From positions 1-46,885 of the forward strand of contig CAJOJI010000013.1 of NCBI GenBank assembly GCA_905234715.1: a DNA stretch of 46,885 nt, in the 5' to 3' direction. Below are positions 1 through 46,885 of this stretch, piece by piece. The translations under genes were made by a program, and so were the position numbers. This DNA is from an uncultured Saccharofermentans sp. GTDB taxonomy: Bacteria; Bacillota; Clostridia; Saccharofermentanales; Saccharofermentanaceae. The number at the start of each line of letters is the position of its first letter. The stretch's first letter is position 1. A model generated the notes under the pieces. That model had not been told where the DNA came from. It saw only the letters and a list, made by a program, of their open reading frames with translations, and did no database searches.

Positions 1-884
1 ATGAGCCATACGATCGCATCGAGAGTGTTGTAAAGGAAGTGGGGATTGATCTGCGCCTGGATAAGTGACAGCTCGATGTCGCGGAGCTTGATCTGCTCCT
101 GGCGGTTTAATTCGATCTGCTTATCAAGTCTTGCGGCCATGTCTTCGATACCGGCAGAGAGAAGTGCGAGGCTTGTGTCATCGGTCTCGACCGGAGTATG
201 AGGACTCAGGTCACCGCCGCCGATCTGTTCAACGCGGCTGTTCATCTCAACGATAGGATCGGTAATGCTTTTCGAGAGTTTGACGGCACGGCTCAAAACG
301 ATAGGGATAACGAAGATCATGACAAGAACGACGAAAAGGATCTCTACGGTAAGCCAGAAATCTATCTGCTTCTGGATGCTTGCCATCTCGCCTGCCTCGT
401 AATAAAGATACGAATACATGTACTCTTCAATGAGGCCTGTCGTGATGTAGATGTTGGTCTCAAGCTGATTCATGCGGTCATCGTAGCTGGAAGTGTTTTC
501 GATGTCCTGCATGTATATGCTCAGCTTGTCGCAGAGCGAAAGAACGCTGGTTATCGACTTGCGGCCGTCGGAGTTCGATGTGTTCTGAAGAAGGTCTTCT
601 GCAAGGGATCTTGCCGATTCAACATCCTCCCACGGCATTTCGTCGCTGTATCCCGTTACGTAGAAATACATCTGCTCATCGATCTCCTGCTTGAACTTCT
701 GGTTAAAGCCGGATACTTTGACGATGTTTCCGGACACGGATGCGTACATCAGGTTACGTGTCAAAAGCATAACGAAAATACTGACGAGTATGACAGCGAT
801 CGGAATAAACATCTGAAGCATAAGGCGGTACATTTTTTTCTGTACCGTGTTCGAGCTTTTTCTCCTGTCGGAGGAAGACTTCAT
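1..884 (-). CDS. Sensor histidine kinase, YesM-like, truncated at the window edge
   Basis: Minus-strand reading starts MKSSSDRRKSSNTVQKKMYRLMLQMFIPIAVILVSIFVMLL (TM) and reaches ...QAQINPHFLYNTLDAIVWLM at the edge, the His-kinase family motif (INPHFLYNTL). Its start codon overlaps the response regulator stop (TAATG). Confidence 0.9.
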   Translation of the reverse strand, partial: MKSSSDRRKSSNTVQKKMYRLMLQMFIPIAVILVSIFVMLLTRNLMYASVSGNIVKVSGFNQKFKQEIDEQMYFYVTGYSDEMPWEDVESARSLAEDLLQNTSNSDGRKSITSVLSLCDKLSIYMQDIENTSSYDDRMNQLETNIYITTGLIEEYMYSYLYYEAGEMASIQKQIDFWLTVEILFVVLVMIFVIPIVLSRAVKLSKSITDPIVEMNSRVEQIGGGDLSPHTPVETDDTSLALLSAGIEDMAARLDKQIELNRQEQIKLRDIELSLIQAQINPHFLYNTLDAIVWL

Positions 885-2497
885 TATTCCGTGACTTCCC
901 CGTTACGATACTGGCTGGGGGTGCAGCCCTGGTTCTTCTTGAATACGAATGAGAAATATCTGGGATCCCTGTAACCGATCTCGTTTGCGATCTCGCCTGA
1001 TCTCTTGCTCGTGTTGCGCAGGAGGATCTTAGCCTTAGCCATTCTCTTCTTCGTGATGTATTCGACGAATGACAGGCCGACCTTGTTGGAGAACAGGGCG
1101 CTTAAGTAGTTGGCGCTGATGTTGATCTCTTCGGCAACTGAGTCGAGTGAGATATCCTCATCGGCATAGTGTTCGTTAATGTAATCGACTGCATTGTTGA
1201 TGATGTCGTTGCCTCTCTTCTGTGCTTCGGCATCGCGCATCTTGATCGCGACTGAAAGAGCCTCAACGAGATAAGGCTTAACTTCTTCAGCAGAGATGTT
1301 CGTATCGAATGTAGGGAGGCTGTTTGCGATCTGCTCCGAATCGACGTCTGCTTCCTTGAGTGCGAGTTCGACATTTACCCTGATGCTTACGAGCAGGTAG
1401 TAGCGAAACAGGATCGAATTGACGCTCGATTCAAGGCTCTTCAAATAGTCGTCGGCAAATGTCTCAACTTCACCGGCGGTACCCGTCTGGACGAAATACC
1501 TGATGATCATGGGGTCGAACTTGCCGGCATCGATCTTATGGAGCTCGCTCTCGTCAGGAACGTACTGCTCAGACTTGATCTGCTCTGACGTGAAGATATG
1601 CTGGTTAGGGAAGATGTGTCTGTAAGCAAATGCGCGGTTTGCATCCTGATAGCATGAGGACAGGCCGCTCAGTCTGTTTGTTGCGACACCTACTGCAACG
1701 TGCCAGTCGAGTGTGGCCGAAGCCTGCTCGCAGTGCTGGCCGATCATCTTGACGCACTTTTCCTCCATGCGTTTCAAGCTCTCTTCGTCGCCCTTGATGA
1801 GCACGGCATATGAGAACAGATTGCATCTGAAGATGATGTAATCGGGATACTGCAGGAACTGGTTTAAGAGATTTTCCGTTACGCCGGAAGCCTCATCCGA
1901 ATAAGTCGACTGGTCAAGGTCCCTGATCGAGAATATAACAATGTTATATCCGTCAGCCGAGAGGTTTAAGTGGAGCTTGTCTGCTTCCTCGTAGATCTCC
2001 TGGACTGACAAAGATCCCTCTACGAGCTTCTCAAAAAATACTCTGTGCGAAAGACGCTCGAACTTCTTAAACTCCTGCTCGTAAAGTTTTACATAGTCCT
2101 TCTGCTCGTTCTCTTCGGTGATCTTCTTGCGGACGCCTTCAAGAGCATTGATCATGTCTGTCTTGGTGACGGGTTTTAAGAGATATTGCTCGACGCCGAT
2201 CTCGATTGCTTTTCGGGCGTACTCAAAATCGCTGTAACCTGAGATGACGATTATCTTTATGTTGGGAAGCTCTTTGGTGACAGTTTTGCTTAAGGAAAGT
2301 CCGTCCATGAAAGGCATAGTGATGTCAGTGATGAGTACGTCGGGCTTGAGCTTGCGGATCATGGGCAGAGCCATCTCACCGTCGGGAGCGTCGCCTACGA
2401 ACTCGAAGCCGTACTTCTCCCACGGGATCATGTCGCGCAGACCTTCACGCACGATGCTCTCGTCTTCACAAATAAAAACCTTGAACAGATCCATCAA
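884..2497 (-). CDS. Response regulator, REC plus AraC-type HTH (YesN-like)
   Basis: FKVFICEDESIVREGLRDMIPW...DVLITDITMPFMDG receiver; C-terminal ISANYLSALFSNKVGLSFVEYITKKRMAKAKILLRNT...IGYRDPRYFSFVFKKNQGCTPSQYR AraC HTH. Probably TTG or the following ATG start. Confidence 0.93.
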   Translation of the reverse strand: MMDLFKVFICEDESIVREGLRDMIPWEKYGFEFVGDAPDGEMALPMIRKLKPDVLITDITMPFMDGLSLSKTVTKELPNIKIIVISGYSDFEYARKAIEIGVEQYLLKPVTKTDMINALEGVRKKITEENEQKDYVKLYEQEFKKFERLSHRVFFEKLVEGSLSVQEIYEEADKLHLNLSADGYNIVIFSIRDLDQSTYSDEASGVTENLLNQFLQYPDYIIFRCNLFSYAVLIKGDEESLKRMEEKCVKMIGQHCEQASATLDWHVAVGVATNRLSGLSSCYQDANRAFAYRHIFPNQHIFTSEQIKSEQYVPDESELHKIDAGKFDPMIIRYFVQTGTAGEVETFADDYLKSLESSVNSILFRYYLLVSIRVNVELALKEADVDSEQIANSLPTFDTNISAEEVKPYLVEALSVAIKMRDAEAQKRGNDIINNAVDYINEHYADEDISLDSVAEEINISANYLSALFSNKVGLSFVEYITKKRMAKAKILLRNTSKRSGEIANEIGYRDPRYFSFVFKKNQGCTPSQYRNGEVTE

Positions 2498-2590
2498 ATG
2501 TCCTCCACTAAATCAACTTAATTGTATCATAGGAGGAACAGGGCTTTTTTCTTTTTTCTGTTTAAAATATTTAGAAGATCTATAACTTTG

Positions 2591-3850
2591 TCAGGCAGCT
2601 TCAGCGGGCTGCTCAGCCTTTTCGAGTTCTTGTATCTTCCTGATCCCGAGCATGACCAGCGCAACGATCACGAGGCAGATTCCCGATCCGATTATCGTAA
2701 TTGATGAACCTGTTCCGACGCCTTTGCCTGTGAGGTTTCCGACTGCATCTGCGGTAATTCCGCTGAGTGCATATGCTGCAACATAACCGAGCTGTGAGAT
2801 GAAGCCCAAGAAAGCCCACGCTCTGCCCTGGAGTTCAGCAGGGATGTTGATCCTTACGAGATAGTCGAGGCAGTTGTTTGCGAAGGGCAGTGCCGCGAAA
2901 AATACGAATCCGAATGCGCAGATGATATAGACATTTCTCGTTACGGCGAAAAGTGACATGCCGACGCCTGATACTGCAAGACCGATGCTGAGGACTCTTG
3001 CGAAGTTTTTCTTAATTCCCTTGATGCCGAGAAGGATGCTTGTGACGAGCATTCCGGATGCTGCCGCAGTCTCAACGATTCCGAGTGTCTTTGAGTCGGA
3101 GAAAGAGAGGACAAAGGGTTCGCCCAATACCTGGAACACACCCATGAAGAGGCAGATCAGGGAGGATACGACTACGAGAACGAGAAGTCCCTTGTTGCCG
3201 GATACAGCTTTCCATCCTTCTTTCATGCTCTTGAAGAACGGTTCGGGATTGGAAGGTGTGCTTGTCTTGATTCCGCTTCTTACGACTGCAGCTGCGATGA
3301 CCGTGAGGAAGAATGTGCAGATGTCGATTATGAGTATCAGCTTGATGTCGCTTACCGCAAGAAGGAAGCCTGCGATTATGGGTGAGAAGAGGTATCTTGC
3401 AGAACCTGCCATCGATACGAGGCCGTTTGCCTTTGAATACTGTTCCTTTGTGAGAAGGTCGGTGATGGTTGCCGTGTATGAAGGTTCAAGGAGCGCGGAG
3501 AAGACGGAGCTTATGGTGGTTCCGAGATAGATCTGCCAAAGCGCGGCTTCTCCGCTGAGCATGCATATGAGGATGAACAGGACGCCGAGACCTGAAAGAC
3601 CATCGCCGATCATCATGAGAAGACGTCTGTCATAGCGGTCTGCAAGAACGCCTGCCGGGATCTTGAGAACAAGTGCCGGAAGGAATCCGAGGAGTGTGAG
3701 CATTGCCATGTCTGCAGCGCTTCCCGTTTTCTGGAAAATATAAAGACCTAGACCGAAGCTCGTAAGGCCTCCGCCGATGGAGGATATGAGTTCGCCTGCC
3801 CAGAGCAGAAGGAACTTACCGTAATTGTTCTTTGTCTTTTCCATTTTCAT
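2591..3850 (-). CDS. MFS transporter
   Basis: 419 aa, about 12 hydrophobic segments, GVLADRYDRRLLMMIGDG MFS loop motif. Confidence 0.88.
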   Translation of the reverse strand: MKMEKTKNNYGKFLLLWAGELISSIGGGLTSFGLGLYIFQKTGSAADMAMLTLLGFLPALVLKIPAGVLADRYDRRLLMMIGDGLSGLGVLFILICMLSGEAALWQIYLGTTISSVFSALLEPSYTATITDLLTKEQYSKANGLVSMAGSARYLFSPIIAGFLLAVSDIKLILIIDICTFFLTVIAAAVVRSGIKTSTPSNPEPFFKSMKEGWKAVSGNKGLLVLVVVSSLICLFMGVFQVLGEPFVLSFSDSKTLGIVETAAASGMLVTSILLGIKGIKKNFARVLSIGLAVSGVGMSLFAVTRNVYIICAFGFVFFAALPFANNCLDYLVRINIPAELQGRAWAFLGFISQLGYVAAYALSGITADAVGNLTGKGVGTGSSITIIGSGICLVIVALVMLGIRKIQELEKAEQPAEAA

Positions 3851-4021
3851 GACCGCCTTTTCGGTTTTCTGACTATACTTTACAGCCTGAGTATGAGTAA
3901 ATCTTGAGATAACTCTTACGTAATCCTTAAATAGTTCTTAAATCTCACCCGCGCGTCTTTAGTTTATTAGAGTGTTTTTCTGTTATAATACAGAAGTTAT
4001 TAATCCCCAAAGGAGTATGTT

Positions 4022-5581
4022 ATGGACAAGATCATTGCTTTCATACTCTATTTCGTGGTTGTCCTTGCTATCGGAATTTATTTCTTCTTTAAGAGTAAGG
4101 GCGGTGACGAGAAAGAGTATTTCTTGGGCGGCCGTCACATGGGTCCTTTCGTAACTGCGATGAGTGCGCAGGCATCGGACATGAGCGGCTGGCTTTTGAT
4201 GGGTTTCCCGGGTTCGCTTTTCGCGTTCGGTATGGGACAGGTTTGGATTGGAATCGGTCTGGCATTAGGAACAGCTGCCAACTGGATCTTCGTAGCTACG
4301 AGACTCCGCCGTTTCTCCAAAGCTTCCGGTGACTCGATCACACTTCCTCAGTATCTTACAAACAGATTCGCAAGTAAGAGTTCTGTACTGAAGGTAGTAT
4401 GTGCGATCATCTTCCTCATCAGCTTTACGGTTTATGTTGCTTCCGCATTCGTTGCAGGCACAACGGTTTTCGCATCAGTACTTCCCTGGTTTGCCGATCA
4501 CCAGCACCTCGCCATGATCATCTTCGCAGTGCTGATCCTCATCTACACTTTCCTTGGCGGTTACAAGGCAGTCTGCTGGACTGACTTCTTCCAGGGTCTC
4601 ATGATGCTCATCGCACTTCTTGCGGTTCCGATCGTAATGAAGGCTTTGGGCAATTTCGACACAGCTCATTATGCTGAATTCACAAACGCAGCAGGCGATA
4701 CAGTTTCCGCATTCGGAACAGATCCTTTTGCAGCTCCCTGGCAGGAGATCGTAACAGGTCTCGGCTGGGGTCTGGGTTACTTCGGTATGCCTCATATCCT
4801 CGTTCGCTTCATGTCTATCGAGAAGCCTTCACAGATCAAGAAGTCAGCAACAGTTGCCATCATCTGGGTTATCCTCACACTCGGCGCTGCTGCAGTTATT
4901 GCTTACCTCGGAAGAACATACATCATGAAGGATGGCACGGCACTTGCTGAGCTCCTCCTTCCTGACGGACGTAAGAGGATCTTCATCGAAGTCGTTTGCG
5001 ACATCTTCCCGGGTTTTGTTGCCGGCATCCTTTTGTCAGCAATCATTGCTGCAGCAATGTCCACAGCCGACTCTCAGCTCCTCGTTGCTTCCTCAGCATT
5101 CACGAGCGACATCTATAAGCCCCTTATCCGCAAGGACAAGGCTTCCGACAAGGAGATGCTCTGGCTCGGCCGTATCGTAGTTCTTGTAGTTGCAGTTGTT
5201 GCATTCTTTATTGCACGTCAGGGTCTTGATAACGAGAAGAGTTGGGCTGCCGACATCATGAACATGGTTGAGAACGCATGGGGTCTCTTCGGTGCATCCT
5301 TCGGACCTGTAGTTATCCTCTCCCTCTTCTGGAAGCGCTTTAACTACGCTGGTGCAGTTGCAGGCATCATCGGCGGCGCTGTTGTCGACATCGCTTGGCT
5401 CCTCTGCTTCACCGACACGATCAGACCTGCAATTATTTCCAGCACAGGTGTTTACGAGATCGTTCCCGGCTTCATCGCAGGCCTCATCATTGCAGTTGTT
5501 GCCACACTTGCAACAAAGGCTCCGGGCAAGGAAGTCGAAGAAATCTTCGCAAAGGCTACAGATAAGTCAGTAGACGACTGA
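4022..5581 (+). CDS. putP: Sodium/proline symporter (SSS family, PutP-like)
   Basis: 519 aa; EYFLGGRHMGPFVTAMSAQASDMSGWLLMGFPG and IIAAAMSTADSQLLVASSAFTSDIYKP are typical of SSS/PutP. Confidence 0.88.
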   Translation: MDKIIAFILYFVVVLAIGIYFFFKSKGGDEKEYFLGGRHMGPFVTAMSAQASDMSGWLLMGFPGSLFAFGMGQVWIGIGLALGTAANWIFVATRLRRFSKASGDSITLPQYLTNRFASKSSVLKVVCAIIFLISFTVYVASAFVAGTTVFASVLPWFADHQHLAMIIFAVLILIYTFLGGYKAVCWTDFFQGLMMLIALLAVPIVMKALGNFDTAHYAEFTNAAGDTVSAFGTDPFAAPWQEIVTGLGWGLGYFGMPHILVRFMSIEKPSQIKKSATVAIIWVILTLGAAAVIAYLGRTYIMKDGTALAELLLPDGRKRIFIEVVCDIFPGFVAGILLSAIIAAAMSTADSQLLVASSAFTSDIYKPLIRKDKASDKEMLWLGRIVVLVVAVVAFFIARQGLDNEKSWAADIMNMVENAWGLFGASFGPVVILSLFWKRFNYAGAVAGIIGGAVVDIAWLLCFTDTIRPAIISSTGVYEIVPGFIAGLIIAVVATLATKAPGKEVEEIFAKATDKSVDD

Positions 5582-5606
5582 TCTTACGCATCACGAAAAT
5601 CAATAC

Positions 5607-5640
5607 GGCCTCAAAGGTTCATTCCTTTGGGGCCTTTTTT
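5607..5640 (+). terminator. Rho-independent terminator after putP-like gene
   Basis: GGCCTCAAAGG-ttcatt-CCTTTGGGGCC followed by TTTTTT. Confidence 0.85.
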
Positions 5641-5757
5641 CTCCCTGTTTTTGCCCAACGTCGAAAAAGACCATTTGAAGAAGTTGGTCGCTTTTCATGT
5701 GGATAGTTTCCCGCATGTGCTAACATAGTATGAACATTAAATTGGGGAATAGGATTT

Positions 5758-6396
5758 ATGACACAGATACATTGGGTAAAGTGCAAGACAGATAACTGCT
5801 ATGTCGTCGAAAACGGAAGCGATGCGATACTTGTCGATACAGGAAGCGCAATAAGCTGCGACAAGGTCCTGGAGGAATGCAGCAAGTACAACATGAAGCT
5901 GATCGTTCTGACGCATGTCCATTTCGATCACGCCGAAAATGCCGCAAAACTTTCAAAGCATTTCAATATTCCCGTTGCGTGTCATGAGGCTGATGTTGAG
6001 CTCTTCGAGAGCTTTGACAAGCAGCCGATGGAATCTTACGGAATCGTCGGCAAGGTCGTTCTGGATACGTCATTAAAGGTTCTGAGAAACACCAAAGTCG
6101 AGAAGCCTGAAAATCTCATCTTCATCAAGGACGGTGACGATCTTTCGGCTTACGGTTTTGACGCGAAGATAATAGGTATGCCGGGTCACACAAAAGGTTC
6201 GATCGGAGTCGATGTGGAAGGAACACATCTTCTGGTCGGCGACGAACTCGATAACTGGATCAGCCCTGCCACGGGACATCTTTATAACGATCTCGATGCA
6301 ATCAAGAACAGCGCAGATAAGATCGTGAAACTCGGTGAGAGAACACTTTACTACGGCCACGGAAAGCCTACGAAGAACAAGTTCAAATTGCTCTGA
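5758..6396 (+). CDS. MBL-fold metallo-hydrolase
   Basis: 212 aa; LTHVHFDHAENAA (HxHxDH), GMPGHTKGSIGV, YYGHGKPT. Confidence 0.9.
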   Translation: MTQIHWVKCKTDNCYVVENGSDAILVDTGSAISCDKVLEECSKYNMKLIVLTHVHFDHAENAAKLSKHFNIPVACHEADVELFESFDKQPMESYGIVGKVVLDTSLKVLRNTKVEKPENLIFIKDGDDLSAYGFDAKIIGMPGHTKGSIGVDVEGTHLLVGDELDNWISPATGHLYNDLDAIKNSADKIVKLGERTLYYGHGKPTKNKFKLL

Positions 6397-6534
6397 TCAT
6401 CCATGAAGAGTTTATAATATTGGCAGGACACACCATGTCCAATCCCTGAAAACACGGCAATTCCCGCTTTGTGTCGTGTTAATTTCCGCAGGACCGTCGT
6501 ATCCTGACGCTATCCGGAAGGAGGTATCCGAAGC

Positions 6535-7650
6535 TTGGATCAGAAAAAGACAGGACAGTTTCTGAAGTCCTTACGTAATGAGAAGGGACTTACACAGGAA
6601 CAGCTTGCAAAGCAGTTTAACGTCAGCAACAGATCCGTCTCAAGATGGGAGACGGGAACTAATCTGCCGGATATCTCACTTCTAGTAGAGATAGCTGATT
6701 TCTATGATGTCGACGTAAGAGAGATCATAGACGGGGAAAGGAAAAGCAAAATGATGGATAAAGAGACAAAAGAGGTCGCCGAGAAGATGGCGGTCTATGC
6801 AGGCAATGAAAAGGGACGTTTGTTAAGGGGTGTCCAGATAGCCGGAATTGCCGGTGTATGCGTGACGCTGATAGCACTCGTGCTTCAGATAATCGCATAT
6901 GACATTAATAATCCCGACTTAAAGAGATCATCGGCGATCTTAATGACATTTCTGGCATTTGTTGCGATGTCGATAATCACCTTATATGTGACCGGCATTC
7001 TTAAGAGGATCTCCAAACACAGAAAACTTGTAATAGCCATAAGAGTGACCATTATCGTTCTGCTCTCTGTGGTGACGCATTACATAGTCGTGGGCTTTTT
7101 GCTACTCGGCATGTTTGCCGCTATGTTCTACAGCGCAAAGATCAAAACCACAAACGATATTTCGGATTACAACACGTATATCCATGACGGCAAACCAAAC
7201 AGTGAATACACCATGGGCAAGCAGCCGATCTTCGATATCTTCCCGGAGACGATCGATGTTCCCGCAGATGATTTCCAGATCACTTACTACAACCCTTGGG
7301 ATCCGCAGTATCTTGTCTACATGACGCTTGATTACGGCGATGCCTACGATGAGGAAATGGCAAGGCTTGAGGCGATCGGCATTGAGGAATACGAGGGCAT
7401 CTATACCGTTACGGGCGAGCCTGAAGGCTACGATATCGTTGCGATGGATTCCGATGAATACAACGGTTTTGTCTATGCCATGATCCCCGAAAACAAGGAT
7501 GGCAACACTAAGATCACCTACTGCGCGATCGTGTTCTGCAACTATTTCCTTGACCTGGATGTGCACGAGTATATGAAGGAAGAATACCTTCTTCCGGGTT
7601 TTGATGCGACAGACGATAACCCCTACAGGAAGGAAATGATGGGCACCTGA
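6535..7650 (+). CDS. XRE-family HTH regulator with C-terminal membrane/extracytoplasmic region
   Basis: KKTGQFLKSLRNEKGLTQEQLAKQFNVSNRSVSRWETGTNLPDISLLVEIADFYDVDVREIIDGE; TM segments follow. TTG start preceded by AAGGAGG. Confidence 0.88.
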   Translation: MDQKKTGQFLKSLRNEKGLTQEQLAKQFNVSNRSVSRWETGTNLPDISLLVEIADFYDVDVREIIDGERKSKMMDKETKEVAEKMAVYAGNEKGRLLRGVQIAGIAGVCVTLIALVLQIIAYDINNPDLKRSSAILMTFLAFVAMSIITLYVTGILKRISKHRKLVIAIRVTIIVLLSVVTHYIVVGFLLLGMFAAMFYSAKIKTTNDISDYNTYIHDGKPNSEYTMGKQPIFDIFPETIDVPADDFQITYYNPWDPQYLVYMTLDYGDAYDEEMARLEAIGIEEYEGIYTVTGEPEGYDIVAMDSDEYNGFVYAMIPENKDGNTKITYCAIVFCNYFLDLDVHEYMKEEYLLPGFDATDDNPYRKEMMGT

Positions 7651-7769
7651 AAAATAAATATAAGGTTTCACGCATATAAATAATCGGTAAACAATCTCAA
7701 ATTCTTATTACAATTTCGACTTCCCGTTTTTATAATCAAGACATTATAAAAGGAAGTGCGGGAAGGATC

Positions 7770-8942
7770 ATGTATTACGCCAGTATTGGAATAATATCAA
7801 TAATCATCCTTGTCCTCGTTAATTTCGAGGTGCTGGGCAATGAAAAGAGTTCATTTCCTAATGAACTCCGTAATAAGTACCGCCAGTTTTTGATTGCCCT
7901 TATCGCATATTTCTTTGTAGATGCTATGTGGGGACTGCTATATGAACAAAGATGGGTAGTGGCTGCATATATTGATACTATCCTGGTGTTCTCCTCGATG
8001 GTTCTGTCCGTATTATTCTGGACAAAGGCTGTGGTTGTGTTTATCGGGAACAAAGGCAAGCCGACTAAATTATTTGTTTTTGGCGGATGGTTCATTTTCG
8101 GTTTTGAAATGGTTATCCTTACCGTTAATCTGTTTGTGCCGATCGTATTTACTTTTACCGCAGAGAAAGAGTATGTGGCACTTCCCGCAAGATATGTCGC
8201 TTTGCTTATGCAGATGGTAATGTTCTTAGGGACAGCAATCCATGCTTTTGCTGAATCGGCAAAAAGCGAAGGGATCAATAAAGCTCATTACAGGACAGTA
8301 GGCTGCTCAGCCATCATAATGGCGATCTTTATTGCTCTGCAGACGCTGTTCCCCTTCATGCCTTTGTATGCACTGGGATGCCTTTTTGCGACATGTGCTA
8401 TACATTCATTTATATACAGGGAAAAAGATATCGTGCACAAACACGAGATGGAGAATGCCTCGAAGAAGGCTTACAGAGACGGTCTTACCGGAGTCAAGAA
8501 CAAGCTTGCTTATCTTGAATCATTGACGGAACTTGAAAAGCAGGCTAAAGATCACAGTTTTGAGGGATATGGACTGGTTGTATTTGATCTTAACGGTCTG
8601 AAAGTAATTAACGATACCATGGGTCACGAAGCAGGCGACGAGTATCTGAAGAGGGCCTGCAGACTAATTTGCGAGCATTATAAACACAGTCCTGTTTACA
8701 GGATCGGCGGCGATGAATTCGTTGTAATCCTCACCGGAAGTGATTTTGATAACAGGGTTTATCTGCAGACACAATTTGATAAGAAGATCGATGAGAATGT
8801 CGGCAAAGACGGTCTCATAGTTTCCAGCGGAATGGCTGTTTTCGATCCCGAGATAGACGAAAGCTACACTGAAGTATTTATCCGTGCAGATAAGAGGATG
8901 TACGAGCGCAAGATGGCGTTGAAGGCATTAACGGCTCAATAA
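7770..8942 (+). CDS. Membrane-anchored GGDEF diguanylate cyclase
   Basis: Multiple N-terminal TM segments; RDGLTGVKNKLAY...VVFDLNGLKVINDTMGHEAGDEYL...YRIGGDEFVVIL. Confidence 0.9.
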   Translation: MYYASIGIISIIILVLVNFEVLGNEKSSFPNELRNKYRQFLIALIAYFFVDAMWGLLYEQRWVVAAYIDTILVFSSMVLSVLFWTKAVVVFIGNKGKPTKLFVFGGWFIFGFEMVILTVNLFVPIVFTFTAEKEYVALPARYVALLMQMVMFLGTAIHAFAESAKSEGINKAHYRTVGCSAIIMAIFIALQTLFPFMPLYALGCLFATCAIHSFIYREKDIVHKHEMENASKKAYRDGLTGVKNKLAYLESLTELEKQAKDHSFEGYGLVVFDLNGLKVINDTMGHEAGDEYLKRACRLICEHYKHSPVYRIGGDEFVVILTGSDFDNRVYLQTQFDKKIDENVGKDGLIVSSGMAVFDPEIDESYTEVFIRADKRMYERKMALKALTAQ

Positions 8943-9042
8943 CATCAAAACATTAATAAAAACCAAAGATAAATTGAATATTTCGCTCCGCTGTTGTTGA
9001 TAAAATGGAACCATCAGATAAAACTTTCAGCGAGGTGTTTTT

Positions 9043-9777
9043 ATGCTCGATCTCAAGGGGAAATGGGTCCTGATAACAGGTGCTTCACGCGGTCTCGGAA
9101 GACTTGCCGCAAAGCTCATGGCAGAGCAGGGCTGCAATCTCATCCTGCAATCAAGAAGCGTGGATCACACTTTATCTCTCGAAGAGGAAGTTAAGGCTTT
9201 GGGCGTTAAGTGTCATTCCTTTGAAGCTGATCTTAATGATATCCCGTCGGTAATGAAGATGCTCTCTGACATTGACGCACTCGGAGTCGATGTTGACGTT
9301 GTCCTCAACAATGCAGGTCTTCAGATCGCATACAGACCGGAGTACTGTGTGACACCTCCGGAAGATTTCACGGTCAGTTTCAATGTCAACACGATCGCTC
9401 CTGCTATGATCTGCTATCACTATCTTCCCGGAATGCTCGAAAAGGGTTTCGGCCGCATCGTAAACACTACGAGCGGCATCGATAAAGAACCTGAGCAGGC
9501 AGGATATTCGGCAGCGAAGGCAGCACTCGACAAGATAACAAAAGACATGGCTTCGAGACTTGGCGGAACAGGTGTAACAATGAACCTTACAGATCCGGGC
9601 TGGTGCAGGACGGACCTCGGCGGCCCCAATGCCCCTAATGCACCCGAGAGCGCGATTCCCGGAGTAGTTGTCGGAGCATTTGTGGATAACGATGTAAACG
9701 GTCAGATATTCCGCGCACAGGAGTTCTCCGGAATGAGTCTTGAAGACGCGGTCGCAAAAGCTAATTCAATTAATTAA
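9043..9777 (+). CDS. SDR-family oxidoreductase
   Basis: GKWVLITGASRGLGRLAAKLMAEQG, VVLNNAGLQ, GYSAAKAAL (YxxxK). Confidence 0.92.
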   Translation: MLDLKGKWVLITGASRGLGRLAAKLMAEQGCNLILQSRSVDHTLSLEEEVKALGVKCHSFEADLNDIPSVMKMLSDIDALGVDVDVVLNNAGLQIAYRPEYCVTPPEDFTVSFNVNTIAPAMICYHYLPGMLEKGFGRIVNTTSGIDKEPEQAGYSAAKAALDKITKDMASRLGGTGVTMNLTDPGWCRTDLGGPNAPNAPESAIPGVVVGAFVDNDVNGQIFRAQEFSGMSLEDAVAKANSIN

Positions 9778-9792
9778 GCAAAGGAGATATGC

Positions 9793-10944
9793 ATGGAAAA
9801 TTTTACCTTCTATTCACCTACGAAATTCGTATTCGGCAAGGGCACAGAGAATGAAGCAGGAAAGCTCATCAAGGCATTTGGCGGAAGCCGTGTTCTCATC
9901 CATTACGGTGGCGGAAGCGTTGTCCGTTCAGGTCTTTTAGACCGTGTAAAAGCTTCTCTTGAGGCGGAAGATCTTGATTATGTCGAACTCGGCGGAGTTA
10001 AGCCCAATCCGAGAAGCGGACTTGTATATGAAGGTATCGATCTTGTAAGAAGAAACGGCATTGACTTTATCCTTGCAGTAGGCGGCGGAAGTGCGATCGA
10101 TTCATCCAAGGCCATTGCCGCAGGCGCTGTTTACGAAGGCGATTTCTGGGACTTTTACTGCGGCAAGCCCATTCTCAAGGCACTGCCCGTAGGTACGGTT
10201 CTTACTATCGCAGCAGCAGGCAGCGAAGGTTCCGGCGACTCCGTAATCACAAAAGAAGAGGGCATGTTCAAAAGAGGCGCAAGCGGTGAGGGCATAAGAC
10301 CCAGGTTCAGCATCCTGAATCCTGAGCTTACTGAGACGCTTCCTCCTTACCAGACAGCATGCGGCATCACTGACATTATGGCTCACCTCTATGAGCGTTA
10401 TCTTACAAACTCTAAAGACGTTGAAGTAACCGACCGTCTCATCGAAGCTCTTCTCATCACAATGAAGAATGAAGGTCCCAAAGTTATTGCAGATCCCAAT
10501 AACTACGAGGCAAGAGCAAACATCATGTGGGCAGGCACGATGGCACATACAAATTCATGCGGTGTCGGCCGTTCACAGGACTGGAACAGCCACAACATCG
10601 AGCATGAGCTGTCCGCTCTCTACGACTGCGCTCACGGTGCCGGTCTTGCTGTAACGATGCCCGCTGTTTTCAAGTATGTTATGGATCACGACAAGGCACG
10701 CTTCGCACAGGTTGCAAACCGTGTCTGGGGCGTTGATACCGCAGAAGAGGGAATCGAAGCTTTCAGACAATTCCTCATCTCGATCGGAATGCCTTCCACA
10801 TTGGGCGAGCTCGGCGGCAAGGAAGAGGATATCCCGACGCTTGTTAAGAACCTCTGCTACGGTGACGGACGTGACGGAACGATATCGGGCTTTGTCACTC
10901 TCAATGAAGATGACTGCACGAAGATATATAAGAGCATGATCTGA
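9793..10944 (+). CDS. Iron-containing alcohol dehydrogenase (butanol-dehydrogenase-like)
   Basis: MENFTFYSPTKFVFGKGTENEAGKLIKAFG, AVGGGSAIDSSKAIAAG, IEHELSALYDCAHGAGLAVTMPA. Confidence 0.93.
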   Translation: MENFTFYSPTKFVFGKGTENEAGKLIKAFGGSRVLIHYGGGSVVRSGLLDRVKASLEAEDLDYVELGGVKPNPRSGLVYEGIDLVRRNGIDFILAVGGGSAIDSSKAIAAGAVYEGDFWDFYCGKPILKALPVGTVLTIAAAGSEGSGDSVITKEEGMFKRGASGEGIRPRFSILNPELTETLPPYQTACGITDIMAHLYERYLTNSKDVEVTDRLIEALLITMKNEGPKVIADPNNYEARANIMWAGTMAHTNSCGVGRSQDWNSHNIEHELSALYDCAHGAGLAVTMPAVFKYVMDHDKARFAQVANRVWGVDTAEEGIEAFRQFLISIGMPSTLGELGGKEEDIPTLVKNLCYGDGRDGTISGFVTLNEDDCTKIYKSMI

Positions 10945-10953
10945 TAGTAAACG

Positions 10954-10981
10954 GCCTGTTTCGAAAGAGACAGGCTTTTTT
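10954..10981 (+). terminator. Rho-independent terminator after Fe-ADH gene
   Basis: GCCTGTTTC-gaaa-GAGACAGGC followed by a T-run. Confidence 0.85.
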
Positions 10982-11038
10982 ATTTCATTGGTTAATGCAG
11001 CGGTATAATATTGAAAAACCTGTGCGGGAGGACGGCTT

Positions 11039-11572
11039 ATGAGCAGCATTACTATCCGGAATATCAGCATCACCGAGCTTGCTGTTGACGCAATCGTAAA
11101 CGCGGCAAACTCAAGCCTCATGGCGGGCGGCGGTGTGTGCGGCGCGATCTTCAGGGATGCGGGCCTCTTTAAGCTTCAGGCTGCATGCAATAAGATCGGT
11201 CACTGCGATACGGGCAATGCCGTGATCACTCCCGGTTTTAAACTTCCTGCGAAAAACATTATCCATGCGGTCGGCCCCGTCTGGCACGGCGGCGACAGGG
11301 ACGAGCCCAAGCTTTTGTACAGTGCTTATAAGCAATCTCTTAAGGTTGCCCGAGAAAACGACTGCCATTCGATTGCTTTTCCTCTGATCTCCGCGGGCAT
11401 CTACAGTTATCCTCAGGATCAGGCATGGCGCGTAGCCCTTCAGGCCTGCAAGGATTTTATCGAGGCTAATAAGGACTACGAGATCGACATCATCTTCGCG
11501 GTGATAAGCGACGATATTCTGGCCAAGGGCAAAAAGGCAATGGCAGATTTGAATATTGCTGATAAAATGTGA
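11039..11572 (+). CDS. Macro-domain protein (ADP-ribose / O-acetyl-ADP-ribose hydrolase-like)
   Basis: VDAIVNAANSSLMAGGGVCGAIFRDAG, AKNIIHAVGPVW, FPLISAGIYSYP. Confidence 0.93.
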   Translation: MSSITIRNISITELAVDAIVNAANSSLMAGGGVCGAIFRDAGLFKLQAACNKIGHCDTGNAVITPGFKLPAKNIIHAVGPVWHGGDRDEPKLLYSAYKQSLKVARENDCHSIAFPLISAGIYSYPQDQAWRVALQACKDFIEANKDYEIDIIFAVISDDILAKGKKAMADLNIADKM

Positions 11573-11604
11573 GTTGAATTGTTTTAATTGGAGGATGTTC
11601 TTTA

Positions 11605-12522
11605 GTGTTTTTCGAGATAGATGAGACATTGAGGGAAATTGACCGCAAGGATCTTAAGAAAACGGACAAACAGTTTGTTGCCGTACTGACTTTTGAAGAA
11701 TGGAAGAAGATGCGTGACAGCTTCGAAATGGGAATCGATATCGATCCCGACCTCTCAGATATTTTCCTTACAAAAGCGGAAGTAAACTACGACTCACTCA
11801 CCGGCACATTCGCCGTTCCCGACAGAAAGAACCCTTCGGCAGACGACCTTAAATTCGCATTTGTATTAGACGAGAAAGGTGTTGTATTCATCGACGATAA
11901 CAGCACCGCATTAGAGATCATCAAAGGCGTTCAGCGCACGAAAAAATGGAAGCTTCCGAGCCTCGAAAGATTCCTCTACGACTTCCTTGATCAGATCGTA
12001 AAAGACGACTTAAGACTCATGGAAAGATATGAGGACGAATTGGACCGTATGGAGCAGTCCATAATAGACGGCGAGGACAACCTTCCTTCAGAGCGTTTAA
12101 ATGACATCAGAAGCGATATCCGTTACCTCCGCATCCACTACGAGCAGCTTATGGATCTTGCCCAGGAATTCGAAGAGAACGAGAACGGATTCTTCAAGCT
12201 CGAAAACTTAAGATATTTCAGACTGTTCATCAACCGCGCCGAAAGACTTCACGAGGAATCGATGTCACTGCGCGATTACACGATGCAGATCCGAGACCTT
12301 TACAAAGCTCACTTAGACCTCAAGCAGAACCGCATCATGACCCTGCTTACTATCGTAACAACGATCTTCATGCCGCTTACATTGATCGCCGGCTGGTACG
12401 GAATGAACTTCCGCTTTATGCCCGAGCTCAACTGGGAAGGAAGCTATCCCGTAGTGATCGGCGTCAGCGTTGCAATCGTTATCGGAAGCCTTTTGTTCTT
12501 CAAGAAAAAGAAGTGGCTCTGA
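11605..12522 (+). CDS. corA: CorA-family magnesium transporter
   Basis: 305 aa; C-terminal TTIFMPLTLIAGWYGMNFRFMPEL (GMN motif) plus final TM. Confidence 0.9.
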   Translation: MFFEIDETLREIDRKDLKKTDKQFVAVLTFEEWKKMRDSFEMGIDIDPDLSDIFLTKAEVNYDSLTGTFAVPDRKNPSADDLKFAFVLDEKGVVFIDDNSTALEIIKGVQRTKKWKLPSLERFLYDFLDQIVKDDLRLMERYEDELDRMEQSIIDGEDNLPSERLNDIRSDIRYLRIHYEQLMDLAQEFEENENGFFKLENLRYFRLFINRAERLHEESMSLRDYTMQIRDLYKAHLDLKQNRIMTLLTIVTTIFMPLTLIAGWYGMNFRFMPELNWEGSYPVVIGVSVAIVIGSLLFFKKKKWL

Positions 12523-12523
12523 G

Positions 12524-13153
12524 GTGGTTAACCCGTTTATCTCATTATCAAATAAGATCTCATGCGCGCTCGACAACAAGCGTGACATGAAGATATGCGG
12601 CGAAAAACTCGGCGTATTCGTTCCGTCGCCCTTCGATAAAGAAGTGGGCGCGACAGGCTGCCAGTCTGCTCCGTATAAAGGACTCGATGTCGTTCTGAAA
12701 GACCTTGATCTTTCTTCTGACGATTCATTCGTTGACATCGGCTGCGGCAAGGGACGCGTCATCGCATATCTTGTCGGAAAAGGCGTGCCGTGCAGCATCA
12801 CCGGCATCGAGATCAACCCGGAAGTCGCTTCTGTTGCAAGCCGCTGGACCAAGCGTTACCGCAACGTAGAGATCGTTGAAGGCGACGCTTTCGGCCTCGA
12901 TTACAACGATTACACGGTGCTCTTTATGTACCGCCCGATGGAAAGCGACGCCTTCATCTGTTTTATCAATCTCCTCGAAATGACGCTCACTCATCCCGTG
13001 AAGCTCTACTACTATGCCGACGGCCAGAGCGGATACTATCTTAATGACAGACCGGGCTGGAATCTCATTGAGCGTCACGAGATCCAGCATGTCGGAGGAA
13101 GATATATCCACATTGTTCCGCAGCGCTATTCCGTGTGGACCTATAATCCCTAA
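12524..13153 (+). CDS. SAM-dependent methyltransferase-like protein
   Basis: SFVDIGCGKGRVIAYLVGKGVPCSITGIEINPE SAM-binding motif. ORF track opens at 12470 inside corA; GTG at 12524 is a more likely start but is not certain. Confidence 0.75.
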   Translation: MVNPFISLSNKISCALDNKRDMKICGEKLGVFVPSPFDKEVGATGCQSAPYKGLDVVLKDLDLSSDDSFVDIGCGKGRVIAYLVGKGVPCSITGIEINPEVASVASRWTKRYRNVEIVEGDAFGLDYNDYTVLFMYRPMESDAFICFINLLEMTLTHPVKLYYYADGQSGYYLNDRPGWNLIERHEIQHVGGRYIHIVPQRYSVWTYNP

Positions 13154-13322
13154 TTTCGTGTCGGAATTTTGTCGATTTTGCAAGGTATAAACCTGACCTT
13201 CAGAAGTTGTCAGGCAATCCTTGTGCGTATCGTCCTGAGAGTTTGTATGTTTTCTTGCAGGTTTGTTGTCGGTTTTTACCGCACTATTCAAAAATGGTTT
13301 GTAATCCAAAAACCGACAACGA

Positions 13323-13759
13323 AACGACAAGGTAGCTTACAAGATAACCTGCAAAGCAGGCACAATATTACAGAAACCAACAAAGACCTCTGAAGAGTGC
13401 TCCGAAAAGGAATGAAAATACCGACAGGAAATTAAGGAAATAAGACCGCACCCTGCCATGCTTGTTTTACAGATCAGCCATTTGCCGTCAAGGCTGGCTT
13501 CGCCACATTCTTGCGAATGCTCCGGCCCTGACTGCCATGTCTGATCTGTGTCGGGTGTTCAGGCAGGTTGCGGTCATTTATGGTCTTATTAAAGGCGGCA
13601 TCGTAAGATGCAGGGCGGGGCTTGCCCCGTCTTGAACACAACAAGAGCAGCTGCAGGCAAGAGCAGTCAATAGTGCCGAAGGCAAGGCGGAGCCGGTCTG
13701 TTGACGGCGGTGCCTGCAGGTGCTATCTGACGTTTATCTGTTATAATTACCTTGTCGTT
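13323..13759. ncRNA. Candidate large structured RNA or inverted-repeat-bounded element (non-coding)
   Basis: Perfect 12-bp inverted repeats AACGACAAGGTA (13323-13334) / TACCTTGTCGTT (13748-13759). Inside are long nested hairpins (13444-13575 and 13646-13724) and no convincing ORF. Confidence 0.5.
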
Positions 13760-13788
13760 CATGGTTTTAATGATATGGGGTGTTATAC

Positions 13789-14892
13789 ATGAAACTTCGC
13801 AGAAAGTTATTCTCAAGCAAAGACCCTTATGACTGCACGAAGCAGCAGTTGTTTCTTGATGCATGCAAAGAGAATTTCAATCACCTGATCAATAACTGTG
13901 ATGACTATAAGAAGATCTGCGAAGGCCTTGATATTCATTCTTCAGAAGACATTAAGGGCGTTGAGGACATTCCCATCATTCCGACGATGCTGATGAAGCA
14001 GCATGATTTCAGGTCGGGAAGATATATGGTGATGGCTACATCATCAGGTACGAGCGGAAAGAAGAGTCATGTCAGATTCGAGTTCGGAGCTTTGTGGTCT
14101 GCACTCAAGATGTCGATAAGGGTTACGAGATACCACGGCATCATGACCGCCAAGCCGTGCCGTTACATCGTCATGGGATATAAGCCTCACAGATCGAATA
14201 AAACGGCTGTTGCAAAGACAGCATACCTTACTACTTTTCTTGCACCTGCTATCAGCAGAAAGTTCATCCTGAAGCATACATCAGAAGGTTATAAGCCTGA
14301 CTTTGAGAGCATCGTTGAAGCACTCAAAAAATATGAGAAGGGAAAGGCGCCCGTCCGTTTCATGGGCTTTCCTTCATATACGTTTTTCCTGTTCAGACTG
14401 TTAGAGGAAAGAGGACTTTCGTTTAAGCTCCCCAAGGGTTCAAAGGTAATGCTCGGCGGAGGCTGGAAGCAGTTCTACCAGGAAGCTGCGGATAAAGAAA
14501 CATTCTATAAGCTTGCAAAGAAAACGCTTAATATCGATGAGGAAAACATCGTAGAATTTTTCGGTGCGGTAGAGCATCCGATACTTTACACGGACTGCGC
14601 TTACCACCATTTCCACGTGCCGGTTTACAGCAACATCGTCATCCGTGATCCGGATACTTTAGAACCCATCGGCATGGAGAAGACGGGACTTGTAAATCTT
14701 ATCTCGCCGCTTTGCAAAGCGACGCCGATATTGTCGATAATGACGGACGATCTCGGAATACTTCATGACGGTGCGAACTGTCCGTGCGGCGTGAAGTCGC
14801 CTTATCTTGAGATAGTCGGACGCGTGGCTCCGGATGATATCAAGACCTGTGCGGCAGGTGCTGCAGATATTCTTCAGGGGGTGAAGGTATGA
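13789..14892 (+). CDS. LuxE-like acyl-protein synthetase
   Basis: KQHDFRSGRYMVMATSSGTSGKKSHVRFE (adenylate-forming P-loop); C-terminal GILHDGANCPCGVKSPYLEIVGR; position next to a LuxC-like gene. ATG at 13789 is preceded by ATGGGG. Confidence 0.8.
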   Translation: MKLRRKLFSSKDPYDCTKQQLFLDACKENFNHLINNCDDYKKICEGLDIHSSEDIKGVEDIPIIPTMLMKQHDFRSGRYMVMATSSGTSGKKSHVRFEFGALWSALKMSIRVTRYHGIMTAKPCRYIVMGYKPHRSNKTAVAKTAYLTTFLAPAISRKFILKHTSEGYKPDFESIVEALKKYEKGKAPVRFMGFPSYTFFLFRLLEERGLSFKLPKGSKVMLGGGWKQFYQEAADKETFYKLAKKTLNIDEENIVEFFGAVEHPILYTDCAYHHFHVPVYSNIVIRDPDTLEPIGMEKTGLVNLISPLCKATPILSIMTDDLGILHDGANCPCGVKSPYLEIVGRVAPDDIKTCAAGAADILQGVKV

Positions 14893-16184
14893 TCCTTTTC
14901 GACGGGAAGACATATGAGAGTTCCGAGCAGGACCGCCTCCTCAATGAGCTTGAGGAAAGGATACCTGTTATCCTTTCGAAGGAACAGCTCTCGCCTGAGG
15001 TTGTAATTGATGCGGTAGAGCAGCTTCGCGTCGATCTTTTGAAGGGCAGGTTCGACGACCTTCTGACGGCTTTCCCGGAAGATACGGTCGAGACTTATAA
15101 GCAGCAGGCGGAGGCGCTTTTATCCAAGGAGCATCTGCATAAAAAGCTCGTGACGGAACTGGGAAATACGGAAGAGTACGTCACCGATAAGATCGACGGT
15201 TTTTCGCAGATCAAGGTAAAGAAAATGCCTTTGGGTGTTTTGTTCCACATCGCTGCGGGAAACATGGATTTCCTGCCTGCATATTCACTTGCAGAAGGTC
15301 TCATGACAGGCAACATAAACATATTAAAACTCCCGTCGGCAGACAACGGACTTTCGCTGAAGCTCATTATGCAGCTCATAGAATACAGGCCGGAACTGAA
15401 GGATTATATCTATGTTTTCGATACCGCATCGACGGACATTCAGGGCATGCGCAAGATGGCTGAACTCAGCAATGCGATAAGTGTCTGGGGAAGCGACATG
15501 GCGATCGAAGCTGTAAGGGGACTTGCACCGACGGGCGCGAAGATAATCGAGTGGGGACAGAAACTCGGATTCTGTTATGTCTCCAAACCCGGCGAATCAG
15601 CAGATGCTGATGCGAAACTCGAAGGCCTTGCAAAACACATTGCGACCACAAAACAGCTCCTTTGCAGCAGCTGCCAGATAATTTATATCGACACTGAAGA
15701 CATGAATGAAGTGAAGGCATTTGCCGAAAGGTTCCTTCCAATACTTGAGACTGCAGTTAACGGAAATGCGACTCAGGAGATAGGCATACGCGCAAGAGAT
15801 ACGCTGGTCTCGTACACACAGAGATTGAAGAGTTATCTCGGTGAGGAGGACAGGCGCGACAACGTGTTAAGAGGCAAAGGCTGCAGCGTGATAATTGCGG
15901 AAGACAGCGCACTCGAACTGTCGCCCATGATGTGCAATGTCCTCGTAAAACGTCTGCCTCGCAAAGACATAGGCAAAGTGCTTTACGCACACAGATATCA
16001 TTTGCAGACAGCAGGACTTATCTGCCCCGATGAAGACAGAAAAAGCATATCGGAACTTTTCGTGCAGTGCGGACTTATCAGGGTGACAGAACCCAAGGAT
16101 ATGAGCGCATATTTCCCGGGCGAATGCCACGACGGAGAGTATGCGTTAAACCGCTACATGCGCATCGTAAATATCGAATGCTGA
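14889..16184 (+). CDS. LuxC-like acyl-CoA reductase
   Basis: KMPLGVLFHIAAGNMDFLPAYSLAEGLMTGNINILKLPSADNGLSLKL and KQLLCSSCQIIYIDTED (catalytic Cys region). Start overlaps the upstream stop (ATGA). Confidence 0.85.
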   Translation: MILFDGKTYESSEQDRLLNELEERIPVILSKEQLSPEVVIDAVEQLRVDLLKGRFDDLLTAFPEDTVETYKQQAEALLSKEHLHKKLVTELGNTEEYVTDKIDGFSQIKVKKMPLGVLFHIAAGNMDFLPAYSLAEGLMTGNINILKLPSADNGLSLKLIMQLIEYRPELKDYIYVFDTASTDIQGMRKMAELSNAISVWGSDMAIEAVRGLAPTGAKIIEWGQKLGFCYVSKPGESADADAKLEGLAKHIATTKQLLCSSCQIIYIDTEDMNEVKAFAERFLPILETAVNGNATQEIGIRARDTLVSYTQRLKSYLGEEDRRDNVLRGKGCSVIIAEDSALELSPMMCNVLVKRLPRKDIGKVLYAHRYHLQTAGLICPDEDRKSISELFVQCGLIRVTEPKDMSAYFPGECHDGEYALNRYMRIVNIEC

Positions 16185-16189
16185 GCGGA

Positions 16190-17485
16190 TCAGATCTTGC
16201 CCTGAATAAGCTGGATCACATATTCCAACAACAAAAACAGTAAACGCGATGCAAATAGCGCGCCTGCGATTATGCCGATGGTTATGAAGAACTTCTTGAA
16301 AGACTTCGGCCATGTGCCGGCGATGCTGCCTGTCTGTCCGTTGATGAGGACACGGTAAACGGTTCCCTTGTAGTCGAATGAAGTTATCCAGATGGGCGCA
16401 AGAACATATTTCGCGCGGATGTTGCTTGCCTCCGGTTTGAAATCCAGATTCTTGACGTGATCGGCACCTTCCATTGCTTTGATCTGACCTCTGATCCTGT
16501 TATAGATCTTGTCCATTGCCGTTACCCATGCCTGCTGGCCGTCGATCGTATAGCTTTCGGACCAGAATCCGGCGAGAAGGTTGGGGTCGTATCTCTTCAT
16601 GAAGTTTAAGTCAAAACTGGAGACGCTCTTCCAGAAGCCGTCATTTTCGAGACGGCTCGTGGCAATCAGAGTCAGGTTTCTGATAGGAAGCTGGCAGACG
16701 CCGGTTGCCTTGTGCCACTTTGTGTAACTGTCGTCTCCGCTGCCGTAGTCTATACCGAACTTTCCCGAATAAGGGGAATAAGTGTCGCAGTCAAAGACCC
16801 AGTACGGAACATATACACCGGTGAGGTCGGTGATCTCTGCATTCTTGGCGATGTCCATCGGTGCCAGTCTTCTCTTGGAGATCCAGTCTTTGAACATGCT
16901 CTGGGCATTGGCCTTGTCTATCTTGAAGGGTATGATGCCTGTAGGTTCGAGCATTCCTTCGCCGGTTGTTTCGGTGATGGAATTGGATCCGCAGTAAGGG
17001 CAGAGGCCGGACATTGCGTTCTGGTCGGCAACGAACTTACCGCCGCATGTACCGCACACGATCAGTTTGTTTACCATGCGCAGATAGTGCTGGCCTGATG
17101 TGTAATTCAGGTCTTCGAGAGTGTATCCGAGTCCGGGTGCAGCAGGCATCGTCTTGATCTCAACTGCTGCTCCGCAGAAGTTGCAGACAAGTCCGCCTGA
17201 CGCGGGATCGAATGCGAGCGTTGCGCCGCATGAAGGACATTTGTTGTCTGTTGATGTGGAGCTTGTGACTACAGGTGTGGCAGCAGGAGGAATGATCGTG
17301 GGCGCGTCTCCTGAAGGCATCGGAGGTGCCGAAGGCGCAATGCCGTTGGCAACATGCATCTGCTCGATGCGCTCTTTTTCCGCAGCATCGTTACGTCTTT
17401 CTCTGGCTTCCCTGAAATTGGTTACGCCGAAGTGATCACTTAAGACGTCGCCAATTGTTGTATCGTTCTTTTTGAAATCTGACAT
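16190..17485 (-). CDS. Zinc-ribbon protein with C-terminal TM segment
   Basis: CPSCGATLAFDPASGGLVCNFCGAAVEI and CGTCGGKFVADQNAMSGLCPYCGS zinc ribbons; hydrophobic C-terminus. Confidence 0.8.
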   Translation of the reverse strand: MSDFKKNDTTIGDVLSDHFGVTNFREARERRNDAAEKERIEQMHVANGIAPSAPPMPSGDAPTIIPPAATPVVTSSTSTDNKCPSCGATLAFDPASGGLVCNFCGAAVEIKTMPAAPGLGYTLEDLNYTSGQHYLRMVNKLIVCGTCGGKFVADQNAMSGLCPYCGSNSITETTGEGMLEPTGIIPFKIDKANAQSMFKDWISKRRLAPMDIAKNAEITDLTGVYVPYWVFDCDTYSPYSGKFGIDYGSGDDSYTKWHKATGVCQLPIRNLTLIATSRLENDGFWKSVSSFDLNFMKRYDPNLLAGFWSESYTIDGQQAWVTAMDKIYNRIRGQIKAMEGADHVKNLDFKPEASNIRAKYVLAPIWITSFDYKGTVYRVLINGQTGSIAGTWPKSFKKFFITIGIIAGALFASRLLFLLLEYVIQLIQGKI

Positions 17486-17617
17486 ATTCTATCTCCTTAT
17501 TCCGCATAAACCCTTATCCTTGAGGCGCAGCATATGCGCTCCATAGATAATTATATCAGAATCGGAAGAGCAGGTTTTTTATTTTGTTGTAAGGGAAGTG
17601 GTTTTACCGGCATTTGG

Positions 17618-17668
17618 GGAAGCGCTGATATGACGCCAGTACGAAGATCTGATGAGATCAGCGCTTCC
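17618..17668. repeat. Perfect 12-bp inverted repeat in an intergenic region
   Basis: GGAAGCGCTGAT (17618-17629) / ATCAGCGCTTCC (17657-17668), 27-nt loop. Confidence 0.8.
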
Positions 17669-17840
17669 TATTTGCCACACGTAGTGTAACACGGGAAGGC
17701 AGGTGAATATTAGTGAAGACAGGGTGAAGTATGAGTGAAAATTGAGTGATTCTCGTGACGAACAGATTACAAGGGTGCTTGACGCACAAAACCTCATGCT
17801 GTATTATCACGGCTGAAATCTAACAAACGGAGGAACACCA

Positions 17841-17861
17841 ATGAGAAAGACAATCTGCTGA
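17841..17861 (+). CDS. Putative 6-codon leader peptide MRKTIC upstream of the ABC-F gene
   Basis: ATG AGA AAG ACA ATC TGC TGA preceded by GGAGG at 17829-17833. Confidence 0.6.
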   Translation: MRKTIC

Positions 17862-17928
17862 TGTTTTAAATAAAACGCCTCGCGGATAAGTCTATTTTTG
17901 TGTGTTCATTTATATTTGCAATCTTATT

Positions 17929-17960
17929 AGCCGCGGCCGCTGCTTTGTGTCGCGGCTTTT
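17929..17960 (+). promoter_or_regulatory. Putative transcription attenuator (terminator hairpin) in the ABC-F leader
   Basis: AGCCGCG (17929-17935) ... CGCGGCT (17951-17957) followed by TTT. A competing CGCGG (17881-17885) can pair with CCGCG (17931-17935). Confidence 0.6.
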
Positions 17961-17996
17961 GATTTATCCGGCAGAGGATTTTCGAAAGGAATCACT

Positions 17997-19457
17997 ATGC
18001 CAGTAATAAACATTAACAATTTAACATTCGGATACGACGGGTCTGAAAAGACTTTGTTTGACGACGTCACCATTACTCTCGACACCTCATGGAAGCTCGC
18101 TCTTGCTGGCCGCAACGGCAGAGGCAAGACCACTTTCTTCAAGCTCCTGAGAGGCGAACTTCCGCACGGCGGCACCATTACGGGCGTACCTGAGACGATA
18201 CTTTTCCCGATGGACGAACTCCCTGACAACGAAGACTGGAGAGTCAGAAAAGAATTGAATCTCATGGGCGCCGATCCCGACATCATGTGGCGTCCGATGG
18301 ATACCTTGTCGGGCGGTGAGAGGACCAAACTGATGCTCGCAAATCTCTTTGCATCTGACGGAATCTATCCGCTGATAGACGAGCCCACAAACCACCTGGA
18401 CAGACAGGGAAGAGAAGCTGTTGCAGATTACCTGTCGACCAAGGACGGCTTCATTCTTATATCGCACGACCGTGCGTTCCTTGACCGCTGTACTGACCAC
18501 ACACTCGTTATCTCCAAGACAGGTCTTGAACTTGTAGGAGCAACATATTCAGTGTGGTGGGAGAACAACGAGCAGCGCATGGAAAACGAGCGTGCAAGAA
18601 ACGACCAGCTCAAAAAAGAGATGAGCTCGATCGATGCCGCAATGAAGAAAAATGCGCAGTGGTCATCCAAAGCAGAAGGATACAAGAACAGGAGCAAGGC
18701 TCCGAGCAAAGTCGCGGAAGATCATTTCAGGAGAGCATACGAAGCGGAGAAGGCAAGAAAGCTGATGTCAGCTTCCAAAAATCTCGAGAGAAGAAACGAG
18801 CGCAAGCTTGAAGAAAAGCAGGGCCTTTTAAAGGATCTCGAGCGCTCTGAAAAACTCAAGATAACGGGCACGGAACATCACAATAAAACACCTGTGATCT
18901 TAAAGAACGTGACGCTGAAACGTTACGGCGAGCCAGTTGTTGAAGGCTTCGATCTCACGGTCGAGCGCGGCAACAAGATATCGCTTCAGGGCAGGAACGG
19001 ATGCGGCAAGAGCACGCTCATAAAGTATCTTGCAGGACAAGGTGATAACGAGGGAATCACTGCAGAAGGAGACGTCTATATTGCGCCCGGTCTTAAGATC
19101 TCTTATGTCGGCCAGGACACGTCTTCGCTTAATGGAACACTCTACGACATAGCTGCAGAACGCGGTGCCGACAAGACGATCTTTTCGACGATCCTGATAA
19201 AGATGGGATTTACAAAAGAGATGCTCTACAGGGATGTGTCGCAGCTGTCTTTAGGCCAGAAGAAGTTTGTTATGATCGCGCTCTCGCTGTGCGAACATGC
19301 CGACCTCTATCTGTGGGACGAGCCGCTCAATTACATTGACGTTTACATGCGTCAGGAGATCGAGCGTCTGGTTAAGGACAACAACGTCACGATGCTTTTT
19401 GTCGAACACGACCGCACGTTCGCGGAGTCGGTGTCTGACAGGGAAGTGAATATGTGA
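17997..19457 (+). CDS. ABC-F ribosomal protection protein, Lsa-like
   Basis: MPVININNLTFGYDGSEKTLFDDVTITLDTSWKLALAGRNGRGKTTFFKLLRG; two ATPase modules (LSGGERTK, LSLGQKKF), DEPTNHLD, no TM segments. Confidence 0.87.
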   Translation: MPVININNLTFGYDGSEKTLFDDVTITLDTSWKLALAGRNGRGKTTFFKLLRGELPHGGTITGVPETILFPMDELPDNEDWRVRKELNLMGADPDIMWRPMDTLSGGERTKLMLANLFASDGIYPLIDEPTNHLDRQGREAVADYLSTKDGFILISHDRAFLDRCTDHTLVISKTGLELVGATYSVWWENNEQRMENERARNDQLKKEMSSIDAAMKKNAQWSSKAEGYKNRSKAPSKVAEDHFRRAYEAEKARKLMSASKNLERRNERKLEEKQGLLKDLERSEKLKITGTEHHNKTPVILKNVTLKRYGEPVVEGFDLTVERGNKISLQGRNGCGKSTLIKYLAGQGDNEGITAEGDVYIAPGLKISYVGQDTSSLNGTLYDIAAERGADKTIFSTILIKMGFTKEMLYRDVSQLSLGQKKFVMIALSLCEHADLYLWDEPLNYIDVYMRQEIERLVKDNNVTMLFVEHDRTFAESVSDREVNM

Positions 19458-19458
19458 T

Positions 19459-20010
19459 CTAAGAATAGAAGCTCTCGGTGCAGGGATCGCGTTTGACGTA
19501 AGCAAAGAAACCTTTTCCGTCAAAGAGAACAGCAAGCTCGGTATTAGGTTCGATACGGAAATAGTTTACTAAACTGCTGTATGAGAACATGCCTTCCTTG
19601 CCGTCCATGATCCAGCCGCCCTCTGCTTTCTCGACGACTACATACTGCACGAGCGCGGTGTTGCATTCGAGCTCCCGAGGCAGAAGCATCTTCAGGTATT
19701 TTGAGTAGTGCGTTGCCTTCGCCTTTTTGTACTCACGGTCATCTAAGATGAAATAGAGTATGGGAAGAAATCCGCATGACAGGATGAGCATTGCGCATAA
19801 CGTTGCAGCAAAGGCTGTCGGGTGTGCGTTGACGGAGTCCGGGAACAAGAGCACCCATGCGACAAAAAGCAAAACAGTGACTGCAGGAAGAATGAGAGAC
19901 TTTCCGAGTGAAGCACGGTGTGTCTTCATCCCTTTGTAAGGCTCGAACATGACCAGTTCGGGATGCTCAAGAAGTATCTCGCGCTCTTCTGCAGTGACTT
20001 TACGTTTCAT
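19459..20010 (-). CDS. Hypothetical membrane protein
   Basis: 183 aa, two hydrophobic segments (LILPAVTVLLFVAWVLLF, ATLCAMLILSCGFLPILYFIL). Confidence 0.7.
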   Translation of the reverse strand: MKRKVTAEEREILLEHPELVMFEPYKGMKTHRASLGKSLILPAVTVLLFVAWVLLFPDSVNAHPTAFAATLCAMLILSCGFLPILYFILDDREYKKAKATHYSKYLKMLLPRELECNTALVQYVVVEKAEGGWIMDGKEGMFSYSSLVNYFRIEPNTELAVLFDGKGFFAYVKRDPCTESFYS

Positions 20011-20011
20011 C

Positions 20012-20557
20012 TCAGATGCCTTTGCAGAATGAGATAATCTCTTCTTTTCTGGGTTCGACGTCAGCTTTGTTCTCGACAGAAGTGAGACCTAAGCGGCCTT
20101 TGCATTCGATCTCAAGATGTCCGTAGAAGTGCTCGATGCTGCCAATGAGGCGCTCGCACTCGGGCATGTTGGGACCTGTTCTTAATGCGATCGCATAACC
20201 CTTTTTGCCGGGCTTGATGGTTGCGTGAGGCTCATGCGTGTTGCACCAGGGAGTTACCCTGTCGATGAAGGACTTGTACTGTCCCGGGATGTCTGCCCAG
20301 TATGAAGGAGCGACGGATACGATGACGTCTGCCTGATCGAACTCGTTCATGATGTCACAGATAACTGAAGCATCCGGCATTACGCATTTGGCGGTGGCGT
20401 GGCATGAGCGGCACCCTCTGCAGAAAGCGAATTTATAATCGTCGATGCAGATGCTCTTCGTGTCGTAACGCGAAGACAGTTCGGAGCAGACGGTCTTAAC
20501 TATCTCTGCGGTTGCGCCTGTTCTTACGGGACTGCAGTTGATCACGAGTGCTTTCAT
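20012..20557 (-). CDS. Flavodoxin-like NAD(P)H-dependent oxidoreductase
   Basis: MKALVINCSPVRTGATAEIVKTVCSEL...CRGCRSCHATAKC...ADVIVSVAPSYWADIPGQYKSFIDR. Confidence 0.88.
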   Translation of the reverse strand: MKALVINCSPVRTGATAEIVKTVCSELSSRYDTKSICIDDYKFAFCRGCRSCHATAKCVMPDASVICDIMNEFDQADVIVSVAPSYWADIPGQYKSFIDRVTPWCNTHEPHATIKPGKKGYAIALRTGPNMPECERLIGSIEHFYGHLEIECKGRLGLTSVENKADVEPRKEEIISFCKGI

Positions 20558-21051
20558 TCGTTGCCTCCTTCTTTACGGATATCCATGAAGATATCGACTT
20601 TGTTTCTGTGGAATTCCCTAAAGCCGCATTCCTGATATACGTGGAATGCGCGTTCGTTGGTGACATATACACCCAAGTGGATACGCTCAAGACCGAGGTC
20701 GTTGAAACCGTAGTCGATCATGCGGCGGAGGGCTTCCTTGCCGAAGCCTTTATTCTGCATGGAGCCGGTGATGGCGATTCCCCATTCGGCATCGTCGCCC
20801 TTGCGGTCGAAGAACTCGGCGTTGCCGATAAACTTTCCGGTGGATCTTTCGATCATGGAAAACATGGTCGCATCATTATCGATCTTATCGCGCATGTACT
20901 TTTCTTCTTCTTCGAGAGTGTAAGGCTCGCGTCTGGGACCAATGTGTTTTGCGACATTCTCGATGTCATTGACCATCACGAGATAGTCAGGGATCAAGTC
21001 CATTGTGGGCTTAACAAAATCGATTCTTTCTGATTCAAATACCTTTTCCAT
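20554..21051 (-). CDS. GNAT-family N-acetyltransferase (RimJ/RimL-like)
   Basis: ERIDFVKPTMDLIPDY, GNAEFFDRKGDDAEWGIAITGSMQNKGFGKEALRRMIDYGFNDLGLERIHLGVYVTNERAFHVYQECGF. Confidence 0.9.
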   Translation of the reverse strand: MEKVFESERIDFVKPTMDLIPDYLVMVNDIENVAKHIGPRREPYTLEEEEKYMRDKIDNDATMFSMIERSTGKFIGNAEFFDRKGDDAEWGIAITGSMQNKGFGKEALRRMIDYGFNDLGLERIHLGVYVTNERAFHVYQECGFREFHRNKVDIFMDIRKEGGNE

Positions 21052-21166
21052 AATTGGCCATTATACCAATACATGAATAATTATTGTTTTAAATAATTTA
21101 ATAGAGCCGTGATTTGTGTGTAATACAAAGCGTTTAGAATGTTAATTGGTAGAATTCTGAATCCGG

Positions 21167-23464
21167 GTGAGGTTTACCGTGCTGTCGAGATACGTCTATG
21201 CAGGCATATTTTTATTTCTGATAATCGCGCTTGTTGTTTGCGCGGTTAATGCCAGACGTCATCACAAGGAACTCGGCAAAGCTGTTTCAAATCTCGATCT
21301 GGCTTTTATACCTCCGATCCTCGGCAATGCCATCATCGTTATCGCAACAAGAAAGTGGCTGGCACTTGTAGGCTGCTACATCTACTTCATCGGAATGAAT
21401 CTTGTTATCTATGAGATGGTTAAGTTTACGGAAGTATACTGCAAAGGCACCGGCCAGGAGGGCAGAAAGGCTCCCAGATGGATAAAGTGGCTGCTCCTTG
21501 CTGATGCCGTTCAGCTTTTGGTCAACATATTTACAAAGCATGCATTTGATATCGAGTGGATCGTATATGAGGGCAAGATATTCTATGTTTTAAAGCCTCT
21601 TGCCGGACAGTATATCCACAGGCTGATCGACTACGGAATCTTCATTGCAGTCATCGGTATATATGCATTCATGACTTTCCGTGCATCACGTTTTATCAGG
21701 GAAAGATATTCAATTATCTTCATCACGATGGTTTCCGTAGGCGTATGGGAATCGTATTATATCTTCTCAAAGAACCCGATAGACCGTTCCATGATCGGTT
21801 TCGGAACATTCGGAATCCTCGCTTATTACTTCGCGATTCACTACAGACCGTTGAGACTTTTGGATAAGATGCTTTCCGGCATCGTATCGAACGGTAAGGA
21901 TGCATGCTTTATCTTCTCGCCGAGAGGAAGATGCATCTGGATCAACAAGGCTGCAGGTCTTCTCGTAGGTCTTTCGGAAGAGAACTGCGAGAAAGCTCCT
22001 GATGCTCTTGCATATCTGTTTAACACCAAACTCAGAAGAGGCAACTGGACCGAGCAGCACATGACCGGTGCAGGTGACAGCATTAAGTATTACCTTTTCG
22101 AGAACAAGGACGTACTTAACGAGACGGGAAAGACGACCGGATATTATCTGAAGGTCAGCGATATCACGAAGGAACAGTTAAAGATCAGGAAGGAACTCTT
22201 CGAAGCCACACACGACAGACTTACCGGTCTTTATACAAAGGATCACCTGTTTAAGCTCATTAAGCAGACGGTAAATGTCCACAAGGATACTGATTACATG
22301 ATCCTTTACATCAACATCAACAGCTTCAAGGTCGTAAACGATATCTTCGGCAACGATTTCGGCGATTATGCGATCAAGTGTTTTACCGATAAGATGAAGG
22401 AAACATTCTCAAAGAAGTGTCTCCTCGGAAGGATCAGCGGCGCGAACTTCGGCGTTCTCGTACCGAAGGATGAATTCGATCCGGAAGTTATTGAGAATGA
22501 ACTTGCGCTGATCAAGATCGAGCTTGATTCCGCCACATATCCTATCACTTCACAGATCGGTGCATACGAAGTCAACCACGAAGACGGTGATACATCCACC
22601 ATGTTCGCCAATGCGCGTATCGCGCTTACAACTATCGAGAACGACGATTCTGTTCATATCGCTTACTACGATGACAAGCTCAGAAACGAGATCTTGTGGA
22701 ACCAGGAGATCACGGCGCAGCTTGCAGACGCGATTAAGAACCGCGACCTAAGACCGTACCTGCAGCCCATCGCAGACAGCGACGGAAACATAGTAGGATG
22801 CGAAGCTCTTGTACGCTGGATCCACAAGGATCACGGATTCCTCGCGCCTTTCAAGTTCATTCCCTCGCTTGAGAAGAACGGCCTCATCGTTGAAGTAGAT
22901 AAGTACATGTGGCGCTGCGCATGCGAGATACTTTCCGAATGGAAGAAGCGCGGATGGAACATATTCGTATCCGTAAACATCTCGCCCAAGGATTTCTACT
23001 ATCTCGACGTACCGCAGTATATCAAGGAACTCGTCGATGAATATGGACTTGACCCCAGGCAGCTCCGCGTTGAGATAACGGAGAGCGTAATGGTCAATGA
23101 TGCGGATAAAATAGTCTCCATCATGCAGGAGTTCCGTGATTACGGCTTCATCGTTGAGATGGATGACTTCGGAAGCGGATATTCTTCTCTCAACATGCTT
23201 AAGTCACTTCCTGTCGACGTTCTCAAGATCGACATGAATTTCCTGGGCAAGACCGACGACGAGCAGAAGGCCGACACCATTGTTAAGAACGTTATCAATC
23301 TTGCGATGGATCTCGGTATTACATCGCTTACCGAAGGCGTTGAGACACAGGGACAGTACGGAGTTCTTGCAGACATGGGCTGCAAGCTCTTCCAGGGTTA
23401 TTACTTCTCAAAGCCCATCCCTACGGATGAGTTCGAAGAACTGGTTATTGTTAAGAGAAAGTAA
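21167..23464 (+). CDS. Membrane GGDEF-EAL protein with degenerate GGDEF and intact-looking EAL
   Basis: N-terminal multi-TM region; GGDEF position reads RISGANFGVLV; EAL motifs GCEALVRWIHKDHGFLAP, VEITESVM, EMDDFGSGYSSLNMLKSLPVDVLKID. Confidence 0.9.
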   Translation: MRFTVLSRYVYAGIFLFLIIALVVCAVNARRHHKELGKAVSNLDLAFIPPILGNAIIVIATRKWLALVGCYIYFIGMNLVIYEMVKFTEVYCKGTGQEGRKAPRWIKWLLLADAVQLLVNIFTKHAFDIEWIVYEGKIFYVLKPLAGQYIHRLIDYGIFIAVIGIYAFMTFRASRFIRERYSIIFITMVSVGVWESYYIFSKNPIDRSMIGFGTFGILAYYFAIHYRPLRLLDKMLSGIVSNGKDACFIFSPRGRCIWINKAAGLLVGLSEENCEKAPDALAYLFNTKLRRGNWTEQHMTGAGDSIKYYLFENKDVLNETGKTTGYYLKVSDITKEQLKIRKELFEATHDRLTGLYTKDHLFKLIKQTVNVHKDTDYMILYININSFKVVNDIFGNDFGDYAIKCFTDKMKETFSKKCLLGRISGANFGVLVPKDEFDPEVIENELALIKIELDSATYPITSQIGAYEVNHEDGDTSTMFANARIALTTIENDDSVHIAYYDDKLRNEILWNQEITAQLADAIKNRDLRPYLQPIADSDGNIVGCEALVRWIHKDHGFLAPFKFIPSLEKNGLIVEVDKYMWRCACEILSEWKKRGWNIFVSVNISPKDFYYLDVPQYIKELVDEYGLDPRQLRVEITESVMVNDADKIVSIMQEFRDYGFIVEMDDFGSGYSSLNMLKSLPVDVLKIDMNFLGKTDDEQKADTIVKNVINLAMDLGITSLTEGVETQGQYGVLADMGCKLFQGYYFSKPIPTDEFEELVIVKRK

Positions 23465-23619
23465 GTTTACTCCAATATTCTTCTGACAGAATCCTTGGCC
23501 TTATTCATAAACGCACGCACCAACCTCGTTTTGACAACAAGATCTACAAGCCAATTTTATCACCGTACGGCAGGAGTTTAATGTTTTAGATAAATAATAT
23601 AAATATATAAGGCGAGGGA

Positions 23620-23991
23620 TTACAGGGAAGATATGCTGTAACCACTTGTCTTTAAAGCATTCAGCGCCTTATCGAAGTTTTCTTCCTTAACGAAGATATA
23701 GTCGGTGTTATATGTCGACACCGCGAAAATGCCGATCTTGTTTTCGGCAAGGATGGAAGATATCTTTGAAAGTATCCCGATAAGCGAGAAATCTAGCACG
23801 CCTTCAATGCGGAAGCCCTTCCAGCCGTCATCTCTGACGGTGGTATTGCCGGGCACGTCTTCACATTTGCAGACAAGGGATATCTCCTCGTCTGTCTTAG
23901 CGGCGAAATAAAAATCCTTGTCCGCCGGCATTGTGTCGGCGGACAAGAGCTTACAAACGGTAAATCTGTAGGGAAGTGCCTTAAGTTCCAT
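23620..23991 (-). CDS. ACT-domain-containing protein
   Basis: KGFRIEGVLDFSLIGILSKISSILAENKIGIFAVSTYNTDYIFVKEENFDKALNAL. Confidence 0.8.
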   Translation of the reverse strand: MELKALPYRFTVCKLLSADTMPADKDFYFAAKTDEEISLVCKCEDVPGNTTVRDDGWKGFRIEGVLDFSLIGILSKISSILAENKIGIFAVSTYNTDYIFVKEENFDKALNALKTSGYSISSL

Positions 23992-24134
23992 AAATGTTAC
24001 TGGGGAAGGTCCATGTTAACGGTCTCGCCGTTCTTTTTATCCTCCTATAAGAAAAGTAAAGTCTGTAAAATCGATTATAACAAAAAAACATGGTAGAATT
24101 ACCGTTGAATTCATATCGGAACCATGGAGTTTAC

Positions 24135-24608
24135 ATGAAAAGACTGACAGCACTGACATTAACGGCAGCCATTATCTTTACAATGACGGCATGCGGAAAC
24201 AAGCCCGAACCTTCAGCTGAAGATCCGGTTGCAGTAACAACGGTTAATGAGACGACAGAGGCTGAGACTGTCCCTGAGACTTCCATTGAAGAAACTATGG
24301 ACCCCGTTGAGACTCCTGACTGGGCAGGCGCCTGGCAGGCAACCGATACGGAAGAACATTTCGAGATCACCGACGTTACAGATGAGGGATTCAAGCTGAC
24401 ATTCTGGCATTTCGAGGAAGGCCAGATCGAAGAGTTCATATACAAGATGGAATTCGACAACCACGAAAAGACAATAGCTTCCGAGATCGGCACAGCCAAA
24501 GATCACGGCGGCTGGGAATATACATTTACTTTCAAGGGCGACACGATCCTGGTGCAGTCCAAACTCCCTGACCAGATCTTCAAGAGAGCAGAACCAGAGG
24601 TTGTCTAA
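24135..24608 (+). CDS. Putative lipoprotein
   Basis: MKRLTALTLTAAIIFTMTACGN lipobox-like signal. ATG at 24135 is a better start than the track's 24090. Confidence 0.75.
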   Translation: MKRLTALTLTAAIIFTMTACGNKPEPSAEDPVAVTTVNETTEAETVPETSIEETMDPVETPDWAGAWQATDTEEHFEITDVTDEGFKLTFWHFEEGQIEEFIYKMEFDNHEKTIASEIGTAKDHGGWEYTFTFKGDTILVQSKLPDQIFKRAEPEVV

Positions 24609-26248
24609 TGCCATTAGATCCTGAAAAAGTTGTAAGACCTAAGCGCAGGAAGCACTACGGCAGAGCCCGTTACTTTATTCTTGTCCTGATAATCCTGCTT
24701 CAGTTTGCGGCGATGACATATGTCTGCAGAGACAAGGCAGAATATCACATCGACGAGATATACAGTTATCTCCTTTCAAACAGCTATGACACCGACCGTA
24801 TCGCTCACGACGAATCCAAGTGGGACCAGTGGGTGTCAGGTGATGAGTTTAAAGATTTCGTCACGGTTCAGCAGGGCGAGGGCTTTTCTTATGACAAAGT
24901 CTATTTCAATAACTCTCTTGACTGCCATCCGCCGCTTTACTATTGGGCGGTACACACAGTCTGCTCGTTCTTCCCGGAACATTTCAACATGTGGTTTGGT
25001 CTTGTTTTAAATCTGATATTCCTTGCGGGAGCTGATATCTTTATCTATCAGATCTCCAGAAAACTCATAGCCTCCAAGCATCTTCAGTTCCTTCCGGTGA
25101 TAATTTACGGCTTCTCGCCTATCGCTGTAGAGACGGTGACATTCATCAGGATGTACATGCTGCTTACGATGCTCGCGATGATCTTCTGCTACCTGATTAT
25201 CAGCATGATCAAAGAAGGCGTTACCAAGACGAAGCTGGCATTCACGTGGATAGCGATCTATCTCGGAGGAATGACGCAGTACTATGCTCTGGTTCTCTGC
25301 TTTTGGGGAGTGCTGTTTTTCGAGATCTATCTGCTTGCGAACAAGAAGATAAAGGAATTCTTCATAAACGGCATCGCATCACTTGCAAGCGTTGCACTGG
25401 TCTATTTCTCGTTCCCTTATATCCTCACGCAGGCATTCGGTTCCGACACGAACAACATCGGAAACGAAGTATCGGGAAATCTTTTCAACATCAAGCTGCA
25501 CTTAAGACAGGCAAGAGATCTCATGGAAACGTTTTTCGACCACACGGGATATGAGAACTTAGGAAACATCGCATGTATCGTTGTTGCCGCAGCAGTCTTA
25601 TTCTTTTTCGTATGGAAACTGATCTGGAAAAAGAAGGAAGCATTCAGGCAGACAACTGAAGCCTGGTGGATCTTCGGTGTATTCACCATGACGTTCCTTT
25701 CAGTCTCATTCATCGGCGGAGAGTATGTCTACCTCAGATATATCTATTTTGTAGTGCCGCTCGTATATCTACTTGTCGGTTATGCGTTCGACAGATATAC
25801 GAATCTTGGCGTTCTGCAGAAGATAATCGCAGGTGCACTGACCATTTTTACTCTCTCAATGTTTGTCTACGGCGCGGTCAAAAAGGAGTCTCCTTATCTG
25901 TTCAGGGATATGGCTGAAAGCAATGCGGTCTTAAGTGAATATTCAGATCTGAAGCTCATCGTGATCGGCTCTGAAAGCGAAAGAGCTACCTCCGTTCCCA
26001 CGGGAAACATAACGAAGATAATGCTGTTCGACGAAGTTTATCTTTGCACCAAAGAGAGCATTAAGAAGGCCGGTACATTCGAAGAGTGCCTGAATAACGA
26101 AGAGCAGTTCGTAGTATTCATCGGAACATCCGATTACTGGCTGGACGGCCGCCTGACGATACTCGAACAGGTCAACGTGACGAACAAGGACCTTGTCATC
26201 GGTTTCGTCGTCGGGTTCTTGATCTACCTGGTTAAGAAAAGAACATAA
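24608..26248 (+). CDS. Multi-pass membrane glycosyltransferase (GT39/ArnT-like)
   Basis: 546 aa, many TM segments, YHIDEIYSYLLSNSYD acidic motif in the first loop, DCHPPLYYWAVH. Overlaps the upstream stop (TAATG). Confidence 0.75.
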   Translation: MPLDPEKVVRPKRRKHYGRARYFILVLIILLQFAAMTYVCRDKAEYHIDEIYSYLLSNSYDTDRIAHDESKWDQWVSGDEFKDFVTVQQGEGFSYDKVYFNNSLDCHPPLYYWAVHTVCSFFPEHFNMWFGLVLNLIFLAGADIFIYQISRKLIASKHLQFLPVIIYGFSPIAVETVTFIRMYMLLTMLAMIFCYLIISMIKEGVTKTKLAFTWIAIYLGGMTQYYALVLCFWGVLFFEIYLLANKKIKEFFINGIASLASVALVYFSFPYILTQAFGSDTNNIGNEVSGNLFNIKLHLRQARDLMETFFDHTGYENLGNIACIVVAAAVLFFFVWKLIWKKKEAFRQTTEAWWIFGVFTMTFLSVSFIGGEYVYLRYIYFVVPLVYLLVGYAFDRYTNLGVLQKIIAGALTIFTLSMFVYGAVKKESPYLFRDMAESNAVLSEYSDLKLIVIGSESERATSVPTGNITKIMLFDEVYLCTKESIKKAGTFEECLNNEEQFVVFIGTSDYWLDGRLTILEQVNVTNKDLVIGFVVGFLIYLVKKRT

Positions 26249-26263
26249 CGAATTAAACTTTCC

Positions 26264-26376
26264 CTTGAAAAATATTGAATAAAACGATCCAGATTAAACA
26301 AGGAATTATTCAAAACCGGATGATATTGAATAATTCCTTGAATTATAAATGGCTATTTCTTCAAATATTTTTCAAG
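26264..26376. repeat. Nested inverted repeats between convergent genes
   Basis: Outer arms CTTGAAAAATATTGAA (26264-26279) / TTCAAATATTTTTCAAG (26360-26376); inner arms CAAGGAATTATTCAA (26299-26313) / TTGAATAATTCCTTG (26326-26340). Confidence 0.85.
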
Positions 26377-26390
26377 CCGTTTTTGTAATG

Positions 26391-29063
26391 TCAGTCGAGC
26401 TCGATCTCAATAAGGCTGCCGATCTTATCCTTGGGCAGGATGTTGGAGCCTTCGCTGACTACTGCACCGTCAACAGTGATCTTCTTAACTGATGAAGCAT
26501 CGGAAGCTTTCTTGTAAACGACAGTAACAGGTTTGCCGTTGAACTCGAAGCTTACGGAAGCCTTGCCCTCTTCATCGAACTGTGAAGGGAGGAGCTTGGG
26601 CTCAAAACACATGTCGCCGTAAGCGCCCTTGATGCCGAACATCTCGGTGAGGACAGTGAGTATGAGCCAGCTTGCCGCACCTGTGAGATAGTGGTAAACG
26701 CCTCTGCCCTTGGGATCGAAATATTCAGGAACACCGGGATAGATCTTGCTTTCTTCAAAGTCGGTTGCATGGCCGTAAAGTGTGCCAAGTACCTTCCAGC
26801 CTTCAGCCTTGAATCCTCTTGAATAGAGGGCGTTGCCGAACATTACTGTCATGTGTGAGAATACCGCGCCGTTTTCCTTCTGGCCGTAGGAGAAGCCGAA
26901 CATACGGCCCATGTCGGTTTTCACCTCATGGAAGTCGGTGTTGAGCTTGTAGCCGCCGATGGAAGCATCGTAGATGTATTTGTCTGCAGACTTAACTATC
27001 TCAGAAATCTGTTCTTCGGATGCGATGCCGGACATTACGGTGAATACCTGGCTCGTGAGCATCATGGCGGGCTTTCCGTGCTTGTCGCCGTTAGCTTCAA
27101 GAGCGTTGCCGCTGTTGTCGTAATAACCGTTGTAGCGTGAATATCCTTCGCTGTCGGTGAACCATTCGGTCTTTCTGATGTGATCCGTGATCCATTCGGA
27201 CTTCTTTTCGAGATCAGATGCGAGATCATCGATCGCAAAGGCCTTCTTAGAGCCCGAGAAACCTGTTTTAACACTGTTACAGTACTGATTTAATACGGAC
27301 TGCAGCTGATTTTCGGGATAGACGCCCAAGAGCCCTTCAAGCTCTGCCGCAGCCTCGATATTGTCCTTGCCGGACACCTTTTTGTACTCTCTGAGGATCG
27401 CTGCGAGTTTTTTATAGTTGCCTGCATATGCTGCCGTGAAGGCAACGCTCTCGCCTCTGTCCTTGCCCATGTCCAGAGCGTCGTTCCAGTCGGCGCCTCT
27501 GAGCTTCATGTGGCCGTGCTCTCCGACATCGAAGAAGGAAGCGAAGTTCTGGAGAAGGAGATGCTCGATTACAGTACCTTCAGACTTTGCCTGGCTGAGG
27601 TCTGTATCCTTATCGAGAAGTTCCTCGCCGCGCATTACCTGGCGGTCGATGAAGTAGGGAGCTGATTCATCAAGGATCTTGAGGTCGCCCGTCTGCTTGA
27701 TGTAGAGGTCCATTGTCATGAAAGGCCACATTGCGTGGTCCATCCATACACGTGTGATGCCGTTGCGGTCAGCGATGAACTCGCCGCTTCCGCTGCCGAT
27801 GATGGTAGCATTCGTGCCGTCCGTTCTTACTCCGCCGAAGTTATCGACGAGCATTCCTCTTACATCGGAAGGATCCATGATTATCAGCGCAAGGCAGTCC
27901 TGCCAGAGATCTCTCCAGCCTCTGCCGCCCTTGCCGTAGTCGTGGTGCGGCAGGAATGAACAGCCGTAGATCCTTCTGAGCATCGGTTGGATTCCTACCC
28001 AGTACATCCAGCTGTCGAAAGCCTTGTCGCCGGTGTGGAAGCTGACGTTGTTTTTCTTATCCCAGTATTCCTTGTTCTTTTCGAGCTCGGCATCGAACTT
28101 CCCGGAAGTGAGGTATTTAACTGCAAGCTTCTCAAGTGCTGAGGACTCTGCGAGGATCTCATCCTCTGTGTCGGAGGGTTTGTTCAGATCATCGATCGCA
28201 AGTGCGAAACAATACTCGCAGGATTCTCCGGGAGCCAATGTCTTGTTAAAGAACAGTGCAGCGCCCATTGCTTCGAAACCGTCGACTCTGTCACCTGGAT
28301 GATATCCGTCAATGTGAGGTATGGGGAAGGTCGGGTTATCGAATGCGCCGCCCTCGCCTATGAATTCTTCGGCAACAGGGCAGAAGACGGAAGGTTTTTT
28401 GCCGTCTCCTTCTGCTGCGAAGAAACCGTAAATGACTTTATTTCTTCTGTGTCCGCGCTCATCGAACGTGAGAGTTGGGTTATTTGTAACGCCATACTCC
28501 GTAACCGTCATTCTGTTGAGCATGGAAGTAACGTTTCTGTGGTCTCTGATGTTGTCTGCAGAACGTCCGTAGATCGGAGTTGCCGCTGTAGGTGTGAAAG
28601 AAACAGGTGATGAGCCTGTGTTTGTGATCTTAACTTTTGTGAGCTCGATCCTGTCAGATGTCTCAACGGGAACGAAGGTGGTTACCTCAGTCCTGATGTC
28701 CGTGCCTGAGATCTCACGCTCAACCTTCTGCCACAAAAGTCCGCCGTAAAGAGTTACTTTATCTTTTTGGGAAGTGAACTTTCTCGCATTGGCAGAAGCT
28801 GAAGCGCCCATGGCTGATATGAGCGTACCGTCTTCGAGATAAAGCCAGAAGTTTCTTGTTGAACGGTTATTATGAAGGTTATCCGATGAGACAGGCTCAA
28901 GGATAAATGTGTTCTGCGAAGTCTTGAGATCGCCGCCGAACTCGGGTGTGAGGGATCCCATCATGCCGCTTGCTGCGCCGACGGGGAAATACAGATAGCT
29001 GTAAAGATCGGGATCTTCGAGCCTGAATGTGCCTTTGTTGTCTATGAATTCGTAACCTTTCAT
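26391..29063 (-). CDS. Glycoside phosphorylase/hydrolase, GH94-like (former GT36 family)
   Basis: 890 aa; GKGGRGWRDLWQDCLALIIMDP, GADWNDALDMGKDRGESV, YPGVPEYFDPKGRGVYHYLTGAASWLILTVLTEMFGIKG. Confidence 0.8.
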   Translation of the reverse strand: MKGYEFIDNKGTFRLEDPDLYSYLYFPVGAASGMMGSLTPEFGGDLKTSQNTFILEPVSSDNLHNNRSTRNFWLYLEDGTLISAMGASASANARKFTSQKDKVTLYGGLLWQKVEREISGTDIRTEVTTFVPVETSDRIELTKVKITNTGSSPVSFTPTAATPIYGRSADNIRDHRNVTSMLNRMTVTEYGVTNNPTLTFDERGHRRNKVIYGFFAAEGDGKKPSVFCPVAEEFIGEGGAFDNPTFPIPHIDGYHPGDRVDGFEAMGAALFFNKTLAPGESCEYCFALAIDDLNKPSDTEDEILAESSALEKLAVKYLTSGKFDAELEKNKEYWDKKNNVSFHTGDKAFDSWMYWVGIQPMLRRIYGCSFLPHHDYGKGGRGWRDLWQDCLALIIMDPSDVRGMLVDNFGGVRTDGTNATIIGSGSGEFIADRNGITRVWMDHAMWPFMTMDLYIKQTGDLKILDESAPYFIDRQVMRGEELLDKDTDLSQAKSEGTVIEHLLLQNFASFFDVGEHGHMKLRGADWNDALDMGKDRGESVAFTAAYAGNYKKLAAILREYKKVSGKDNIEAAAELEGLLGVYPENQLQSVLNQYCNSVKTGFSGSKKAFAIDDLASDLEKKSEWITDHIRKTEWFTDSEGYSRYNGYYDNSGNALEANGDKHGKPAMMLTSQVFTVMSGIASEEQISEIVKSADKYIYDASIGGYKLNTDFHEVKTDMGRMFGFSYGQKENGAVFSHMTVMFGNALYSRGFKAEGWKVLGTLYGHATDFEESKIYPGVPEYFDPKGRGVYHYLTGAASWLILTVLTEMFGIKGAYGDMCFEPKLLPSQFDEEGKASVSFEFNGKPVTVVYKKASDASSVKKITVDGAVVSEGSNILPKDKIGSLIEIELD

Positions 29064-29141
29064 GGGCAGATCTCCTTAAGTTTCATCACTTTTCTTATTA
29101 TAAAAAATTACTCGTTTGATTTTAAGTAGGTTTAAGGTTCG

Positions 29142-29240
29142 GGGGTGATAATGTAGCCATAAGAGCAACAGCTCATTTTCAAAACCCTCATTACACCCAC
29201 CCTGAAACTAGGTCCGGATTCACAGCATCCGGACCTTTTA
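29142..29240 (+). ncRNA. Candidate structured leader/sRNA with intrinsic terminator
   Basis: GGGTG(A)TAATG (29143-29153) pairs with CATTACACCC (29189-29198); internal GAGC-aaca-GCTC hairpin; then GGTCCGGAT-tcacagc-ATCCGGACC plus TTTTA (29211-29240). No + strand gene immediately upstream. Confidence 0.5.
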
Positions 29241-29283
29241 TTGTGCGCGAACAGGTGTCAAATTTTATGTATAATTTCTCTAT

Positions 29284-30777
29284 ATGAAAAAACTGTTCCT
29301 GAAACTGAGATATCTTTTGCTGGCGATTGTTATGGTGATCGGCTGTTATACATATGTCTGGCTTACAGGCGACGAATACGTATGTGAGGTAGCCGGTGTC
29401 AGCCAGTCTGAGACAGGAGAGATGCCTGTTGCGGTCGTTGAAGACAGCGGGCAGGACACTTTGGAAGTCTTATATCTCCGTACAGAAGGCAATACTGCTT
29501 ATGTAAGAGTCAGATCCAAAAATCCGGGAAAGGCTTACCTTTCCGTAAGGACAGGCGATCATATCTCAGGAGTGAGCGTTCTTTATATCCACACGAATCT
29601 CGTAATAACTGCAGACGATTATTTCGGCGACTTCAGCGGAAGCTTCATAACAAGGATCGGCCTTGCGGTATATCTGGCCATCCTTCTGATAGATCTGATA
29701 ATCATGTACAGAAGGGGTCTTCGCAAGAACCTTTATCTTATCCGCAACATCTTAAGCTGCGGCCTTATCATCTTCATAGCCGGAAGCCTGCTCATGACAC
29801 TTATCAATCTGATCAGGACACCAAAGCTCGGTCTTTATGAAGTTTTGGGTAGCTTTCTTAGTTTCCTCGGAACGTTTGCATTATTTACGATGCCTGTGTC
29901 AGTGGTAATGGCTGTGCTTTCAACCGTCAGCAATGTAAGGCTCCTCAAAAAAGAAGGCCGTTCATGGAAAAACATGCTTGCGATCTTTTTAAGCCTCATA
30001 TTCTGCGTTGCATCGGTAACCCCGTTTTTGATTTCTTATTTCCTGCAGAACTCCACACTGATCGATGTCCACGACTGGACCGGTCCGGGACGTTTTATCG
30101 GTATGTTCATTGAGAACGCAGCAGGAATCCTAGTGGTCTATTTTGAGTGCATCTTTGCAGGTTCCGTAATCCTTGCAGTCAGGGCCGCACGCCACATCCC
30201 TACATTCGATAAGGACTATATCATGATCCTCGGCTGCCAGATCGGCCAGGACGGCAAGGTCACAAAGCTTTTGCAGTCGCGCTGCGACCGTGCGATCGAG
30301 TTTGCCGAGATGCAGAAAAAGGCAACAGGAAAAGACATCATCTTCATACCGTCAGGCGGTAAGGGCAAACGCGAAAAGGTTAGTGAAGCTGCTGCCATAA
30401 ATGAATACCTTTTGAGCAGGGGAATCTCTGAATCATCGATAATAGTAGAAGACAAGTCGACCAACACTTATGAGAACTTCAAATATGCAGTCGAGATAAT
30501 CAAGAAGAACACCGACAAGAAAGCTCCGCAGATTGCTTTTTCCACGACTAACTATCACGTCTTCAGAGCAGGCCTCATGGCAAGAAGACAGCAGATAAAA
30601 GTAGAGGGAATCGGAAGCAAGACAAGGAGCTATTTCTGGGTCAATGCGTTTATCCGCGAATTCATCGCCACGGCGTTCTATAAGAGAAGAACGCATCTCT
30701 TGATACTGGCTGTGCTGATGTTGATCAATATCGCAGTCACGCTGATGACGTATGTGTCGAATGTAATCCTGTCGTAG
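29284..30777 (+). CDS. Membrane protein with YdcF/SanA-like DUF218 domain
   Basis: N-terminal TM region; YIMILGCQIGQDGKVTKLLQSRCDRAIEFAEMQ...FIPSGGKGKREKVSEAAAINEYLLSRGISESSIIVEDKSTNTYENFKYA. Confidence 0.85.
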   Translation: MKKLFLKLRYLLLAIVMVIGCYTYVWLTGDEYVCEVAGVSQSETGEMPVAVVEDSGQDTLEVLYLRTEGNTAYVRVRSKNPGKAYLSVRTGDHISGVSVLYIHTNLVITADDYFGDFSGSFITRIGLAVYLAILLIDLIIMYRRGLRKNLYLIRNILSCGLIIFIAGSLLMTLINLIRTPKLGLYEVLGSFLSFLGTFALFTMPVSVVMAVLSTVSNVRLLKKEGRSWKNMLAIFLSLIFCVASVTPFLISYFLQNSTLIDVHDWTGPGRFIGMFIENAAGILVVYFECIFAGSVILAVRAARHIPTFDKDYIMILGCQIGQDGKVTKLLQSRCDRAIEFAEMQKKATGKDIIFIPSGGKGKREKVSEAAAINEYLLSRGISESSIIVEDKSTNTYENFKYAVEIIKKNTDKKAPQIAFSTTNYHVFRAGLMARRQQIKVEGIGSKTRSYFWVNAFIREFIATAFYKRRTHLLILAVLMLINIAVTLMTYVSNVILS

Positions 30778-30811
30778 TTAATAAACACTCAACACCTGTT
30801 ATCCCCAAAAA

Positions 30812-30920
30812 GTTCAGTTAAAAATTCAGTTAGTAACTGAAAAATGAACCGAATTTTTGAAGCTTTCGAAAAACATTCAGTTAAAAGTTCAGTTATTAAC
30901 TGAAAACTTAACTGAATTTT
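30812..30920. repeat. Two-copy palindromic array built from the octamer TTCAGTTA
   Basis: Direct octamers at 30813, 30825, 30876 and 30888; inverted TAACTGAA at 30834, 30897 and 30909. Confidence 0.9.
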
Positions 30921-31117
30921 AACCTGCTATTATTACCCTGAATTTACGATGCAGTCTGAGTGATAGTTGGTTTGCTTATGTTACTAAGAAGTAAGAAAAA
31001 GAACCTGAGCAAATGTGTTTTTTACCCCCTGAAATTGAGACTTTGATCTATGGAATGAGACTAACATCCGGGTGGATAATATTAGCAGAAAGAAACTGTA
31101 AAAACAGGGGATAAAAG

Positions 31118-31921
31118 ATGAATAATATAATCCTGCCGATGAAGGTGCATGCTGTTAAGCTGGAATACAAAAGACAGATGCTTGAACATATGCCGCATGG
31201 TTATTTTAGGATAATACGCGGCAGAAATAATGTAGTGATTACTTATGATCCTAAGAACCCAAAATACAATAAGGCTCATCCCAGAACGTTATTCAGTTCT
31301 TCTAAGAGAGGAAAAGTATTTGCTGAAGCAATTACCATCTATATGAAAATAAAAGCAGAATATGATTCGCTGCTTAATAGTTGGAGATTACTTTATAGTA
31401 TGCCTCCGCCCAGAGTGATATTTCCTATAAAGCAGTTCTTTGATCCACATCATATGGATAATGCGTATTTTGAAAGGCAGGCTGATTGCCTGGGTAAGTA
31501 TAAGCCTGATAATCCGACTGTCAGCGATCACGGGGAATTAAAGTCGAAGAACGAACAGATGGGTGCGGATCTTTTGAAGATTCTGGATATTCCGTTTAAA
31601 TATGAGACTGAAATCTATCTCGGGGCGATTGAGCAGACGATAAATCCTGACTATCTTGTTAACTTCTATGAGATAGACAGGTGCTCTTATGTTGAGATAC
31701 TGGGAATGAGCGACAAACTTGAATACTCCATCAGGACATCAACAAAGATAATGGGGTTCTCACTGGAGAAATACAGGCCCGGAAGAGAAGTTATCTATGT
31801 TCATATATATGACAAGAGCAACTTTGATGAAGACTATTTCGTAAGTCAGGTGTTGTCAGCATTCAATGACATGATTCCTGACAATGCGCTTATCTGGGAG
31901 TCTGAAGCAGGAGTTGGATAA
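31118..31921 (+). CDS. Hypothetical protein, possible PD-(D/E)XK-type fold
   Basis: GELKSKNEQMGADLLKILDIPFKYETEIYLG...INPDYLVNFYEIDRCSYVEILG resembles an E...PD...E-x-x pattern; motif-level only. Confidence 0.6.
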   Translation: MNNIILPMKVHAVKLEYKRQMLEHMPHGYFRIIRGRNNVVITYDPKNPKYNKAHPRTLFSSSKRGKVFAEAITIYMKIKAEYDSLLNSWRLLYSMPPPRVIFPIKQFFDPHHMDNAYFERQADCLGKYKPDNPTVSDHGELKSKNEQMGADLLKILDIPFKYETEIYLGAIEQTINPDYLVNFYEIDRCSYVEILGMSDKLEYSIRTSTKIMGFSLEKYRPGREVIYVHIYDKSNFDEDYFVSQVLSAFNDMIPDNALIWESEAGVG

Positions 31922-31924
31922 TCT

Positions 31925-32665
31925 TTATTCGTTCAGCGCTTCACTCAGCGAAAAAGGCACGCCTCTGGGGCCTCTTATTGCAAAGATCCCGAACTCATCA
32001 CCAAGCACAGAGAATGTGAAAGCATCTCTGTCGTAACGCTTTAAAAGTTCGATCTTCATGAGTGCCGTGATGGTGAGATTCTTATCCTGATAATCGTAAG
32101 GGATATCTGTTTCCAGAACTCTGCATTTATAGAGGATCGCGGATATGGGAGCAGCGACATACATGTAGACTGTATCGCCCTGCATTATGCCGGCGCCCTG
32201 CTTCCATGTGATGATGTCATTCTTTGCAAATGCCGCTTCGACATCGTAAAACTTCGGGTTAGCTGGAATTATCCATTCCTTGGGCTCTCTTGATTTCTTT
32301 TTACGGCGCTTAGATGCGGTTGCATTGTAGCTGATATCGATGAGATTCTTTACCTTTTCTTCCGGTACCGTGCCGTCCAGCAATACAGTTATCCAGTGCT
32401 GTTTGTTCATGTGGTAGGCAGGCATTATTCCGTCTTCTTTAATGAGCATGTCGCGCAGGAACATGTCATCGATCTTGAGGTTGATCACGGAGATGTTTGA
32501 AGTGCCTGAAAGGCCCAGTTTGTCACGGCCGACATCCATAATCAGCGCGAACCACTTTTTGTTGTCGTTGTGGCGGTATACGGCGTGACCGTTATATTTC
32601 GGCCAGGGATATTCGGGTGTTACGGCGTATTCTTTTTCAATGTAGTTGTTTATCTTCTTGCGCAT
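31925..32665 (-). CDS. MmcQ/YjbR-like protein
   Basis: YPWPKYNGHAVYRHNDNKKWFALIMDV...SVINLKIDDMFLRDMLIKEDGIMPAYHMNKQHWITVLLDGTVPEEKVKNLIDISYNAT. Confidence 0.8.
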   Translation of the reverse strand: MRKKINNYIEKEYAVTPEYPWPKYNGHAVYRHNDNKKWFALIMDVGRDKLGLSGTSNISVINLKIDDMFLRDMLIKEDGIMPAYHMNKQHWITVLLDGTVPEEKVKNLIDISYNATASKRRKKKSREPKEWIIPANPKFYDVEAAFAKNDIITWKQGAGIMQGDTVYMYVAAPISAILYKCRVLETDIPYDYQDKNLTITALMKIELLKRYDRDAFTFSVLGDEFGIFAIRGPRGVPFSLSEALNE

Positions 32666-32701
32666 GGGTTACCTCTACAAGATTATACAACTACAAGCTG
32701 G

Positions 32702-33712
32702 TCAGCAGACTACTTTGTTCTTCCCGGACTTCTTGCCTTTGTAGAGATTCTCGTCGGCGGTGTTGACCCATTTGTCTACGGAAACATCACCGGTGTAATC
32801 TGCAAGGCCTGCAGTGATGGTGACCTTGATGTGGTCTTCACCGAATGAGAAGTCTTCCTTTTCGACGGCTGAACGGAGCTGTTCGATCAACGAAGCGCCG
32901 CCTGCAATATCACCGGGTGTGAGGATAAGGAATTCTTCGCCGCCCCAGCGTGAGATCTTGCTGTTCCTACAGTTCTCTTTCATGATGCGCGCAACGTTTA
33001 CGAGCACGTAGTCGCCTGCATTATGGCCGTATCTGTCGTTGATCTTTTTGAAATCGTCGATGTCGAGCATTGCGATGAAGTAGGGAGCTTCTTTCGCAGC
33101 TGACTCGAGTCGGCCGATCATGTAATGACGGTTGTAAAGGCCTGTCAGGCGGTCGATGAGTGCTGTCTCTTTAAGCTTGTTCTCGTAATCGCCGATGAGG
33201 CTAAGCATCAGTCTGGAGTAGAAGACCAGGAATGCGAGAACTATAACGGAATTGAAGATCCAGAAGGTACCGGCAATTGTATTATCGACGGTATAGATCG
33301 GTCCCAGGAATGCCGAATAACCTGTGGAGATCAGATAACCTATGGCGATGAAGCCGCTTACGACAAAAGCATTAACTCTGGCCTTGCCCATTTTGTCTGC
33401 CATGTATTCCGTGTAGAAGATGATGGGGATCATGGACATGCAGTAAAGATGCATGCCGATCTTATAACCGAGACATATCGTGCAGAGACAGAAATATATG
33501 GTGATCCAGAAATAGACGATACGGACATAGATGTCGAGGCGGTCTTTTGCGATCAGGATATATCCTATGATGTATACGAAAAGAGTGGGGATGCTGAACC
33601 AGATAAGGAGAGGCGCTTTACACAGAACGAAGAATCCCGCAAGGCCTATTACCAGAAGCAGGATTACCGTGTTGATTATGTAAGTAAAACGTTTGATGCG
33701 CTTGGTGTCCAA
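32702..33712 (-). CDS. Membrane-anchored GGDEF diguanylate cyclase
   Basis: DRLTGLYNRHYMIGRLE...AMLDIDDFKKINDRYGHNAGDYVLVNVARIM...SRWGGEEFLIL. Confidence 0.92.
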   Translation of the reverse strand: MDTKRIKRFTYIINTVILLLVIGLAGFFVLCKAPLLIWFSIPTLFVYIIGYILIAKDRLDIYVRIVYFWITIYFCLCTICLGYKIGMHLYCMSMIPIIFYTEYMADKMGKARVNAFVVSGFIAIGYLISTGYSAFLGPIYTVDNTIAGTFWIFNSVIVLAFLVFYSRLMLSLIGDYENKLKETALIDRLTGLYNRHYMIGRLESAAKEAPYFIAMLDIDDFKKINDRYGHNAGDYVLVNVARIMKENCRNSKISRWGGEEFLILTPGDIAGGASLIEQLRSAVEKEDFSFGEDHIKVTITAGLADYTGDVSVDKWVNTADENLYKGKKSGKNKVVC

Positions 33713-33867
33713 AACAGTGACCTCCCATACAGATCGCCCTGATTACACATTTCTAGTATACAAGCGCAAATTCAAGATAGTGTTAAGCAAACGAAAACAA
33801 AATAAGAAGATAAAGTAATCTGTAAAAGAACGGCGGAGATATATTCCGCTGAAGATTCGTTTATAAT

Positions 33868-34158
33868 GTGAGTGTGCGCGAAAACGAGGGCGGTCTTGCA
33901 GTCGTCTGTGACGGTAAAGTCCTTTCCACCTTAGCTCTGCCTTTGGGCGGACTCATGTGTGAAACAGGCGTTGCCGAAGTCGAGAAAAAGCTTGAAGAGA
34001 TGAAGTCCCAGGCAAGACAACTGGGAGTTAATGAAGGCATCGATCCTTTCATGACGCTTGCCTTTACGGCGCTGCCGGTAATACCGAGCCTCCGCATACT
34101 GACACAGGGCGTAGTCGATGTTGAGATGCAGTGCTATGTGCCTGTGTTCTTTGACTGA
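33868..34158 (+). pseudogene. Remnant of adenine deaminase C-terminus
   Basis: RENEGGLAVVCDGKVLSTLALPLGGLMCETGVAEVEKKLEEMKSQARQLGVNEGIDPFMTLAFTALPVIPSLRILTQGVVDV matches the C-terminal domain pattern of adenine deaminases; catalytic N-terminal part absent upstream. Confidence 0.75.
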
Positions 34159-34269
34159 TACCTCAGATATACACGAAGAGTATTTACGCATTCAAATCCG
34201 GTCCGGAAATGTTAAAATCAACAGCGGTAGAGTTGTAATTTTTCAGCGGGATAACAAGGAGAACAGCCT

Positions 34270-34935
34270 ATGTTGGAAGTATTCGGCATCATGATGCTCT
34301 GCAAACTCAATAAGAAAAATGCCATCGCCAGAGGAAGAAGACCGGGCGGATACATTGCTCTTACGATCTGTCTCTGGGTCGGTTTGGAAATCATCGGTTT
34401 CATCATCGGAGCCATGACAGATCTTCAATACGGATACGCCTTGTTAGGTTACGGATTTGCCGGAATCGGCGCTCTCATCTCATTTCTTTGTGCCAAGTTC
34501 GGTCCCCAGGGTGATTATGTTGATCCGAATGCGGCGCCTACAATGAGTTCGCCTGCCGGTGTTCCTTATATGGGCACATATAATATTCCGGTCGACCAGT
34601 CCAACTATGCACCTTATCCGAATTCTCCTGCTGCAGGCGTGACTGTCGACCAGTACGGTATGCCCGTCAATACAAAGCTCAATGAATTTGGTATGCCGGT
34701 TGACGATCAGGGCAACTACAAGCCTGTCCTTAACCAGTACGGCGTTCCGATCGATCCTACTGCGATCAATGCGCCCCAGCCCCTCTATCAGGCAACTCCT
34801 ATGGCGGCTGCACCTGTTGCACAGCAGGCTCCTGCCCAGGCAGCACCTGTACAAAAGAAATTCTGCAGCAACTGCGGTGCTCACGTTACGGCTTCTGACA
34901 GCGCTTTCTGCGAATCCTGCGGCGCCAAGCTCTGA
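34270..34935 (+). CDS. Membrane protein with Pro/Gln-rich linker and C-terminal zinc ribbon
   Basis: TM segments, repeated QYGMPV/EFGMPV/QYGVPI-type linker, KFCSNCGAHVTASDSAFCESCGAKL. Confidence 0.78.
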   Translation: MLEVFGIMMLCKLNKKNAIARGRRPGGYIALTICLWVGLEIIGFIIGAMTDLQYGYALLGYGFAGIGALISFLCAKFGPQGDYVDPNAAPTMSSPAGVPYMGTYNIPVDQSNYAPYPNSPAAGVTVDQYGMPVNTKLNEFGMPVDDQGNYKPVLNQYGVPIDPTAINAPQPLYQATPMAAAPVAQQAPAQAAPVQKKFCSNCGAHVTASDSAFCESCGAKL

Positions 34936-34992
34936 TATCCAAACTCCGCAAGTGCATTGAAGTACGCACTTTCAGGGTAGTATAATTGGTTC

Positions 34993-36138
34993 ATGACACC
35001 GGTTATAAATCTGTATTCTGTTATTGTCGGCGACGGTCTTGGAGCAGCCATATTGCTGCTCATCCTTGTCACGAAGGGATGGAGTATTCCCGGCCGTAAA
35101 GAAGAGAGCCGCATTCTCATGAACATGCTGGTCGCTTCCGTGATCAACTGTGTTGTTGATGCGGTCGTCGCATATTGTGACGGCCTTCTGGTGCCGGGTT
35201 ATCACGCAATTCTTGTAGCCGGCAATTTTTATCTTTATATCTACAACATGATTATCGGCGTAATGATCATCCGCATGGTCATCAAGCACATCGATAAATC
35301 GCTCACGAAACTCCACATATTTTTCTTCGGTTTCCTGTGCCTTATCGAAACGGTGCTCTTGATAGTAAATTTCATTAACCCCATCGTTTATGTCATTGAC
35401 AACACGAACCACTACCGCAGGGGCGAGCTGTACTATCTGTTTGTTCTGATTGGTCTGGTACTCGTGTTATACGGTTTTGCATATTATTTCATCTCGAAGA
35501 TCAAGAATCCGTCGCTTCGATATTTCCCTGTAGCGGAGTTCTTAAGCCCGGTCCTTATCGGAATAATCATTCAGACTTTCATCTACGGAATCTCGCTCAT
35601 CCCGGCAAGTTTTGCGATCTCTTTGGCGGGCATCGTAATCTCATTCCAAAATGAATGCATCTACATCGACAAGCTCACCGGAGTCTATAACAGATTCGAA
35701 CTCGACAAGGAGTTAAGACGCCTTCAGAAGGGCCGTAAGGAAAAGATCGTTGCATACATGCTCGACTTGAACGGTTTCAAATCGATCAACGACGAGTATT
35801 CGCACGATGAAGGCGACCAGGCCCTGATAGCATTTGCAGAGATCCTCAACAGCGTTTTTGGCTCCATCGGAACGGTAATCAGATTCGCAGGCGATGAGTT
35901 TGTTGTCATCGTTCGAAAAGCAAAAGAATCCGACATTGAGATCTACAAGAAAAAGACCACCGAAGCGGTCGAGAAATACAACGAGACATCAGGCAAACCC
36001 TACAAGCTCTCCGCCGCAGTCGGCGGCAAGGTCTTTGACTTCAGCAGTGAAGATACACAGGATCTCGTAGTCGTCATCGACGAGCTCATGTATAAGGACA
36101 AGAACGACTACTATAAGACGAACGAGCGGAAGAGATGA
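34993..36138 (+). CDS. Membrane-anchored GGDEF diguanylate cyclase (AGDEF variant)
   Basis: DKLTGVYNRFELDKEL...MLDLNGFKSINDEYSHDEGDQALIAFAEIL...VIRFAGDEFVVIV. Confidence 0.88.
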   Translation: MTPVINLYSVIVGDGLGAAILLLILVTKGWSIPGRKEESRILMNMLVASVINCVVDAVVAYCDGLLVPGYHAILVAGNFYLYIYNMIIGVMIIRMVIKHIDKSLTKLHIFFFGFLCLIETVLLIVNFINPIVYVIDNTNHYRRGELYYLFVLIGLVLVLYGFAYYFISKIKNPSLRYFPVAEFLSPVLIGIIIQTFIYGISLIPASFAISLAGIVISFQNECIYIDKLTGVYNRFELDKELRRLQKGRKEKIVAYMLDLNGFKSINDEYSHDEGDQALIAFAEILNSVFGSIGTVIRFAGDEFVVIVRKAKESDIEIYKKKTTEAVEKYNETSGKPYKLSAAVGGKVFDFSSEDTQDLVVVIDELMYKDKNDYYKTNERKR

Positions 36139-36507
36139 TTATTTATTCCTGATCACAAACTCCGCCACACAGCATGGAATAATTCCGATCAGATAGCAGA
36201 TAAGATCAACAGTCGAAAAGCCTGTTCCGATGATTATCCTCAATAATTCATTTGTGATGCAAAACCTGTCGCAGAAGCCCCAGAGCTGAAGGAATTCCAC
36301 GATAAAAGCGAAAACCAGGATGGCTGACGGAATTATAAACCACGGCATCTTCTTGTTCGGAATTATGGTCCTTACGATGGTGTATAAGAGGATCACGACA
36401 AGGACATCGCCGAGATATATCCTGACCCAGCCCTGTCCGAACAGGCCTATGAGAATCTCGATGCCGAGCAGAAGGATAGATATAAGTCCGTAAATAAGCC
36501 TTCTCAA
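36139..36507 (-). CDS. DUF2809-like small membrane protein
   Basis: RIYLGDVLVVILLYTIVRTIIP...FIVEFLQLWGFCDRFCITNELLRIIIGTGFSTVDLICYLIGI. Confidence 0.7.
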   Translation of the reverse strand: MRRLIYGLISILLLGIEILIGLFGQGWVRIYLGDVLVVILLYTIVRTIIPNKKMPWFIIPSAILVFAFIVEFLQLWGFCDRFCITNELLRIIIGTGFSTVDLICYLIGIIPCCVAEFVIRNK

Positions 36508-36627
36508 ATCATGCGCCTCATAAACAATTCATAATCCCGTCCATTATACACGGAGACATCCGGCCCCAATAACAAATAAAATATTTTTAATGTATAATAA
36601 CCACATCAAATCATATGGGGTAATAAT

Positions 36628-37179
36628 ATGCTCAAGAAGACAGTAGCAGCGATCTTACTTGCCGGCACGGCGCTCTCCTTTTGCGCCTGTACTGCAGACT
36701 CGCACGGACCGAAGGCTACGACTATAACGTTCGCCCAGGAGTTCGTGGATCCCACAACAGAAGAATCCGTCGTAACGATAGAGACGGGCGAATTATTTGA
36801 GACCATCACGCTCAAGGGCTCCGGAGAAGGAGAGGAATTTCAGTTCAAATACGATTCCGATATCCTTCAGTACACAGGCCAGGGAGGCAACTTCTATCTG
36901 TGTGGCAGCACCGCCACCGAGTGTTATCTTCACATTATGGTCCAGAGCGACGACGGCACATTATATGACATGACAAAAGAGTCGGTAATGGGCTACATCT
37001 TGAAGCAGTTTAAGCTGGTATCCGGAAAGCGTGCCTTAAGTTATGCTACCAGTGAGGATAACGTGTACAACATCCTTATCGAATCAGACGGCAAGCTCAT
37101 CAATGTCCGTGTCGGCACAGCAGACAAATGGCCCTACTCAGTCGAGCAGATTGCCAATCTCATAGACAGCGGCTTCTGA
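36628..37179 (+). CDS. Putative lipoprotein
   Basis: MLKKTVAAILLAGTALSFCACTADS lipobox-like signal. Confidence 0.75.
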   Translation: MLKKTVAAILLAGTALSFCACTADSHGPKATTITFAQEFVDPTTEESVVTIETGELFETITLKGSGEGEEFQFKYDSDILQYTGQGGNFYLCGSTATECYLHIMVQSDDGTLYDMTKESVMGYILKQFKLVSGKRALSYATSEDNVYNILIESDGKLINVRVGTADKWPYSVEQIANLIDSGF

Positions 37180-37203
37180 TCAGAATTCACATCAGCAAAT
37201 CAT

Positions 37204-37905
37204 AACCACCCGTCAAACGGGTGGTTTGCACTGAGGCTATAAGCCTCTGTTACCGGCCAGCGCCTCAAGGCGCTGGCTTTCACATACGTTCAAGCCTTAT
37301 TGCCTTTGACCCGTAGCAGCCCATAAATGGGCTTTCGTATCACTGGCTACCCTTAAAAGGGTCTTCATATTCTTTTACACTCAGCTTATCCATTGCTATG
37401 TCATGCTTTTCCTGATCCTGAATGTATTTCTTTATTGTGGCTTCATTCAATCCCACTGTACTGACGTAGTATCCTTCCGCCCAAAAGTGTCTGTTGCCGA
37501 ATTTATATTTCAGATTTGCATGCTTATCGAATAACATCAGGGCACTCTTTCCCTTCAGATATCCCATAAACTGTGCTACTGAATACTTCGGCGGTATGCT
37601 CACCAGCATATGTACGTGGTCGGGCATGAGATGCCCCTCTATAATCTCTACCCCTTTGTACTGACACAGCTGTCGTAATATCTTTGCTATGCTTTCCTTA
37701 TACTGGTTAAAGATTATCTTTCTCCTATATTTCGGCGTGAACACTATGTGATATTTACACATCCATTTTGTGTGAGCTAAACTGTTATTGGCGTTTGCCA
37801 TTTCGTCACCTTTCCTTTCTATAATCTCGGCTTGAACACCTCGATTATAGGGAAAGGTGACTTCTTTGTATAACTTCTGTCGCGCACCCGCATAGCGGGT
37901 GGTTT
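37204..37905 (-). mobile_element. IS200/IS605-family insertion sequence (approximate ends)
   Basis: Intact TnpA-like ORF; terminal hairpin AACCACCCGTcaaACGGGTGGTT (37204-37226) plus further stem-loops (37233-37247, 37257-37278); opposite end ACCCGCATAGCGGGTGG. Confidence 0.8.
37340..37801 (-). CDS. tnpA: IS200-type transposase (TnpA, Y1 family)
   Basis: KWMCKYHIVFTPKYRRKIIF, IIEGHLMPDHVHMLVSIPPKYSVAQFMGYLKGKSALM, RHFWAEGYYVSTVGLNEATIKKYIQDQEKHD. Confidence 0.95.
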   Translation of the reverse strand: MANANNSLAHTKWMCKYHIVFTPKYRRKIIFNQYKESIAKILRQLCQYKGVEIIEGHLMPDHVHMLVSIPPKYSVAQFMGYLKGKSALMLFDKHANLKYKFGNRHFWAEGYYVSTVGLNEATIKKYIQDQEKHDIAMDKLSVKEYEDPFKGSQ

Positions 37906-37959
37906 ATTGTCTCGCACGCTTCGTTCCTCGCGTACTCGACGGAGTCACGTCTCCAAGAA

Positions 37960-37989
37960 TTAAAAGGTCATCTCGCTTGAGATGACCTT
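37960..37989 (-). terminator. Rho-independent terminator for the 38001-38420 gene
   Basis: AAGGTCATCTC-gctt-GAGATGACCTT; on the minus strand followed by TTTTAATT. Confidence 0.75.
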
Positions 37990-38000
37990 ATTCATTTCCG

Positions 38001-38420
38001 TTAAAAGGGTGAATCGACGTTATATCCTTTGGCTATGAGCAGATCGTACATGCTGCCGAGATAATCCTTGAACTTGCCTGTCAGCGAGTTAAATCTTTCT
38101 TCGTCTGCCATCTGTAATTCATAGGCATTCTGAAAGTTGAAAAACTCCTCACTCAGTTCTTTTAATTCCTCGAATTTGTTATCGCGAAAAACAGAACCCT
38201 CTGTTGTTGATATTGTGGCAACAGCCTGCGTTAATGTGAAACTGTCGGTGATCAATTTGATATTCAGCGGATCGACCTTGCCGTCAGGATTGGAACGCAC
38301 GAAATCCTTGCAGTTTAAAAGCTCGTTGTACACACCGGTGATCGTTGCAAAAACGCACTTTGCATATTCCGGATCAGTTACGCTGATCTTGGAAAGATCG
38401 AATCTATTCTCATCGCTCAT
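38001..38420 (-). CDS. Hypothetical protein
   Basis: 139-aa ORF with its own downstream terminator; no recognised motif. Confidence 0.65.
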   Translation of the reverse strand: MSDENRFDLSKISVTDPEYAKCVFATITGVYNELLNCKDFVRSNPDGKVDPLNIKLITDSFTLTQAVATISTTEGSVFRDNKFEELKELSEEFFNFQNAYELQMADEERFNSLTGKFKDYLGSMYDLLIAKGYNVDSPF

Positions 38421-38590
38421 AAGCTTTGCTCCTAAGTAAATCGATTTGCCGGCAGAAGCCCGCTGATTGAATTATATCAATCGAATATTGATGTGGACAA
38501 TAAATGATCTTCAGAATGACTACTAAGTCAATGCTATAATTCACATATATAGGGAATCTGGTTATTAGCTTTGGCTATAGTAAGAGGCAA

Positions 38591-40663
38591 ATGTGTATGG
38601 ACGATTTTTCTAATTATATAAGAACTGATTCGCGAAAAGCATTAATAACGTCTATAGAAGAATACATGTCTGTTCCAGATATTCTTTTTGATCATTGGAT
38701 AAAAATATCTGATTTTAATAATTCGTTTGGATTTGACCTGTTCTATCCGATAAGAAAAATCAATCTTAAAAATGGAGAGTGTGCATATATCGGGATTAAA
38801 ACCAAACGAATCGAATACACCGATGACAATAAAAAAAGTCAGATTAGATTAACTACAACTTCAAATCTGTTAGGTGATTCGTTCAAAAGGAATTTTCATC
38901 TTGAAGGCAGACTTATTTTGTTTGAATATTATGGCGAGAAATGCGATGAAGAATGGGATGAGGAGTCGTTTTATTATCGTTATTGCGGAGATTACTATCT
39001 TTCCAAACTAGAGATGAATTCTTTGGAAAAGAATTGGAGTTTGATGTTTTCAACTGATCCTAACGATTATGTATGGAAAAATAAGAAGGATAAAGATAAG
39101 TATGATGAGATAGAGGAGATCATAAAAAGAGAAGACTCTGTTAACTATCATATCGCTGAATGGATTGAGGATAGATTATCAGGTGCTGGAAAATTGAAGG
39201 GTTTATTACCTGATTTTAATATGGAGGAGTTCAAGAAAACAGACGCTTATTATCTCAAGATAAACGAAACCCTCTTTCATGAAATGCTCAATCTTGATGA
39301 TCGCAATAGCAATACGAAGAAACTGTTATTGCACTTTAAAAGAACTGTTGAGAATAAAGATGGTTCTCTTGTATATGAGTTTGATGCTAAAACCCGTGAA
39401 ATGATGGAAGTGGATTCGGAATTCTATGGGAATAAAGAATATGTTGATCTTGTTTATAAACCATATTACTACCAAGTGTTCTTTAAATATCCAAAAAATC
39501 TTTTGGATAATATTCCAGAACAATTAAAAGATATGAAAGACAATAATAACTATTGGTTTGAGGTTCCGGTTATTATTCTTAAAGTCGAAACAAATGATAA
39601 TTCGACTTGTATTGGAAAACTGTCTTTTGCTGCAAGTGATTATGAGTCAAAGGATATAATAGTTGCTTGGGATAAAGTTGTTAAAAGTATAAATACCAAC
39701 AATGCATTAACCGTCCCGCAAAATCAGATAATAAGCGGACAAACAATTAATGATTATTGCAATACCAATAATGATGATTGGGCGGATAAGCTTAAAACTA
39801 CGCTTGATAGCATTTTTGCGGGCAAGAATAATACAAGAAGCAAGATCGATATAACTATAAATAGAATAGGAGAAGCTAATTTTATATATTGTAAAGGCAA
39901 TCGCATAAGCTTTGCTTTCGACTTTGGAATTCCGACAGATGATAATATTGTTAATCAAGCTGGAGACTGTGATTACACATTTATTTCCGACCCCCAATAT
40001 TCCTATCATCCAAAACTTGTAATAATCTCACATTGGCATGAAGATCATATAAAAGGTCTGTTTTTACTTGGCAAGGATTTTTGGAACGACAGAGACGTTT
40101 TGTTTTTAGCGCCGGAATTCAATGATCCTTGTGCATCGGAAAGTGCGAAAAAACTAGTAAATTACCTACGTACTACAGGACAATTGATAGAAATATCAAA
40201 TTATGGAAAAGAAATATATAAAGTTGGAAGTGAGAATATCTTATTTCAAGGAAATGGGGATAAGAATAATAAGGATGACCCCAATCCGAAAGGGTTGTTA
40301 TTGCAATTAAGACACACATTACTTACCGGAGATTGTATAGCTGAATTCTGGCCTGACAATTATGGGGTTGGTAACAAATTTGATGTGATTGTTTTACCTC
40401 ATCACGGGTCGTGGGATTGTGTTAAGGGAGGCCATGTTTCTGGATCTTTATCATCTAGCACTAAAAAAATAAATTTAATTGCATGTAGTGGATTTAACAA
40501 TAATAGTAATCACCCGAATCTGTGGATTCGTCGCAATCTGAAAAGGAGATTTAATTCTTATGACTTTACTCTCCGTTGTACCAATATAAAAAATCCTTGG
40601 CGTGTTTATTCAGAACGCGAGAAATATAATTACAATCCTAAATTTACATATGCAGATGCATGA
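38591..40663 (+). CDS. MBL-fold (ComEC-like beta-lactamase domain) protein with large uncharacterised N-terminal region
   Basis: 690 aa; C-terminal IISHWHEDHIKGLFLLG, LLTGDCIAEFW, IVLPHHGSWD, NSNHPNLWIRRNLKRRF; no TM segments; AT-rich codon usage. Confidence 0.8.
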   Translation: MCMDDFSNYIRTDSRKALITSIEEYMSVPDILFDHWIKISDFNNSFGFDLFYPIRKINLKNGECAYIGIKTKRIEYTDDNKKSQIRLTTTSNLLGDSFKRNFHLEGRLILFEYYGEKCDEEWDEESFYYRYCGDYYLSKLEMNSLEKNWSLMFSTDPNDYVWKNKKDKDKYDEIEEIIKREDSVNYHIAEWIEDRLSGAGKLKGLLPDFNMEEFKKTDAYYLKINETLFHEMLNLDDRNSNTKKLLLHFKRTVENKDGSLVYEFDAKTREMMEVDSEFYGNKEYVDLVYKPYYYQVFFKYPKNLLDNIPEQLKDMKDNNNYWFEVPVIILKVETNDNSTCIGKLSFAASDYESKDIIVAWDKVVKSINTNNALTVPQNQIISGQTINDYCNTNNDDWADKLKTTLDSIFAGKNNTRSKIDITINRIGEANFIYCKGNRISFAFDFGIPTDDNIVNQAGDCDYTFISDPQYSYHPKLVIISHWHEDHIKGLFLLGKDFWNDRDVLFLAPEFNDPCASESAKKLVNYLRTTGQLIEISNYGKEIYKVGSENILFQGNGDKNNKDDPNPKGLLLQLRHTLLTGDCIAEFWPDNYGVGNKFDVIVLPHHGSWDCVKGGHVSGSLSSSTKKINLIACSGFNNNSNHPNLWIRRNLKRRFNSYDFTLRCTNIKNPWRVYSEREKYNYNPKFTYADA

Positions 40664-40685
40664 GTTCGCAATGTTCTTCTGAAAA

Positions 40686-41480
40686 TCACACCTTCCTCAC
40701 AAAATCCAACTCTTCCAGTCTCTTCCTGGCTGCGAAGAATTTGAGTGTTTCATCGCATTCTACAACGGTGTCTGTTCTGTCGTAGACCATGTTGAAGCTG
40801 TTGCTTGTAGTGAGGCAGTCTCTGATGCCTTCGTAGTCGATGCTGATCGATAATGAGGATTCAAGATACTTGATTATCGAACGCAGAGCGATGTGATCGA
40901 TGTCGGCTTCTGTGACCGGCGTGGGTTTGTAAGGGTCATCGTCATAATAGTCTTCCATCATGCAGTCGTTTATCTCACTCATCTGGTAGTCATAGAGTCT
41001 GTGAGGACCTTTGAGGAACTCTTCATATGTGGGAGTGCGTGTCGTCACGGTGTAGTTAGGAAGAAGCGTGATGAACTCTTCGTACAGCCTGCGGTTTTCT
41101 TCGTCGGATGCATCCTCGTCGTGGAACCTCCTGAACAGATTGGTTGCATATTCATTGTGTTCTTTAAGACGTGTTCTGGCGTCGATGAGCTTATCTTTCA
41201 TCTCGGTGTCGATCTTCTGTTTGATAGTCTTTTCATCTGATGAGGATTTGACCGTGAAATATTCACGGACTGTTACTGTCTTGAAGTGGTTTCTGTCAAC
41301 GACGGAAAGTTTATCCCAGTTGCTTGAATCCGACCAGTCGAACTGGGGGAATTCCTTTTTGAGACGTTCCTTGATGAACTTTCTTGCTGTCTGCTTTTCC
41401 TGATTGGAATTGAATTTGATGTTGTAGAAACTGAATATTTCTTTATAGACTGAGCCTGAATTCTGCATGTTTACCTTCAA
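40686..41480 (-). CDS. Hypothetical protein
   Basis: 264-aa ORF, charged; no recognised domain. Confidence 0.65.
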   Translation of the reverse strand: MKVNMQNSGSVYKEIFSFYNIKFNSNQEKQTARKFIKERLKKEFPQFDWSDSSNWDKLSVVDRNHFKTVTVREYFTVKSSSDEKTIKQKIDTEMKDKLIDARTRLKEHNEYATNLFRRFHDEDASDEENRRLYEEFITLLPNYTVTTRTPTYEEFLKGPHRLYDYQMSEINDCMMEDYYDDDPYKPTPVTEADIDHIALRSIIKYLESSLSISIDYEGIRDCLTTSNSFNMVYDRTDTVVECDETLKFFAARKRLEELDFVRKV

Positions 41481-41641
41481 GTAATCAAAAAAGTATCGAA
41501 AAACTTTAGCGAGTAATTAAAAGAAACCAATAAAATCAACTATTCTGCAAAAACTATAGCACGTTGCAAGGTAATCTGCAACCGTGATTTAATATTGGCA
41601 TCTTCGAAGACAAAAACCAACGTAACCGGGAGATATTTGTC

Positions 41642-43021
41642 ATGCATAGATTTAGTAATTATATAGCCATAAGAAGAGAATATTTCGCTACACATTTATT
41701 ATTTGAGGACAAAACGGAGGAGACGTTTGAGAATAGGATCAAACAGTTCGCCAGATTAAACAGAAGGTTCAGGGAGGCACTCGATCTTTTAACTGAACGC
41801 GAGAGGACGCTCCTTCTCGAATACATCAACAATCCTCATCTGGACAATCCGTTGTTCATCGCATTGTTTCCCCGTGAGAAAAACCAGAGATATGCGCGTG
41901 TCATCGTAAACAGGGCAGCGTATATAGTTGAGGAATATCTTAAGAGATTTGGGTTTATCGTGGAGATCCCCCGCTTGTCGCTTACGATATTTGCTGATGA
42001 TGAGGAAGAGATCGATTGCGAAGAAGAATGTGAAGAACAGATCATTATCGAAGAAGATCCGCTCATGCCTTACAGGGCAAAAGCAAGGACTCTCAATATT
42101 CCGCCCGAGCTTCTTTACCATTACGATAACCTGACAGAGCAGACTCCTGCCGCGTCGCGTCTTTCAGAAAAGGAGCTTTATAAGAGAGTAAAGAAGCTCT
42201 GTTTTAAATATGACATTCCTGAGGAACTTGAATTCTGTCTCCTGACGAGTGTTGCAGAATACTTAAGGGAAGGCACGGTAAAGCCGATACTCCTCGTGGG
42301 AAAGCCCGGTATCGGGAAGACTTATTTCGGCAAAGTGTTTGCGGAGATAATAGGGCTTTACTACTATAAGATCTCCGCACCCGGTTCTTCCGGCGGACGC
42401 GGCCTTACCGGTGATTCGCCGACTTTTAAGGCCGCGAGATTCGGCGAGATCGTAAATGCGCAGCTTGAGGCAAATGCCACCAATCCGGTGATCCTTGTGG
42501 ATGAGGTCGACAAGTGCATGATGGCCGCATCGCACCACACATTAAACGACGAGCTTCTGAGTTGTCTGGACAGGACAAGGGTGATACACGATCACTTCCT
42601 TGAGCTTGATGTTTCCACATCGCAGATCCCGTTTATCCTCACGGCAAATGAGATCAGGAGAGTGCCCGCATGGCTTAAGGATAGATGTATCACAGTTGAG
42701 TTTCCCGATCCCTCTGAAGCGAGGATCACATCGATCGTAATGAAGGAGTTCAATATACTTAAGAAGAACGCGCTTTACTGCAACAGGATCAGTATGGATA
42801 AGGATGCATTTATGAATGCCGTCACCAAGATGCGTGGCAGGGATATCGTATCGCTCCGCCAGTACGAGAATGTAATGGACAATGCTGCCAAGGTTGCATA
42901 TATCGAGATGCTCGAAAAGAACAGAAAGACCATGACAATAAGCGATCGTCATTTCACAAAGGTCATGCAGCTTCTCGGAACGCATACCACGGAGCACAGG
43001 ATCGGTTTCAGGACCGAATAA
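41642..43021 (+). CDS. AAA+ ATPase (Lon/MoxR-like ATPase module, no protease domain)
   Basis: PILLVGKPGIGKTYFGKVFAEIIG (Walker A), NPVILVDEVDKC (Walker B), IPFILTANEIRRVPAWLKDRC (sensor 1 / arginine-finger region). Confidence 0.88.
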   Translation: MHRFSNYIAIRREYFATHLLFEDKTEETFENRIKQFARLNRRFREALDLLTERERTLLLEYINNPHLDNPLFIALFPREKNQRYARVIVNRAAYIVEEYLKRFGFIVEIPRLSLTIFADDEEEIDCEEECEEQIIIEEDPLMPYRAKARTLNIPPELLYHYDNLTEQTPAASRLSEKELYKRVKKLCFKYDIPEELEFCLLTSVAEYLREGTVKPILLVGKPGIGKTYFGKVFAEIIGLYYYKISAPGSSGGRGLTGDSPTFKAARFGEIVNAQLEANATNPVILVDEVDKCMMAASHHTLNDELLSCLDRTRVIHDHFLELDVSTSQIPFILTANEIRRVPAWLKDRCITVEFPDPSEARITSIVMKEFNILKKNALYCNRISMDKDAFMNAVTKMRGRDIVSLRQYENVMDNAAKVAYIEMLEKNRKTMTISDRHFTKVMQLLGTHTTEHRIGFRTE

Positions 43022-43048
43022 ACAGTCATACAGTTACACCCATTAATC

Positions 43049-43122
43049 TTTCCTTTCTTAGAGATTGTTAATGACCCGGCAGGACATGTCCGCCGGGCCA
43101 TTAGCATAATAAAGAAAGGAAA
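43049..43122. terminator. Nested hairpin, probably a bidirectional terminator between convergent genes
   Basis: TTTCCTTTCTT (43049-43059) / AAGAAAGGAAA (43112-43122); inner TAATGACCCGGC (43069-43080) / GCCGGGCCATTA (43092-43103). Confidence 0.7.
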
Positions 43123-43141
43123 TTATATAGATGGAGACAGC

Positions 43142-43540
43142 TTATAACAATTCGTCGTCCTTGTATTCGAAGTTGTCCTCGCGCTCGAAAACTGCCACCT
43201 GCGTATCGTCGATATAGAACGCAACCCATTCAACCGAGATGTTTTCCTCGTCAAGCGAAAAGGCCAGCTTTATCGGCAGATTGTCACCGAAGATGCTGAT
43301 AGGTTCAGTCTCTGCGTAAAGAAAATATGAGTCCACCCAGGCTTTAACAAAAGGCAGAGGCTTGGCCTCACCTAAAGAGAGCCAGATGTTCTTTGTTACT
43401 TCGTTAAGACTTCTCATATCGTTCTCTATGTAATCCAGGATGTCGAGGACGTCGTCCTCCAGTCCTGTAGTGTCAACCAAAGAAACTATCTGATGGTTGA
43501 TCGAACCATCGCGGGTTTTGTTTTCATCGCTTTTTCTCAT
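43142..43540 (-). CDS. Hypothetical protein
   Basis: MRKSDENKTRDGSINHQ... with GGAGG upstream; ORF track extends to 43555. Confidence 0.65.
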   Translation of the reverse strand: MRKSDENKTRDGSINHQIVSLVDTTGLEDDVLDILDYIENDMRSLNEVTKNIWLSLGEAKPLPFVKAWVDSYFLYAETEPISIFGDNLPIKLAFSLDEENISVEWVAFYIDDTQVAVFEREDNFEYKDDELL

Positions 43541-43565
43541 AGCTGTAACCTCCAAATGATTTCTT

Positions 43566-43603
43566 ACTATAGGAAATGGTTGGTTTTTTGAGATTTGTAA
43601 AAT
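43566..43603 (-). promoter_or_regulatory. Shared element, copy A
   Basis: Minus strand TTTTACAAATCTCAAAAAACCAACCATTTCCTATAGT upstream of 43142-43540. Confidence 0.75.
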
Positions 43604-43713
43604 GAAATCTGAATTATTGTCAAAACATTTCGATGTGGCCTTATATATAACTGTAAATAAACTTCAATAATACGGATCCGGCTATCGAAAAATATCAGGA
43701 AAAATACGAAAAA

Positions 43714-43754
43714 AGTTTTACTTTTTCGAAAAAGCCAACCATTTCCATATATAG
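43714..43754 (+). promoter_or_regulatory. Shared element, copy B
   Basis: AGTTTTACTTTTTCGAAAAAGCCAACCATTTCCATATATAG. Confidence 0.75.
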
Positions 43755-43940
43755 AGGCCATTCATCTGATAACGATTAAAGAGAGAAAGTGCCCTAAAAC
43801 AGGGCATTTGAACCCAATCGGCCCATCTCGCAAAACTTTTTTGTAATTAAATTACAGAAACTATTTACAAACGGGTATCTGATGTGATAGTATATGGCCA
43901 TCAAACAAAAACAAAACATTTTTTACAGGAGGAAATCACA

Positions 43941-44204
43941 ATGGAAAAGACAATCAGAGACATCTACTTCGAGCTCGTAAACGGCAACTCACAGGTCCGC
44001 TTCTTCGATGTTGAGACCAACGAGACGCTCAAGGTTATGAACATCACACCGGGCTTCTCAGACCCTGAGCTCTTCATCAAGTTCATCGCAATCCCCTGCG
44101 CTGCAGAGATGATGGACGTCGACGTAAGAGACTACAAGATGTTCTACCTCCCGATGTTCGAGAGACTGGTTACCTGGCTCAACGCTGCCAATGAGGCAGC
44201 GTGA
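43941..44204 (+). CDS. Small orphan protein, likely strongly expressed
   Basis: MEKTIRDIYFELVNGNSQVRFFDVETNETLKVMNITPG...; AGGAGG ribosome-binding site; sigma-A-like promoter TTTACA (43864) N18 TAGTAT (43888). Track start 43884 is likely too far upstream. Confidence 0.75.
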   Translation: MEKTIRDIYFELVNGNSQVRFFDVETNETLKVMNITPGFSDPELFIKFIAIPCAAEMMDVDVRDYKMFYLPMFERLVTWLNAANEAA

Positions 44205-44281
44205 GACACGGTAGTTGTATATCACTAAAAAATTTATTAAACTGATTACAAAATTTTTGTATATCCGACCGGAGAAACCAG

Positions 44282-45361
44282 ATGGAAAAGCGTTTATATG
44301 AAGTAAAGAAGAAGGGTCCCACGGAAGAGTGTGATTCTGACCACTATGAACTTAAAGAGACGATAGATGGTGCGACGATAACCACTCTTTACGTTGAGAC
44401 TCATGCACCCAACAGAAAAATGCTTAAGTGGATGCTGGAGTCTGCGGTGGGACTAAGCCGTACACTGCCTCAATTTGCCAAGGATTGCAGTGATCCTTTT
44501 AAATGCAGGCTTAATACAAAAACGATTAATCTGCCTACGCTCAAGAGAATACTCTCTGAGAATGATGTCGTAAGACCATTAAAAGATGACGTTATCCAGG
44601 CACTTCTGAATAATGCGGACAATCCTGCCACCGTGAACGGGGATGACCTGATGAGGGCCAACGGCCTTGAAGATTACAGGCAGGTGCTGCTTGCAAGGCA
44701 GAAGGCGACATCTTTGGCAGTCAGGCTTGAAAATGAAAAACGTTTTCTTGTCCTGAATGCACGCGCAGCAGAAGATATCAGAAGAAAACTTAACTCCGTC
44801 AAAAGTTCTGCACAGACGAATTGGATATCTGTACCAAACGGAACATCCGTAAAGAATATTCCTCCTACAAATACCAATCGTTTCTGGTATGGGGAGGAGT
44901 ATGGTTTTCTTGAGCCGTATGGTTTGAATCTGGCTTTTATGGAAGCAGATAAGAAAAAGATACACTCATACTGGGGCTTCTTTGTAGACAGCACGGAACC
45001 CGGTAAAGATATGGATGAAGTAAATCTTATAAGAGATCATTATGAGATCTTTTTATACGACATAATTCATCCTGATTATCTGAATGATATGAAGGTAAGC
45101 TTTGTTTTCCAAAACCAGTCCGGCTACAACAAAGCGATTGAACAGCTTGCGGACTATAAGGTAAATAATTATTTTTCTGTCATTCTTATCAGGAAGGGTG
45201 AGATAACTGCAGAATATACACTTGCAAAGAAGGACGGATCAAGACCTGAATGCTGCTTGGGCGATTTCTCCGAACATTACGAGAATGATGTGTTCGAAGA
45301 TGCAGTAAAGTACTATGAAAACAGGCTTCAGACAACGGATGTTCCTGTCTTTGGATATTGA
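44282..45361 (+). CDS. Hypothetical protein, paralog 1 of a tandem pair
   Basis: TLPQFAKDCSDPFKCRLNTKTINLPTLKRILSENDVVRPLKDDVIQALLNNADNPATVNGDDLMRANGLED; C-terminal SVILIRKGEITAEYTLAKKDGSRPECCLGDFSEH. Confidence 0.75.
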   Translation: MEKRLYEVKKKGPTEECDSDHYELKETIDGATITTLYVETHAPNRKMLKWMLESAVGLSRTLPQFAKDCSDPFKCRLNTKTINLPTLKRILSENDVVRPLKDDVIQALLNNADNPATVNGDDLMRANGLEDYRQVLLARQKATSLAVRLENEKRFLVLNARAAEDIRRKLNSVKSSAQTNWISVPNGTSVKNIPPTNTNRFWYGEEYGFLEPYGLNLAFMEADKKKIHSYWGFFVDSTEPGKDMDEVNLIRDHYEIFLYDIIHPDYLNDMKVSFVFQNQSGYNKAIEQLADYKVNNYFSVILIRKGEITAEYTLAKKDGSRPECCLGDFSEHYENDVFEDAVKYYENRLQTTDVPVFGY

Positions 45362-45390
45362 TGCAGATGAGCATTGGAGAGAATAAATCT

Positions 45391-46494
45391 ATGAATAAGG
45401 ATTATATATATCAAGTTGAACGTGACCCGGAAACACTTAAGTATAAGATAACTAAGTGGCACGGTACCGTTGGTGAGGTTACAACATATGTTGAGAAAAG
45501 AAGTCCCAACAAAGCTGACCTCAAAGAGATGCTTGAACATGCAAAGGGACCTGACAGAACGATGGCGGAATTTGCAGCGGATTGCAGCAACAAGAACATA
45601 TGTGAACTGAACGATAAGGTAATCGCACCTCCGGTATTCTCGAGAATAATCAAGGGCGTCGGACTCAAGCGTCCGCTGAAACCGGCCTTAGTGCAGGCTA
45701 TCCTGAATAATGCGGCGGATAAGGACTTTGTAACACCGGAAAACCTCATGAGAGCAAACGGCCTTGATGAGGAAAGGGAAGAAAGCAAATCCGAACCTGA
45801 ATTGAAACCGTTTTACGGATATACACGTGCCAAGAATGACAGAGCTGTAAGTGATCTCAAGAAAGCTCTTCACGGCAAAGGCTATGAAGCTTATAGAGTA
45901 ATACAGTCTGAACAGTTTAATTATGTCGGAAAAAATGTTCCGTTGCGTGATGACACACCGAATAAATTTGATCTGAACATGGATTTTGATGAAGTCCTCC
46001 GTGTAACAGACAAAAAGGGCAAAGAATTCCTGTGGGGCTTTGTAATAGATGGAACTGAACCTGAAGATATCGGTAACGGAGAGGTTGTATTAGAAAGTCT
46101 GTACTATGAAGGGTATTACAGAGACAAGGAAGAAGCCGAAGAAGATGTCGAGGACAACGTGATCGACAAAAACGGCAAGATACTTCTCCGTGCACTTCTC
46201 GATCCGGCTTCTCTTAAAGGAATAAAGATAAGCTTTGTCTGCCAAAACAGGTTCTGGTACAACTTTGCCGTCGAAGCTCTAAAAGATATTGAAGTCGATA
46301 CGTACATTTCAGTTGTCCTGATCCAGGATTATAAAGTAGTATCCGAATTTACCCTGAAGAACAAGAAGGACAAGAGACCTAAATGTATTCTCGGTGAGTT
46401 CAGGGAACAGGATGACGAAGACCGTTACGAATGGGATGTAATGGATATTAACGGGAAAACAGAACGGATAATCAATCCGCCTCTGGGGTACTGA
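45391..46494 (+). CDS. Hypothetical protein, paralog 2 of a tandem pair
   Basis: TMAEFAADCSNKNICELNDKVIAPPVFSRIIKGVGLKRPLKPALVQAILNNAADKDFVTPENLMRANGLDE; C-terminal SVVLIQDYKVVSEFTLKNKKDKRPKCILGEFREQ. ATG at 45391 preferred (GGAGA upstream). Confidence 0.75.
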   Translation: MNKDYIYQVERDPETLKYKITKWHGTVGEVTTYVEKRSPNKADLKEMLEHAKGPDRTMAEFAADCSNKNICELNDKVIAPPVFSRIIKGVGLKRPLKPALVQAILNNAADKDFVTPENLMRANGLDEEREESKSEPELKPFYGYTRAKNDRAVSDLKKALHGKGYEAYRVIQSEQFNYVGKNVPLRDDTPNKFDLNMDFDEVLRVTDKKGKEFLWGFVIDGTEPEDIGNGEVVLESLYYEGYYRDKEEAEEDVEDNVIDKNGKILLRALLDPASLKGIKISFVCQNRFWYNFAVEALKDIEVDTYISVVLIQDYKVVSEFTLKNKKDKRPKCILGEFREQDDEDRYEWDVMDINGKTERIINPPLGY

Positions 46495-46520
46495 TATATA
46501 GTTCAAAATAAGCATATAAA

Positions 46521-46541
46521 GCGCCCTTAACGGGCGTTTTA
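46521..46541 (+). terminator. Probable terminator after the tandem pair
   Basis: CGCCC-ttaac-GGGCG followed by TTTT. Confidence 0.7.
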
Positions 46542-46558
46542 GTATCCAGTCCGAAAAA

Positions 46559-46600
46559 GTGTTTTACAAATCTTCAAAACCCAACCATTTCCATATAGTG
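46559..46600 (+). promoter_or_regulatory. Shared element, copy C
   Basis: GTGTTTTACAAATCTTCAAAACCCAACCATTTCCATATAGTG upstream of the sigma-factor gene. Confidence 0.75.
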
Positions 46601-46628
46601 AAAAACTTATGAAAGGGTGGATGGAATA

Positions 46629-46885
46629 ATGGGTAATAGCAGATTGCTGACTTTTGAAGAAGAACAGGACCTTTTCAGGAAATACAAAGAGGATAATGAT
46701 CCTGAAGCTCGTGAAGAGATCATATGTTGTAACGTTAATCTCGTGAAGTCGATGGCAAAAAACTACCTGGTAGAGGGTGTCGAGTACGACGATGTCGTAA
46801 GTGAAGGCTGCCTAGGCCTCATGAAAGCAGTCGAAAAGTTTGACTATAAGCTGGGGTATAAATTCAGCACATATGCTCACTGGTG
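46629..46885 (+). CDS. RNA polymerase sigma-70-family factor, truncated at the window edge
   Basis: LTFEEEQDLFRKYKEDNDPEAREEIICCNVNLVKSMAKNYLVEGVEYDDVVSEGCLGLMKAVEKFDYKLGYKFSTYAHW (region 2). Confidence 0.9.
   Translation, partial: MGNSRLLTFEEEQDLFRKYKEDNDPEAREEIICCNVNLVKSMAKNYLVEGVEYDDVVSEGCLGLMKAVEKFDYKLGYKFSTYAHW

Follow-up and report, generated by a model that had tools for sequence, protein, structure and literature searches.

Self-activating regulons of alternative sigma factors are already known in kind, and in Bacillus and Clostridia the promoters of the sporulation sigmas E and K, with their CATA-type -10 boxes, give a precedent for C at position -12. In the SigT-ClpP1/P2 and sigma-AntA systems of Streptomyces, the sigma is degraded via ClpP, a terminal Ala-Ala marks ClpP substrates including sigma-AntA, and SigT induces clpP1/clpP2 (PMC9775585). 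The locus described here resembles each of these in part. Like autoregulated alternative sigmas with private promoters, it has one promoter class both before a sigma gene and before the neighbours of that gene; unlike them, it combines two dissimilar sigmas (sigma1 and sigma2) with spacing of the sigma-70 kind and C at -12, and no anti-sigma gene was recognised in it. Its promoters share with those of sigmas E and K the C at -12 followed by AT and the normal spacing, but they differ in the -35 box (TTTACA) and in having a conserved spacer end. Membership of SigE or SigK was rejected, as sigma2 scored at best 33-47 bits against NCBIfam equivalog cut-offs of 252-349; neither sigma1 nor sigma2 reached any NCBIfam equivalog cut-off. 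Compared with the Streptomyces systems, the sigmas and their partners are different (sigma-AntA is an ECF sigma), two genomes have a sigma gene and clpP under a common local promoter class, and degradation of the sigmas here is proposed by analogy. The sigma-70 domains also matched the model of MzaA, the sigma of the MZA anti-phage system, but MZA was rejected too, with a score of 239 against a cut-off of 800 and with the other locus proteins tested matching no MZA model. In a limited search of open-access papers, we found no published account of the locus or of its promoter class.

The window, the whole stretch of DNA analysed, is the entire 46,885-nt contig C13 of a 2.78 Mb genome in 174 contigs (G000). 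As the earlier note had reported, it contains exactly three copies of TTTTAC-N13-CCAACCATTTCC with 0 mismatches, at 43572-43602 on the minus strand (copy A) and at 43716-43746 and 46562-46592 on the plus strand (copies B and C); the 13-nt gap is common to all three, and the spacer sequence of copy B is different, again as reported. At up to three mismatches the window gave 4 matches, compared with a mean of 0.03 in shuffled sequences. TTTTAC-N13-CCAACC therefore holds as a repeat but not as a pair of functional boxes, because what it captures is the -35 box together with the last bases of the spacer. The functional boxes of the window copies are TTTACA and CATTTC, 17 nt apart, which is normal -35/-10 spacing. 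Copy A (43573..43602, minus) has -35 TTTACA (43601-43596), a 17-nt spacer ending CCAAC and -10 CATTTC (43578-43573). It lies upstream of the orphan gene P0002 (43142..43540, minus; 132 aa from ATG), for which no match was found in Pfam, PHROG or NCBIfam. Copy B (43716..43745, plus), divergent from copy A, has -35 TTTACT (43717-43722), the same 17-nt spacer length and CCAAC end, and -10 CATTTC (43740-43745). Copy C (46562..46591, plus) has -35 TTTACA (46563-46568), a 17-nt spacer ending CCAAC and -10 CATTTC (46586-46591), and an orthologous promoter is present in the related locus L076, where it precedes sigma1; the conservation upstream of the sigma ortholog that the earlier note had proposed to look for is thus found. 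Counted from the last base of CATTTC, the ATG is 32 nt away for copy A, 37 nt for copy C and 195 nt (to gene X) for copy B. From its position, copy B is probably a distal promoter of X, and equivalent distal copies occur 181 and 282 nt before X in loci L077 and L078. We rejected the idea that CCAACC pairs with the Shine-Dalgarno region, as the element lies upstream of the expected start site.

The trailing TATA, which had been counted as part of the element, was removed from it because its distance to the rest varies: the gap between CCAACCAT and TATAGT is 3 nt in the L076 ortholog, 4 nt in copy A and 5 nt in copy C. Sigma1 of genome G077 is preceded by TTTTACAAATACTCAAAACCCAACCATCTATATAGTG, a clear ortholog of copy C in which the spacing is kept up to CCAACCAT and the TATAGT behind it is displaced by 2 nt. 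The fixed unit is therefore TTTACA, 17 nt and CAT.

Gene X (43941..44204, plus) encodes an 87-aa conserved small protein with an -AA end. Between copy B and X, the sequence contains the hairpin TGCCCT-AAAAC-AGGGCA (43790..43806, plus), a possible attenuator or terminator, followed by a second, sigmaA-like promoter of X (43842..43893, plus), in which TTTACA-N18-TAGTAT (-35 at 43864-43869, -10 at 43888-43893) stands directly behind the 15-bp palindrome TGTAATTAAATTACA (43842-43856). Palindrome and sigmaA-like promoter occur again before X in L076, L077 and L078. The palindrome is changed between loci yet still palindromic (TGTAATTAAATTACA, TGAAATTTAATTTCA and TGCAATTTAATTGCA), which suggests a regulator site, perhaps of the proteins encoded by the paralogous genes P3 (44282..45361, plus; 359 aa) and P4 (45391..46494, plus; 367 aa). 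Relatives of P3 and P4 were found neither in viral contigs nor in solved structures, and the predicted model of P4 (mean pLDDT 69) gave no significant structural match, so calling its predicted N-terminal helical bundle HTH-like is a reading of the helices by inspection only. A terminator-like hairpin visible just before copy C, GCGCCCTTAACGGGCGTTTT (46521..46540, plus), probably ends the X-P3-P4 unit. Sigma1, of the sigma-70 family (46629..46885, plus), is cut by the contig end after 85 residues from its likely ATG; its full ortholog in L076 has 265 aa counted from the ATG matching 46629, and an -AA end. A block of about 7 kb at 36.6-43.5 kb of the window, with a TnpA-like transposase, a metallo-beta-lactamase-like protein and an AAA+ gene, is absent from L076, and its position holds nudix and sigma2 genes in G077.

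Outside the window, no further exact copy of TTTTAC-N13-CCAACCATTTCC was found in the 2.78 Mb genome, and 114 other family genomes gave scattered two-mismatch matches only, similar in number to a reversed-pattern control. The exact window motif is at chance level in relatives because the spacer end and -10 box change between lineages, and orthologous loci were therefore located by protein first. Strong relatives of both P3 and P4 occurred in only 3 other family genomes, the rumen Ruminococcaceae MAG RUG13376 (G077), Ruminococcaceae bacterium AB4001 (G008) and an uncultured Clostridia MAG (G088); an order-wide search for P3/P4 relatives gave no additional genomes. All three loci contain X, sigma1, P3 and P4 together with the second, divergent sigma2, and those of G008 and G088 extend into clpP, an AAA+ gene and a SprT-like protease gene. 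Genomes G038 and G070 have sigma2 relatives without sigma1, and they carry the promoter element in the absence of P3 and P4. In a phylogenetic tree, sigma1 and sigma2 formed separate, supported clades. On L198, a 4-kb contig that carries a P4 fragment, a sigma gene is missing, and the contig looks like a remnant left by decay.

Across the window and these relatives we collected 18 such promoters at 6 loci (G000, G077, G070, G038, G008 and G088) of one rumen Oscillospiraceae genus, all of them sigma-factor loci. The -35 box is of the TTTACA or TTGACA type with TT, A and C invariant, and CAT is invariant in the -10 box. All 18 elements face the downstream start codon, mostly at 32 to about 75 nt, with five at 180-280 nt, and the spacer is 16 or 17 nt long, both lengths occurring even inside one locus. 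The genes behind the promoter class are sigma1 (in G000, G077, G008 and G088), sigma2 (in G077, G070, G008 and G088), X, clpP plus the AAA+ gene (clpP itself in G008 and G088), the SprT-like protease and the orphan gene of the window. This geometry bears on whether the element might be bound by a DNA-binding regulator of the locus (such as P3 or P4) instead of serving as a sigma promoter. Its closeness to start codons would suit such a site, and the N-terminal helical bundle predicted for P4 could be a helix-turn-helix. A regulator site is nevertheless unlikely, given an asymmetric element that always faces the start codon, boxes that tolerate 16 or 17 nt between them, and its presence in G070 and G038, where P3 and P4 are missing; the palindrome by the sigmaA-like promoter of X looks more operator-like. 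From the comparison of these loci, the element is almost certainly a promoter serving just one small gene cluster, and its geometry is the usual one of sigma-70 promoters apart from a C where T would stand at -12.

The spacer end and -10 box are common to the copies inside a locus and different between loci, the pattern that joint drift of a sigma and its promoters would produce. The window has CCAAC-CATTTC, whereas CGCCC-CATA, CGTCA-CATA and CCACAC-CATWWA are found elsewhere. The clearest case is G038, where two divergent promoters, CGCCC-CATATA and CGCCC-CATAAG, have CGCCCCATA in common and precede the AAA+ gene and a 122-aa ORF. Upstream of sigma2 in G077 and G070 the arrangement is TTGACA...CCACAC-CATATA/CATTAA, and the G008 and G088 loci have 5 promoters each, mostly CGTCA-CATAAA or close variants.

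The promoter grammar was first gathered by inspection, and therefore only the held-out matrix and genome-wide tests are independent of it; in addition, the elements of G000/G077 and of G008/G088 are partly kin by descent, so that the 18 are not 18 independent cases. In the held-out scan, matrices were trained without the scanned locus, and expected counts per locus were taken from shuffles. Window copies C and A scored 18.7 and 15.2 bits, and for them, as for the two sites of G077, the one of G070 and each of the ten in G008/G088, 0 were expected per locus. Weaker results were obtained for copy B, with its TTTACT box (12.8 bits, 0.4 expected per window), and for the G038 pair (15.0 and 11.9 bits, 0.2 expected). 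Exact GTTTACA-N11-CGTCACATA gave 4 matches in 115 genomes, all within the G008 and G088 sigma loci, and this search revealed the site before the SprT-like gene of G088; its two-mismatch matches elsewhere were at control level. In 85 genomes of the genus, the CSMMC-CAT grammar of the window group matched 14 times, against 16 for the reversed pattern; 6 of the 14 lay in sigma loci, both G038 promoters included. Clusters of CSMMC-CAT matches were seen in sigma-bearing loci only, with single scattered matches elsewhere, at or below control level. Wide occurrence at unrelated places, which the earlier note had named as evidence against its proposal, was not what we found, as the exact class is confined to sigma loci. 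Exact matches also occurred twice in viral contigs, where the stretches read showed no sigma locus; by our own estimate, a collection of that size would give about 2 by chance. A separate outlying candidate site of G088 (C1:140593, 2 mismatches) lies about 200 nt before a possible gene.

Confinement to sigma loci also speaks against a promoter read weakly by the housekeeping sigmaA, perhaps with the aid of an activator, whose boxes would be TTTACA plus CATATA or whose -10 would be the nearby TATAGT. In its favour, the -35 box suits sigmaA, CATATA and CATAAA could serve as -10 boxes, though poor ones, and TATAGT is present just downstream in copies A and C and in L076. A sigmaA promoter would be expected to have a -10 box near TATAAT with T at -12, but C occupies that position in 18/18 elements, CATTTC of the window is not a sigmaA -10, the distance to TATAGT varies (3, 4 or 5 nt), and a better, separate sigmaA-like promoter exists in the same locus; we regard this explanation as quite improbable. 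An origin of the copies by chance or as relics of a small repeat, mobile or duplicated, to which the alikeness of copies A and C and the transposase block (in the window but not in L076) might point, is largely refuted and very improbable, since the likeness ends at the box edges and the spacers differ, shuffles gave 0.03 matches, and the same geometry with other spacer sequence precedes orthologous genes.

The element is quite probably, in our judgement, a dedicated promoter for RNA polymerase with an alternative sigma encoded in the same locus. The loci of the relatives support what the earlier note had proposed, a dedicated promoter of a small private regulon ahead of a sigma gene and its neighbours, and comparison of these loci makes a dedicated, self-contained regulon a well-supported reading. 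A sigma of the locus is the likely reader of the promoter class because such promoters are restricted to sigma loci and stand before the sigma genes themselves, and because their lineage-specific sequence is shared within each locus. Which sigma reads it is less one-sided than the adjacency of copy C and sigma1 suggests. Sigma2, or both sigmas, is at least as likely as sigma1, because G038 and G070 have the class without sigma1, and in G058 a sigma1 relative is present and no such promoter was found; this pattern of presence and absence somewhat favours sigma2. Sigma2 was looked for in the G000 assembly and not found, but this absence may be a gap, because the assembly also lacks the remainder of sigma1 and the genes found behind it in G077. 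No single sigma accounts for all cases unless that gap hides sigma2. Residues that read -12 are altered in both: at the position of E. coli T440, sigma1 has Met (G077) or Ser (G008 and G088), and at Q437, sigma2 has Asn, Ser, Arg, Asn and His in G077, G008, G088, G038 and G070, respectively. The E. coli substitutions Q437H and T440I are suppressors of a T-to-C change at -12 (PMC2613000). Region 4.2 is near that of RpoD in sigma1 and not in sigma2, which would suit sigma1 for the TTTACA box.

With a locus sigma as reader, the gene cluster probably turns itself on, since sigma genes under the promoter class would give positive feedback. In the window, copy C would drive sigma1 and copy A the orphan gene, and copy B would probably drive X-P3-P4 in tandem with the sigmaA-like promoter and its palindromic operator; in relatives, sigma2, clpP-AAA+ and the SprT-like protease would be added. 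Basal expression via the sigmaA-like promoter would likely come first, after which the locus sigma would fire copies A, B and C and raise its own level. An -AA C-terminus was found in 9/9 sigma1- and sigma2-type ORFs counted versus 3/168 other long ORFs of the same loci, and also in most X proteins; the more divergent sigmas of G063 have no -AA end. By analogy with Streptomyces, the -AA ends suggest ClpP turnover of the sigmas. The tails would make the sigmas and most X proteins ClpP substrates, and ClpP made from the same promoter class would help shut the locus down. Transcription from the elements, feedback and proteolysis are steps that we infer. Tentatively, the whole may be a portable switch of two sigmas that brings along a promoter class and a proteolytic off-arm (ClpP, AAA+ and the SprT-like protease) of its own, with co-drift of sigma and promoter giving an orthogonal set per lineage; we hold this wider picture to be possible rather than probable.

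If the proposed reading is true, the locus is an undescribed regulon of rumen Oscillospiraceae, and its promoter class is directly testable in a reporter strain. The ClpP-tagged sigmas with clpP under the same promoter would form a compact on/off circuit, and the lineage-specific -10 changes beside the sigma genes would be a natural series for sigma/promoter co-evolution.

Upstream of X, the gene for an 87-aa conserved small protein, a 13-15 bp palindrome was found directly 5' of a -35-like TTTA box in the window (43842-43893) and in the related loci L076 (11534, minus strand), L077 and L078 (2013, plus strand). P3, which with its paralog P4 lies between X and the sigma-70 family gene sigma1 in the window, was likewise preceded by a palindrome and a -35-like TTTA box in L077; between them, the L077 sites before X and P3 are those at 5804 and 7088 (plus strand). 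The palindrome arms varied among the four loci, yet complementarity was kept, and the palindrome is a possible operator of P3/P4.

Comparison with L076 showed that about 7 kb of the window (36600-43560) stands in place of the nudix and sigma2 (second, very divergent sigma) genes. At 37340-37801 this block encodes a TnpA-like transposase, at 38591-40663 a metallo-beta-lactamase-like protein and at 41642-43021 an AAA+ protein. In L076, a short ORF, MLRKSFDPVHLFVVDYKAF (about 12718-12659, minus strand), separates the sigmaA-like promoter from the second of the sigma2 promoters and may encode a leader peptide.

Ala-Ala was the C-terminus of all nine sigma1/sigma2-type ORFs counted (L076, L077, L078, L145, L146, L148 and L149), versus 3 among 168 long ORFs of other types. 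X proteins had this ending in three of four cases.

Away from the sigma locus of the related genome G088, a two-mismatch copy of its promoter, ATTTACGAAATACAAAAACGTCACATAAAG, occurred at C1:140593 (L191). It lies about 200 nt upstream of a possible gene, has AGACAGATAA repeats behind it and might mark a distant member of the regulon. Elsewhere in the family, sigma1-like genes and distant relatives of P3/P4 (L079-L082, L084, L151, L152, L155-L157) lay close together, or close to clpP and to SpoVK-like or other AAA+ genes, and several were preceded by TTGCAA-type repeats. These loci perhaps represent a broader, shuffled sigma/protease locus family.
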